NCBI GenBank assembly: GCA_021792955.1
Contig: JAJYTP010000006.1
Coordinates: forward strand, 1-51,608
Source of the DNA: an archaeon
GTDB taxonomy: Archaea > Thermoproteota > Nitrososphaeria > Conexivisphaerales > UBA164
DNA: 51,608 bases
Direction: 5' to 3'
Shown here piece after piece: positions 1 to 51,608 of the stretch. The position numbers and the translations under genes were made by a program. Below the pieces are notes generated by a model that was given only the letters and a program-made list of their open reading frames with translations, searched no databases and was not told the origin of the DNA. Numbering within the stretch: position 1 is the first letter of the stretch; every line of letters begins with the position of its first letter.

Positions 1-1
1 G

Positions 2-406
2 GGGTCGGCATCCCATTATGGCCTGTTCAGGGAGCTGATGCAGGATTCCAGGAAGCTTGCATTTGACCTGTCAAGCATATTCTCCAGGTCTGAGAACATC
101 GCACAGAAGGGGCACAACGCTGACCATTTGCACATCCCACAGGTGAACGTGGCCCTTATCTTTGACCTTGACAGGTACAGGCCTGTCTTCCCTAGGCCGC
201 TGGACGGTTAAGTCAGGGGCGTCAAGTCGTTAAGAAAGGTGCTTGAGGAGGTTGACTTCAATGGCATCCTTATGCCTGACTGGTGGTTTAAAGGCACCAA
301 AATTTTAATTACAGCCGATCCTAAGGTCAGAAAGGCACTTCGTGCAAGCACGGGGACGCAACCGCTCTTATATCAAATTACATCATCTCACGGCTGGAGC
401 ATGTGA
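2..406 (+). pseudogene. Decayed IS4/IS1634-type transposase, 3' part
   Basis: Reading from base 2, one frame gives a DDE-transposase-like stretch (SHYGLFRELMQDS, FDLSSIFSRSEN, then PDWWFKGTK). It is interrupted by an in-frame TAA at 209-211, where relatives normally have a Ser-type codon (a TCA to TAA change would explain it). The frame stays open afterwards to a TGA at 404-406, but the last 20 or so residues no longer look like transposase. The 5' end lies outside the window. The motifs match archaeal IS1634/IS4-like transposases from memory; no search was run. With the nonsense codon it should be inactive. Confidence 0.65.
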
Positions 407-421
407 GATTTACTGCTTCTC

Positions 422-1693
422 TCAAACTCCTAACTCGCCCTTAAGGCCATATAACAGGACATCCTTAACGTTGATTGCAGCTATTTTTCCCTCGTTTACC
501 CTCTTTCCGTTGTATATCAGCATACCCTTTTTCAGGTTAAATTTGTTTAGGAGATATTCAAGGCTCCTAGCATCTCTGAAATTCTCCGATGACTTGACCT
601 CCACTGGAATTATGTCCCTGCCATCACCTACAAGGCCGTCAACCTCCTTATCGCCCTCCCTCCAGTACCTGCTTATGTTGAGCCTCGATATCATGAGCGT
701 TTCAAGCACCTTCCCCCTTTCCAGTGATGGCCTGTAGGCGAGGGCAAGCGATATATCGTATGGATAAACCTTCCTCAGCTTTCTGGATTCCGATAGTTTG
801 GATGGCCTGTAGTTCTTTACTATTCTGATCAGTTTTGAAAACTCCAGCATGTATATGTGCCTTTCAACTTCCTGCTTCCTCCTTGCAAGCGTCCTTGAAA
901 GGGAATCAACGTTCAGTATCATGCCCGGCTCGGAAAAGAAGATTTCAACCATTGAATTGAGGAGATTCACGTCTGCATCATTGAATTCAGCTGTAAGGTC
1001 AAGTCCAATTATCCTTGACACAACGCTTTCCCTCAGGTATTCATTTATCATCCTCTGGTCATCGATGCTGACAAGTTCAGGGAAGGGCTTCCCCGTGTAA
1101 TGGTCGATCTCCAGGGAGATTTCCCCCTCATAGAGCTTTACGTTTTTTACATCGATTCCGCGCTTTAGTGAAAAATATTCAGTCAGCGAAAGGACAGGGA
1201 CTTCAATCATAAAGTGCCTTCCCACCAGATCGTCCATTGCCATCCTTTCAAGCTGCAGCGAAGCTGACCCTGAAAGCACAAAGTGGAGGTTTGGGAAGGC
1301 ATCATACAGCATTTTGATCTGCTCCCCCCAGTTCCTCAGCTTCTGTATCTCATCCAGGAACACGTACATTCCCTCGGTTTTCCAGTTAACCCCCGTAATC
1401 ATCTGGCAGGTGTCAAGGATAGTTACGATGTCAGGCCTCTCATAATCCATCGTAAAATAAACTATGTTCTGCGCCCTGATGCCCATTTTTAGAAGCTCAT
1501 CAATCATCTGGTACATAATCGTGGATTTTCCAACCCTCCTCAATCCGGTCAGGATTACGGCCTGCCTGTATTTTCCAACCAGCCTTAGAGCTTCTGTAAA
1601 TATATCCCTCCTGAATTCTTTGGCAAGCTCCTTTTTTACCCTGCCAGAGAGCCACCACTCATTCAGCAGGCGCAGCGCCTCCCCTGTGTCCAT
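422..1693 (-). CDS. Archaeal AAA ATPase, DUF4143 type
   Basis: Predicted 423-residue ATPase of the AAA_14/DUF4143 group. The Walker A loop GLRRVGKST lies near residue 50, Walker B with the catalytic acid (YVFLDEIQ) near residue 112, and a sensor-like LSGSAS near residue 140. The C-terminal third has the DUF4143 pattern, with a PD-(D/E)xK-like strand (EVDGL..., then PVEVKSS) near residue 365. The length is normal for the family. The ATG sits about 25 bases after a TATA-like box (TTAAATA on the minus strand), so a leaderless transcript is likely. Family members are common in archaeal accessory DNA and their physiological role is mostly unknown. The gene stands alone beside transposase debris. 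Confidence 0.85.
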   Translation of the reverse strand: MDTGEALRLLNEWWLSGRVKKELAKEFRRDIFTEALRLVGKYRQAVILTGLRRVGKSTIMYQMIDELLKMGIRAQNIVYFTMDYERPDIVTILDTCQMITGVNWKTEGMYVFLDEIQKLRNWGEQIKMLYDAFPNLHFVLSGSASLQLERMAMDDLVGRHFMIEVPVLSLTEYFSLKRGIDVKNVKLYEGEISLEIDHYTGKPFPELVSIDDQRMINEYLRESVVSRIIGLDLTAEFNDADVNLLNSMVEIFFSEPGMILNVDSLSRTLARRKQEVERHIYMLEFSKLIRIVKNYRPSKLSESRKLRKVYPYDISLALAYRPSLERGKVLETLMISRLNISRYWREGDKEVDGLVGDGRDIIPVEVKSSENFRDARSLEYLLNKFNLKKGMLIYNGKRVNEGKIAAINVKDVLLYGLKGELGV

Positions 1694-1710
1694 GTTAGCC
1701 CATATTGGGA

Positions 1711-1731
1711 ACGAATATTTAAGTTATTCGT
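1711..1731 (-). promoter_or_regulatory. TATA box flanked by a 7-bp inverted repeat
   Basis: ACGAATA (1711-1717) and TATTCGT (1725-1731) are perfect inverted arms enclosing the TATA element of the divergent-side ATPase gene (start 1693). The octamer GGGAACGA also occurs twice as a direct repeat (1707-1714 and 1739-1746). The symmetry over the promoter suggests a repressor site, possibly autoregulatory; that is inference. Confidence 0.5.
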
Positions 1732-1983
1732 CCAAATCGGGAACGATTAATTGGTCAGGCTTCCACAAAATAAGCCTCCGACGTTCCAGATTCTCTCTGG
1801 CCCCAAGCATTTTTGCCAGGAATTCAAGCTAGCTGCTGTAATTTCCCGGCGTCAGCGAATGACGGTTGCCTATCGGTCGCTTAAGGATGTCATGAGTACG
1901 GTTAGTGTACTATTGAATTGTGTGTCTGTAATTTTTGATGCGCGGTCACATGAATGTACATGAACATCATTCGGTGTAATATC

Positions 1984-2427
1984 CTAATAGAAGAAGATAA
2001 GCCATGGAGGGACAAATAGAGCCCCGTTCTCCCGTAACAATGCATAATAGAAAGCCAGGTACAGAATGAAAACTATCAGGAAGAGGTTAGCGGTGTCGCT
2101 GGCCATCGTTGGTCGATAACGGAAGAAGAGAAGGGCTACTGCAAGCCAGAATAGGAAATCGATTACAAGTGCCCACGGGACTACCACGTTCTGGATTCGA
2201 ATGATGCGGATCGCGCTCGCCGTATGATATACATAGTTGAACGGCAGCCCCACGCCCACCGTGGAGCCCGCCCCTGGATAATCAAGTGGCCCTAAGTTCA
2301 CGATGATTGTTATGACCGGAATAATTATGAAAACTGCGGAATAGGCCAGAAGTATCGATTTCGAAAAATGAACTGCAGAGCGCCTCCATTGAGGACGACC
2401 GGCATTAGAAACATCACGAAGGCTCAA
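1984..2427 (-). CDS. Small integral membrane protein, unknown
   Basis: A 147-residue protein with three clear hydrophobic segments at about residues 22-44, 82-102 and 110-130, and a basic N-terminus. I do not recognise a family. The first codon used here is TTG at 2427; a GGTGATGAG stretch just upstream could serve as a ribosome site. No in-frame partner gene lies nearby, and its upstream neighbour is a 630-base gene-poor stretch. Function unknown; membrane location is the only safe statement. Confidence 0.5.
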   Translation of the reverse strand: MSLRDVSNAGRPQWRRSAVHFSKSILLAYSAVFIIIPVITIIVNLGPLDYPGAGSTVGVGLPFNYVYHTASAIRIIRIQNVVVPWALVIDFLFWLAVALLFFRYRPTMASDTANLFLIVFILYLAFYYALLRENGALFVPPWLIFFY

Positions 2428-3058
2428 GGCATCTCATCACCGTTTCTAAGTGGGTTGGAAGGTCTCATAATGCCTTCCAAAAAGCATAATTTACCCGTAT
2501 GATCCCCACGGATCAGATCGATGTGCACCATCTGGCGATATTATAATGTCCCTTTATAAAAAGGCTCTTAACAGTGGTGGTGACAGGTTTTATCATGGTG
2601 ACCACCTCTAATTTGATGACTGCCTAGGTATCGCCATCATTGGGAACCGCTTCCCCGGTAAGGGTGTTATTGGCGTAAATGATCAGCTGCACCTGGGCAA
2701 GGTGGAGAGATGAGAGGCTTGAGCGTGCACAGTCAGTTCAGGATCGTCTAGCATGGTAACTGCATGAAGCTCTGGCAGGGTTCAGGCGATCAGCTGGTGA
2801 TGTGGGTCAGGGCTGCACGCCTGACGGGCGGCTGAACTACAACAATTGTTTGTGAAAGCTGCATGCTTGCTTAACCAAAGTTTTAAATATTTGCATTAGC
2901 TATACTACTTTGGGAAAAAGGAGGCCGATTGGGCACACGATCGACTCGCTTGTTCTTATTAAAAGGGGAATATATAAAAACTGGGATGCCCCAGAGCGAT
3001 CCGGAGCCCGCGGCCGAATAAAGATCTTCAAGGATGTATTGCTGGGAGGAATGAAACC
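2428..3058 (+). promoter_or_regulatory. Long leader region of the ammonium transporter
   Basis: No convincing gene is visible here. A TATA-like TATATAAAAA at 2971-2980 places a transcription start near 3000, giving a leader of roughly 55 bases. The leader ends in GGGAGGA (3044-3050), eight bases before the TTG start at 3059, so unlike most genes in the window amt looks leadered. A second A/T-rich box (TTTAAATAT, about 2882) may be another promoter. Positions 2620-2715 contain an unrecognised open stretch without a start codon. Confidence 0.5.
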
Positions 3059-4288
3059 TTGGCCATAAATGCCGGTGATACCGCATGGGTGCTTGCGGCC
3101 ACGGCGCTGGTCATGATAATGACTCCCGCTCTCGGTTTCTTCTATGGGGGCCTGGTCAGAAGAAAGAACCTAATCTCCACTATAATTCAGACCTTGACCA
3201 TATTTTCCGTGGTTAGCCTGATATGGGCGTTCTGGGCCTATTCCTTATCGTTCAGCCCGTCCGTGGACGGCCTAATAGGCAATCTCTCCAATGCTTTCAT
3301 GATGGGTGTAGGGGCGCAACCGAATCCCGCATACTCCGGTGTCATCCCCGCCCTCCTTTTCTTCGCCTTCCAGCTAAAGTTCGCCGGCATAACGCCAGCG
3401 CTCATGATAGGTGCCTTCGCGGAGAGGATTTCATTCAAGGCGTTGCTGATCTTTATCATCCTCTGGACCACGCTGATCTATTCGCCCGTAGCTAATTGGG
3501 TCTGGGGCCAGACCGGCTGGCTTCATAGTTTGGGCGTCATCGACTTCGCCGGCGGCCTCGTGGTGCATCTGACCGCCGGTGTTTCAGCCGTGGCCGCCGC
3601 CATCGTGCTTGGCAGGAGGAGTGGGATCGATAAAAAAAGGGAGATCAGGCCGAACAATATACCGTTCGTTATACTGGGTGCTGCAATCCTGTGGTTCGGG
3701 TGGTTCGGGTTCAATGGGGGGAGCGCCCTGGCCGCCGATGACATCGCCGTGCAGGCTATAGTGAACACCAACATGGCTGCGGCCGCAGCGGCGGTAAGTT
3801 GGATGCTTATGGACTGGTGGAGAAGGGGCAAGCCTTCGGCCGTCGGCATAGCCGTCGGCGCCGTGGCGGGCCTTGTGGCCATTACCCCGGCGGCCGGCTA
3901 CGTAACCACTATGGCGGCCATCGTAATAGGATTGGTTGGGGGCACCATCAGCAATACGGTGGCCAACTGGTATGCGCTTAGGGCCAAGCTGGATGATTCA
4001 TTGGATGTTTTCGCTGCCCATGGGGCGGGGAGCATATGGGGTGTACTGGCCACGGGGATCTTTGCCACGACAATGGTCAACCCAAACGGGCCTAACGGCC
4101 TATTATACGGCAATCCGCATCAGTTCCTGCTGCAGGCGTTTGGGTTATTGGTGGTTGGAACATTTTCTTTTGTGGGCGCGTACGCCCTTCTCAGGTTAAC
4201 CAATTTGATCACGCCGTTAAGGGTGACCCCTGAGGAGGAGGAAGAGGGATTGGACATGGCTCAGCTAGGTGAGGAGAGCTACGAGTGA
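3059..4288 (+). CDS. amt: Ammonium transporter, Amt/MEP/Rh family
   Basis: A 409-residue channel that conducts ammonia/ammonium across the cytoplasmic membrane. About eleven hydrophobic segments are visible. The twin pore histidines are present: the first in GGLVVHLTAGVSA, the second in AAHGAGSIWG. The signature NWVWG...GWL is also seen. The start is TTG at 3059, preceded at the right distance by GGGAGGA; the ATG at 3051 is out of frame. The C-terminus is short and acidic (EEEEEGLD). Amt genes usually sit next to a PII (GlnK) gene, but none is found in this window; the next gene downstream is not PII-like. Confidence 0.95.
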   Translation: MAINAGDTAWVLAATALVMIMTPALGFFYGGLVRRKNLISTIIQTLTIFSVVSLIWAFWAYSLSFSPSVDGLIGNLSNAFMMGVGAQPNPAYSGVIPALLFFAFQLKFAGITPALMIGAFAERISFKALLIFIILWTTLIYSPVANWVWGQTGWLHSLGVIDFAGGLVVHLTAGVSAVAAAIVLGRRSGIDKKREIRPNNIPFVILGAAILWFGWFGFNGGSALAADDIAVQAIVNTNMAAAAAAVSWMLMDWWRRGKPSAVGIAVGAVAGLVAITPAAGYVTTMAAIVIGLVGGTISNTVANWYALRAKLDDSLDVFAAHGAGSIWGVLATGIFATTMVNPNGPNGLLYGNPHQFLLQAFGLLVVGTFSFVGAYALLRLTNLITPLRVTPEEEEEGLDMAQLGEESYE

Positions 4289-4494
4289 CATCTTCTCACT
4301 TGCCTTGGCATAAGAGGATGTTACATCGAGTTGGATCAACACTGAAGCTATATTCAGGTATCAGGCATCATATGAATCTATTTATCCCGTTAATACACCA
4401 TGCAGGTTTCTAAGGTACTGCGTCCATAAATTTAGAAGCTCGTTCCTTTCGGCATCATCTGGGCCGGGTTAAACCGTCAGGCTGGCCAAAATCC

Positions 4495-4935
4495 ATGTCG
4501 TTTGCCGATTTCGCAGAACGGTTAATTAACGGTAAGCAAAGGGCATGTATTATGGGCGCCATTGAAGAACTGGACGCTATGCTCAGGGACCCAGCAAGGA
4601 AGCTGGTGGTATCAGCCGATTACGTGGACCTTGCTTCAGGTGGGCGGAACGAGCTGTACATCATGCTGATTGAGGAGGCCGGCGGGGCCGCCGGCGGGAG
4701 GGCCGGGGGGTTTGGCGGCCGTTCCATCCGAAGGGTGTATCATTTCATATGTAGTGGCCATTCCTGTGAGAAGCTGCTGGAAACGGAGTCGGAAGCACGA
4801 ATCTCGAGCGTGGATATTCCAGCGGGGATAGCAAGGCTGCCGGCGGTGCTGCTCGACGGATCGCAGGTTATGATCTACGGGGTGGTGGACCCCGACGCTG
4901 TAAAGGGGCTCAATGAATCGCTGATGGAGGGGTGA
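4495..4935 (+). CDS. Hypothetical protein with a Gly-rich loop
   Basis: A 146-residue predicted soluble protein. I do not recognise the family. The N-terminal half looks helical (MSFADFAERLIN...ELDAMLRD), followed by a Gly/Ala-rich segment around residues 62-80 (EEAGGAAGGRAGGFGG) and a C-terminal part with predicted strands. It has two cysteines close together (ICSGHSC). It lies 206 bases after the ammonium transporter, with no sign of a shared transcript, and it lacks the PII T-loop and length. No clear promoter or ribosome site is seen. Confidence 0.45.
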   Translation: MSFADFAERLINGKQRACIMGAIEELDAMLRDPARKLVVSADYVDLASGGRNELYIMLIEEAGGAAGGRAGGFGGRSIRRVYHFICSGHSCEKLLETESEARISSVDIPAGIARLPAVLLDGSQVMIYGVVDPDAVKGLNESLMEG

Positions 4936-5036
4936 TGACAGCGGCTTCGTTCAGGCAGGAGCCCGCCCATGCCACGCATCATGCGTTGACCCCAACTTTG
5001 GAAATGGATAAATAGTAATGGGGGCAATAAAACTAA

Positions 5037-5954
5037 ATGGATGAAAACGAGAAGAAGTATGGAAGGCTGATCGTGTACTCGGTGCTCTTCATCGTTCTGA
5101 TCATAGGCATCGGAGCCGGCCTCTACTATGTGCTATTTGCCCTGAGGGTAGTGTCTATTACTTCATCAACCATCATAAAGCTGGTCGTGGCTGCGGCGCT
5201 CGGCATTGTCGCAATAACCTTCTTGGGCAGGGAAATCGGCTCGGTATCCACAAAGATACTCGGGAAGAAACACGGCAATACGGTGGTGGTGATTTACAGG
5301 TTCGTTGCCTACATAACGCTGGCGCTAATCCTCTTGGCCATAGTCGGCATGAACGGGACCGAACTCCTTGCCGGCGGCACCTTCGCAGGCCTTGTGCTAG
5401 GGCTGGCAGGGCAGACCGTCCTTTCAAACATCATGGCCGGGATCATGATAATACTGGTCAGGCCATATGAAGTGAGCGACCGGGTCACCTTTACCGAGTG
5501 GCAGTTCGGGATGATCGCCCCTGTATACCCTCCCAAGTTTTACTCCCATGAGTACATAATACCCGGATATAGCGGAACCGTTAGGGATATCGGGCTTACT
5601 TATACGACCATACAGCTGGACGATTCGCCGCTCATGAAAATCCCTAACAGCCTGATGATTCAGGCCGCAATAGTTTCACATGATCTTAAGGAACGATGGG
5701 TAAGGACGAAATACGAGATACCTGCGGCGCTGGACCCCGATAGGGTGCTCGCCGCCGTGAGCGAAGTCGTGAGGAAAAACGAGTGGGTGACGCAACCTGA
5801 ATCCGTGCGCGTGACCATCAACGCGGCGACGTCATCTATATATGTGATAGCCGTCGATGCGATGTGCAAGGGCAATTACGAAGAGCCGCCTAGAAGCTCA
5901 CTGCTGCTTGACATCATGAAGGCGGTCAGGGACATTCAGAAGGAAGGAGGATGA
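5037..5954 (+). CDS. mscS: MscS-family mechanosensitive channel
   Basis: A 305-residue small-conductance mechanosensitive channel homologue, expected to open under membrane tension during hypo-osmotic shock. Three hydrophobic segments lie within the first 140 residues. The pore-lining helix and start of the beta domain are recognisable (GGTFAGLVLGLAGQTVLSN followed by IMIILVRPYEVSDRVTF). An insertion is visible in the beta domain (about residues 160-185, YPPKFYSHEYIIPGY) before GTVRDIGLTYTTI. The ATG is 26 bases after an ATAAATA box (5008-5014), consistent with a leaderless transcript. Confidence 0.9.
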   Translation: MDENEKKYGRLIVYSVLFIVLIIGIGAGLYYVLFALRVVSITSSTIIKLVVAAALGIVAITFLGREIGSVSTKILGKKHGNTVVVIYRFVAYITLALILLAIVGMNGTELLAGGTFAGLVLGLAGQTVLSNIMAGIMIILVRPYEVSDRVTFTEWQFGMIAPVYPPKFYSHEYIIPGYSGTVRDIGLTYTTIQLDDSPLMKIPNSLMIQAAIVSHDLKERWVRTKYEIPAALDPDRVLAAVSEVVRKNEWVTQPESVRVTINAATSSIYVIAVDAMCKGNYEEPPRSSLLLDIMKAVRDIQKEGG

Positions 5955-6171
5955 ATATGGGCGCCAGGGAGCGCCAGCCTTCAAGCCGAGCTATAATTCC
6001 GAACTGGCATCAAGCCGGATCGCCCCGGCAGAAGCTCCGACTCCATCCGCAATCGCCCGCCATCAAATCTGGGATATAATGTCGTCCATTGATGTCATTT
6101 TTATGTGGGTCTAGACGCGAAGGCGTACATTCCTATCCGGGTACCTTCGGCCTCTGCGGAAGGGCGATACC

Positions 6172-6197
6172 TTATAATTATCCTGCTGTAGGATAAT
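6172..6197 (+). promoter_or_regulatory. Promoter with 8-bp inverted repeat
   Basis: ATTATCCT (6177-6184) and AGGATAAT (6190-6197) form a perfect inverted repeat with a 5-base spacer. It overlaps the A/T-rich TTATAATTA element, 16 bases before the ATG of the truncated ATPase at 6213. AGGATAA recurs at 6207-6213. This looks like an operator on a promoter; the binding factor is unknown. Confidence 0.5.
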
Positions 6198-6212
6198 CCT
6201 TCGATAGGATAA

Positions 6213-6737
6213 ATGAGGTTCTACGATAGGTCCGGGGAGATGGAAACGCTCAGGCGTGCGGTGCGGCATAAGGGCTCCGCCATGGTTGTAATAAGCGGCA
6301 GGAGGCGGATAGGCAAGAGCAGACTGGTGGATGAGTTCATGAATGAAAACGATGGGTACCGGGCCTTTGCGGTCCCAAAGGAGGAGAAGCTGGTCGCAGG
6401 AGATTTTGCCGATGCGCTGTCGGAAGGGGGCGGCTATCGGCCAGTGTTCAACACAGTCAGGGATGCGTTCGAGTATTTCCTTGCCCGGGCCGAGAAGCGA
6501 ATCATGTACGTGGACGAATTTCCCAACCTGTTGGAGGTAAACCCATCCATCCCGTTTGAGCTGCAGAAGCTGTGGGAAAGGTACAGTGCCAGCACCGACA
6601 AGGTGCTCATATTTTCGGGCTCCTATGTCGGCATGATGGACAGGATATTCACCAGAAGGAAGCCCCGCTCTTTGGCAGGGACTGCGAAGTGGAAGGATAG
6701 AGATGGTGACAACCGACCATGCGCCCGGGACCCGTGA
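6213..6737 (+). pseudogene. Truncated archaeal ATPase (ATPase_2/DUF234)
   Basis: The first 155 or so residues match an archaeal ATP-binding protein: a Walker A-like GRRRIGKSRLVDEF near residue 27, Walker B IMYVDEFPNL near residue 96 and sensor LIFSGSYVGMM. Right after FTRRK the expected continuation (KEAPLFGR) is in another frame, so a 1-2 base indel near 6658 breaks the gene. The other frame itself stops within about 10 codons and the second half of the gene (winged helix and nuclease-like domain) is absent. From 6703 the DNA matches an unrelated amidohydrolase, so this is a recombination scar. Confidence 0.75.
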
Positions 6738-7146
6738 AGAAAAGGATGTAGGCTTCAGCGATCCGTGGAAGGCGTGGGGCGGAGTGCCGGGCCTGGCTAC
6801 GATGTTCCCATTGATCTACACCTATGGATTTGAAAGGGGCAGAATAGGCATGGGCGAAATGGTGAAGGTCACATCAGAAAATGCGGCGAGGCGCCTTGGC
6901 ATGAGCGGCAAGGGTTCCATTTCCGTGGGAAATTCGGGTGATTTAATGATAATAGATACTAAACATGAAAGGATAGTGGATGGGAAGGAGCTTTACAAGG
7001 TTGGCTGGTCAGCCTACGACGGCATGAAGCTTAAGGGCTGGCCAGAATATGTGATATCAGGTGGCGAGCTGGCGGTTGAAGGCTGGAACTTCGTAAAAAA
7101 GGGAAGGGGGAAGTTCATAGAGCTTCATCCAACCAGATACCTTTAG
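6703..7146 (+). pseudogene. C-terminal fragment of dihydroorotase/hydantoinase
   Basis: This encodes only the last 145 or so residues of a cyclic amidohydrolase (dihydroorotase, hydantoinase or allantoinase group). It begins at TTDHAP, the strand carrying the last metal-binding aspartate, and goes on through GGVPGLATMFPL, the SENAARRLGM helix and the closing beta-sandwich (GSISVGNSGDLMIID). The HxH motif, the carboxylated lysine and the middle of the barrel are missing. Whole enzymes are about 400-450 residues, so this piece cannot be catalytic alone. An ATG at 6703 happens to give an open frame. Confidence 0.75.
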
Positions 7147-7158
7147 CGCCCACGAGAG

Positions 7159-7191
7159 GTTTCTGAACATAAGGTCTCATGGTTCAGAAAC
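7159..7191. terminator. Hairpin between convergent gene ends
   Basis: GTTTCTGAAC (7159-7168) and GTTCAGAAAC (7182-7191) are perfect 10-bp inverted arms around a 13-base loop, followed by CAGTTTTG. It lies between the end of the amidohydrolase fragment and the end of the opposite-strand reductase gene. It may act as a bidirectional terminator or be an element end left by the rearrangement. Confidence 0.5.
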
Positions 7192-7229
7192 AGTTTTGCT
7201 GAAAAACGGCCCCACCGGCGCCGCATCCT

Positions 7230-9140
7230 TTATATCATCCTTCCCGTGAAATACCCCGAGGATACCGCGTCGACTATCTTGCCCGTCCTGCTTGCATCCC
7301 CAACCAGGTACGTCTCATAATTCTCCTTAAGCTCGCCGTAAAGGGAACGATCGCTGTATCCACCGAAGGCGACTATAAGGTAATCCATGGGTAGTTCGTC
7401 GCCGCCTTCAAGCGTTATATGCCGTTCGTGGATCTGCTTTATCCCCTTCCCCGTTATCATCTTAACGTTATACCCTTTCAGCTCCTTCAACAGATGTCCC
7501 CTGCTCAGGCTTTCCATGTCCAGCGCCAGCTGCGGCAGCATTTCCACGATCGTAACATCGTTGCCCTGCGCCGCCAGGTAAAGGGCCGTTTCACAGCCGA
7601 CCAGCCCCCCTCCTCCTACGACGATCCTGCTACCCTTGAACTCAAGCCTCCGCTCAAGCACCTTCTTTGCGGAGATGATGTAGTTTCTCCCGTCCGTTGC
7701 CGGCATATAGCATCTGGAGCCTGCGGCGACGATCACCACATCGAACCCCGAGCCCCTTATGTCGTCCGGCCCTGCCTCCCTGTTAAATTTTATCTCTATC
7801 CCCAGCTTCCTCAGCATGTAATCATAGTACTCCAGAAGCCAGAGCAGCTTTTCCTTTCCCGGGGGAGACGATGCCGCCAAAAGCGCCCCGCCAATCCTTT
7901 CCCCCTTTTCCCATATCTCAACGTCGTGGCCCCTCATCTTCGCCACCATGGCGGCCTCCAGCCCTGAAATGCCGGCCCCCACGACCAGCACCTTTTTCGC
8001 TTTCCTGGCCACGGGCAATATTTCATCGCTTTCGTTCCTTCCCACGATCGGGTTGACGCCGCACCTTATTGAGGTGCCTTCGTCATGCCTTGCCTTTATG
8101 CATTCGCTGCAGCCTATGCACCTCTTTATCTCCCCTTCATTGCCTGCAAGGGCCTTCCTCGGCCAATCGGGGTCGGCTATCAGCCCCCTTCCCAGGGCGA
8201 TCACGTCAGCGGCGTTAGATTCTAGGATTTCACTGGCATAAGAGGGGTTCCTGATGACCCCCACCGCTATCACCGGCACCTTCACGCCGCCGTCCTTCAG
8301 CGCCTTTGCCAGAAACGTCCTCCACCCTTCGGCGTACTGCATCGGCTCCAGTCGCCTTTCTTTATCCCCAAGCCCGAAATCGGCGTGCAGGGCGCAGTAT
8401 CCAAGCTCCTCAAAGCCCCTGGCTATTTTAACGCCCTCATCGGCCGTAATTCCGCCCTGGACGTTATCCATCACCGGCAGCCTGGCTGAAACCGGGAAGC
8501 TCCTGCCGCAGAGGTCGTTTATCCTCCTGATGATCATCTCCGCCATCCTCAGCCTGTTTTCAGTGCTGCCGCCGAATTTATCGTCCCTTTTGTTCGTGTA
8601 CGGGGATAGGAACTGGTTCACCAGAAGCCCATGGGCAGCTTCGATTTCAACGCCGTCGTATCCGGCGGCCTTGGCCCTGGAGGCTGCGCCCGCAAAGCCT
8701 TCAACTATCTCGCCTATCCCCTTTTCATCAAGCTCCCTGGGGATCATTCCATCATTCCTCAAATCCAGCGGTGAAGGGCCCACAGGGTGCCTTCCGGAGA
8801 CCTCCGTCTCTGAGAAGATGCCCGGGTGCGTGAGCTCTATTGAGGCAAACGATCCGAAGAGGTGTATGCCGTTTGAAATCCTGCTCAATCCAGGAATAAA
8901 ATCGTCGCTGTCTATCCTCGGCTGTGTTGCGCCGCTCCTTGCATCGGGGTAGATTATGCACATGTTTTCAAGGGTTACCAGCGACGCACCGCCCTGCGCC
9001 CTTCTCCTGTAATGGTAGACGAGCTCCGGAGTTACGTTCCCACCCGCATCTGCAAGGTTTGTCGATACGGGGGCGAAGATTATCCGGTTTTTCAGGTTAA
9101 GCCTTCCGAACTTTATTTCTGAAAAGAGCTTTTTGTAGGC
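7230..9140 (-). CDS. Old Yellow Enzyme / 2,4-dienoyl-CoA reductase-like
   Basis: A 636-residue NADH:flavin oxidoreductase of the FadH/trimethylamine-dehydrogenase type. The N-terminal FMN TIM barrel spans about residues 1-340 (LKNRIIFAPVSTNLA; then GYDGVEIEAAHGLLVNQFLS and NKRDDKFGGSTENR). A 4Fe-4S cluster motif follows (CIGCSEC plus a Cys 12 residues later, before GVNP). The C-terminal FAD/NAD(P) domain carries VLVVGAGISGLEAA and a second dinucleotide fold (RIVVGGGGLVGCETA). Relatives reduce enoyl-CoA or other activated alkenes. I start at the ATG 9140: it lies 28 bases after a TATATT box (9166-9171), whereas the upstream in-frame ATG at 9176 precedes that box. No operon partner is seen. Confidence 0.92.
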   Translation of the reverse strand, partial: AYKKLFSEIKFGRLNLKNRIIFAPVSTNLADAGGNVTPELVYHYRRRAQGGASLVTLENMCIIYPDARSGATQPRIDSDDFIPGLSRISNGIHLFGSFASIELTHPGIFSETEVSGRHPVGPSPLDLRNDGMIPRELDEKGIGEIVEGFAGAASRAKAAGYDGVEIEAAHGLLVNQFLSPYTNKRDDKFGGSTENRLRMAEMIIRRINDLCGRSFPVSARLPVMDNVQGGITADEGVKIARGFEELGYCALHADFGLGDKERRLEPMQYAEGWRTFLAKALKDGGVKVPVIAVGVIRNPSYASEILESNAADVIALGRGLIADPDWPRKALAGNEGEIKRCIGCSECIKARHDEGTSIRCGVNPIVGRNESDEILPVARKAKKVLVVGAGISGLEAAMVAKMRGHDVEIWEKGERIGGALLAASSPPGKEKLLWLLEYYDYMLRKLGIEIKFNREAGPDDIRGSGFDVVIVAAGSRCYMPATDGRNYIISAKKVLERRLEFKGSRIVVGGGGLVGCETALYLAAQGNDVTIVEMLPQLALDMESLSRGHLLKELKGYNVKMITGKGIKQIHERHITLEGGDELPMDYLIVAFGGYSDRSLYGELKENYETYLVGDASRTGKIVDAVSSGYFTGRMI

Positions 9141-9270
9141 CATGGCGCAAATCAGCCCCTTATCCAATATACGCATATCTGGAGCACAGCATTCAAAGGG
9201 CGCGGTCTATCGATCAAGCAAATAATATTTGGGAGTTTACCGCTAAATTGAGCGGGCCAAAATCTGGGGA

Positions 9271-9312
9271 GAGGGTTATGTAAAACCTTATCAGGATGTT
9301 TTACATAACCTC
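9271..9312. repeat. Near-perfect long inverted repeat
   Basis: GGTTATGTAAAAC (9274-9286) and GTTTTACATAACC (9298-9310) are perfect 13-bp arms separated by 11 bases. The pairing extends outward with GAG/CTC apart from one extra G. I saw no other copy in the window. It sits immediately 5' of a zinc-ribbon-like fragment. It could be a recombination site, the end of a small mobile element or an operator. Confidence 0.6.
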
Positions 9313-9314
9313 AA

Positions 9315-9548
9315 TGCACGGTTAGGTGTCCACGGTGCGGTGAGGAGGGCAGCCTTCAGAGGAAGAGCGTCCTGAACCACCAGAAGGTCCCCTACTTCTA
9401 CTGGTTTTTTGCGCACAGCCACGGCCGCGGGCATCTGACATGGTGCTACATCGGGAAGGTCGGGCCTGAAATAAAAGGAAGAGAGAAGGATCGGAAAAAG
9501 GGCACTTTAGAGAGCGAAAGGGAATCAACCCCAAAAAGCCAGGCGTAA
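9315..9548 (+). pseudogene. Startless zinc-ribbon fragment
   Basis: A 77-codon frame with no ATG, GTG or TTG near its beginning. It encodes a CPRCGEEGSLQ zinc-knuckle, a spacer with YFYWFFAHSHG and then WCYIGKVG, followed by a Lys-rich tail (KGREKDRKK). The CxxCG...H...CYIG layout resembles small zinc-ribbon proteins that I recall from archaeal genomes, of unknown function. The frame abuts the inverted repeat at 9271-9312 and has a stop codon within that repeat, so either the 5' end is lost or translation begins unusually. A gene remnant is the most likely reading. Confidence 0.45.
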
Positions 9549-9871
9549 GGTAACGGCCTGCATCATCCACCCTTTAATAAATAAATGGAATGACAAATGA
9601 GGGTGGATGAATATAGATGCAGAACGCGGTGCTTTTGGGAACCGTGCGGCCATGGAAATCGTTGACCCCTTTTCCAGTTAGTGGGGTTTGAGAAATGGCG
9701 CCCTGGTGTGCCTGCCCTGAACAGGACGTGCAAAGCGGTGTCATGAGCCCGGCGGCGTAGGCCAGGAATTGATTAATGCGTCGGCAATATTCTCTAGCCG
9801 CCCCGATTTCCTATCGAGCTGGAGCTTGGTACACTTGATGGCTGCGATGATGAATTACCAATATTGGAAAG
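9549..9871. other. Gene-free stretch
   Basis: No coding signal, repeat or RNA gene was recognised in these 323 bases, on either strand. The opposite-strand gene that follows ends at 9872. Confidence 0.5.
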
Positions 9872-10456
9872 TCACATTTCAGAGAGCGGTGTTGGCGACG
9901 GCGCTGTAGGCGATAACCCGGCAGTCATATCTACAGGCGCTTCAAAATAGGAAGTTTGTTCATGTATTATTTTGGTCCCATTAAATTCCGTTCCCAGGTT
10001 CCATGTATAGATTCCCCACGAGGTCGTATAAGTGAATCCAAAGAAAGTCGAATTGGGCGTGTACCCAGATTGGACGCCAATGCCATTAGCGCCATATGCT
10101 TGATAGAGTGTCTGGAAGGTGGAATTTGAGACTACAATATTCCATAGCTGAAGCACTGACGAGCTCGCTGCATTGGTAATTCCATAGATAAATGATGGAA
10201 ATGGTATATTGACAAACGTCGTCACAAGCGGAATAGCAGGCGCCGGTTCGTTGGTGGCATCAGATAGGCTGACGGGTTGCACGACCGGTGGATTAGGAAT
10301 TATGGAACTAGGGGTTGCTGTTGGAACTGAGGACGGTGATAAGAATTGAACTGAAGCCGGAACCGAGGGTTGGGCATAACTGGTTATAGCTACGGTGGGC
10401 ATCAAAAACATCATTAAAGTCAGTGCCACTATCAGGATCGTTTTTACCTTCGGCAT
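9872..10456 (-). CDS. Secreted protein, unknown
   Basis: A 194-residue protein with a classic export signal (MPKVKTILIVALTLMMFLM, then a Ser/Ala/Pro-rich region from about residue 28). The mature part is Thr/Ser/Asn-rich, with many potential N-glycosylation sites (for example NST, NGT), as expected outside an archaeal cell. No known domain was recognised. The ATG lies about 27 bases after a TAAATA box, so it is probably leaderless. It is transcribed away from another exported protein at 10575, with a dyad-rich region between them. Confidence 0.6.
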   Translation of the reverse strand: MPKVKTILIVALTLMMFLMPTVAITSYAQPSVPASVQFLSPSSVPTATPSSIIPNPPVVQPVSLSDATNEPAPAIPLVTTFVNIPFPSFIYGITNAASSSVLQLWNIVVSNSTFQTLYQAYGANGIGVQSGYTPNSTFFGFTYTTSWGIYTWNLGTEFNGTKIIHEQTSYFEAPVDMTAGLSPTAPSPTPLSEM

Positions 10457-10505
10457 AGTTATTTTTATCTTTTGGCAAGCTATTTACGTTTAGCTGAAAC
10501 GGCCG

Positions 10506-10560
10506 TTTTACCTAATATCTCCTGAAAAAATTAAAGGAGGTTAGTCTTTGATAGGTAAAA
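10506..10560. promoter_or_regulatory. Nested inverted repeats between divergent genes
   Basis: Outer arms TTTTACCT (10506-10513) and AGGTAAAA (10553-10560) are perfect inverted copies. Inside them, CTCCT and AGGAG pair around an A/T-rich core. The element lies between the divergently transcribed genes at 10456 and 10575, a typical place for a shared operator. No factor is known. Confidence 0.4.
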
Positions 10561-10574
10561 TCCCGGTTTGAGCA

Positions 10575-11381
10575 ATGAATTTAAGGCCTGCAGATGGTTT
10601 ATGCTCCATGCAAAGGCAGCTCATCGCCCTGATCATAGCGCTCATCGTAGCTACAGTGGCCATCATGGCGCCGCTGGCCTATTATTCCTATCTCTCTCCG
10701 CAGCCAGCCCCTCCTGGTCAGGCGACCGGTGGGCCGACTTGGCAGGTAGTGCCGGCCCCCGACGGGCTCGAGATGGATCTGAGCATAAGCACGAATATAA
10801 CCCTGCCCGGCGGGAGCATCGGCATCAACATATCCATCGTAAACCCGACGGACCATAACGTGACGATAGCAGCCGCCGACAGCTGGGCCGTAGGGGGCAC
10901 ATCGCTTGGCCCCTGTCCCTCCGATCTGCCCATGGGGATATCGATCCTCAGGGGCTACTACACTTCATCGAACATATCCATGGCCAGGGCCCCCCTGGAC
11001 CTTTATGAGCCGGGCATCATCAACTGCCCCCTTTACCTTGCCATACGGGCGTTCCTGTTCTTACCCTACGGCAGGGTAGATTCGGTGGCGCTGCAGGGAT
11101 CTATGATCAATGGCACCATGTTCATGGCTTCATACAGGGTCTCCAGCTACCTTGAATTCAGCGGCTCCTGGATTACCCCCACCGGCAACGTCACCTCCAT
11201 TTACGTCCAGGCTCCCCAGCCGCTCACGGTTAGCTCTGCAGAATTCCAGAGCTTTGAGCCCGGCACATATACGGTAGTGAGCGCTACCGAGTGGGGCCAG
11301 CTGGCGCTGCTTCATTTCAAAATTCAAGGCCTTTCCGATGGCAACAGCACCTTTACGGTGACCGGGGGCCAGGCCGGCTAA
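10575..11381 (+). CDS. Membrane-anchored extracellular protein
   Basis: Up to 268 residues. A single N-terminal hydrophobic segment (QLIALIIALIVATVAIMAPL) is followed by a Pro/Gly linker and an extracellular domain of predicted beta strands. The stretch LSISTNITLPGGSIGINISI resembles Ig-like or BsuPI-type domains that start with such strands; this is only a fold-level impression. Several NxT/NxS sites are present. The start could be the ATG at 10575 or the in-frame ATG at 10608, which sits directly before the membrane anchor. It ends 8 bases from the convergent exonuclease gene. Confidence 0.6.
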   Translation: MNLRPADGLCSMQRQLIALIIALIVATVAIMAPLAYYSYLSPQPAPPGQATGGPTWQVVPAPDGLEMDLSISTNITLPGGSIGINISIVNPTDHNVTIAAADSWAVGGTSLGPCPSDLPMGISILRGYYTSSNISMARAPLDLYEPGIINCPLYLAIRAFLFLPYGRVDSVALQGSMINGTMFMASYRVSSYLEFSGSWITPTGNVTSIYVQAPQPLTVSSAEFQSFEPGTYTVVSATEWGQLALLHFKIQGLSDGNSTFTVTGGQAG

Positions 11382-11388
11382 AGGGGCA

Positions 11389-12150
11389 TCAGGCCTTCAG
11401 AAGGAGCTCCTCTGCCAGCAGAAGCGTATCATAAACATCTCCTTCTATATATTCCCTGAACCGTTCCCTGTCGTTCATCCAGAGGTAATGGATTGCCTCC
11501 CATTTGTTCAGCTGTCGTTCCTTCATGAGGTCCGAGACTACGTGTTTCGCGTTCCTGAACGGCAAACCATGGAACCTTTCGTGCTGGATCGCCGCTTCAA
11601 GGGACAGGAAGTGGGGCGGTGCCCTGTCGACCTTGGCGATTTCGAACCTGACCGGGTCGATGAGGTCTATGATATACGCCCTCCTGAGCGTGTCCCTGAG
11701 GGCCCAGTAACCGGAGAGGTACTTCCCATCCTTCCTGAACCTTTCGTCGAGCAATCTCATCTTTACCGACAGGATGGGTAGGTCAAAGTCGCTTATGCCG
11801 TATCCCAGGAGGACGAGAGGCCTGTTTTGTTCGCAGTACGGGCCGAACCGGCTGAAGATATCCTCGAATTCCTGTTCCTCGGTCTCCTCCTTGACTATGA
11901 AATTGGATACTTCGATGCCGCCGGCGCCCCTCCTGGCCACGGAGAGGCTCAGCATTGCCCTGCCAGGGTCATAGGGCGTTTCCAGGCTCGCCTCGATGTC
12001 GAGGGACACCACCCTGTTCCATGCATCGTTCCTGCGAAGGTAGTCAATCACCGCCCGCTGGAGGTCGTCGTAATTCATGTCCTGGCTAAAGGTGCTCCAG
12101 CTATTAAGCGTTGCAGGGAGCTCGGCCGTGATGGTAAAAGGCGCCTGCAC
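11389..12150 (-). CDS. DEDDy-type 3'-5' exonuclease, stand-alone
   Basis: A 253-residue RNase H-fold nuclease related to the proofreading domain of family B DNA polymerases. The three exonuclease motifs are visible: Exo I VVSLDIEAS (Asp and Glu), Exo II LLGYGISDFDLPIL (Asp), and Exo III REYIEGDVYDT with the Y-x3-D spacing. No polymerase domain follows, so it is a free-standing nuclease. The start used is GTG at 12150; a later ATG at 12075 would still precede Exo I. It could process DNA or RNA ends; the neighbourhood does not decide this. Confidence 0.75.
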   Translation of the reverse strand: MQAPFTITAELPATLNSWSTFSQDMNYDDLQRAVIDYLRRNDAWNRVVSLDIEASLETPYDPGRAMLSLSVARRGAGGIEVSNFIVKEETEEQEFEDIFSRFGPYCEQNRPLVLLGYGISDFDLPILSVKMRLLDERFRKDGKYLSGYWALRDTLRRAYIIDLIDPVRFEIAKVDRAPPHFLSLEAAIQHERFHGLPFRNAKHVVSDLMKERQLNKWEAIHYLWMNDRERFREYIEGDVYDTLLLAEELLLKA

Positions 12151-12323
12151 TGGCTAGTAGCGGTCTGTACACAAGAAAGAAATAAGGCTTATTCTGTCGG
12201 CGCCTCCTTGGATTGGCTTAGGTCCTTCTGGCCCGCACAGGCTTATGAGCTGCCGGTACCGGCTCGGAACAAAGGCCCCCTCATACAAAACGTTATATTT
12301 GATTAAAATTGACCAATCATGAT

Positions 12324-13046
12324 ATGGCGACCGATACGTTTCTGCTGGTACACGGAGCATGGCATGGAGCCTGGTGCTGGGAAAAGGTCATCCCTCACCT
12401 TCGCAGGGAAGGGCACGAGGTAAAGGCCATCGATCTTCCAGGCCACGGATCGGACAGAACGCCAGTTTCGAACGTTACAATGAACGCATACACCTCAAGG
12501 GTTTGCGAGGCGCTGGATTCCTGCAAAGGACAGGTGATCCTGGTGGGGCACAGTATGGGGGGAGCGGTGATCACGCAATCAGGTGAGTACAGGCCAGATA
12601 AAATAAAGAAGCTAGTCTATCTCACTGGCTTTCTTTTGAGAAACGGGCAATGCCTTTTGGACGTTGCGAATCAGGACACCGAGGCCCTCGTTATGCGCAA
12701 CGCTATGCTGGATGAAAAGACGAACTCCCTCTCGTTTAGAAAGGGGGCGGCAAAGGAAATCTTCTATTGGGATTGTTCGGATGATGATGCGAATTACGCA
12801 GAGCCCCTGCTCGTACCTCAGGCCTTGGCGCCCTTCCAAACACGAATGGTTACTTCGGAGGAGAAGTTCGGAAGGATCCCTAGGGTGTATATAGAATGCC
12901 TGAATGATCGAGCGATCACGCCGGGAGCGCAAAAAAGGATGTACGAAGCCTTACCCTGCCAAAGGGTGATCTCCATGAAGACCGGCCATTCGCCGTTTCT
13001 TTCAGCGCCTGAAGAACTGGCAAAGAACCTCCTGTCGGTTGTATGA
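12324..13046 (+). CDS. Alpha/beta hydrolase (HNL/methylesterase-like)
   Basis: A 240-residue serine hydrolase with the oxyanion motif LVHGAWHGAWCWEKV, nucleophile elbow GHSMGG, a candidate acid in ECLNDRAITP and catalytic His in TGHSPFLSAPEEL. Spacing and motifs match the EstC, plant hydroxynitrile lyase and methylesterase branch, which acts on small esters or cyanohydrins; the substrate here is unknown. The ATG at 12324 is 28 bases after a TTATATTT box (12293-12300), so I prefer it over the in-frame TTG at 12309. It is monocistronic. Confidence 0.85.
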   Translation: MATDTFLLVHGAWHGAWCWEKVIPHLRREGHEVKAIDLPGHGSDRTPVSNVTMNAYTSRVCEALDSCKGQVILVGHSMGGAVITQSGEYRPDKIKKLVYLTGFLLRNGQCLLDVANQDTEALVMRNAMLDEKTNSLSFRKGAAKEIFYWDCSDDDANYAEPLLVPQALAPFQTRMVTSEEKFGRIPRVYIECLNDRAITPGAQKRMYEALPCQRVISMKTGHSPFLSAPEELAKNLLSVV

Positions 13047-13163
13047 GCTTGTAACCAAAGGGCCAAGTTGAGAATGGGGGGCTAAACCTTCTCAATTGCA
13101 GGGCTCTGTGGCATGGGTGCCCCTTTTCCAGATATGGTATATGCATAACCGCCCTGATGGAGA

Positions 13164-13502
13164 GTGAGGAAGTATTATAGGGAATATGTGGATGACCTCC
13201 AGAGCGTAGCTTGCAGGTTTATGGATGTGCCGGGTATAGCCATGCTACCTCACTTCACTACGCTGGTGAGGTTCATGCTCAGGGTGCCGTCCGTCCTGTT
13301 ATAAGAGGTGTTAAGTGGGCTCGTGTACATGGTCAGGATAAGGGGGAGGTGTTCACGTCAATTTGTCCGTATTTTTCCCTACCATACATCACCATATTAT
13401 AAGCTCAGGATAAGGAGGGGCTCAATCAGGAGCGCCAGGAGTGACGTAATAAGCCCGATAAGGATCCATCACAGGGTAATTAAGGCTAAAATCATCGGCT
13501 AG
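13164..13502 (+). pseudogene. Decayed IS4/IS5-type transposase
   Basis: One frame runs from GTG 13164 to TAG 13500-13502 with a single in-frame TAA at 13302-13304. Before the stop it reads RKYYREYVDDLQ and PHFTTLVRFMLRVPS, the usual N-terminal pattern of DDE transposases that begin with a conserved PxFTTL...R motif. After the stop, YHTSPYYKLRI resembles the stretch following the first catalytic Asp. The aspartate-bearing AIDSTG-like piece between them is missing, suggesting a deletion as well. The protein would be dead. Identification rests on motif memory. Confidence 0.5.
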
Positions 13503-13608
13503 AATGCCGCGGGGATAGCATATAGTCCACTCCTTGTTTAGAGGACTTCTGCGGGCGATAATGGAAATGGTTTTTAAGGTTCGATGGGCTATGGAGAAAG
13601 GAGAAAAA

Positions 13609-14514
13609 ATGCCAAGGGCGGCGCGGACGAAAATGAAGTCCTTCGGAAGCAGCATGAGGGTGGCTCACGATTCATCCGACTTCTACTCTAGAAGGATGTA
13701 TGCTTCGGCCGATCGAACGGAAGTTAACGAAATCAGGGAAAATCCAGTTAAAGGGGATGCCGTCGACAGGATATTTTGCAGGTCAAGCGAGCGCATGGTG
13801 GAATTGCCCGATGATTGCGTCCATCTGATGGTTACTTCACCACCCTATAACGTAGGAAAGGATTACGATCAGGACCTTTCCTTGGTGGAATACAGGAGGC
13901 TGTTAAATGAGGTTTTCAGGGAAGTGTATCGCGTCCTGGTGGTCGGCGGCAGGGCGTGCATCAACATCGCCAATCTCGGAAGAAAGCCGTATATCCCCCT
14001 TCACAGCTTCGTAATCGAGGACATACTGAAACTGGGATTTTTCATGCGCGGCGAAATAATCTGGGATAAGGGCTCAAGCGCTGGCACATCGATGGCTTGG
14101 GGGAGCTGGTTATCCGCTGTAAACCCCACCCTTAGGGATACGCACGAATATATCCTGGTGTTCTCAAAGGGGAACAGCGGCCGGTTAAAGGCAGGGGACA
14201 AAAGGAGCACGATCACGAAGGAGGAATTCATGGAGTTCACAAAGAGCGTCTGGAGGTTTCCAGCCGAACAGGCAAGGGCGGTGAATCATCCGGCGCCATT
14301 TCCAGTCGAGCTGCCGGAAAGGCTGATCAAGCTTTATACGTTCGAGGGGGATGTCGTATTAGACCCATTCATGGGTTCCGGCACGACCGCCGTCGCCGCC
14401 CTGACGAATAACAGGCACTTTATAGGCTACGATACCGATGAAAAATATTGCCGGATAGCGGAGAAGCGGATAAAGGAAATAACGGGCCAGGGAAAGCTCG
14501 TCCCCGATGCCTGA
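13609..14514 (+). CDS. DNA methyltransferase, N4-cytosine/N6-adenine type
   Basis: A 301-residue beta-class amino-methyltransferase. The catalytic motif IV is TSPPYNVGKDYD (SPPY form, typical of N4-cytosine enzymes). The AdoMet motif I (DPFMGSGTTAVAA) comes after it, the order of beta-class enzymes. The insert between the two motifs probably contains the target-recognition part. It resembles archaeal CTAG-type enzymes such as M.MthZI in my memory. The ATG at 13609 has AAAGGAG five bases upstream and a TTTTTAAG box about 35 bases upstream, so I prefer it to the earlier in-frame ATGs. No restriction nuclease gene is adjacent, so it is an orphan. Confidence 0.88.
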   Translation: MPRAARTKMKSFGSSMRVAHDSSDFYSRRMYASADRTEVNEIRENPVKGDAVDRIFCRSSERMVELPDDCVHLMVTSPPYNVGKDYDQDLSLVEYRRLLNEVFREVYRVLVVGGRACINIANLGRKPYIPLHSFVIEDILKLGFFMRGEIIWDKGSSAGTSMAWGSWLSAVNPTLRDTHEYILVFSKGNSGRLKAGDKRSTITKEEFMEFTKSVWRFPAEQARAVNHPAPFPVELPERLIKLYTFEGDVVLDPFMGSGTTAVAALTNNRHFIGYDTDEKYCRIAEKRIKEITGQGKLVPDA

Positions 14515-14724
14515 TTTATCAGCTCATCATAAGGATCGTCATCAGTCAGTTTTTCCTCACGGTCAATAGGATACAGGGGAAGGCATTGCGCTGTTTGCAC
14601 TATCACGCTTGCGAATATTAAATGCCCAATTCGATCGGCGGTCATGTGACACGGGAAAGGAGCCAAAATTTAATACGACAAGCGTATAAATGGGCCTAAG
14701 GAATTTCACAACGGTATTCGTAAA

Positions 14725-16092
14725 TTGAAAAGATATGACATAATCTTCCTGGGAGGGGGAGGGGCGGCCTACCCAGGCGCGTTCTATCTTGCCAGCCACG
14801 GCAAGAAGGTCCTGATGATGGACCCCAAGGGGGTCCTGGGGGGCAACTGCCTTTATGAGGGATGCATCCCCAGCAAGGTTCTATTCGAAGCCGTTAAGAT
14901 AAGGAGCAGGGAGCAGGCCCTCCTTGAGAAGGGCGTCAAGCTCACGGTCAACGCGCCATCGTACGGGGATGTAGTAAGGTACAAGGATTACATCCAGAAC
15001 AGGAGGTTCAGGATGCACGATGAAGAGATCAGGATGCACGGTGAAAATTTGACGTTCGTTAAGGCCAGCGGCATGATGAAGGACCCCCACACGGTCACGG
15101 TTAATGGAAAGGAGGATGTTCAGGGCGAGTACATCGTAATTTCCACCGGTTCTAAGCCCCATATGCCGAACATTCCGGGAAAGGAGAACACGATAACCTC
15201 ACATGACCTGCTCAAACCGGGAACGGCGATACAGGACCTGCCGCACGACCTCATTATAATAGGCGGGGGGTACGTCGGATGCGAATTTGCTGGGATATTT
15301 TCCAGCCTCGGCACGAACGTCACGGTGCTGGACATGATGGACAGGATCCTTCCGAACGCAGGAAAGGATGCTATCGGCCTGCTTGAAAGGAGGTTAACCG
15401 AAGGAGGAGTGAGCCTGAAGCTGGGAAGGAGGATCGAGGAAATACAGAAGGACGGGGAAAGGAGGAGGGTCATAACCGATAACGGCTCATTTGAAGCGGA
15501 TCACGTGGTTATGGCCACGGGAAGGGTTCCGAACCTGGACGGATTGGAGAATATGAACTTAGAAAGGGGCAAGCTAGGCGAACTGGCAACCGATGAATTC
15601 ATGAAAGTTCCGAAATACGAGAACATCTATGCCACGGGCGACGTTAACGGCAAATCAATGCTATTCCATGCGGCGGTCCTGATGAGCCGCATAGCCGCTA
15701 TTAATATCCTGAGAAACGGGAGGGTGGAGAAGTTCGACCCATCGAAGGTCCCGTCAGCCATTTACACCGACCCCCAGATAGGCTCGGTTGGGATATCGCC
15801 GGTGAACGCTTCAGATGGCCACATAGTTAAGAGGTACGACCTCTCCATGGACTCAAGGGATCAGATAGAGGGCATGGACGAGGGTTTCATAGACCTAGTG
15901 GCGGAGAAGGGATCAGGAAGGATAGTTGGGGCCGAGGTGGTGGGCAACGACGCCGATCTTCTAATAGGCTACATAGCGCAGGCGGTGAGCGCGGGGCTCA
16001 CCCTTGGAGACCTGAGCCGGATAGCGGCGCCCCACCCCACTTCACTGGAGGCCGTGGGCAGCCTTTCCAGGAGCATGCTGGACTCTCTGTGA
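14725..16092 (+). CDS. Dihydrolipoamide dehydrogenase-like flavoprotein
   Basis: A 455-residue FAD/NAD(P)-dependent disulfide oxidoreductase. It has the N-terminal FAD-binding GGGGAAYPGAFYLA, the redox disulfide in GGNCLYEGCIPSK, the NAD(P)-binding IIGGGYVGCEFAG near residue 178, a second FAD contact (NIYATGDVNG) and the C-terminal dimer-interface AAPHPTSLEA with the catalytic His. All active-site elements are intact. Members include lipoamide dehydrogenase and mercuric reductase. No 2-oxoacid dehydrogenase genes lie nearby, so the electron acceptor is unclear. The start is TTG, with a GTATAAA box about 37 bases upstream. Confidence 0.88.
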   Translation: MKRYDIIFLGGGGAAYPGAFYLASHGKKVLMMDPKGVLGGNCLYEGCIPSKVLFEAVKIRSREQALLEKGVKLTVNAPSYGDVVRYKDYIQNRRFRMHDEEIRMHGENLTFVKASGMMKDPHTVTVNGKEDVQGEYIVISTGSKPHMPNIPGKENTITSHDLLKPGTAIQDLPHDLIIIGGGYVGCEFAGIFSSLGTNVTVLDMMDRILPNAGKDAIGLLERRLTEGGVSLKLGRRIEEIQKDGERRRVITDNGSFEADHVVMATGRVPNLDGLENMNLERGKLGELATDEFMKVPKYENIYATGDVNGKSMLFHAAVLMSRIAAINILRNGRVEKFDPSKVPSAIYTDPQIGSVGISPVNASDGHIVKRYDLSMDSRDQIEGMDEGFIDLVAEKGSGRIVGAEVVGNDADLLIGYIAQAVSAGLTLGDLSRIAAPHPTSLEAVGSLSRSMLDSL

Positions 16093-16175
16093 TGGAATTC
16101 ATGTAGCCTTCCTTACAGGCCTTCGAAGGTAGGAGACGGGCAACGTTTATTACAAGCGCAAATTCAGATACCCAT

Positions 16176-17027
16176 ATGCCAATAACGAAGGGGTCTGGCG
16201 AGCGGGTTCATGAGGTGTACTTCACCCGTGACAGCGGGGACCAGTGGTCATTCAAGTTTTCGGACGACATGCATGACATACAGGGCGTTCTATATGAAAT
16301 ATCCGAATCCATCGCGGATTCCCCTGCGAGGGCTGAGAGGAGGCTCAGGTCGATCATCCATGGGCATCCATACGCCTTTGACGCATATGACCAGCTTGCC
16401 TTCATTTACGATTATGGGCAGCGCCAGCCTAAACTGGCCCTTAATGTTCTTGAAGCCGGCCTTGCCAGGGCCCGGGAGCTATTTCCGGAGGAGTTCGTCC
16501 TGGGGGAGGGCAGGGTGCCCTGGTCTATCCTCGAAAACAGGCCCTTCCTGCGAATGTACGAAAGGATGGGCTTAGAGCTATCGAACCTTGGGAAGGTAGA
16601 TATGGCGAGGGACGTCTTTAAGGCGCTGATCGGGATGAACCCTGAGGACAACCAGGGGGTCAGGGAACTGCTCTGTTCCTGCTATTTCAGGCTGGCTGAG
16701 TACAGTTCGTTGCTTGAGCTCTGCAGGATGTACGATGGCGATACGACGGCTGCTATTTTGTTTGGCAGTGTCCTTGCTCTGCTAAAGCTCGGCAGGAGGA
16801 GGAATGCGAAAAGCGCGCTGCGCACGGCCGCAACGTGGCGGCCAAACATCGCACAGGAGATAATGGCCCGCAGGCACAGGAAGCCCCGCGATCTATCCTC
16901 CCCATACGAACTTGGAAGCAAAAGGGAGGCTGAGCTTTACTGGAATGACTTCGGTGACTACTGGGATGAAGCCGCGGTTTCGTTTGTTCGTGATGAGGCA
17001 GACAAGGGGGGGAGCATAAGCAGGTAG
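16176..17027 (+). CDS. TPR-repeat protein, ST7-like
   Basis: A 283-residue helical protein with tetratricopeptide-type repeats, seen at about residues 65-95, 125-160 and 160-205 (for example LGKVDMARDVFKALIGMNPEDNQGVRELL). The sequence pattern with PWSILENRPFLRMYERMGLEL, NPEDNQG and a C-terminal SPYELGSKREAELY is shared with a widespread prokaryotic TPR family related to ST7, of unknown molecular role. TPRs normally mediate protein contacts. The ATG is about 27 bases after a TTTATTA box (16146-16152), suggesting a leaderless transcript. Confidence 0.75.
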   Translation: MPITKGSGERVHEVYFTRDSGDQWSFKFSDDMHDIQGVLYEISESIADSPARAERRLRSIIHGHPYAFDAYDQLAFIYDYGQRQPKLALNVLEAGLARARELFPEEFVLGEGRVPWSILENRPFLRMYERMGLELSNLGKVDMARDVFKALIGMNPEDNQGVRELLCSCYFRLAEYSSLLELCRMYDGDTTAAILFGSVLALLKLGRRRNAKSALRTAATWRPNIAQEIMARRHRKPRDLSSPYELGSKREAELYWNDFGDYWDEAAVSFVRDEADKGGSISR

Positions 17028-17279
17028 CCTAGCGCATCATTCTTTTATAACCTGACTTTGCAGGAAGTGGATGTTGAACATCCCTTAAGCCGTGGTCGCT
17101 GACTTCCCATGGGCAGGAATAGCCTCTGGATTTCCTATAATATATCAGGCTGTTGGGAGTTTGGGGGAGGTGGTTAAATTCTAATGCCTTAGTTCAGATG
17201 GAGATGCTGGTGCCTCGTGCAGCAACGGCGATAACCTTTAGATGTAGTTTGCAAATAATAAAGTGTTGTGGGGGTAGTC

Positions 17280-17564
17280 ATGTCTGAACTCGTCTGCACT
17301 GGCGGGGCATCAAGCGGATGCTGATTGAGTACCATTGAAACAAGAAATAAGCCCCCGCTGGCTGATGAACTAGCAAGCGGGATAGCGGTCAGGGAAGCAC
17401 ATACGCCCTTGCGTGAAAGGATGTCACGACGCGCTCCACAGCATAGCTATCTCTCTGGCCGGTCATGTAAGGATGCTTGCCCAATACGGGTCGTAATTAA
17501 TGTACCTGTCTGGATTTGTAGTGAAGTTGTCGGCAATACTACAGGCAATGCGAACTTCCTTTAA
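17280..17564 (+). other. Open frame with an in-frame TGA
   Basis: An ATG at 17280 opens a frame that reads 14 residues (MSELVCTGGASSGC), meets TGA at 17322-17324 and then continues open, immediately with TTG, for 79 more codons. An A/T-rich box (AAATAATAAA) lies about 28 bases before the ATG, and GGGGGT just before it. The second part has four cysteines but no family I recognise. It may be a gene with one nonsense mutation, or chance. In the flanks (17028-17279 and 17565-17743) I see no genes, only an 11-A run at 17642-17652. Confidence 0.25.
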
Positions 17565-17743
17565 TGAAAGAATTAAGGGGTGCCCGGGGCGGCCTGTGTG
17601 CATTATAAACGTTGTAATAAATAGTAAGGCGTGCTGGTGCCAAAAAAAAAAAGAATGTAATAGGGATAAACTGTAGCGTTGCAAGCACCACAGTTTTTAA
17701 AAATTCAGATAAAGTTTTTTATCGGGGGTATAATTTCATTTTT

Positions 17744-18122
17744 ATGGACCACTATCTGGCGAACATCTCAGACGTTAAAAAGGAGCCCGTGCCGGTAAAC
17801 GAGGAAAGGGGAGCTTATATTCAATGGCTTATAACCAAAAAAAAATGGCGCACATTACGCTGTAAGAAGGTTCACTCTGGAGCCCAATGGAATCATACCC
17901 ATGCATACGCACAATTACCAGGAGACAGTGATTATAACCAATGGTAAATGCAAGGTATGTGTTGCTGATCGGGTTTGCGAATTAAATGAAAACGACTATG
18001 TATTTATAGATGGCCAGGTAAAACACGCGATACTAAATCATGGAGAGCTATTGGAATTCTTCTGTATAATTGATTATGTGGATGATATGAGCATACAGGT
18101 AATTAACGAAGAGCGCACATAA
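17744..18122 (+). pseudogene. Cupin gene broken by a 10-bp duplication
   Basis: A small cupin (about 122 residues if repaired). The first part, in the frame of ATG 17744, reads to [10 protein letters not shown]; the rest ([14 protein letters not shown]...) is in another frame and ends at 18122. At the junction CATACCCATG (17894-17903) is followed by the near-copy CATACGCACA (17904-17913). Removing one copy restores a complete cupin motif 1, with two His, Glu and the closing NG. The second motif carries [18 protein letters not shown]-like GTATAAT lies upstream. Either a slippage duplication killed the gene or there is a sequencing error. Confidence 0.75.
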
Positions 18123-18267
18123 GCTATTTTTAATTGGCCGGTTTTCCGGATTTTCGGAAACCCAGAGTTTAAGATTCGGGATAGGCCATCAGTAATATGG
18201 TCATCCTTGATTTATCGTCGGTAATGAGACGTTCTTTCGACTGTAAAATTGCGGAGGTATTCCAAGG

Positions 18268-18732
18268 ATGCCGGTGCTGACCGTATTCATAGCGGGGCTA
18301 CATGTTATCTTCGCGATAGCATGGCTAGGCTCGGCCCTGTTCTTCGCGGTGGTCCTTGGCCCGATGTTTAGGGAGCTGTCAGTACAAACAAGAAATGAAT
18401 TTATGATCAAATTTCTGCCGAAGGTCGAAAGGTTTGAAATGATAGTTTCCACGCTGACGATAGCCTTCGGCATCATCCTGGCCTTCCTCATAAGCGCCTT
18501 CAACCCGTTCATCATCACCGGCATGTCCTTCGGAATCTTCGCCTATCTGATAGGCCTGTTACTCATGACGCCGCTTGCCAGGGAGATGATGAACCTGATG
18601 ACCGTCCGCCGCGATGAAAACAGCCTTAAGGAGCTCATTAGGGTGAACAGAAGGTTCGGTCAGGCATCGATGATAGAGCTCGTCTTTATGCTGCTGGCCT
18701 TTGCTACGATGGTGACTTCAGCGTTCATCTGA
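18268..18732 (+). CDS. DUF2269/CopD-like membrane protein
   Basis: A 154-residue integral membrane protein with four hydrophobic segments, near residues 5-30, 55-76, 80-99 and 134-154. The N-terminus FIAGLHVIFAIAWLGSALFF has the conserved His and Trp pattern of DUF2269 and related four-helix proteins (CopD/YphA-like), where the His could contact heme or metal. The function is not established for the family. The ATG at 18268 is preceded by GGAGGT at 18251-18256, so this gene seems to use a ribosome-binding site. Confidence 0.65.
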   Translation: MPVLTVFIAGLHVIFAIAWLGSALFFAVVLGPMFRELSVQTRNEFMIKFLPKVERFEMIVSTLTIAFGIILAFLISAFNPFIITGMSFGIFAYLIGLLLMTPLAREMMNLMTVRRDENSLKELIRVNRRFGQASMIELVFMLLAFATMVTSAFI

Positions 18733-18812
18733 TCGCAAAGGGCCATGGATCCCCTGGGATTCGCGGCACCGTGCGCCCCTTCCCGGCCGCTCGCCTGGCC
18801 CTTTAGCGGCCG

Positions 18813-19031
18813 TCAGCGCCTGTCATCCAGGTCTTCATCCTCTTCCCACGGGTCATTGTCGGCCGCCATCCCCATGGCCTCAGTAAAGGCCCCGGCGATG
18901 GTCTCAAACACCCTCAGCTTCTCATCCCCCGTGAGGCCGGGGATCTGCTTATCGATCTCCTTCCACATCGTGCTGAACACCGAAACAAAATCCTTAACGT
19001 CATTTTCGTGTGGCATATCCTCCTTTGTCAT
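18813..19031 (-). CDS. Small acidic protein, unknown
   Basis: A 72-residue protein rich in Asp/Glu, with the C-terminal tail DNDPWEEDEDLDDRR. The middle looks amphipathic and helical (KDFVSVFSTMWKEID, then LRVFETIAGAFTEAMG). No family was recognised. I place the start at the ATG 19031 because a TTATTATAT box lies about 30 bases upstream; in-frame ATGs at 19052 and 19088 would fall too close to or before that box. It is convergent with the DUF2269 gene and probably cytoplasmic. Confidence 0.45.
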   Translation of the reverse strand: MTKEDMPHENDVKDFVSVFSTMWKEIDKQIPGLTGDEKLRVFETIAGAFTEAMGMAADNDPWEEDEDLDDRR

Positions 19032-19462
19032 AAAACTATCGCCAGTTGGCATTTTGCCCCATATAATAACCTGTTGGCATGGGTTCATAGGGCCAACGTT
19101 CCTGGCCGTCGCGCCGCCTTCTGATGCCGTTACCCCTATTGTGCAGCGCCTTCACAGCCCTTAAAATTTAATTTAGTACGAGCCCTTTTCTACTGCTATC
19201 ATTGCAACGCTTGAGGTTGGGATATGGTGCCACCTTAACCATGCATAGCTTCGCCAGCTCGCTTGGTGATGGTTCCTAACGGCATCCATATGCTTGTGGT
19301 TAATGATGGCCGTTTATACTATGAAGTACTTGTCATCTGGCCCACGCAGCACTGCTGTCGTGCGGCGTGGCGGGACGAGCCTACCAGCTGCCAGTATAAC
19401 CCATCGTAAACATACGTGAACCGCTGGCCAAGGTTTAATAAATGCCTTAAGGGAGCGGTGGC
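19032..19462. other. Intergenic, possible gene remnant
   Basis: No intact gene. On the plus strand a short frame from ATG 19289 starts MLVVNDGRLYYEVL, similar to N-termini of alpha/beta hydrolases, but it quickly loses similarity and ends after about 39 codons. It is probably debris or chance. The 3' end contains the TTTAATAAA promoter box of the next gene at 19433-19441. Confidence 0.3.
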
Positions 19463-19738
19463 ATGTACATCTGGTATTATTTTCTTATATCATTGGCCGT
19501 CATTGTGGTGATAGCATTTGCCCTTTCCCTAAGGGGCCGCGGAGCCTGGCTAAAATGCCCTGAGTGCGGGGAAATCTTCAGGGCCCCAACAATGGATGAG
19601 AAAAATATGGGCGTTGGCTGGACGTTCGCCGGAACGGGCGTCGTCAGGTGCCCAAAGTGCGGCACTAAAAGGCCCAGGCGCGATTACGAGAAGGTCGCAC
19701 CCCCAGCGCAATCAGAACAAAAGGATAATACGGCGTAA
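19463..19738 (+). CDS. Membrane-anchored zinc-ribbon protein
   Basis: A 91-residue protein. One N-terminal membrane helix (YYFLISLAVIVVIAFALSL) is followed by a cytoplasmic-looking zinc ribbon with two CxxC knuckles (LKCPECGEIF and VRCPKCGTKR, about 30 residues apart) and a polar tail. The four cysteines should bind one zinc ion. The specific role is unknown. The ATG is 26 bases after TTTAATAAA, consistent with a leaderless transcript. Confidence 0.65.
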   Translation: MYIWYYFLISLAVIVVIAFALSLRGRGAWLKCPECGEIFRAPTMDEKNMGVGWTFAGTGVVRCPKCGTKRPRRDYEKVAPPAQSEQKDNTA

Positions 19739-20249
19739 AGGTTTCTCCAACTTTTCTGGTCAGTGCAGCTGAACTTTTTTTGAGCTGACCGGCCATTGGG
19801 AAATTACAGTCGAATAAACGTCTGTGACGTTACGCAGCTGATGTGTTAGCATGAGTCAGCCAGATACAGCCAATAAGCCGCACGGATTTGAGCTTTGGAC
19901 GGGCAAAAGAGAGCCATTTAGGATGACATATTTGAAGTGCAAAGATCGCATTCATTCATTATTTGCTAGACCGCCTTTTGTCAGCCGACTATATCATACA
20001 TAATGGCAAGAAATGGGAGCTGTATCTGGAGGAGAACGGCCATGCTTCTCTACATTCCGAATATCTACCCAAATGATGCATCTTTTCCTTACATCATGGT
20101 TTTTAATGTGATTCGCACCCTTTGCGCTGTAATAACGGCTCATATTTCGTTTTATGGGGTTATCTCCAGAAAGGATGACGGTGACGCTTTTTATTGTACG
20201 ACATCGGTCCTTCGATTAATGGATGGGGAGAAGCTCAGGTGAAGAAAGG
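19739..20249. other. Gene-poor stretch with weak small frames
   Basis: Two small plus-strand frames exist, 19851-20003 (50 residues, MSQPDTANKPHGFELW...) and 20003-20242 (79 residues). Neither has a recognisable family or a good promoter. Segments in different frames (ADYIIHNGKKWELYLEENG at about 19983-20040) look more protein-like than either, which suggests a decayed gene with frameshifts. I cannot name it. Confidence 0.25.
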
Positions 20250-20280
20250 TTTATATTAGGTATTTCCTAACCAAGTTAGG
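20250..20280 (+). promoter_or_regulatory. DtxR-type operator over the promoter
   Basis: TTTATATTA (20250-20257) is the likely TATA box. Overlapping and following it are three alternating half-sites: TTAGG (20256-20260), CCTAA (20266-20270) and TTAGG (20276-20280). Known DtxR/IdeR-type boxes are built from TTAGG/CCTAA halves. The gene that follows encodes such a regulator, so metal-dependent autorepression of the whole operon is the natural reading. Confidence 0.65.
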
Positions 20281-20289
20281 TAAAGGCAA

Positions 20290-20787
20290 ATGAATATAAA
20301 GATGAGCAAAAGGGAATACGAGTGTGTCGAATCGGTTCGCTCCCTTTCATCTGGCGGGTGGCCTGCCAGGGTTAAGGACATAGCAACCATGATGAAGGTG
20401 AGGCCGCCAACGGCGCTAGGCTTTCTCGACAGGCTGGTGGAGATGTCGCTTGTCGAAAAGGGGCCCATCGGTTACAGGCTTTCCCAGTACGGGGTTGCGT
20501 ACATAAACCAGGTTACAAGGGCTCACAGGCTCTTTGAGACCCTTCTTTCCAGCGCCGGCATACCCCTTGATGAAGCGTGCAGGGCATCGTCATCCATAGC
20601 GATAGAGGGGGATATAGATGATGAAGCCATTAAAACGCTCAGCGGCAACCTGGGCCATCCCGGCACCTGTCCTCACGGTAAGCCGATACCGGCCGATGAC
20701 ATGAGCTATGAACGTGCGCCGCCTCCTGGCGTTACGGGCCCACGGCGCCCCTCTCGCAAGGCTGCAGGGAGCAAGGATGTAATATGA
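20290..20787 (+). CDS. DtxR/MntR-family metalloregulator
   Basis: A 165-residue metal-dependent repressor. The N-terminal winged helix covers about residues 1-70 (RVKDIATMMKVRPPTALGFL is the HTH). The dimerisation and metal-binding domain follows, with the family pattern HRLFETLL, EACRASSSIAIEG and GHPGTCPHGKPIP. The SH3-like third domain is absent, and a basic Pro/Arg tail ends the protein. The ATG lies about 38 bases after the TATA box and just after the TTAGG operator. Its last four bases overlap the start of the substrate-binding protein (ATGA), so it heads a four-gene metal-uptake operon that it presumably controls. Confidence 0.88.
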   Translation: MNIKMSKREYECVESVRSLSSGGWPARVKDIATMMKVRPPTALGFLDRLVEMSLVEKGPIGYRLSQYGVAYINQVTRAHRLFETLLSSAGIPLDEACRASSSIAIEGDIDDEAIKTLSGNLGHPGTCPHGKPIPADDMSYERAPPPGVTGPRRPSRKAAGSKDVI

Positions 20788-21725
20788 AGATCAACAGATA
20801 CGTCGCAGCAGGGCTCGTGATCCTCATCATCGTGGCAGGCTCACTTCTGGCCCTTTTCCTAGATAACCAGCTTACAAACGGATCGGGGCCATCGCAAACC
20901 TCTAACCCGGGGGTTATAAAGGTGGTCGCCGCTGAGAATTTCTGGGGCAGTCTGGTATCCCAGCTCGGCGGCAAATACGTAAATGTAACAAGCATAGTAA
21001 CCAATCCCAACACCGACCCGCACGAATATGAGAGCAACGCGCAGGACGCCGCCGATATCGCAAATGCAGGATTTGTAATCGTCAATGGAGCTGGGTATGA
21101 CAGCTGGGCCCTGTTGCTAATTTCCGCCAGCCATACCAAGGGCCAGGTGGTCCTGAACGTGCAGGAGCTGCTCAACCAGTCCGCTACTGCAAACCCGCAC
21201 TTCTGGTACAGCCCCACATATGTCAATATCACCGTGAAGGCCATGTATAACGATCTGGTGGCCATTGACCCAAAGGAGCGGGTGTACTTCACTCAGCAGT
21301 ATGCAGCCCTTAACGCATCGCTGGGCCCGTACAACGGATTGATCGATCAGATAAGGGAACAGTTCAACGGCACGAAGGTAGCGGCCACGGAGAGCATATT
21401 CGTATATATGGCGAACGCCACCGGCCTGGACCTGGTTTCCCCTGCGGCTTTTATGAATGCCGTCTCCGAAGGGAACGACCCGCCCGCGCAGAGTGAGGTG
21501 CAGTTTGACCAGCTCCTGGAGAACCACACCGCGGCCGTGCTGGTCTATAACGAGCAAACGGTCACACCGCTCACGACGACCATCAGGGAGCTGGCCGCTT
21601 CGGAGGGCATACCACAGGTAGGCATCACGGAGACGGTACAGCCGCCAAACGTGACATTTGAAGCATGGATGTACGCCGAGCTTGTCAGCCTGTATGGCGC
21701 CCTCAACGCCAGCGCGACCGGGTAA
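20784..21725 (+). CDS. Metal ABC transporter, substrate-binding protein
   Basis: A 313-residue cluster A-I (ZnuA/PsaA) metal-binding protein tethered by an N-terminal membrane helix (residues 6-28). Two metal-binding His are clear, in NTDPHEYES and in ANPHFWYSP. The third position reads ATESIFVYM, where zinc-binding ZnuA has His and Mn/Fe-binding relatives have Glu; here Glu is present. The last ligand is likely Glu in GITETVQ. The His-rich loop of many ZnuA proteins is absent. This favours manganese or iron over zinc, but that is inference. It overlaps the regulator gene by four bases and precedes the ATPase by six. Confidence 0.85.
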   Translation: MKINRYVAAGLVILIIVAGSLLALFLDNQLTNGSGPSQTSNPGVIKVVAAENFWGSLVSQLGGKYVNVTSIVTNPNTDPHEYESNAQDAADIANAGFVIVNGAGYDSWALLLISASHTKGQVVLNVQELLNQSATANPHFWYSPTYVNITVKAMYNDLVAIDPKERVYFTQQYAALNASLGPYNGLIDQIREQFNGTKVAATESIFVYMANATGLDLVSPAAFMNAVSEGNDPPAQSEVQFDQLLENHTAAVLVYNEQTVTPLTTTIRELAASEGIPQVGITETVQPPNVTFEAWMYAELVSLYGALNASATG

Positions 21726-21731
21726 TAGGAA

Positions 21732-22511
21732 ATGAAGGTAATAGAAGCTGAGGCCCTGTCGGCCGGCTACGGGGAAAATATGATCTGGGGAGGGGCGAAC
21801 TTCAGCGTTGATCAGGGGGAGTTCGTCGCCGTCATAGGCCCAAATGGAGCCGGTAAGACGACCCTGTTTCGCCTGCTGCTGGGCCTGCAGCGGCCACTGG
21901 CCGGCAGCATCAGGGTATTTGGGGCGGAGCCGGAGCGCGGCAACCCGAGGATCGGATATGTACCCCAAGCGCATAATATAGACGAACAGTCTCATATAGA
22001 ATCCCTGGAACTTGTGCGACTGGGGATATCCGGAACCCGGTGGGGGTTCAGCCTTTTTTCCCAGGACGACAAAAGGGCGGCCCTGTCCGCCCTTGAATCC
22101 GTAGGTGCAACCGAGCTTGCGCACAGGCCCCTGGCTGAGCTTTCAGGCGGCGAACTCCAGAGGATATTCCTTGCGGAGGCGCTGGTGAGCAGCCCGGACA
22201 TGCTGCTTCTAGATGAGCCGCTTTCCAACCTGGATATGAGGCGCGAAAAGGACCTGCTTCGGCTGGTGAACGGCGTTGTCCGCTCTCGGAACGTAACCGT
22301 AGTGCTGATAGCCCATGACATTAATCCTCTCCTCCCATACCTTGACCGGGTGATCTACGTAGCGAACGGCAAGGTGGCCAGCGGCAGGCCCGAGGAAGTA
22401 CTTACATCCGACAGGCTTACGGCCATGTACGAAACCTCCATAGAGGTCCTGCGCGATTCAAAGGGAAACGTGGCTATCATAGGCATCGAAGAGGGCCTTG
22501 GTGATAAGTGA
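21732..22511 (+). CDS. Metal ABC transporter, ATPase
   Basis: A 259-residue nucleotide-binding subunit. Walker [10 protein letters not shown] is near residue 37, the Q-loop near residue 78 (IGYVPQ), the signature LSGGELQR near residue 139, Walker [13 protein letters not shown] near residue 158 and the H-loop LIAHD near residue 192. Length and order match ZnuC/MntB-type importers. It powers uptake through the adjacent permease. It begins 6 bases after the binding-protein gene and ends one base before the permease ATG, so translation is probably coupled. Confidence 0.92.
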
Positions 22512-22512
22512 A

Positions 22513-23409
22513 ATGAACTTCAGCCCCAACCTGATAGCCGACCTGCAGCAGATGCTGCAATACCAGTTCATGCAGCACGCGTTCGAAGCCGGGACGATGA
22601 TATCGATCATGGCCGGGGTAGTCGGCTACTTTGTGGTGGTTCGCAGGTCAGCTTTCGCCGCCCACGCTCTATCCCACATAGGTTTCGCCGGGGCTGCTGG
22701 CGCGGTGGTCCTTGGGGTCCTGTTACCATGGGTGACCCCCATCTACGGGCTCCTCGCTTTCACCATCATCGGAGGCATTACCATGACGGTTCTCGCCCCC
22801 AGGGCCGCACAGAGGGACACCGAAATAGGGATAGTTCTGGCGTTCATGCTGGGCCTGGGCGTCCTCTTTATCAGCCTCTATACCGGTTACGCCACCGAGG
22901 CATATTCCATACTGTTCGGGGAGATCCTTGGGATCAGCAGCTCCTCAGTCCTTCTGACCGTAGCCGCTGGCCTGGGGGTCATCCTGGCGGTGTCGATCGT
23001 CTACAGGCCGCTCCTCTTCTCATCGCTTGACGAAAACGTGGCCGAGGCGAAGGGCCTGCCGACCTTCTGGCTTGGCGTGGTATTTATGCTGCTGCTAGCC
23101 ATAGCTACGTCGTTCGCGGTCGAGGTGGTCGGCGTCCTGCTCATCTTCTCCCTGATGGTCACCCCAGCCGCAACCGCCCTGCACCTGGCCAGCAGGCCGG
23201 GCCGGGTACTCCTGATATCCGTCCTCATCGCGCTCTTTTCAACCTGGGTCGGGCTCTTCATCGCCTTTTATACGCCCTACCCGGTGAGCTTCTTCATTAC
23301 GGCCATCTCCTTCTCCATCTATCTGCTGGTCAGGAGGTTCCATCATCACCTGAAAATAGGGCCTTCAAAGGCCGGTGAGCCAATCGATCACGCTCAGCCC
23401 GGCCCCTGA
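22513..23409 (+). CDS. Metal ABC transporter, permease (ABC-3)
   Basis: A 298-residue ZnuB/MntC-type permease of the ABC-3 family with about eight membrane segments. Family landmarks include RRSAFAAHALSHIGFAGAAG near the N-terminus and AKGLPTFWLGVVFMLLLAI followed by VVGVLLIFSLMVTPAATA. I use ATG 22513, immediately after the ATPase stop, rather than the TTG at 22498 inside the ATPase gene. The tail is cytoplasmic and His-rich at the start (RRFHHHLK), which may bind metal. It is the last gene of the DtxR-controlled operon. Confidence 0.9.
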   Translation: MNFSPNLIADLQQMLQYQFMQHAFEAGTMISIMAGVVGYFVVVRRSAFAAHALSHIGFAGAAGAVVLGVLLPWVTPIYGLLAFTIIGGITMTVLAPRAAQRDTEIGIVLAFMLGLGVLFISLYTGYATEAYSILFGEILGISSSSVLLTVAAGLGVILAVSIVYRPLLFSSLDENVAEAKGLPTFWLGVVFMLLLAIATSFAVEVVGVLLIFSLMVTPAATALHLASRPGRVLLISVLIALFSTWVGLFIAFYTPYPVSFFITAISFSIYLLVRRFHHHLKIGPSKAGEPIDHAQPGP

Positions 23410-23598
23410 TGGCTGCATCCGGGATACGGCAGGGCAGCTGTATTATCATCCCACTGTAGTCCGCCCTCTGAGCTGAACCATATGCCATTTTTGCAAATAG
23501 GCCATTGCGTTGCACCAGCGCGCATCCCTTGCCTAAATCCGGCAGGAGCATGCATCCATCATGTGTCAGACGCACGGGGATAAGTTCGGCCTGCGTGC

Positions 23599-24405
23599 CT
23601 ATATGACCACCTTTGGGTACAGCCTGGCGCCGATCAGCACGAGCACCACCATCACCGCCAGGAGGATCAACAGGTCAAATCCTATGCCATATACGCTGAC
23701 TCCGCCGACGACCATCAGCCCCCTCATGGCGTCCACTTCATAAGTGAGAGGGTTAAGCCTCGCTATGAACCTGAGCCACCCTGGCATTATGGACAGTGGG
23801 TAAATCGCGTTGCTGGCGAAGAACAGAGGCATGGTCAGGACCTGGCCGACCCCCATGAAACGCTCCCTTGTCTTGACCAGCGAAGCTATTATCAGCGAAA
23901 AGGTTGAAAACAGAGCCGAGCCCAGTATCGCGAACACCACCACCAGCGCCAGGTTAATCGGGCCCCAGTCTATGGCCGCCCCTACCAGCACCGCTAAAAT
24001 GTATATTATGACCACCTGGGAAAGCGCCCGAATGCCCGCTGACAGCGCCTTCCCGAGGACCAGCGCCTCCCGCGGGGTTGGTGTGACCAGGAACTTGTGG
24101 AGTATCCCCAGGTCCCTCTCCCAGATAACGGCGATGCCATAAAATATGGCTATGAACAGCACGCTCTGAGCGAGGATGCCCGGCGCCAGGTAGGATATGT
24201 AAGAGAGATTGCCGGTCGGTATGAGGTGTACCCTTGAAAATACCTCACCGAAGACCACCAGCCAGAGCGCCGGCTGCACCGCCCGGGTGAGCAGTTCGCT
24301 GGGGTCATGGCGCAGCTTTCGTGCCTCCATCTCACCTATGTCCAGCGTCTTGTCAAAGAAGCTCAGGATGGACCTGAGCACCGACACCCTCCGTCTGGGC
24401 ATCAT
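23599..24405 (-). CDS. ABC-2 transporter permease (DrrB-like)
   Basis: A 268-residue permease with about six membrane segments, of the daunorubicin-resistance (DrrB) and multidrug exporter type. The characteristic YLAPGILAQSVLF, the EKR-like loop with ERDLGILHKFLVTPTPR and the NPLTYEVDAMRG motif near the end are all present. The start is taken as the ATG pair at 24405/24402, four to seven bases after the ATPase stop; the open frame extends further upstream but into the ATPase gene. It is the third gene of the minus-strand operon MarR - ATPase - permease. Substrates are unknown. Confidence 0.88.
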   Translation of the reverse strand: MMPRRRVSVLRSILSFFDKTLDIGEMEARKLRHDPSELLTRAVQPALWLVVFGEVFSRVHLIPTGNLSYISYLAPGILAQSVLFIAIFYGIAVIWERDLGILHKFLVTPTPREALVLGKALSAGIRALSQVVIIYILAVLVGAAIDWGPINLALVVVFAILGSALFSTFSLIIASLVKTRERFMGVGQVLTMPLFFASNAIYPLSIMPGWLRFIARLNPLTYEVDAMRGLMVVGGVSVYGIGFDLLILLAVMVVLVLIGARLYPKVVI

Positions 24406-24409
24406 CCGG

Positions 24410-25207
24410 CTAACCCACCATCCTGGCGGTACGCCTCGCCATCCTTGTTTCCCGGAAGCTTTCTCCCCTGTCGAGCTCTCCACCCGTATAGTGCGTGAAG
24501 ACATCGTCGAGCGTGGCATCCTCCAGGTTCAGCGAAGCCTTCAGGGCCGACGGTTCGCCGACGATCGCCAGCTTTCCCAGGTGCATTATGGCTACCCTAG
24601 AACAGAGCTTGTCAGCCTCCTCCATGTAATGGGTAGTTAGGAATATAGTGGTGCCGAAGTCCAGCCGCAGCTTTTTTATGAAGTCCCAGACCGCCCTGCG
24701 CCCAACCGGGTCGAGGCCTATGGTCGGCTCATCCAGAAACAGGATTTCCGGATGGTGAATCATGGACTGGGCTATTTCCAGGCGCCTGACCATCCCCCCC
24801 GAATAGTTCTTTACTAGCTTGTCACTTGCCTCGGCCAGGTCCATGAACTTTAGCAGCTCATCGATCCGTCTCTCCCTTTCCTCCTTGGGTATATCGTAGA
24901 GCTTTGCGAATATCATCAGGTTCTCGCGGCCTGTGAGGGAGCCGTCGGCTGAAAGCATCTGTGGAACGTAGCCTATTATCCTCCTTATCTCCCGTGCGCT
25001 GTGGGAGAGTTCAAGCCCGCCGATGGTGGCGCGGCCTGAGGTAGGGGGAAGCAGTGTAATCAGCATCTTTATCGTGGTGGTCTTGCCAGCGCCGTTCGGG
25101 CCCAGCAGTGCGAAGATCTCCCCGCCATCGACCGATATATTGAGGTCGTCCACCGCGGTGAAGCTCCCGAAACGGCGCGTTAGGTGTTCAGTCGTAAGGA
25201 CCGGCAT
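24410..25207 (-). CDS. ABC transporter ATPase (DrrA-like)
   Basis: A 265-residue exporter ATPase. Walker [15 protein letters not shown] lies near residue 36, the Q-loop at GYVPQ, the signature NYSGGMVRRLE near residue 134, Walker B ILFLDEPTIGLDPVGRR and the H-loop FLTTHYMEEAD. These are the hallmarks of the DrrA/CcmA group that drives ABC-2 permeases. The C-terminus carries the LEDATLDDVFTHYTGG helix typical of DrrA. Its ATG directly abuts the MarR gene's TAA, indicating co-transcription. Confidence 0.92.
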   Translation of the reverse strand: MPVLTTEHLTRRFGSFTAVDDLNISVDGGEIFALLGPNGAGKTTTIKMLITLLPPTSGRATIGGLELSHSAREIRRIIGYVPQMLSADGSLTGRENLMIFAKLYDIPKEERERRIDELLKFMDLAEASDKLVKNYSGGMVRRLEIAQSMIHHPEILFLDEPTIGLDPVGRRAVWDFIKKLRLDFGTTIFLTTHYMEEADKLCSRVAIMHLGKLAIVGEPSALKASLNLEDATLDDVFTHYTGGELDRGESFRETRMARRTARMVG

Positions 25208-25669
25208 TTAACCCCACCGCTCCCCGATCTTCGGATTGCCGGTGAAGATCAGATGCAGCGCCTTCATGGCCCTGACTATGACCTCCCTATCCCCTTCATC
25301 CATGTTCCGCAGCCTGTCCGTAAGGTAGGCCAACGTCCCCTGGCGCGCCGCTATCATATCTTTGTGGCCGCGATCCGTGACTGCCAGCTTTAGGCGCCGC
25401 CTGTCAACCGGCTGCTCTTCACGGGTCATCAGGCCGTGTCCTATGAGGCCGTCCACCAGCTTGGACGTGGACGGCGGGGTCAATCCCAGGTGGTTGGCTA
25501 CGTCCAGCAGTGAGGCGCCGGCATTCCTGTCCACGAAGGACAGCGCCCTGTACTGGGGCACCGTCAGTACCGGTGGCCTCTTGCTGCGCATTACGGAGCG
25601 TATTTCCCTCATGATGATGGGGACCACTTCAAATACATCCTTAGCCGCCTCTTCCGGAGGCACTGACAT
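25208..25669 (-). CDS. MarR-family transcriptional regulator
   Basis: A 153-residue winged-helix regulator. The HTH is in SLLDVANHLGLTPPSTSKLVDGLIGHGL, and the wing has the MarR pattern of Arg and Asp (PVDRRRLKLAVTDRG). The start is the ATG 25669, with AAGGTGA about eight bases upstream; the in-frame TTG at 25690 would place the start inside the operator. As first gene of the exporter operon it probably represses the operon until a toxic ligand binds, as in many MarR systems. Confidence 0.88.
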   Translation of the reverse strand: MSVPPEEAAKDVFEVVPIIMREIRSVMRSKRPPVLTVPQYRALSFVDRNAGASLLDVANHLGLTPPSTSKLVDGLIGHGLMTREEQPVDRRRLKLAVTDRGHKDMIAARQGTLAYLTDRLRNMDEGDREVIVRAMKALHLIFTGNPKIGERWG

Positions 25670-25688
25670 ATTAATTTCACCTTCTAAC

Positions 25689-25716
25689 AATTAGCCCTTC
25701 TAACTAATTATTTAAA
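25689..25716 (-). promoter_or_regulatory. Promoter with MarR-like palindrome
   Basis: AATTAG (25689-25694) and CTAATT (25704-25709) are inverted 6-bp arms nine bases apart. They are directly next to and downstream of the A/T box TTTAAATAATT (minus strand, about 25706-25716). The dyad covers the expected transcription start of the MarR-led operon, a typical autorepressor site. Confidence 0.55.
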
Positions 25717-25864
25717 CCTTGCGCGGGCGCCTTTGATGAGAGAAGTTCTAAATTGGAGGGCTAAGGACCCATAACATGATGACCGATATATTATCCGGCC
25801 TGGTGAACCTGAGGATATTGGGCGCTAAATAGCGACGCCCGACCTAGTGGCGTATATGCATAAA

Positions 25865-26446
25865 TTATAAATTGCGCTTAAGGTCCAATTTATCAATAGT
25901 TTTTCTGAGCCTAGGGCTGTACCTTTCGAGATATTCGTTTAACCTATTCAGGTCAACTTTTCCACTGAACAATTTTCCGTAATCCTTTACCCATTCGCGA
26001 AAATAAATCAGGTCTATTAGTGTCTTTTCCACGTCGCTGACCGGCACTGAAAAATCGCCTGTTTCAATGAACTCGTAACCAAAGAAGTAATTAGGGGATA
26101 TTGCCTTTACAACCATCCTTGTCTTAAATACCGTCCTTTCAACCCTTCTTACTTTCCTGCACGTTATGATTATCGGTACAGTTTCCTGCTCCCACAGGTT
26201 GTGGTAGCTCATTGCATCCTGAAGGCCTATGTATGCCGGCTTAAAGTAGTACACAGCAAGCGATGGGTCGCTATACCGGGAATAAACCCCCCTTCCCAGC
26301 CTGAATATTTCCCCCCTTTTCATAAGCTTGTTTATGATCAGGTAGGCGTACCTTTGTCCCGCGACCCTTTTTACATCGCTTATCGTAAAATAGGGGTTCT
26401 CCTTGGCAATCCCCCTTATATCATCCACTTTCAATTTCTGGCCCAC
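25865..26446 (-). CDS. AbiEi-like antitoxin / winged-helix regulator
   Basis: A 193-residue protein resembling the AbiEi antitoxin of type IV toxin-antitoxin systems. The N-terminal winged helix (residues 10-60, FTISDVKRVAG and LMKRGEIFRLGRGVYSRYSD) is followed by the AbiEi C-terminal domain, with SDVEKTLIDLIYFREWV. In known systems it represses the operon and counters the toxin without direct binding. The start used is GTG 26446, which overlaps the upstream toxin-like gene by 16 bases; a TTG at 26434 is also possible. It is the second, not the first, gene of the pair. Confidence 0.75.
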   Translation of the reverse strand: MGQKLKVDDIRGIAKENPYFTISDVKRVAGQRYAYLIINKLMKRGEIFRLGRGVYSRYSDPSLAVYYFKPAYIGLQDAMSYHNLWEQETVPIIITCRKVRRVERTVFKTRMVVKAISPNYFFGYEFIETGDFSVPVSDVEKTLIDLIYFREWVKDYGKLFSGKVDLNRLNEYLERYSPRLRKTIDKLDLKRNL

Positions 26447-27066
26447 CCGATTATAAGCTCCAGCATTTCGTCTGGCGTCGGCACGTATCCGGTCAGGACC
26501 GTCGATTTTAGTTCAGAAAAATCCAGGGGAGGCCTGAAGCTTTCTATGAGCGCTGCAAGTCTTCCCTTGACCTCCTGAGTTTTTTTAGCTATACCAAGCA
26601 TATGAACGATGTCATAAAGGTCCCTTGCTTTTTTTCTGGACATGTAAGCTTCTACCTTTTCCATGATGACGCTTTCAGGGGTAAGACCCCTCACCATGAC
26701 CCTCCTTCCTTCAACAGTTTCGTAAAATAATGTAGAGGCCTGAACCTTCTTGAAAAGGAATTCAACCTTCAGCTCTGATCTAGCGTGCAGGAGTTTTATG
26801 TAGCCTGAGTTCTCCTTGATACGCAGCTTTTCAATGACAAAGCCTAGGGGTTTTAGATCATCAAAAAAACCCTGTATTCCCAGTCTGGAGGCCGCATAGA
26901 AGTCAAGGTCTTCGGAGAACCTGTTACCTGCATAACACCTCCATATAAGGGTCCCCCCGTGCAGGACTACTTCCGGTAAATAATCATATATTTTTTCAAC
27001 TATTATATCTTGTGCATAGGCTAGCTCCATGTGCGTCTTTTTTCTGATCTTTTTATGTAAATCCAT
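26431..27066 (-). CDS. AbiEii-like nucleotidyltransferase toxin
   Basis: A 211-residue member of the AbiEii/AbiGii nucleotidyltransferase family. The catalytic signature is visible: LHGGTLIWRCYAGNRFSEDLDFY, that is a GG(T) motif and then R-x-SEDLDF with two acidic residues. RKKARDLYDIVHM near residue 160 is the usual second conserved block. Characterised members pair with AbiEi and block growth or phage infection by nucleotidyl transfer. The ATG at 27066 follows a TTATATAAG box by about 24 bases, so the operon is probably leaderless. The promoter lies in an A/T-rich region up to 27110. Confidence 0.8.
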   Translation of the reverse strand: MDLHKKIRKKTHMELAYAQDIIVEKIYDYLPEVVLHGGTLIWRCYAGNRFSEDLDFYAASRLGIQGFFDDLKPLGFVIEKLRIKENSGYIKLLHARSELKVEFLFKKVQASTLFYETVEGRRVMVRGLTPESVIMEKVEAYMSRKKARDLYDIVHMLGIAKKTQEVKGRLAALIESFRPPLDFSELKSTVLTGYVPTPDEMLELIIGWARN

Positions 27067-27270
27067 AATTTAGGGTTAACCATACTTATATAATAATATA
27101 TATTTGGTAGATTCTGAATATCAGGTCCATTTTATGGACGCCATTCAAATATGTGATATCATTCCGCGCCCATGGGCCGTGAAAGGGTGCCTTTCCAGAA
27201 ATATGGGTCGCGTAATGAGGTGATAAGATGTAGCCCATAGCAAGGTGCCCTTACGCCTTCGATACAGCCC

Positions 27271-28188
27271 CTAGAATTCGTCCCGCGACAGCAGCGTAAG
27301 CTCATCGAGGCGCCTTCTGTCGAGCGCCCTGCCATCGTATACCACAGTCAACCGTGTTATGCTTCCACGGGCGTCGAGCTCCAGGGCGGTTACCCCGAAC
27401 TTGAGCGCTGAATGTGGAGCGGCAGCCCATTCGAACCCGCCACCATAATCGCCGCCGACAACGTGGCGGAGCCCTGAGCCCGAGCCGTAGGGAGCCTCCG
27501 TCAGTATCCTTTTTAGATACCGCCCGATGGCGGCGCGGCCCAGCACCTGGGTACGAAGGGCCATATCTTCATAGACGGCGTCATATGCAAAGATGTCGAT
27601 CGCGGCGGCCGCGTCACCAGCCGAAAAGGCGTCCTGGAAGCGCCTGGCGGCCCTTTGGATCTTCACTGAGGCTTTGCTCGCTGCCTCCTTTTCATGGAGG
27701 TCTGGAGGGAACTTCTCGAGGGGCGTACGCAGGCGGTCATAGAGCTTCGAATCGAACCCGCAGCTGTCCCAGTAGTCCACCCACCTGACTATCTTTCCAT
27801 CCACGAAATCGACAACGCCAAGGATTCGCAGTTCGCCGCCGAACAGCTCCGGCGTATCCGTAAAGGCCACAACAGCGCTCTCCGTGCTTCCAAGTATGCG
27901 AGTAGGGTATGACAAGCCGCTTGGAGACCATCCAGGCATGTACCTTGTAAAAAGGTCCTTCAGCGCCTGGAAGCCGTCTATAAACCACCCCAGCGTGGCG
28001 TCCGTATAAGTAACCATATCGGGGGAGAAATGGGCCATAGTCCCGTCCACATCGTAGCGGCTCTTAGCGGTGAAGAACGACGAAAAGAATTTCACGGCTT
28101 CTGGCGTGGCATTCCTGATGTCGGCGATATCAGGATAGGGGTGCTCCTTACCGGCCTGACCTAGGGTTGATCCGCTCAATTCCACCAC
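27271..28188 (-). CDS. Tandem SnoaL/NTF2-like protein
   Basis: A 305-residue protein with two NTF2-like alpha+beta barrels. The first covers about residues 25-150 (FFSSFFTAKSRYDVDGTMAHFS, DFVDGKIVRWVDYWD). The second spans about residues 175-295 (RFQDAFSAGDAAAAIDIFAYD, GRAAIGRYLKRIL). SnoaL-like domains serve as isomerases, cyclases, dehydratases or ligand-binding folds. It is transcribed away from the LigW-type gene at 28296 with only 107 bases between them, and that whole neighbourhood concerns aromatic compounds, so a related role is plausible. The start appears to be GTG. No essential catalytic residues can be assigned. Confidence 0.75.
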   Translation of the reverse strand: MVELSGSTLGQAGKEHPYPDIADIRNATPEAVKFFSSFFTAKSRYDVDGTMAHFSPDMVTYTDATLGWFIDGFQALKDLFTRYMPGWSPSGLSYPTRILGSTESAVVAFTDTPELFGGELRILGVVDFVDGKIVRWVDYWDSCGFDSKLYDRLRTPLEKFPPDLHEKEAASKASVKIQRAARRFQDAFSAGDAAAAIDIFAYDAVYEDMALRTQVLGRAAIGRYLKRILTEAPYGSGSGLRHVVGGDYGGGFEWAAAPHSALKFGVTALELDARGSITRLTVVYDGRALDRRRLDELTLLSRDEF

Positions 28189-28295
28189 TTGACCGTAGGG
28201 GGCGGTCAGGAGCTTATACGGTTAGCTGAGAATTTACAATTTGGCGAAGGACAAATGTAGAAAACATTATTAGATCAAAAGTTGCATTGATAAAT

Positions 28296-29300
28296 ATGGA
28301 ATCAAAGGGTAGCTCAGTCAGGAGGACTATTGCGCTGGAGGAACATTTCTCGGCGCCTGCTGAATTAAGCAAAGATCAACATGAGGGCTCATTGCCTCAT
28401 GGCGGTTCATCGGCCGCATATTACTCTGAATTCGTTAGAAAGCTTGCGGACCTGGGGGAGATAAGGATATCCGATATGGATGCGGCCGGCATCGATGTGC
28501 AGGTCCTTTCGTTGACTTCGCCTGGAACTGAACAGATGGAGCCTGCTGATGCCGTAAATTTTGCAAGGTCTGTAAATGATTTCGTCGCCAAGGCGATTGA
28601 AAGGCATCCCTCCCGCCTAGCGGCATTTGCCGCGTTGCCTACGTCGGCCCCGGATAAGGCCGCGGATGAACTGGAGCGGACGGTGCAGGGATACGGCTTC
28701 AGGGGAGCGGTAATCAACGGCCATTCAAGGGGCAGATACCTTGATGATAAGTTCTTCTGGCCGATCCTGGAGCGCGCTGAGGATCTGAGCGTGCCAATAT
28801 ACATTCACCCAACCGTGCCTCCAAGGCCGGTCGTCGATGCGTACTATGCCGGGCAGTTCAGCCAGGACATAATTTTTGCACTTTCGACGTCAGGCTGGGG
28901 CTGGCACATCGAAACGGCAGTTCACGTGATCCGTCTGATACTGAGCGGGGCATTTGACAGGTACCCTAAGCTACAGATCATAATAGGGCATCTGGGCGAA
29001 GCCATACCCTTCATGATGGACAGGATGGACCGCAGGTTTTCCATGGAACTCACGAAGCTGGACCGTCCCATCAGTTCCTACCTGTGTGAAAATTTCAGCT
29101 ATACCATAAGCGGGTTCAATTTCACTCCGGCGTTCCTGAACCTTCTCCTTAAAGTCGGAGTTGAGAGGATCATGTTCTCTACTGATTATCCATATTCATC
29201 CATGAATGAGGCCAGAGAATTTCTGGAACGCCTGCCCGTCAGCCATGCCGATAGGGAGAAAATAGCGCACACAAATGCCGAACGCCTGATGTGTTTCTGA
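28296..29300 (+). CDS. LigW-type metal-dependent decarboxylase/amidohydrolase
   Basis: A 334-residue TIM-barrel enzyme of the amidohydrolase-2 group (gamma-resorcylate decarboxylase, ACMSD, LigW). Metal and catalytic residues appear in order: Glu and His in TIALEEHF, His in VPIYIHPTVP, His in IIGHLGEAIPF and the Asp in FSTDYPYSSM. Such enzymes decarboxylate hydroxybenzoates without cofactor, or hydrolyse ring lactones. The ATG at 28296 is about 28 bases after an ATTATTA box (28266-28272), so the in-frame TTG at 28287 is not favoured. Its neighbours are a SnoaL-like protein, an extradiol dioxygenase and a dienelactone hydrolase. Confidence 0.85.
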   Translation: MESKGSSVRRTIALEEHFSAPAELSKDQHEGSLPHGGSSAAYYSEFVRKLADLGEIRISDMDAAGIDVQVLSLTSPGTEQMEPADAVNFARSVNDFVAKAIERHPSRLAAFAALPTSAPDKAADELERTVQGYGFRGAVINGHSRGRYLDDKFFWPILERAEDLSVPIYIHPTVPPRPVVDAYYAGQFSQDIIFALSTSGWGWHIETAVHVIRLILSGAFDRYPKLQIIIGHLGEAIPFMMDRMDRRFSMELTKLDRPISSYLCENFSYTISGFNFTPAFLNLLLKVGVERIMFSTDYPYSSMNEAREFLERLPVSHADREKIAHTNAERLMCF

Positions 29301-29661
29301 TCCCCTGTTTACCTCCAGCGGTAGGGGGGGACAGTTGACGCCATGGCTTAATGCATGGAAGGTCAATAGGGATATTTGGTCCAGTTCGGCGATGAGTTGG
29401 ATGATCTGCAGTAGCACCCATTTCAAAAATACAGGGCTGGCCAATTTTGAACCGCCAGCACGGCTGATCACACCGGATTTGACCTGAGCGGTTGGTTGAA
29501 AGGGGAGCCGAACTGGATGAAGTGGTTAATCCGCGCGTGTAAACCCTTATGAAACACGATGTAAGGCCCCCGGCTCGCTCAGGAGCGCTGCTTGAAGGAA
29601 GGAAGGATGTGGTGTATTGGAAGTGTCATTTGAACGAACAGATCATGATCGACGGACGCGG
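29301..29661. other. Intergenic, no clear gene
   Basis: A plus-strand frame from 29549 reads RPPARSGALLEGRKDVVYW and then IMIDGR, which looks protein-like, but it runs into the dioxygenase gene on the other strand and matches no family I know. Otherwise nothing is seen. Confidence 0.3.
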
Positions 29662-30489
29662 CTATTTTTTTGGCGTAATTTCGACGATGTTGTTGGACGT
29701 ATACGTCGCCACCCTGTACATAGTCAAGACCCTGGGGTCAACATCCATTCCACCGAGCGCACCATACAGGATCAGGAGGCTGCCAAGCCTGCCCTCAGGC
29801 GCCACGCTTCTGAAAAGCGATCTGTCCTCCATTAATGTTTCAATGTTCCATCGTGTAAATGCCAGTCTAGCAAGTTCAAGGAACCTTTCGCCATCAGGCC
29901 ATGGCTGGTTTTCGCCGAAATCAGCTATTAGGTCCAGCCTGTGAAGAAGCGCGCCCGTGGCAACTATCGCGACGTCCTTTGAGCTCTTCCTGATAGCCTC
30001 ACCTATGATCCTCCCCCACATGATATGATCGGCCGATGATTCGCTGGCCAGGGACAGGGGAACTACGGGTATCCTGGCTTTCGGTGACAGATAGTAGAGC
30101 GGTACCCAGTGCCCGTGGTCAAGCCCGTGATCATCTGTTAAGCTCGCGTTAAAGGAATGCGCCTTCGCCTCACTGGCCAGCAGCTCGGCCAGCTCCGGAT
30201 CGCCCACAGCGTCATACCTGAAGTCATAAAAATAGCCCGGGAACCCGAAATAATCCTGGATGCACTGTAACCTCGGCTGGCCGTTGATCTTGAATCCGGA
30301 GACGGAGTTCCAGTGGGGAGAGATGGCTATTATCGTATCCGGCTCCCTGGAGTTCAGGGTCTCCCCTGCCCGTATCAGGGAGTCCACGGCCTCCCCCTCT
30401 TCATTCATGAAGGTATCGAAGAGGTCCCTTCCCCTGCTAAGCAGATCCGGGCCATGGGATGTAAAGATGGAATAAACGATATCGCCCAA
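29662..30489 (-). CDS. Class III extradiol ring-cleavage dioxygenase
   Basis: A 275-residue member of the LigB/DODA superfamily, which uses non-heme Fe(II) to cleave catechols next to the hydroxyls. Probable metal ligands and acid-base residues are the N-terminal His (FTSHGPDLL), the His in IAISPHWNS and the paired His in DDHGLDHGHWVPL. The C-terminal GALLHRLDL also fits. The start is TTG, with GGTGA seven bases upstream. It is in the same direction as the dienelactone hydrolase gene upstream, 103 bases apart. The actual substrate is unknown. Confidence 0.85.
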   Translation of the reverse strand: MGDIVYSIFTSHGPDLLSRGRDLFDTFMNEEGEAVDSLIRAGETLNSREPDTIIAISPHWNSVSGFKINGQPRLQCIQDYFGFPGYFYDFRYDAVGDPELAELLASEAKAHSFNASLTDDHGLDHGHWVPLYYLSPKARIPVVPLSLASESSADHIMWGRIIGEAIRKSSKDVAIVATGALLHRLDLIADFGENQPWPDGERFLELARLAFTRWNIETLMEDRSLFRSVAPEGRLGSLLILYGALGGMDVDPRVLTMYRVATYTSNNIVEITPKK

Positions 30490-30592
30490 CCCATTTCACC
30501 AGTTAGCCCGCCCTAATATGTTATCGATGTTATCTGATCTCATCTATCCATCCATCGTCGACAGGATGGGCTTAGCATTATCATCATTATCA

Positions 30593-31426
30593 TCATTTCA
30601 TCAGGGTCCTGTCGTAGAAATCGATGACCCTCTTCCAGGCATCCCTTGCGGCCGGCTCCCTATAGGTGGTCCTGTTGCTGTCATTGAAGAACGCATGAGG
30701 AGCCTCGGGGTATATCTTGATTTCAAAATCGGTCTTCCTGTATTTGACCATCGCCGCAACCAGCCTGTCGAGGCTGCCGTTTATCCTGTCATCCTCCCCT
30801 CCGTAGAGCCCAAGCACGGGGCAGCTTATGTTCTTCACCAGGTCTATGGGATCGGGGTTCTCCCCGTAGAACACCGTGCACGCCGCCAGGTCCGCCCTGC
30901 ACGCAAGGTTTATCGACATCCCCCCTCCAAAGCAGAAGCCGACGCTGCCCACCTTGCCCTGCCTGACGTATTCTCTTGAGTTCAGGTAGTCAACAGCCTT
31001 TACAAGGTGGTTAACCAGCCTGTCCTTCGGCAGGCCGCCCCCAAAGAGGGTCGACATGACCTTCTGAAGGGCCTCCCTCCTGTCGGGGGGCTGCTTTGAA
31101 AGTTCAGATTGAACGAAGGCTGTATCCGCCCTCCTGTTGGTGGGCAGCGTTTGCATGAAGGACCACGCCGATCGTATGTTGTCGGCGGTCAGGACCGATT
31201 TGAGCTCCCTGCTTTCGGAGTAGAGGTCGGGGGCCAGCGCAACGTAACCCTGCGCCGCGAACCTGTCGGCCACATCCTTTATGTGGTCGACAAGCCCCCA
31301 GATTTCATGTATGACTATGACAGCCGGCCTTTTTTCATTGACCTTTGGCCTTACAAGATAGCCTTCTATGTTCATTCCGTTGGACCCACTGAAAGTGGCG
31401 GTTTCAGATATCAGTTCTTCAGTCAT
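30593..31426 (-). CDS. Dienelactone hydrolase family protein
   Basis: A 277-residue alpha/beta hydrolase of the carboxymethylenebutenolidase type. Family residues are present: the Glu of VIVIHEIWGL, nucleophile Cys in VGFCFGGGM, Asp in YGGEDDRI and His in APHAFFNDSN. An insertion of about 35 residues (FGGGLPKDRLVNHL region) follows the lid. The enzyme opens dienelactones in ring-cleavage pathways. The ATG 31426 is chosen because a GTAAAAAG box lies about 27 bases upstream; the ATG at 31444 would be too close. It probably works with the extradiol dioxygenase downstream. Confidence 0.87.
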   Translation of the reverse strand: MTEELISETATFSGSNGMNIEGYLVRPKVNEKRPAVIVIHEIWGLVDHIKDVADRFAAQGYVALAPDLYSESRELKSVLTADNIRSAWSFMQTLPTNRRADTAFVQSELSKQPPDRREALQKVMSTLFGGGLPKDRLVNHLVKAVDYLNSREYVRQGKVGSVGFCFGGGMSINLACRADLAACTVFYGENPDPIDLVKNISCPVLGLYGGEDDRINGSLDRLVAAMVKYRKTDFEIKIYPEAPHAFFNDSNRTTYREPAARDAWKRVIDFYDRTLMK

Positions 31427-31555
31427 GTACCGGGTTCCATGCACCTGCTTTTTACCTTTGCCGAACTTTTATCGACCTCAGCTGGCTCCTGGGAGAAACA
31501 TACATAGATTAAATACTCTGGCCGGCGACCACTCAACGGGTGAGTTCGGCGCACA

Positions 31556-32350
31556 TTGAACCTTATAACGGAGGTCGTGGTACCACTTCTTATCGGGCTC
31601 ATAGGGCCCGCCGTTTATGTCCTGCTCAACGACCTGATCAAGAGGCTCAGGAACAGGCAGAGGGTCGCCATCAGGGCCTCCAGGCTGATCCTGAAGGACT
31701 GGAAGGATAGGATACGCCTTGGATCATGCAAATACACGCTCGGCGGCATCAGGGTGGAGGCGCCTGTGGACCCGGCATCTGGCCTTACCCCGGAGGCGCA
31801 GGCGCAGTTCAGGAAGACGTTCCGGGGGATCTGGAGGAGCTGGGAGGAGGGTAAACGCGAAAGCCAGGCCAGGAAGGAGGAGTATCGAGGTCTCCTGGAA
31901 TCCTTCAATGAAACGGTCAGGCGAAAGGTCCTTGCTGTCTGGATAAAGGAGACCAGCATACCGGACCTTGGGGAGCTGCGGGACGTGCCCCCAGTTGAAA
32001 TGTGGAAGAGGAAATGGGTTTCGTCTAACGACCTCCAGTACAGGGTTTACCGTGAAGCCTTTGGGGAGGGCCGGGGCATTTCGGTGGCGCCCCCTGCGAC
32101 GAAAAGGTCCAAGCTGTTCACGCTCCAGCCCGACGATGACCCATCGGTCCATATAGCGCAGGCAGAGGAAGGTGAGCTCCAGAGGCTAAAGCAGCTGATC
32201 GACGGCTTCCAGATGGATGATGAGACGAGGGCCCTGGTCAAGACAATAAGGGAGAAGGGTGAACTTGATGAAAGGCAAAGCCAGGAGACCATAGGGAAGC
32301 TGAAGAGGCTGATAAATGAAGCGCTCCTATATGGCACCCGCAGGGGATAG
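31556..32350 (+). CDS. Membrane-anchored coiled-coil protein, unknown
   Basis: A 264-residue protein with one N-terminal membrane helix (VVVPLLIGLIGPAVYVLLNDL) followed by a basic stretch and a largely helical, charged cytoplasmic region. The C-terminal third (EEGELQRLKQLIDGF... to ...KLKRLINEALLYG) may form a coiled coil. No family was recognised. The start used is TTG 31556; GGTGAG lies 13 bases upstream and an ATTAAATA box about 44 bases upstream. It is divergent from the dienelactone hydrolase gene. Confidence 0.5.
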   Translation: MNLITEVVVPLLIGLIGPAVYVLLNDLIKRLRNRQRVAIRASRLILKDWKDRIRLGSCKYTLGGIRVEAPVDPASGLTPEAQAQFRKTFRGIWRSWEEGKRESQARKEEYRGLLESFNETVRRKVLAVWIKETSIPDLGELRDVPPVEMWKRKWVSSNDLQYRVYREAFGEGRGISVAPPATKRSKLFTLQPDDDPSVHIAQAEEGELQRLKQLIDGFQMDDETRALVKTIREKGELDERQSQETIGKLKRLINEALLYGTRRG

Positions 32351-32397
32351 CCAGTCTTGTATATTCTATCCGTGGGGCTGCGTCGTAGCAGCCGGCG

Positions 32398-33129
32398 CTA
32401 GGATCGTTCCCTTGGGCGCGGCTCATCGCCAAGCCAAGAAAGGCCCTTCTTCATCCTTTCCCACAGGTCGTTAAGCATCTGCCGCGTCCTTTCATCGTCC
32501 TTCAGACGGAGGGTCCTTCTGATCCCCTCGCCCTGGACTTCGATGATGCCGGCCTTCTCTAGCTTCCTGATGTGCCGGCCGATGGAGGTGTAGCTAACCT
32601 GCAGGCGCTCGGCCAGGTACTTTATATCAAGCGGCCGCCCGGCCTTCACCATAATCCTGACCATTCGAAACCTCACAGGGTTTACTATAGCCATTTTGCC
32701 CTGCATTTCAGTGTACTCCTTCAGTGATCCCCTTGCCCTTTTCATATTAGATCCCATCCTCCTTAATAGGGGCTCAATGCTCCTTCGATACTGGTCAGAC
32801 GCCATCCCGGCCATCTTCTTACTTAAGTAATCCCTGCGTTTCTCTATCTTCAGGGCCTCCTGCGGATTATCCCGGTTTTCGTAGAGCAGGTCCCTGAACA
32901 TGTGATCGACGATCCTTTGGACCTCCTTAGGGGCATATCGCCGCCATCCGGCAAGGTCCTTTGCCATATCGTCATACTGGCCATCAACCCTCCTATCTTG
33001 GTCTTCTACCATTGCAGGACTTGAGCCGTGGGCCGATATAAACGCGTCCATTTTTCCTGCGTTTCGCTCAAATTTCTTTATGGCTGAGTCATACTTAAGC
33101 TGAGGCAAGCAGGTTTCATCTGCAGCCAT
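32398..33129 (-). CDS. Winged-helix transcriptional regulator
   Basis: A 243-residue protein whose C-terminal 90 residues form an ArsR-like winged helix (PVRFRMVRIMVKAGRPLDIK, then LAERLQVSYTSIGRHIRKLE and a GEGIRRTLRL wing). The N-terminal 140 residues are helical and charged, unknown to me; they could hold a sensing or dimerisation domain. The two short cysteine-free halves suggest no metal sensing. It is convergent with the membrane-anchored gene at 31556 and has no obvious operon partner. Confidence 0.65.
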   Translation of the reverse strand: MAADETCLPQLKYDSAIKKFERNAGKMDAFISAHGSSPAMVEDQDRRVDGQYDDMAKDLAGWRRYAPKEVQRIVDHMFRDLLYENRDNPQEALKIEKRRDYLSKKMAGMASDQYRRSIEPLLRRMGSNMKRARGSLKEYTEMQGKMAIVNPVRFRMVRIMVKAGRPLDIKYLAERLQVSYTSIGRHIRKLEKAGIIEVQGEGIRRTLRLKDDERTRQMLNDLWERMKKGLSWLGDEPRPRERS

Positions 33130-33342
33130 CCAAACTGTATGTCGGGTGATGGTTGATGATCACCGCTTCCCGGATGCCCGACAGAGTCAGGCGCACAGGC
33201 GGACAAATGCACTCCTGAGCGGTCACGCCATGGGGGGCGATATGGCTACCCAAAGCGATGTATTCCAACCCTCATCGCAATCTTACAAGGATCAGCTTCC
33301 AATCAAATTTTAGCGCAATATTTTTATCCTTATAATTTTTGA

Positions 33343-34068
33343 ATGGCAGGCAAGAATATGGGCACTGACATCGGTGAATACGCCTTTAAATATCGCTCCA
33401 TACTTTTTGTGGTAATTTTCATTATAGGATGGGCCGTCTTCCCGGGTCCTTCAGTAACCGGATACCTATTCGTTTTATATCATCTGTCGATAGTCCAGCT
33501 CAAGGCGTTCGTCATAGCCCTTTCGCTGGTTGGCATTGCGGGATTTTTCATTAGGATATGGGGCTCTGGTTATATTGGAGCTTCGATAGTTCAATCATCA
33601 CAATTACATGGCGAAGCGTTGGTAACTTCGGGCCCATATGCTTACATGAGGGATCCGCTGTATTTTGGATCGCTTTTAATAGTTATAGGCTTTCTTCCTG
33701 TACTGCCTCCATGGGGCTTTGTCTTTATTATTGTGGCCATGGGGGCCCTGATCTACCTGCTCATCAGGGCGGAGGAGAGGCTGCTGTCCTCGACTCATAA
33801 AGAGGAATTCCTAAAGTACAAGTCCACGGTCCACGCTCTGATCCCCACCCCAAGGAAAATAAGTCGTTCAAGCGCAAAATTTGAATTGGGGGAAGGATTA
33901 CGGAGCGAAGTTCTGTATATATTTATATTTTCACCCCTAATAGGTGGCCTGTTCCTTCCATCCACGGTGTTCGCCTCCACTTTTTATACTCTGCTAATAA
34001 CCGGGATAATTTTACGCGTGGCGCTCCGCTCTAGGGCCAATAAAGTGGAGCCAGCGGGTCCGGTTTAA
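33343..34068 (+). CDS. ICMT/PEMT-like membrane methyltransferase
   Basis: A 241-residue integral membrane protein of the isoprenylcysteine carboxyl methyltransferase family. The signature is GPYAYMRDPLYFGSLLIVIG followed by RAEERLL, then EFLKYKSTVHALIP, the conserved AdoMet-binding C-terminal block. Membrane segments lie at about residues 15-35, 45-70, 85-105, 115-145 and 190-230. In prokaryotes the substrates of these enzymes are usually unknown. The ATG is about 23 bases after an AATATTTTTAT box. It stands alone, upstream of the peroxiredoxin operon. Confidence 0.82.
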   Translation: MAGKNMGTDIGEYAFKYRSILFVVIFIIGWAVFPGPSVTGYLFVLYHLSIVQLKAFVIALSLVGIAGFFIRIWGSGYIGASIVQSSQLHGEALVTSGPYAYMRDPLYFGSLLIVIGFLPVLPPWGFVFIIVAMGALIYLLIRAEERLLSSTHKEEFLKYKSTVHALIPTPRKISRSSAKFELGEGLRSEVLYIFIFSPLIGGLFLPSTVFASTFYTLLITGIILRVALRSRANKVEPAGPV

Positions 34069-34170
34069 ATACTTCTGCGGCCTGTCCTCTCGGCCAGTTT
34101 GGGGGGAGACCTAGGATGCGACCCCAGGCGTTAAGGCCATAAGCAAAAGGGGCCATATAAGATCAAAATA

Positions 34171-34178
34171 ATTATATA
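34171..34178 (+). promoter_or_regulatory. TATA box of the oxidative-stress operon
   Basis: ATTATATA centred near 34174 is 26 bases before the ATG at 34200, which places the transcription start at or next to the start codon. There is no ribosome-binding sequence. This is a clear leaderless promoter driving the peroxiredoxin and katG genes. Confidence 0.65.
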
Positions 34179-34199
34179 CTTCGAATCAATAAATATTTA

Positions 34200-37084
<2,885 letters not shown>

Positions 37085-37453
37085 ATGGAGGGCGCCTAAC
37101 CCAGCTAGTTCACTTCATATTCCCCCTTTACCTGGCTGATTGAGTTCCAAGCTTATATGGGATGGCCCTTTTTATTATATGACAGTTCACCCCGCAGTTC
37201 CCAGATCATGGATGATAAAATCCCCTTCGTACCGCGGTAGGGATAGGTCCTGAGAGGTGGAGGTTTCGATCGGTCAGAATAATTATATAGTTTGGATGCT
37301 AAACCGGCCTATTGAAGCTGAAATGGGGGCAGGTAAGAATGCAGAAGCGGGCATCCACCGCGCTTCTGGGCCCATAATGGTTAGCTTGGTGCTGTGGATG
37401 TTTTTATTCAAAATGGGTTACATGTGACGTTAACTGGGCGTCATAACTTAAGG
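37085..37453. other. Intergenic with a tiny membrane-peptide frame
   Basis: A 34-codon plus-strand frame at 37323-37427 encodes a peptide with a C-terminal hydrophobic segment (IMVSLVLWMFLFKM). AATTATATAG lies about 40 bases upstream of its ATG. It may be a real small membrane protein, but this is weak. Inside it, CAGAAGCG and CGCTTCTG (37339-37365 region) pair as an 8-bp inverted repeat. Nothing else is recognisable. Confidence 0.25.
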
Positions 37454-37972
37454 CTAAGGCGTTGAACCCGTCGCATCGGCTGGCGCGGCTTTACGTTTCC
37501 GAAACAGCCCCACTATGGCAATTATAGCCCCCGCTATCATCAGGATTGCCCCAACTCCCAGAAATACTAGTTCCTCAAGTATTCCGCTTATGCTGAACGG
37601 TGCGCTCCCGTAATTAACCAAGACCGTTTGGGTGGAGTTATTGACCAGCCCTATTACCTGGGGTGAACTGCCAGAGTTAACGTATATACCGATGTACGTC
37701 TGATTTGCCTGCTCGGTCGTTATATTGCTCACCATAAATGCCAATGGAGCCGATATCGAATCATTATATACGATTGCCATGGTGCTGCCTACGGGCACCG
37801 AAGCTATGGTTATGTTCTGTCCCTGAGCCAGGCTAGCCGCATTCGTCAAATCCGTCAGTGAGGACAAAGCAGCAGGACTAAGGCTCGAATTAACCGCTAG
37901 GGGGCCTATAAAGAACATTCCTGCGCCCACCGCCAGCAATATTATTCCTATGATTACGGTCCCCTTCCTCAT
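37454..37972 (-). CDS. Bitopic surface protein, unknown
   Basis: A 172-residue protein with hydrophobic helices at both ends: VIIGIILLAVGAGMFFIGPL at the start, and ILEELVFLGVGAILMIAGAI before a basic cytoplasmic tail (FRKRKAAP). The 100-residue loop between is Ser/Thr/Asn-rich, with several NxS/T sites, so it should face outside. No family is known. The ATG 37972 fits a TATA-like ATAAATA 27 bases upstream better than the ATG at 37984. Confidence 0.55.
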   Translation of the reverse strand: MRKGTVIIGIILLAVGAGMFFIGPLAVNSSLSPAALSSLTDLTNAASLAQGQNITIASVPVGSTMAIVYNDSISAPLAFMVSNITTEQANQTYIGIYVNSGSSPQVIGLVNNSTQTVLVNYGSAPFSISGILEELVFLGVGAILMIAGAIIAIVGLFRKRKAAPADATGSTP

Positions 37973-38414
37973 AATAAAGGCCATTCAAATTAGCGTATTT
38001 ATGCATTCCTACAGTTGTAGTCCGAGTTTGCCTGTTTATTCGGTATATTTAATTTCGTGGTTCAATCGCCTGCAAGCGATAGATATACTGATCTGCCTTT
38101 GCGGATAAGGATTTGAGCTAATAATTTGTCAGCACCGACGACTGGTTGACCGGAATGAGCAGCTGGAATGCATGAACGACGGCAAGAACGGCAGGGTCGA
38201 TAATCACTCCAATACGCTGATGTTCATAATTCTTGCTGTCAAGGAACATCCTGGCAAGCCCTAGGCAGATGAAGGAATTGTAATGATGCTAGGAGTAGGC
38301 TATGTTGATACCAAGCATGGGGATAAATAGCCAGATCAAGTGCGCATGGTCAAGTTATGAGGCAACGGAACGCCCTCGGAAACTTTATATGTAATTAAAG
38401 CATATCTGCTTTTA
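37973..38414. promoter_or_regulatory. Divergent promoter region
   Basis: The 3' end holds CTTTATAT (38383-38390), 27 bases before the ATG 38415, a leaderless promoter. Between them TTAAAGCA (38395-38402) and TGCTTTTAA (38407-38415) pair around TATC, covering the transcription start, so it may be an operator. The rest, about 38000-38370, shows no gene. Confidence 0.5.
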
Positions 38415-39686
38415 ATGAATTACAAGATTGTAGCCATAGTCTTCATAGTTCTTACAATAATTGGATTTTCGACATTCGCGTATGACCAGTATTATGTAAT
38501 ACCTTCACAGCAATCACAGTTAGCAACAGCCAATCAGGACCTGGCGGCGGTGGCGCAGAAGCTGGATAGCATAACCGCTGAACTTGCGCAGATAAATTCT
38601 TCACTTATGTCTTCTCAGTCTGGCATAACTTCCCTCAATTCCAGCATCATCACCGAAAATTCCCAATTGCAGTTCTTGGCGAATCAGCTGATAAGCGCTC
38701 CACGAGTGGGCTTAATTTCGTCTGAGGCAACGGTCACCAAATATTATGTACCCCTTATGAATGAAGTGACCAGCATCAACATGAGTGGATATACATTCTA
38801 CCTTGGTACCATGAACGGGACGCCAGTGGTAGTAACGGAGTCGCTTCCAAGGCAAGCCGGCACGGCCCAGACCACCACCATCATGGATACCAGGTTCAAC
38901 ATCATAGCCAACATATTCACTGGAATCGCAGGGTCTAGGAACCCAAACATTTACATGGGAGATGTACTTGTAGCCGCATACACGGTCGACAAGTCCGCCT
39001 TCCACTATCACAGAGATTATATTTCTCCATATGATATACCGATACAATTCGCTTCAAACGGGAGCTTTATCAGCACCTACACATTTTCATCTTCTTATGG
39101 GCTTGTTCAGCTTGCTGCGACCTATAATGGCCTTGGTACAACCAACATCAGCATGATAACCGGCAATTCCACACTGGCGGGTGCCATCCAGGCAAAGATG
39201 GTTGTCGGCGTAGATGGGTCAGCCAACCTTTGGACAAACAATCTGGGATGGCTGGAGTTTGAAAATGCGCTGTATCAAACCGATGCTGGTGAAGATAACG
39301 CTTATGGATTTTCCAGTGTCAACTTAGCATATGGTGTTCCGTGTCTGGTACTGCAGGGGATATCCAACTCCAAGTTCTATCCATCACCTTACAACGGAGG
39401 GATTGCAGAACAGAGGGTTGCTGATGTTGCAGTCTACGTCATAGACAATTTCAACCAGATAAACATGGCGCAATTAAACAGCCCTGCTAAATTCAGCCAG
39501 TTGTCCTCCATCTCTAACGCCTATACATATGGCTATATAGTAGCCAACAAAATATTTACATCAAACCCCAGCACCTCCATAAACGTCACCGAGATAGTCT
39601 ACACAGCGCAAAACGGTTCTACAATAACTGTTACAAATATGGGAGCAATGAATAACGAATATACATATCCTACAGTGGCTCCATAA
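38415..39686 (+). CDS. Secreted/membrane-anchored protein with coiled coil
   Basis: A 423-residue exported protein. An N-terminal hydrophobic anchor (IVAIVFIVLTIIGFSTFAYD) is followed by a coiled-coil-like stretch (about residues 33-95; SQLATANQDLAAVAQKLDS and onward). The remaining 320 residues are Ser/Thr/Asn-rich and predicted beta, typical of archaeal surface proteins. No cysteine pairs or catalytic motifs are evident. The family is unknown to me. It is leaderless, 27 bases after CTTTATAT. The function could be cell-surface binding or structural. Confidence 0.6.
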   Translation: MNYKIVAIVFIVLTIIGFSTFAYDQYYVIPSQQSQLATANQDLAAVAQKLDSITAELAQINSSLMSSQSGITSLNSSIITENSQLQFLANQLISAPRVGLISSEATVTKYYVPLMNEVTSINMSGYTFYLGTMNGTPVVVTESLPRQAGTAQTTTIMDTRFNIIANIFTGIAGSRNPNIYMGDVLVAAYTVDKSAFHYHRDYISPYDIPIQFASNGSFISTYTFSSSYGLVQLAATYNGLGTTNISMITGNSTLAGAIQAKMVVGVDGSANLWTNNLGWLEFENALYQTDAGEDNAYGFSSVNLAYGVPCLVLQGISNSKFYPSPYNGGIAEQRVADVAVYVIDNFNQINMAQLNSPAKFSQLSSISNAYTYGYIVANKIFTSNPSTSINVTEIVYTAQNGSTITVTNMGAMNNEYTYPTVAP

Positions 39687-39699
39687 TCAATTCCTTCCC

Positions 39700-39707
39700 T
39701 TTTTTTT
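39700..39707 (+). terminator. Poly-T terminator
   Basis: Eight consecutive T residues 14 bases after the stop codon of the 423-residue surface protein. Archaeal RNA polymerase stops on such T tracts without needing a hairpin. Confidence 0.55.
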
Positions 39708-39997
39708 GAACATTTCCTGATAACGATGTAAAGTCCAATCATTATTATTGATAATATATATTCAGCTATTTGGTATAATAAATAGGTACTATTCGGGCAT
39801 GCCTCGGGAGCCAAAGAAGCTCTTTTTATACTATGGCCGAATATTGCCCGTCAGGGCGCGGTTAGCCCTTCGGGGTAGCGGCCTTCCTATCAGCGCTTTA
39901 CAGGTTTTTACATATGGTTTACAAGGGTGCCCTTCAGAGGTCTGAGCCGTTCACCTTCCGACCATAAAACGCCCTGGCGATTATATCGATATGGCCT

Positions 39998-40840
39998 TTA
40001 TTCAAAGAGCTCTTCAAGCGGGTTCTGCATCTCCCTTATCTCCCTTATCCTTACCCCCTTTGAAAGCAGGTCACCTATTAGCCCCTGGACTTTTTCAGGG
40101 CCAGCAAGCGCGAAGATGTAGTATTCCCCCTCCTTTTTCAGGTAACCCGGGGGCTCTTCACCAAGCGTCCTGACCCCTATTGAATAGTTTTCAGTCTTGA
40201 TCTCGCTGATCCTGTTGTAAAGCGCCAGCCTGCCGTTCTTGATCGCTATTATATACGTTCCGATCTCCCTTGCCTCAAACAGGTTATGGGAGGAGTACAG
40301 GACTATCCTGTCCCTGCTGAGCCCCAGCACCAAGGACCTTATTTCGCTGGCCACCTTTGGATCAAGGTTGCTGGTGGGTTCATCCAGCAGGTAAATGTCC
40401 TTATAGCTCAGAAAGATCCTGGCCACGGACACCCTCTTCCTTTGCCCCTGGCTGAGCTGTGAAAGCCGCTTTCCTCTGAGCTCACCTATGTTCAGGGTGT
40501 TGCAAACTCGGTCCAGGTCATTACCGGAGGCGCCCTCTATCCTGGCATAGAAGTCTAGCGCCTCGATCACCTTCATCCCTTCGGGCAGGCCATCCAGATG
40601 GGTCAGGTAGCCCATGTGCCCCCTCATTTCATTTACCGGCCTTCCATTAACCTCAATGCTGCCGGAGTAGGGCCTGAGTATGCCTGCGAGGGCCCTGAGC
40701 AGGGTCGTCTTACCGGCGCCATTTGGCCCGAGCACTATATAAACCGCCGGCTCATCTATGGAAAAGGACAGGCCTTCAATTACCTTTCTGCCAAAGTAGC
40801 CCGTCGTCAGTTCCTTTACCGAAATGGTTGCGCCGCTCAT
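39998..40840 (-). CDS. ABC transporter ATPase
   Basis: A 280-residue ATPase of the exporter type. Walker [15 protein letters not shown] is near residue 41, the Q-loop equivalent at HMGYLTHLDG, the signature LSQGQRKRVSVARI near residue 137 (LSQGQ form), Walker B IYLLDEPTSNLDPK and the switch His in VLYSSHNLFEARE. The C-terminal 70 residues form an extra small domain (SIGVRTLGEEPPGY...). It follows the permease gene by six bases, so the two form one exporter. The cargo is unknown. Confidence 0.9.
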   Translation of the reverse strand: MSGATISVKELTTGYFGRKVIEGLSFSIDEPAVYIVLGPNGAGKTTLLRALAGILRPYSGSIEVNGRPVNEMRGHMGYLTHLDGLPEGMKVIEALDFYARIEGASGNDLDRVCNTLNIGELRGKRLSQLSQGQRKRVSVARIFLSYKDIYLLDEPTSNLDPKVASEIRSLVLGLSRDRIVLYSSHNLFEAREIGTYIIAIKNGRLALYNRISEIKTENYSIGVRTLGEEPPGYLKKEGEYYIFALAGPEKVQGLIGDLLSKGVRIREIREMQNPLEELFE

Positions 40841-40846
40841 GGTTGG

Positions 40847-42298
40847 TCACTCATTTGAAAGGAACCTCTCCCTGACCAGTCTCCTGTCAGCTATCAGCCC
40901 GGTCATGATAGTTATAGCGATGATCAGCACTGAAACGATCGCGGCGACGTATATGGATTCGGCTGGCCCCATTATCGCGGAGATCACGAAAACGGCGATG
41001 ACCGGCACAACGCCAAGCATCGGGGCAATCCCAACGGGGCTGTTTACCCCCGTTACTCGTGTGCTCAGCGCCGACCAAATCATGCCGGACATGGTCATAA
41101 ATACCGGCGCTGAAAAGCTCAGCGGCAGGGTGTAAAGGAGCAGCTCCTCGATCACCTCCAATGAAATTGATACCCCAGCGATCAGGAATACAGCCGCCAT
41201 TATAGCCAGCGATGCAGTTAGCACGATCAGCGCAAGGCCAAGGGTGGCAAGCAGGATCGAATAGAATATGGTCGATGCGTCGGCGCCGTACGCCATAAGG
41301 TATTCATAAACTCCCTTCCTTTTATCGCTTGTGAATATCATCAGCCCGCCCATGGAGCCAATTACGATAAAGAGCGGCAGTATGATGGGATACAGCGAGA
41401 GCAAATTTACGCCGCTCTTGGTTGGTACGAACGCAAACTCGGCCGCCACCAGTATCGGGAGTGCTATGGAGATCACCAGGTACATTTTGCCGTACCTGAC
41501 CGCTCTGACAAGGGTTTCATATGAAAGTTGCTTGAGGTTGAAACCTCTACCCCCAGAGCCTTCAGCCACATGCGGCCTGTGGATCGCAAGGAACGTAACG
41601 GCAACCGAAATGGCTGCAACCGCGAACACCAGGCCTTCAAACGCCGCGGTCCCTATGGCCGGCTCAAAGGGAACCAGGAAGTCAACAAACCCCATGGCCA
41701 TGGCATACCCCAGGTACCTCTTCCTGCCTGTGAACACTGCAAGGACGGCTAGGAACCCCCAAGAGAGGTGCAGCAGCAGGGAGGAAACCCTTTCGATGAC
41801 GGCGAAGCCGATTAGGGGAAGGGCGGATGTCAGCGGAAGGAAGAGGGATGGCGCATCGCTCAAAAGCGCATGATATAACTGTGGGGAGCCCGGCACCATC
41901 GCATAGTACAGCACATAGTCCAGAAGCAGTGGTATTGAAATTAGCACGCCGTTTTCCCACATGGCCAGGCTCAGGCCATACCCCACTCCATCTCCACTTT
42001 TCATGGAGCCCCTGGCCATACGCACGATAAGGTATGCGATCCCCACTTCAAAAAGAGAAGTCTGGAGTCCATAATAGACCCCGAGGGCTACAAGGTTGCC
42101 CGTTGACCGGACAAGCCCAACGGTGAAATCCTGTAATATGACCTTCACCGCTATGGCGGAGAAGTAAGCCACGAACGCATAGAGCACGACCCTGATGGCC
42201 AGCCTGCCCTTCCTGTTCAGGTATATTATCGGGGCGAAGGAAAAGGCCATGACGGCTATGGGCGTTATGAAGAAGGCTGGGTCGATGTTCTGAATCAT
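40847..42298 (-). CDS. ABC-2-type permease fused to YhfC-like half
   Basis: A 483-residue membrane protein with about a dozen hydrophobic segments, twice the usual ABC-2 permease length. The C-terminal half (about residues 255-483) is an archaeal ABC-2 permease (FTSDKRKGVYEYLMAYGADAS, PVFMTMSGMIWSALSTR, GVNSPVGIAPMLGVVPVI). The N-terminal half (residues 1-240) has about seven helices and GVGYGLSLAMWENGVLIS, reminiscent of the YhfC/PrsW type of putative intramembrane proteases, where a Glu sits in a similar spot. The start ATG 42298 is 27 bases after ATTTAAATAT, which the upstream ATG at 42319 is not. Confidence 0.75.
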   Translation of the reverse strand: MIQNIDPAFFITPIAVMAFSFAPIIYLNRKGRLAIRVVLYAFVAYFSAIAVKVILQDFTVGLVRSTGNLVALGVYYGLQTSLFEVGIAYLIVRMARGSMKSGDGVGYGLSLAMWENGVLISIPLLLDYVLYYAMVPGSPQLYHALLSDAPSLFLPLTSALPLIGFAVIERVSSLLLHLSWGFLAVLAVFTGRKRYLGYAMAMGFVDFLVPFEPAIGTAAFEGLVFAVAAISVAVTFLAIHRPHVAEGSGGRGFNLKQLSYETLVRAVRYGKMYLVISIALPILVAAEFAFVPTKSGVNLLSLYPIILPLFIVIGSMGGLMIFTSDKRKGVYEYLMAYGADASTIFYSILLATLGLALIVLTASLAIMAAVFLIAGVSISLEVIEELLLYTLPLSFSAPVFMTMSGMIWSALSTRVTGVNSPVGIAPMLGVVPVIAVFVISAIMGPAESIYVAAIVSVLIIAITIMTGLIADRRLVRERFLSNE

Positions 42299-42320
42299 AG
42301 TTAGGCTGGGCTTGTACATG

Positions 42321-42330
42321 ATTTAAATAT
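42321..42330 (-). promoter_or_regulatory. TATA box of the exporter operon
   Basis: ATTTAAATAT is 27 bases upstream of the ATG 42298 on the minus strand, which supports a leaderless transcript and defines the permease start. The rest of 42331-42596 holds no gene. Confidence 0.6.
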
Positions 42331-42596
42331 TATGAAAACCCTTTGATAGATTGAGAAAGATGAGGGATGGGATGCAATTTCCCAGTAGTTTTCTTTTCCT
42401 CTACTATGCCTTTGCTGAGAAGCCCTATAGCCAATTTACCGGCTGCTACGGCTTTTTACCTATCCGCTACGGTCCATCCAGCCGGCCTCGTCAGAAACTG
42501 ACGATTTAGTTCAAATAACCTTATTAACGCTCTCTACAAACATCATTTCCGGAGCTGATCTGATCGTCCTATAAGAAGGTACGGCCTGGAGAAAAC

Positions 42597-43478
42597 GTGG
42601 AAAGATGCCCCAAGTGTGGTTACAAGGGGCTATTAGTGGATAACGTTACAGGGGAAATTGTATGCGCCAGTTGCGGCTATGTAGTAAGGGAAAAGATGGA
42701 GGATAACAAACCTGAATGGAGGGCCTTCACGAAGGAGGAGGGCGAGGACAGGAGCAGGGTGGGAGCGCCGACCTCACTGGCCATGCACGATATGGGGTTA
42801 TCGACTGTGATGGGCATGAGGGACGCCTCTGGGAAGGCGCTGGCCGGCGCCAGCAGGTCTGCGGCCGACCGGCTGAGGGTGTGGGATAAAAGGAGCCAGG
42901 GGTCGGCTGACCGAAACCTAAGGCAGGCGCTGGTTGAGCTGGATATGCTGGCCGATAAGCTTAGCCTTTCAAAGAACATCGCCGAAAGGGCCGCGTACGT
43001 TTACAGGAAGGTGCTGGAGAAGGGCCTTGTGAGGGGGAGGAGCATAGATACCCTGATTACGGCATCGTTATACGCCGCCTGCCGATCGTCGGAGACGCCC
43101 CGTACACTGAAGGATGCGGCACTGGTGTCCGGCATCAAGAGGAAGGATATAGCCAAGGCCTACAGGCTTATCTTGAAGGAGCTGGATCTGAAGGTCCCTG
43201 TCACCGACCCCGTTAAAAGCATCACAGGGATCGCGGCTAGGGCCGGCATAAGCGAGCGTACAACCAGGAGGGCCATGGAGATATTGAAAAGCGCGATAGC
43301 GGCCGGGGCATCGGCTGGGAAGGCCCCTACTGGCCTTGCGGCCACATCCCTGTACCTTGCGTGCGTCCTTGAAGGCGAAAGGAAGACGCAGAAGGATATA
43401 GCGGAGGCGGCGGGCGTTACGGAGGTCACCATAAGGAACAGGTATAGGGGACTGAAAGCGATCCTGAACGGCGTATAA
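42597..43478 (+). CDS. tfb: Transcription initiation factor B (TFB)
   Basis: A 293-residue archaeal TFIIB homologue that bridges TBP-DNA and RNA polymerase. The N-terminal zinc ribbon (CPKCGYKGLLVD...CASCGY) is followed by the B-finger/linker (EDRSRVGAPTSLAMHDMGLST) and two cyclin folds (about residues 105-190 and 200-293; ERAAYVYRKVLEKGLVRGRS; ERTTRRAMEILKSA). All domains are complete. The start codon is GTG (GTGGAAAGATGC), with GGAG six bases upstream. Thermoplasmata often have more than one TFB; whether this is the main one cannot be told. It lies just before a TrmB gene. Confidence 0.97.
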   Translation: MERCPKCGYKGLLVDNVTGEIVCASCGYVVREKMEDNKPEWRAFTKEEGEDRSRVGAPTSLAMHDMGLSTVMGMRDASGKALAGASRSAADRLRVWDKRSQGSADRNLRQALVELDMLADKLSLSKNIAERAAYVYRKVLEKGLVRGRSIDTLITASLYAACRSSETPRTLKDAALVSGIKRKDIAKAYRLILKELDLKVPVTDPVKSITGIAARAGISERTTRRAMEILKSAIAAGASAGKAPTGLAATSLYLACVLEGERKTQKDIAEAAGVTEVTIRNRYRGLKAILNGV

Positions 43479-43636
43479 TCTTCCAATCTAGGCAAGGGAA
43501 GCTGGCTTTCCATGGACAGACTTCCTTTTGCGCCAGGAGAATTTATATCCCGCTATCACCACATCCCCGGTCTAGCCAGTACGTTATTTGAAAGCAGCGG
43601 CCCTGCACACGGAAAAGGTTAAAACCGATCGGGTGC

Positions 43637-44488
43637 ATGAACATGCAAAAGATGTTAAGATCTATAGGCAACCAGGAAACGCTTGAAGGTTTGAAGAAGA
43701 TCGGAGTTTCAAGGGCCCAGTTTGAAGTCTATCTACTGCTGTACACACATGGACCGCAGACCGCCGCCGACCTATCGAACGCACTGAAGAGGGACAGGAG
43801 CGTGGTTTACAAGTACCTCGACAGGCTGTCAAGGCTGGGCCTGATAGAAAAGCAGCTTGACAGGTCAAACAGCTACTCTGCGAGGCCGGCCTCAGATGTC
43901 ATGTCGCTGATATCAAGCATGATAGATCAGGAGGCCAAAAGGAGCAGGTCGGCCATCAAGGAGTTCTTCGATAAGGTTGGAACTATTGAAAGGGTAGAGG
44001 CCAACCCCCGCGCTAAACAGGAGTACAAACTTATATTCAACAGGAAGCGGCTCTACGAAGAACTGTCAAGGCTCTTCCTTTCGACCACCGACGAATACAG
44101 GCTCATAATGTCCGGTAACGGCCTGCTCAGGAGCATCAGGCATGGCTTGATGGACCTGTACCTTGATATGCAGAAAAGGGGGGTCAGGATAGAGATCGTA
44201 TCTGAAGTTACGCCCACCAACCTGCAGGAGGCCGAGTATCTGATGAGGAAGATCCCTTTCAGGCACCAGAACGGCCTGCAGATACGGCTGAACGTATTTG
44301 ATTCCGACAAGGTGCTCCTGGGCGCTATCCAGCATGATGAGGATCTTAACATCAGCAGGGAGGACGACAGTTATATACTGATACGTGATCAGGTCTTCGC
44401 TCAAGGTTTTATACAGCTGTTCGATATTATATGGAATACTTCACAGGATGCATCAAAAATTATCAATATTATGAAATCCCAGCAGTAG
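43637..44488 (+). CDS. TrmB-family transcriptional regulator
   Basis: A 283-residue regulator. The N-terminal winged helix has the TrmB pattern (GVSRAQFEVYLLLYTHGPQTAADLSNALKRDRSVVYKYLDRL), followed by a short coiled linker (residues 95-125). The C-terminal domain resembles the phospholipase D-like sensor half (RGVRIEIVSEVTP near residue 185). TrmB proteins respond to sugars or other small molecules in archaea; the ligand here is unknown. Two ATG codons (43637 and 43643) are both possible starts. It sits between TFB and the ParB-like gene, all in one direction, but the spacing is over 55 bases. Confidence 0.85.
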   Translation: MNMQKMLRSIGNQETLEGLKKIGVSRAQFEVYLLLYTHGPQTAADLSNALKRDRSVVYKYLDRLSRLGLIEKQLDRSNSYSARPASDVMSLISSMIDQEAKRSRSAIKEFFDKVGTIERVEANPRAKQEYKLIFNRKRLYEELSRLFLSTTDEYRLIMSGNGLLRSIRHGLMDLYLDMQKRGVRIEIVSEVTPTNLQEAEYLMRKIPFRHQNGLQIRLNVFDSDKVLLGAIQHDEDLNISREDDSYILIRDQVFAQGFIQLFDIIWNTSQDASKIINIMKSQQ

Positions 44489-44547
44489 TAATAGTGGCAA
44501 CTATTTCTACCTACACCGTTTAATAACCGCCCAGACCATAAGCGTCT

Positions 44548-45408
44548 ATGCTGAGCTCGTCAGTTGGCGTTGGACGGTTTGAGCAGCTAAAGGTGAAGGT
44601 TAGCGAAGTGGACGACGATGAATTTGTATTCCGCGCTGACCTTGGTGACATAAATTCGCTGGCAGGCTCAATAGAGCGGTACGGCCTTCTGCAGCCGCTG
44701 ATCCTGAGGCTTAAGGCAAACCCCGAGAAGGAGGCCTATGAGCTGCTTGCCGGCCACAGGAGGCTGGCGGCCTGTAGGCTGCTCGGCTTCACGGAAGTCC
44801 CGGCCATTCTGGTAGACGTCAACGAAAAGGATGCGTTCATACTGGCGCTTACGGAGAACGTGCAGTCCAAGAGCCTGAACCCTATCGAAGAGGCCATGGC
44901 CTTTCAAAGCTACATCCACAGAAAGGGATGGGGAGGCGCGTCGGAGCTGGCAAGGAACATTGGCAAGAGCCCGGCCTACATATCCCTCAGATTGCAGCTA
45001 CTGCAGCTTCCGGACTCCATAAGGTCCATGGTGGCCAGCAACCGGCTGGCGCCGTTCACTGCGGCGGAGCTGCACGGGCTGAGCGGCAACCAGGCAGAGA
45101 AGCTGGTGACGTCAATAGGCGATGGCCGGGTATCGCTCAGAAGGGTGAGGAAGCTGGCCAAGGAGATAAAGGAGGAGAAGGAGATAGCACCGACCGACTT
45201 GGAGAGGTATTCGGCGACGCTTAAAATGTTCATACTTTCCACGAGGAGGACCCTCAATGAAATGGACGCCAGCATACACCGCCTCAATGAAAGCGGCGAT
45301 TATTACAGGAAGGCCGTCAAGTACCGTTACGATCTGCACAGGATCCTCGATTCGATGGTCAATGAGTACGCTTCTGTTAAGAAACAGCTCTTAGTGAACG
45401 AACTTTAG
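44548..45408 (+). CDS. ParB/Spo0J-like DNA-binding protein
   Basis: A 286-residue protein with the ParB N-terminal CTPase fold: GRFEQLKVKVSEVD...SLAGSIERYGLLQPLILR, then the ELLAGHRRLAACRLLG motif (GHRR) and ILALTENVQSKSLNPIEEAMAFQ. A central HTH (SELARNIGKSPAYISLRLQLLQLP) and a C-terminal helical dimerisation region follow. No ParA gene is adjacent, so it may regulate transcription or nucleoid structure rather than partition. The ATG is 26 bases after a TTTAATAA box (44519-44526). Its 3' end overlaps the convergent UbiD gene by 32 bases. Confidence 0.85.
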   Translation: MLSSSVGVGRFEQLKVKVSEVDDDEFVFRADLGDINSLAGSIERYGLLQPLILRLKANPEKEAYELLAGHRRLAACRLLGFTEVPAILVDVNEKDAFILALTENVQSKSLNPIEEAMAFQSYIHRKGWGGASELARNIGKSPAYISLRLQLLQLPDSIRSMVASNRLAPFTAAELHGLSGNQAEKLVTSIGDGRVSLRRVRKLAKEIKEEKEIAPTDLERYSATLKMFILSTRRTLNEMDASIHRLNESGDYYRKAVKYRYDLHRILDSMVNEYASVKKQLLVNEL

Positions 45409-46930
45409 CCCTTACCCTCTGGACTACGTCCTCAGGCATGGTAGGCCTCAGCAGATGGGGCCTCCTTGAATCTATTACGATCCTTCCGTCTACAGTCCTT
45501 ATACCTTCAGCAGGCTGTAACCGGGTTGACAGTGCCCAGATTATTTCATCATCATTCGACAGGTCTATATCATCATCCAGTATGATGTTCAACCCACCAT
45601 CATCCCTGTATGTGTGGGAAAGGATCAGTGAGTTCTCTACCCCACCACGAGCAGCTGTTACACTATCGTGGCTATTGATCACAAAGATGACCTTGCTGCT
45701 AGTGCCTTCAGGGCTAGCCGACGGGTCGAGCCTGTTACAGAAGACCCCCGACAGTATGTCCATGTTCCCCACCCGGTTGGAGGACCTCGCCAGCCTTCCC
45801 ATGAGCTCCCTGAACTTCGTGTTTCCCTCTCCATCGCCTACGACCACTATCTTGAGATAATGGTCCAGCCCGAGCAGGATGAGGCCCAGTTGCTTGGCAA
45901 GCCCGGGCTCCGCCCTCCTTATGGAGCCTATCGCCATATAGTGTGAAGAAGCGGTGGGCCAGTTCAAGAGGTACTCATTGGGCGGCATGAAACGCTCGAT
46001 CTCCTGCATCATAGGCGCTTCCTTGGCGACGCTGGACAGCAGGACGTGTTCCTTGGCGTTGGATGGATTGATGTCCAGGAAAATTGGGTTACTTTTCATG
46101 TAGAGCGATCGGACGTGCATGAGGTTGTTTGTTGACCTGTTGGATATATATCCCGTATATTCGCTGAACGGCCCTTCATGGAACTCCTCGTTTGCGGAGA
46201 TCTCCCCCTCGAACACGATTTCGGCATCGGCCGGCACCGGTATATCGTTCGTGATCCCTTGGGTAAGCTTGGGCTCGATGACGCTTCCTACCTTTGAATA
46301 TTCATCCTCAATGCGGGCCGCCGCGGCCATATAATATATGGGATGGGCCCCTATGATGACGGTAACGGGCAACGGCCTGCCCGCCTTCCTAGACAGGAGG
46401 TAGTAATTCCACAGGTGGCCCCTTGAGTGCATGCTTAGTGCGACCTTATCCTTCTCTAGGAGCTGAATCCTGGCAAAGCTCAGATTTATTATGTCGTTAT
46501 CGGCCGGATTTCTTGCGGCGATGAGCCCTCCGCTTATGTACCTTCCGCCGTCCTCCTTATAGTGCCTAGGCGCTGGTAACCTGAGCAGGTCGAGCGAATC
46601 CTCTCCATAAATCACCTCCTTTACTTGGGCATCGGATACGATCGAAGGGTTGCCATTCTTCTTGCTTATTATATCGTTCCACCTGCCGTAGAGGTCCTTT
46701 TCAGCGCATCCCAAGGAAAAGGCTATCCTCTCCTTCGTTCCGAAGACGTTGTTGATTAGCTTGATGCCGTCATAGCCATCGACCCTGTTAAACAGCAGTA
46801 TCGGATTGCGGTCCCTCAGCTCGTTGGCATAGCATGTAGGCTCGTAATCCACGCTGATCTTATCGTCTATTTCAAGGACATCATCAGGCCTGGCCTTCCA
46901 ATAGCCATCTATGAATTGCTGTAACGACAT
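45377..46930 (-). CDS. UbiD-family prenyl-FMN decarboxylase
   Basis: A 517-residue (de)carboxylase of the UbiD/Fdc1 type, which uses prenylated FMN to add or remove CO2 at aromatic or heteroaromatic acids. The cofactor-domain loop NLSFARIQLLEKDKVALSMH and the catalytic E-x-x-x-x-E stretch FHEGPFSEYTGYIS are present. The Arg/Glu triad appears intact. I begin at ATG 46930: TATTTAAT (46954-46961) lies 27 bases upstream and even overlaps the stop of the preceding UbiD gene. No UbiX flavin prenyltransferase is in the window; prFMN must be made elsewhere. Confidence 0.85.
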   Translation of the reverse strand: MSLQQFIDGYWKARPDDVLEIDDKISVDYEPTCYANELRDRNPILLFNRVDGYDGIKLINNVFGTKERIAFSLGCAEKDLYGRWNDIISKKNGNPSIVSDAQVKEVIYGEDSLDLLRLPAPRHYKEDGGRYISGGLIAARNPADNDIINLSFARIQLLEKDKVALSMHSRGHLWNYYLLSRKAGRPLPVTVIIGAHPIYYMAAAARIEDEYSKVGSVIEPKLTQGITNDIPVPADAEIVFEGEISANEEFHEGPFSEYTGYISNRSTNNLMHVRSLYMKSNPIFLDINPSNAKEHVLLSSVAKEAPMMQEIERFMPPNEYLLNWPTASSHYMAIGSIRRAEPGLAKQLGLILLGLDHYLKIVVVGDGEGNTKFRELMGRLARSSNRVGNMDILSGVFCNRLDPSASPEGTSSKVIFVINSHDSVTAARGGVENSLILSHTYRDDGGLNIILDDDIDLSNDDEIIWALSTRLQPAEGIRTVDGRIVIDSRRPHLLRPTMPEDVVQRVRAKVRSLRAVS

Positions 46931-46953
46931 AAAAGTACCTTTTTGTTTCACCG

Positions 46954-46961
46954 TATTTAAT
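46954..46961 (-). promoter_or_regulatory. Internal promoter between the two UbiD genes
   Basis: TATTTAAT on the plus strand is the minus-strand TATA box of the downstream UbiD gene. It spans the stop codon of the upstream UbiD gene. It implies that the second gene can be made separately from, as well as together with, the first. Confidence 0.5.
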
Positions 46962-48315
46962 TATTAGCTTTGGACGAAGTTTCGATCTTCCTCATTATGG
47001 AAGCGACCAGGTCCTTGGGGGCACCAGCAACCGGGGGGAAGCCGGTGATGGGCTTGGTGGCATCTATGATCACCTTGTCATCAAGGGTGCGATTTTCACC
47101 GCCAGCTGAATAGCCAGCTGGATTGAGGAAATTGCCAAGAGAACCTTCAATTATAGTGAAGGCGCTGGCATGGGATACTCTCGTAGTTACAGCCCAGAAT
47201 ACTGCCTCATCGCTGTATATGTCGACGTCTTCATCAACGACTATCACCATCCTTATGGCTATTTCCGTGGCTAGGGCGGCCATCGCGGCACGTTTGGCGT
47301 CCCCCTCATTCAGCTTCTCCATCTGAATGTACAGGAGGGGCGCGAAGTCATATCCAAATCTGACGTCCTTGACAGATGGGGATACTGCCCTGACGGAGTT
47401 ATAAACGGAAGCAAGGTGGGGTATATTCACCCCTAGGTTCAGATGGTCCTTGAACGCAGCCGCTATGTCGAGATATATGAAGTCCCTCTTCATCCTGACC
47501 CGTTTTACGGTAATGATTGGAACGCGCTGCTTGCCGGAATAATATTTTGGCCATTCCCCGAACGGCCCTTCCTCCCTGACGACGCTGGGGTCTTCAATTA
47601 CGCCTTCGATCACCGCTTCGCTTTGGACCAGATACGGAATATTGACCTCCTCCCCCACAGCTATTTCGAGCGGCTCCTGCAGGAACCCGCCGGCCGCATC
47701 CATTTCCCCACCTATTCCGAGGGGCCTGGATACTGCTCCGAAGTAAGCTGCTGGGTGAAGGCTGATGTTAATGGTTACCGGAACCTCCATCTTCAATTTG
47801 CTATACTTCTCGATTATCAGCTGCGCATCATGTCCGGGGTCAGCAAGTATACCGATGTGTTTTTCATCATAGATCTGCTGCCTGTATATCCCCATGTTCA
47901 GTGCCCCACTTTCAGGGTCCTTTAACACGGTGAGGCCACTGTCTATAAACGCCCCTCCATCTAATTCGTTATGCACGATGTGCGGCAGGGAGGATGTATC
48001 GCGTTCATCAACGTCATATGGGTGGGCTGTCACGGTAACCGGCGGGATTGGCTCTGCTGCCAATTTGAAGAATTTAGCTGATACTCTCTCTCCTTCCCTG
48101 CATCCTAGTGCCCTACCCATCCTCGATGTTGACGCAAACACGTTGGTGACCACCTTCTTCTTCTCTACGTTGTTGAAGAACAGCAATGGATACATCTGAC
48201 GCCTTTCGTATGCCTCCGCATATGCGTTAATCGCGAACCGAGGGCTCACGGGTTCATCTATGAATACAGTTTCATCCTTAACAGAATCTAAAAAACTTCG
48301 AAGGTTCTTGCTCAT
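46957..48315 (-). CDS. UbiD-family decarboxylase, second paralogue
   Basis: A 452-residue UbiD-family enzyme, clearly different in sequence from its neighbour. NMGIYRQQIYDEKH is the conserved Arg-bearing cofactor strand, and REEGPFGEWPKYYSG carries the catalytic glutamates. The mid part GGEMDAAGGFLQEPLEI fits the family's prFMN-binding region. Two UbiD proteins encoded side by side could be two enzymes or a heteromer, as known for some phenyl-phosphate carboxylase systems. A CATTTAAG element lies about 30 bases before the ATG. It heads a two-gene minus-strand unit, divergent from the enamidase-like gene. Confidence 0.87.
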   Translation of the reverse strand: MSKNLRSFLDSVKDETVFIDEPVSPRFAINAYAEAYERRQMYPLLFFNNVEKKKVVTNVFASTSRMGRALGCREGERVSAKFFKLAAEPIPPVTVTAHPYDVDERDTSSLPHIVHNELDGGAFIDSGLTVLKDPESGALNMGIYRQQIYDEKHIGILADPGHDAQLIIEKYSKLKMEVPVTINISLHPAAYFGAVSRPLGIGGEMDAAGGFLQEPLEIAVGEEVNIPYLVQSEAVIEGVIEDPSVVREEGPFGEWPKYYSGKQRVPIITVKRVRMKRDFIYLDIAAAFKDHLNLGVNIPHLASVYNSVRAVSPSVKDVRFGYDFAPLLYIQMEKLNEGDAKRAAMAALATEIAIRMVIVVDEDVDIYSDEAVFWAVTTRVSHASAFTIIEGSLGNFLNPAGYSAGGENRTLDDKVIIDATKPITGFPPVAGAPKDLVASIMRKIETSSKANN

Positions 48316-48416
48316 TTAAGTTTACCGTCCACTTTGAAATTCTTAAATGTTTTCAGGTTAGAATCAGCAACCTAAAACTCAGCTTATATGATGTGGTGTC
48401 AGCCACCGCATTTCCA

Positions 48417-48430
48417 TTTAGTCGACTAAA
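48417..48430. promoter_or_regulatory. Perfect 14-bp palindrome
   Basis: TTTAGTCGACTAAA reads the same on both strands. It lies about 100 bases upstream of the UbiD start in the divergent region, a plausible site for a dimeric regulator. Confidence 0.45.
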
Positions 48431-48638
48431 AATACTGTGCTCTTGATATAGGTCGTTGAACTATTTTCCAGACATATCTCCGTTGGATTAATGGTGTCTA
48501 GAATTAAGTTTTGTCGACTTGATGAGGCGGCGTTAGTTCGTTTACGATACGTGGTTGGCCATCACGAATGGCGCTAGCGAATATACCAACTGTGATATAA
48601 TAAAAATCATGAAAATAAAAAATGCTAGCCTTCCTGGC

Positions 48639-48656
48639 CTAAGCATTGATGCTTAG
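48639..48656. promoter_or_regulatory. 18-bp dyad, 8-bp arms
   Basis: CTAAGCAT (48639-48646) and ATGCTTAG (48649-48656) are perfect inverted arms around TG. The close 2-base spacer fits a protein-binding dyad better than a terminator hairpin. It precedes the weak frame at 48649 and the enamidase promoter. Confidence 0.45.
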
Positions 48657-48864
48657 CTGTCAGCCTATCGTTGATATAATTACTTCAATTGACAACACGT
48701 CCAAACCAAGATTATTCACGATAGTTAAGCCAGGCAAATTTATCTACATCTACTGGAAAGGAGGAGGCGTCGATCACGGCAATTTATGCGGCTGGTGTCT
48801 GAACGGCGCCAAAATTTTTCATCAACAAGCTTCGAGTTTTACAAAACCTTTAATTAATATGTAG
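48649..48864 (+). CDS. Doubtful small ORF, unknown
   Basis: A 71-codon frame just before the enamidase-like gene. The sequence includes KPGKFIYIYWKGGGVDHGN and a CGWC motif. It has no ribosome site, no good promoter (its ATG lies inside a palindrome) and no family that I recognise. It may be chance or a decayed gene. Confidence 0.2.
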   Translation: MLSCQPIVDIITSIDNTSKPRLFTIVKPGKFIYIYWKGGGVDHGNLCGWCLNGAKIFHQQASSFTKPLINM

Positions 48865-48884
48865 AGAAAATAGATACGATTGAT

Positions 48885-50150
48885 ATGAAGGTTTCTATAG
48901 AGAACATAGGTAAGATCGTAAGCGGAGACTGGGATAAGGGTATACTTAAAGGCGATACAGTAACCATTGAAAACGGGAGATTTAGCGGAATAGGTTACAG
49001 GGATGAGGCCAATCCCAGTAAATCAGATGTTACCATAGATGCGAACGGCATGGTCCTCATGCCGGGCTATATAGATCCGCACACGCATATATCCATAGGT
49101 GATTACTCTCCCATGCAGAGAATGGTGGGGTTGATGGAGGAAGCTCTGTTACAGGGAATTACAACCGTAATGGATGAATTCAACCAGTTCGAAGGATTAC
49201 CCCTATTTTACCCACCGGATCCGGCCGGCGTCAAGGCGACGGCTATAGCCGCATACAGGGCCTGGAAGAACTACAGGCCCGGTGGCGCCCAAAAGGTGCA
49301 TGCCGGCAGTATCACGCTGGTAAAGGGGCTAAAGGAGCAGGATTTTAAGGACCTGGCGGATATAGGCGTCTGGAGGGTTGCGCAGATAGGAGGAAGTTCG
49401 GATCTAACCGTAAAGGAGCTATTAGAGGAGGCCAGCTTCGCAAGGAAGTACGGCATGTTCATTCCCAGCAATTATGGCTCGGGAGTGCTAAAGGGTGCCG
49501 TGGAGCTCGATCTCGATTTTATCAAGAAACTAAAACCAGACAAGCTGGCGCACATCAATGGCGGCAGCACAGCATGCAGCTGGGATGACACTAGGGCACT
49601 AATAGATGAAACTTCAATGGCGCTGGAGATAGTCCCTTACGGGAATCTCAAGATGGCGGTTCAGATAATCGAGTACTTGAAGACGAAAGGCCAGTTGAAC
49701 AGGTTGTTAGTAGGGAGCGATACGCCTACAGGGCAGGGGTACTTCCCTGTGGCTGTGCAGAGGGCCGTTAACATAATATCCAGTTTGGGCAATATTGCAG
49801 CTGAGAAGGCTATAGCCATGGCTACGGGCAATACACATGACCTTTACCACAAATGGATAAACACCGGTAAGATACAGAAAGGATATGAAGCTGATGCAAT
49901 AATAATAGACAGGCCGCCCGGCAGCGTAGGCAAGGATGCCCTTGGGGCCATTGAGGCAGGCGACACGGTGGGGACTGCCATGATAATGGTAGATGGAAAG
50001 GTAGTCGCGCTCCGCGGCCGCGACGCGAGGCCGACGACTAAGCACATAAGGTTAAACGGTAAGGATCTGGGTGTCAGCGACCCGAACGACGCGCTTTTCG
50101 ATCCACCGCGATTCTACTGGAAGAGCACAGGAGAGACATATCTGCTTTAA
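48885..50150 (+). CDS. Enamidase-like amidohydrolase
   Basis: A 421-residue cyclic amidohydrolase similar, from memory, to enamidase (Ena) of nicotinate fermentation, which opens 6-oxo-tetrahydronicotinate. Shared patterns: GYIDPHTHISIGDY (His66, His68), KVHAGSITLVKGLKEQDF, LAHINGGSTACS (His223), LEIVPYGNLKMA, LLVGSDTPTGQGYFP (Asp279), ATGNTHDLY and PGSVGKDALGAIEAGD. In Ena a bridging Glu and a further His complete a two-metal site; here those places read VAQIGGS (Gln167) and IPSNYGSG. The TTTAATTAA box lies about 32 bases upstream. Function is inferred; it could be a related lactamase with a changed metal centre. Confidence 0.75.
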   Translation: MKVSIENIGKIVSGDWDKGILKGDTVTIENGRFSGIGYRDEANPSKSDVTIDANGMVLMPGYIDPHTHISIGDYSPMQRMVGLMEEALLQGITTVMDEFNQFEGLPLFYPPDPAGVKATAIAAYRAWKNYRPGGAQKVHAGSITLVKGLKEQDFKDLADIGVWRVAQIGGSSDLTVKELLEEASFARKYGMFIPSNYGSGVLKGAVELDLDFIKKLKPDKLAHINGGSTACSWDDTRALIDETSMALEIVPYGNLKMAVQIIEYLKTKGQLNRLLVGSDTPTGQGYFPVAVQRAVNIISSLGNIAAEKAIAMATGNTHDLYHKWINTGKIQKGYEADAIIIDRPPGSVGKDALGAIEAGDTVGTAMIMVDGKVVALRGRDARPTTKHIRLNGKDLGVSDPNDALFDPPRFYWKSTGETYLL

Positions 50151-50171
50151 ACTCCACCATTAACCCACCAT

Positions 50172-50189
50172 CTGTCTGTCATGAGACAG
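50172..50189 (+). terminator. Short hairpin after the enamidase gene
   Basis: CTGTCT (50172-50177) and AGACAG (50184-50189) pair around a 6-base loop 22 bases after the stop codon. It is possibly a terminator; a following T tract is missing. Confidence 0.35.
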
Positions 50190-50256
50190 CAGGGCGTACA
50201 GGCGTTGCGTCCCATGATGGCCGAATAATTTCCCTTTTCTATAATGTAGTTTTTAG

Positions 50257-50403
50257 ATATTAAGGCAATACATCAGGGCGAACCTAGCTTTAAAAGAAGG
50301 AACTTCAATCTGGAGGACGGGGCTAGGTGGTACCACCCTCTGTGGAACCTCAAGCTCTAGTGTGCACGCCTCGCTGAAGGCACAGCAGTCCCCCGCTATA
50401 TAA
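50257..50403 (+). pseudogene. Possible 3' tail of an IS605-type tnpB
   Basis: A 48-codon open stretch after TAG 50254. Its end reads ANLALKEGTSIWRTGLGG and then SSSSVHASLKAQQSPAI. Such Gly/Ser-rich tails ending in QxSP are what I recall at the C-terminus of archaeal TnpB/OrfB proteins, downstream of the zinc finger. No start codon or catalytic part is present. It would be the scar of an IS605-family element between the enamidase and BMP genes. Weak evidence. Confidence 0.3.
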
Positions 50404-50507
50404 GTCAATGAAGTGCGCCGTCCTAAGTTTGGGTTGAAGATAATATTATTGAACAGTATTATGGCTCAAGCCTTGAGCTAATATTTAAAAGAACTATGTA
50501 AATATGC

Positions 50508-51575
50508 ATGACAATGAAATCATCGATATTAGCTATAATAGTGATAGTGATAATAGTCATCGCAGGAATAGGGGGCTATGCATACTACCTGTCCACATCG
50601 CCCAGCAAGCCAGCACCGACGCCAAGCAAGACGCTCAAGATAGCGCTAATCCTTCCGTCGGAGGCAAACGACTTCGGCTGGAATCAGGATATAGCGACAG
50701 CATTTGCTCAGGATTCGCAAATCTACGGGTACAATTTCTCAATAGACCAGAATGTAGGGGAGGCAACTACCGCGGACACTGCTGCACTTGAATACTACGC
50801 GGGTCAGGGTTATCAGATCGTCTGGGCCGCGGCGGATGGTTGGCAGGTGCCCGTCCTCACGGCGGCAGCTGCTTATCCAAACACATATTTCGTATGTGCG
50901 GATTTAACAAACTTTACAAACCCCAATACAGGGGCCCTTGAAACTAACGTACTTGCCATAGATTACAATCTAACATATGGTGCGTACGCAGCGGGCGTAC
51001 TTGCAGCATATCTATCAAAGACAGGCACCATTGGATATCAGGCTGGATTCTCATTTCCGAGCACTGAAGAGATAGGGTATGCGTTCATGGCAGGGGCCAG
51101 ATCTGTAAATTCAAGCATCAAATTCGTCTATGACTTCCCCGGGACATGGTCTGACGTTTCGGCCGGCTCTGTTGGTGCTCAGTCATTGATCTCAGCTGGA
51201 GCCGATGTCCTGCTGTTCAGGGGTGACGGTCAGACGCTTGGCGGAGAACAGGCAGCCGCATCAGCAGGTGTCTATGCTATAGGTGACATGCTGGACCAAT
51301 CACCGCTTAACCCAGATCATATAGTGGCGAGTAACACATACAACGACACAGCAGCATTGACGTTTGTGTTAAATCACTTTGTGAATGGCCAGATGTCGCA
51401 GATAGTTGATAGAGACAACAACGTGCCACACACTAGTACGCTTACATTGGGCCCGGCTGCATCAACCCTGTTGACCGCGCAGCAGCTGCAGAGCCTCAAC
51501 CAGGTAATAGAGGGGCTGAACAACGGTACGATAGTCCCGCCATTCGTTTCCACGCTTCCACCATCAGGTTCCTGA
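50508..51575 (+). CDS. BMP-family substrate-binding protein
   Basis: A 355-residue ABC-importer binding protein of the basic membrane protein (BMP/Med/PnrA) family, anchored by an N-terminal helix (ILAIIVIVIIVIAGIGGYAYY) with a Pro/Thr-rich linker and no lipobox Cys. Family patterns: KIALILPSEANDFGWNQDIA, YQIVWAAADGWQVPVLTAAAAYPNTYFVCAD, AAGVLAAYLSKTGTIGY. Characterised relatives bind purine nucleosides. Here the neighbours suggest another small ring compound. ATATTTAAA lies about 25 bases before the start, so it is leaderless. ATPase and permease genes are expected just beyond the window. Confidence 0.88.
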   Translation: MTMKSSILAIIVIVIIVIAGIGGYAYYLSTSPSKPAPTPSKTLKIALILPSEANDFGWNQDIATAFAQDSQIYGYNFSIDQNVGEATTADTAALEYYAGQGYQIVWAAADGWQVPVLTAAAAYPNTYFVCADLTNFTNPNTGALETNVLAIDYNLTYGAYAAGVLAAYLSKTGTIGYQAGFSFPSTEEIGYAFMAGARSVNSSIKFVYDFPGTWSDVSAGSVGAQSLISAGADVLLFRGDGQTLGGEQAAASAGVYAIGDMLDQSPLNPDHIVASNTYNDTAALTFVLNHFVNGQMSQIVDRDNNVPHTSTLTLGPAASTLLTAQQLQSLNQVIEGLNNGTIVPPFVSTLPPSGS

Positions 51576-51576
51576 T

Positions 51577-51600
51577 CCGATAATGGTATCCCATTATCGG
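51577..51600 (+). terminator. Strong hairpin after the BMP gene
   Basis: CCGATAATGG (51577-51586) and CCATTATCGG (51591-51600) are perfect 10-bp arms with a 4-base loop TATC, two bases after the stop codon and followed by CAAATTTT. It fits a terminator, or an mRNA-stabilising hairpin that sets a high level of binding protein relative to the downstream transporter genes. Confidence 0.65.
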
Positions 51601-51608
51601 CAAATTTT

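Follow-up and report, generated by a model that had tools for sequence, protein, structure and literature searches.

In Eubacterium barkeri, nicotinate is hydroxylated to 6-hydroxynicotinate by a dehydrogenase, the ring is reduced, and the product is hydrolyzed by enamidase (Ena) to 2-formylglutarate (PMC9304392). In the Chloroflexota, genes of the SsnA-like and F420 oxidoreductase types accompany xanthine dehydrogenase (XDH) in uric-acid clusters (PMC12507026). UbiD decarboxylases are described as working in both directions (PMC7976604, PMC8379154). Here we compare these systems with a locus at the 3′ end of an archaeal DNA stretch of 51,608 nucleotides (“the window”, meaning the whole stretch analyzed). 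We assign a probability of about 60% to the reading that this locus is part of a co-regulated module for the import and catabolism of an N-heterocycle in a family of Nitrososphaeria. The reading builds on gene identity, contig continuity, recurrence, altered metal ligands and a common palindrome.

Results

Organization of the locus

An earlier note on this DNA had described two UbiD genes, a divergent Ena-like gene and a BMP gene following it, all of which were confirmed by open reading frames, Pfam and PDB matches (Table 1). UbiD-B and UbiD-A, both on the minus strand, are separated by 5 nt and therefore probably form one operon, from which Ena1 diverges. Module genes lie on both strands, in three or more transcription units. 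A contig break terminates the window, whose last 127 bases match the first 127 of contig C14 exactly. This join places an ABC ATPase, two permeases, XdhL and a second Ena downstream of BMP, where the same note had suggested looking for an ATPase and permeases. The window holds one half of the module and C14 the other.

Table 1. Features of the module in the window and, where marked C14, on the adjoining contig.
Feature	Position	Strand	Evidence or remark
TrmB-family regulator	43637..44488	+	PF01978 1.2e-13; candidate regulator of module
ParB/Noc-like protein	44548..45408	+	PF02195, PF17762; convergent with, and overlapping, UbiD-A
UbiD-A, prFMN-dependent decarboxylase, 524 aa	45377..46951	-	PF01977 9.5e-48
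UbiD-B, second prFMN-dependent decarboxylase, 452 aa	46957..48315	-	PF01977 3.1e-42; first gene of UbiD operon
Palindrome TTTAGTCGACTAAA, perfect, putative operator	48417..48430		~100 nt 5′ of UbiD-B start
Degenerate second site TTTTGTCGACTTGA, weak	48509..48522		3 mismatches; chance not excluded
Ena1, enamidase homologue, altered metal site, 421 aa	48885..50150	+	2vun 5e-79, ligand comparison, tree
BMP/PnrA-type substrate-binding protein of ABC importer, 355 aa	50508..51575	+	PF02608 (Bmp) 1.8e-32
Contig-end overlap	51482..51608		identical to C14:1-127; joins window to C14 genes
ABC ATPase	C14:573-2105		
Permeases, two	C14:2086-3144 and C14:3137-4072		
219-aa ORF	C14:4069-4728		
XdhL, molybdenum-hydroxylase large subunit	C14:4884-7043	-	
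Ena2, second Ena	C14:7352-8626		
MTHFS-like gene	C14:8803-9543		adjoins Ena2

Decarboxylases

Both UbiD proteins contain the UbiD_N, UbiD and UbiD_C domains (Pfam) and keep the catalytic Arg...Glu...Glu motif, as members of the family do, together with the His at the specificity position of HmfF, which is the best PDB match of each (6h6v; 1.8e-41 and 2e-42). The tree places proteins from another archaeal class and from Alphaproteobacteria in the UbiD-A clade as well. A UbiX gene in the same genome (C13:93047-93661; TIGR00421, 237.6 bits against a cut-off of 108.9) means that a genomic supply of prFMN is available. UbiX was dropped as a presence/absence marker because nearly all genomes of the family carry it, including those without the module. 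Note that UbiD reactions are reversible and that some UbiD enzymes act on aromatics without nitrogen, both of which count against the module reading.

Enamidase homologues

Ena1, which has Amidohydro_1/3 domains (Pfam), is homologous over its full length to E. barkeri enamidase, its best PDB match (2vun; phmmer E=5e-79 over residues 2-386; ~39% identity). The six metal ligands of enamidase, at positions set by alignment, are H67, H69, E164, H193, H220 and D276. All 12 proteins of the Ena clade read H, H, Q, N, H, D at these positions (Q for E164, N for H193), so that the HxH, β-6 His and β-8 Asp are kept and the bridging Glu and β-5 His are gone. Ordinary homologues, in contrast, read H, H, E/K, H, H, D, among them a Sulfitobacter protein encoded with 6-hydroxynicotinate reductase (Hnr); for the Haloarcula homologue, position 164 is K in one alignment and shifted in the other. 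Judged by alignment, the module's Ena proteins are a distinct clade that lacks two of the six binuclear-metal ligands. Enamidase ring opening therefore cannot be assumed for them, and they might not be hydrolases.

As a possible substitute ligand we considered a D-E motif near position 98 of the clade, but made no claim for it, since Asp is common there in the amidohydrolase superfamily. AlphaFold models of Ena1 (from a five-sequence alignment) and of a 213-aa module protein were discarded (mean pLDDT 38.8 and 37.9, respectively).

Molybdenum hydroxylase and importer

The best PDB match of XdhL is the large subunit of E. barkeri nicotinate dehydrogenase (3hrd_A, 1e-73). XdhL keeps the catalytic Glu when aligned to aldehyde oxidoreductase and scores 474 bits against an XDH equivalog cut-off of 784, below the level for a xanthine dehydrogenase. 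No gene for an FAD (M) or 2Fe-2S (S) subunit adjoins XdhL in the module loci, a point against the module reading, and the protein probably borrows these subunits from elsewhere. The BMP/PnrA importer is complete across the contig join, with a binding protein, a double-domain ATPase and two BPD_transp_2 permeases encoded consecutively. Basic membrane protein A and an atrazine-binding protein are among the PDB relatives of BMP, which include binders of purine nucleosides.

Recurrence and the common palindrome

The module was present in seven of the 11 genomes of the family, its genes recurring in shuffled order in three genera, and jointly absent from the other four. When these 11 were split into Ena-positive (7) and Ena-negative (4) genomes, XdhL (>50% identity) was found in 7/7 versus 0/4 (Fisher p=0.003), UbiD-A in 6/7 versus 0/4 (p=0.015) and UbiD-B in 5/7 versus 0/4 (p=0.045); a close BMP occurred in 4/7 versus 0/4, which is not significant (p=0.11). 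In genome G016 the order, over ~13 kb, is ABC-perm-perm-orf211-UbiDB-Ena2-XdhL-UbiDA-ParB-TrmB. The earlier note had regarded the linkage as one of neighborhood only and named relatives in which the genes are never linked as grounds for refutation; shuffled recurrence and joint absence supersede the former view, and the family relatives with linked genes answer the latter.

The upstream TrmB and ParB-like genes belong to the conserved gene set: across the family, every UbiD-A locus shows the ParB-like gene arranged as it is here, and TrmB lies beside UbiD-A/ParB in G016, G043, G038 and G053 and near Ena/XdhL in G049. Identical copies of TTTAGTCGACTAAA precede UbiD-B/Ena1 and, on C14, the ABC ATPase gene; in 399 kb of the same genome, roughly one third of it, no further copy (0-1 mismatch) was found. 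In G047, G043, G038 and G049, similar copies (0-2 mismatches) precede module genes by ~50-130 nt, and one adjoins Ena2 in G016. TrmB probably acts at this putative operator.

Related gene sets elsewhere

Three genomes of another archaeal class (G414, G442 and G598) encode a UbiD of the UbiD-A clade, two ECF-type ATPases, an Ena variant of 55-57% identity and a CbiQ-type permease; G414 and G598 additionally carry SsnA-like, F420 oxidoreductase and XdhL genes. This Ena/UbiD/Mo-hydroxylase set with an ECF importer is an independent version of the module. Three alphaproteobacterial loci with UbiD-A relatives contain XDH and two Amidohydro_2 genes, and two of the three each add UbiX (Ponticoccus, Ensifer) or a nucleobase permease of the purine or NCS2 type (S. 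meliloti, Ensifer). In other archaea, ordinary six-ligand Ena genes occur in clusters of the type XdhL-Ena-F420 oxidoreductase, most of which also contain AA_synth. The statement that no such archaeal pathway is known was thus too strong. In the open-access literature, no archaeal enamidase or UbiD/N-heterocycle pathway was found.

Discussion

We infer the following substrate class, order of steps, pairing of regulator with site, and hydrolysis by the variant Ena proteins. The BMP/ABC system would take up an N-heterocyclic compound, and XdhL would hydroxylate its ring. One or both UbiDs, charged with prFMN via the genome's UbiX, would decarboxylate a heteroaromatic acid, and the two Ena paralogues, probably working as single-metal hydrolases, would process the ring that results, under TrmB control. 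Of the earlier proposal of import, decarboxylation and hydrolytic ring opening of an N-heterocyclic acid, the import and catabolic module stands, extended by ABC partners, a molybdoenzyme and a putative operator; enamidase chemistry is not assured with two ligands lost, and the N-heterocyclic substrate is one that we infer. More broadly, and as a tentative proposal, the locus may represent an undescribed archaeal pathway that pairs UbiD with a new amidohydrolase subtype (metal site HxH...Q...N...H...D) on the degradation of an imported N-heteroaromatic acid. Its core would have been combined with one importer or another: BMP-ABC, ECF or, in bacteria that use another amidohydrolase, NCS2.

A possible but rather doubtful alternative is breakdown of purines or other nucleobases, in which XDH would hydroxylate, the amidohydrolases would open the pyrimidine ring, and UbiD would decarboxylate an imidazole carboxylate (xanthinase-type) or work beside a reductive SsnA-type route. 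It would specify the substrate of the N-heterocycle module and does not exclude that module. The bacterial clusters of the UbiD-A clade (XDH M/S/L, two amidohydrolases and UbiD, partly with UbiX and a nucleobase permease) point this way, as does the second-class cluster, where XdhL is accompanied by genes of the SsnA-like and F420 oxidoreductase types as in the Chloroflexota. In the window's own genome, one cluster holds SsnA-like, cytosine-deaminase-like, UbiX and XDH genes, and OTCase/YgeW-type genes are present too; the relatives of BMP and the MTHFS-like neighbor of Ena2 fit as well. However, the SsnA and carbamoyltransferase matches fall under curated cut-offs, as XdhL does under that for XDH.

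A nicotinate pathway of the E. barkeri type is unlikely. Enzymes of that pathway are the nearest solved structures of Ena1 and XdhL, but E164 and H193 are lost from all the Ena variants, the published scheme works without UbiD, and neither Hnr (tblastn) nor AA_synth was found in the module loci or in the 399 kb searched of the 73%-complete genome. A nucleobase-like substrate appears somewhat favored over nicotinate, given the company of the bacterial UbiD-A relatives and the lack of a detected Hnr.

Biosynthetic use, with the UbiDs carboxylating or the set modifying a cofactor or secondary metabolite, is quite improbable: UbiD reversibility would permit it, but a dedicated importer, an oxidizing molybdoenzyme and patchy presence in the family suit catabolism better. 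Chance proximity of unrelated genes, to which the use of both strands and several transcription units might point, is largely refuted by shuffled recurrence across genera and two classes, joint loss and the common palindrome.

Few carbon and nitrogen sources have been assigned to the heterotrophic relatives of ammonia-oxidizing archaea. An N-heterocycle pathway, if true, would supply one and would widen the substrate range of the UbiD family by heteroaromatic compounds. For the ligand requirement of amidohydrolases, the Ena clade provides a natural experiment.

Comparison with known systems

The nearest solved relatives of XdhL and Ena1 come from E. barkeri nicotinate catabolism; the module differs in its altered Ena site, in having two UbiDs, a BMP importer and two Ena paralogues, and in that no Hnr was found in the sequence searched. 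Clusters for reductive uric acid (yanthine) metabolism combine SsnA-like, XDH-like and F420 luciferase-family genes, as the second-class cluster does, but the published set has no UbiD or Ena, and the SsnA-like gene of our genome stands outside the module. UbiD-A and UbiD-B share the Arg-Glu-Glu motif and the specificity-position His with HmfF (2,5-furandicarboxylate) and PA0254/HudA (pyrrole-2-carboxylate) (PMC7976604); they are ~31% identical to HmfF, and UbiD-A has a longer C-terminus. The alphaproteobacterial XDH - Amidohydro_2 x2 - UbiD clusters have another amidohydrolase family and transporter, a complete XDH M/S/L and no Ena, but like the module they combine a UbiD of the UbiD-A clade with XDH and two proteins of the amidohydrolase superfamily.

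Module genes and the adjoining contig

The earlier note had placed two UbiD decarboxylases, an enamidase-like hydrolase and a BMP-type binding protein near the end of the window, and ORF, domain and structure-match searches bore out the families and positions of all four genes. UbiD-B and UbiD-A, the two prFMN-dependent decarboxylases, are minus-strand genes separated by 5 nt. The enamidase homologue Ena1 and BMP, the substrate-binding protein of an ABC importer, are both on the plus strand, and 569 bp of intergenic DNA separate UbiD-B from Ena1.

The window corresponds to contig C55 in a genome of 1.17 Mb that is 73% complete, and the window's last 127 bases match the first 127 of contig C14 exactly. 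The ATPase, permeases and ring-modifying gene that the note had proposed seeking downstream were all found on C14 via this overlap. C14 encodes an ABC ATPase with two permeases, a 219-aa ORF, a molybdenum-hydroxylase large subunit (XdhL, on the opposite strand), a second enamidase homologue (Ena2) sharing 68% identity with Ena1, and an MTHFS-like protein. Note that the join rests on a single short overlap, which could in principle be a repeat; it is supported by relatives in which BMP is followed by the ATPase and permeases (loci L024 and L075).

Other genes were also recorded in this genome (see table). The window contains a flavin oxidoreductase gene and a gene group that is possibly a separate aromatic degradation cluster. 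A cluster on contig C13 includes a 207-aa protein resembling the 219-aa ORF of the module.

Features of the genome under study and module gene orders in two relatives
Feature	Location	Content or context
Perfect palindrome TTTAGTCGACTAAA	window 48417-48430	between UbiD-B and Ena1
Perfect palindrome TTTAGTCGACTAAA	C14:453-466	upstream of ABC ATPase
Gene group	window 27271-31444	SnoaL-like, Amidohydro_2, LigB-type ring-opening dioxygenase, dienelactone hydrolase
Flavin oxidoreductase	window 7230-9176	OYE/2,4-dienoyl-CoA-reductase type, 648 aa (PF00724)
Cluster on C13	L035:3648-11656	SsnA-like and cytosine-deaminase-like amidohydrolases, UbiX, NTPase, XDH M/S/L
Module in G016		ABC-perm-perm-orf211-UbiDB-Ena2-XdhL-UbiDA-ParB-TrmB
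Module in G043		Ena1-UbiDB-Ena2-XdhL-UbiDA-ParB-TrmB

Recurrence within the family

An Ena homologue was found in 8 of 400 genomes of the class, seven of them from the same family as the genome under study; the near relatives that bear names, all MAGs, are called archaeon, Nitrososphaeria or Nitrososphaerales. Other family members carry the module genes in a rearranged order, as in genomes G016 and G043 (see table). Ena, UbiD-A, UbiD-B and a close XdhL are jointly absent from four family genomes. Both states occur within each of two genera, so a single split does not account for the switch between presence and absence. For co-occurrence with Ena in the family, Fisher tests gave p values of 0.003 for XdhL, 0.015 for UbiD-A, 0.045 for UbiD-B and 0.11 for BMP; these values assume independent genomes and carry added noise from incomplete assemblies. 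One relative, G053, has two copies of the TrmB-ParB-UbiD-A unit (L073 and L074), with UbiD-A proteins 96% and 89% identical to that of the window.

A putative operator

A perfect palindrome is present once in the window and once on C14 (see table). No further copies with 0 or 1 mismatch were found in the 399 kb of this genome that was searched, where about 0.2 would be expected by chance (first-order Markov simulation). In genomes G047, G043, G038 and G049 the site TTTAGWCGWCTAAA, with 0 to 2 mismatches, precedes the ABC ATPase, XdhL, UbiD-B or UbiD-A/TrmB, and in G016 it lies beside Ena2 at the same stringency. G016 also has two more 2-mismatch matches outside the module, roughly the chance number. 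Discovery of the palindrome was post hoc, several promoter regions having been inspected, and its occurrence in relatives serves as a partial check. The module genes are probably co-regulated, judging from these sites, and the TrmB-family regulator would be the obvious candidate to act at the putative operator.

Active sites of the enamidase homologues and decarboxylases

Ena residues were numbered as in the Eubacterium barkeri enamidase, counted on the alignment with structure 2vun. In ordinary homologues from bacteria and archaea alike, the ligand set is H67, H69, E/K164, H193, H220 and D276. The proteins of the module belong to a variant clade that differs from the E. barkeri enzyme in having Q164 and N193 (12/12 aligned proteins). 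This clade is monophyletic (support 100/100) on a long branch, and has a conserved C-terminal tail, which in Ena1 reads FDPPRFYWKSTGETYLL. With these residues one would not expect a binuclear enamidase site, and our best guess is that the variant Ena is a single-metal hydrolase.

Alignment showed that UbiD-A and UbiD-B both keep the active-site Arg and two Glu. Each also has a His at the site that, in HmfF and PA0254, governs substrate preference.

Second archaeal class, bacterial relatives and substrate candidates

Ena proteins of the variant clade (55-57% identity) were also found in G414, G442 and G598, three genomes that belong to a different family of the phylum, in a second archaeal class. 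In all three, one of which is a single contig, Ena adjoins a UbiD belonging to the UbiD-A clade and a transporter of ECF type. The transporter has two ATPases, a CbiQ-type permease and a small membrane protein with a relative on C14. Beyond these genes, G414 and G598 have SsnA-like amidohydrolases, an F420 oxidoreductase and a large subunit of XDH type; the G442 contig stops in the neighbourhood of that large subunit. The single-contig genome, G414, encodes 15 molybdopterin large subunits versus six 2Fe-2S subunits, and the large subunits may share partners.

In the tree, the UbiD-A clade comprises the second-class protein, one from G387 and Alphaproteobacterial proteins. The Alphaproteobacterial genes neighbour XDH subunits and two Amidohydro_2 proteins, with UbiX at two of three loci and a purine or nucleobase permease at two of three.

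From known family chemistry, the order of steps would be import, hydroxylation, decarboxylation and ring opening. As substrate, a nucleobase-like compound is somewhat favoured by the bacterial UbiD-A-clade clusters and by the SsnA and F420 neighbours. The altered Ena weakens the case for nicotinate, as does the fact that genes for 6-hydroxynicotinate reductase (Hnr) and AA_synth were not found in the module loci or in the searched 399 kb of the genome. A chance neighbourhood of unrelated genes is argued against, since the same functional set recurs in the second class with another importer.

The earlier note had read the neighbourhood as import, decarboxylation and hydrolytic ring opening of an N-heterocyclic acid. 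The module is real and conserved, and that reading is supported in part; that its substrate is N-heterocyclic we infer, and enamidase chemistry cannot be taken for granted.

Ordinary Ena proteins with all six ligands occur in other archaeal clusters, in the order XdhL, Ena, F420 LLM oxidoreductase, together with branched-chain ABC genes (L125, L127, L128, L129 and L130). Four of these five also have AA_synth, 52-54% identical to its counterpart in a Sulfitobacter Hnr cluster. These second-class ordinary-Ena clusters appear to represent a distinct archaeal route, with the F420 enzyme perhaps standing in for Hnr. The module described here would be a variant of N-heterocycle catabolic modules.
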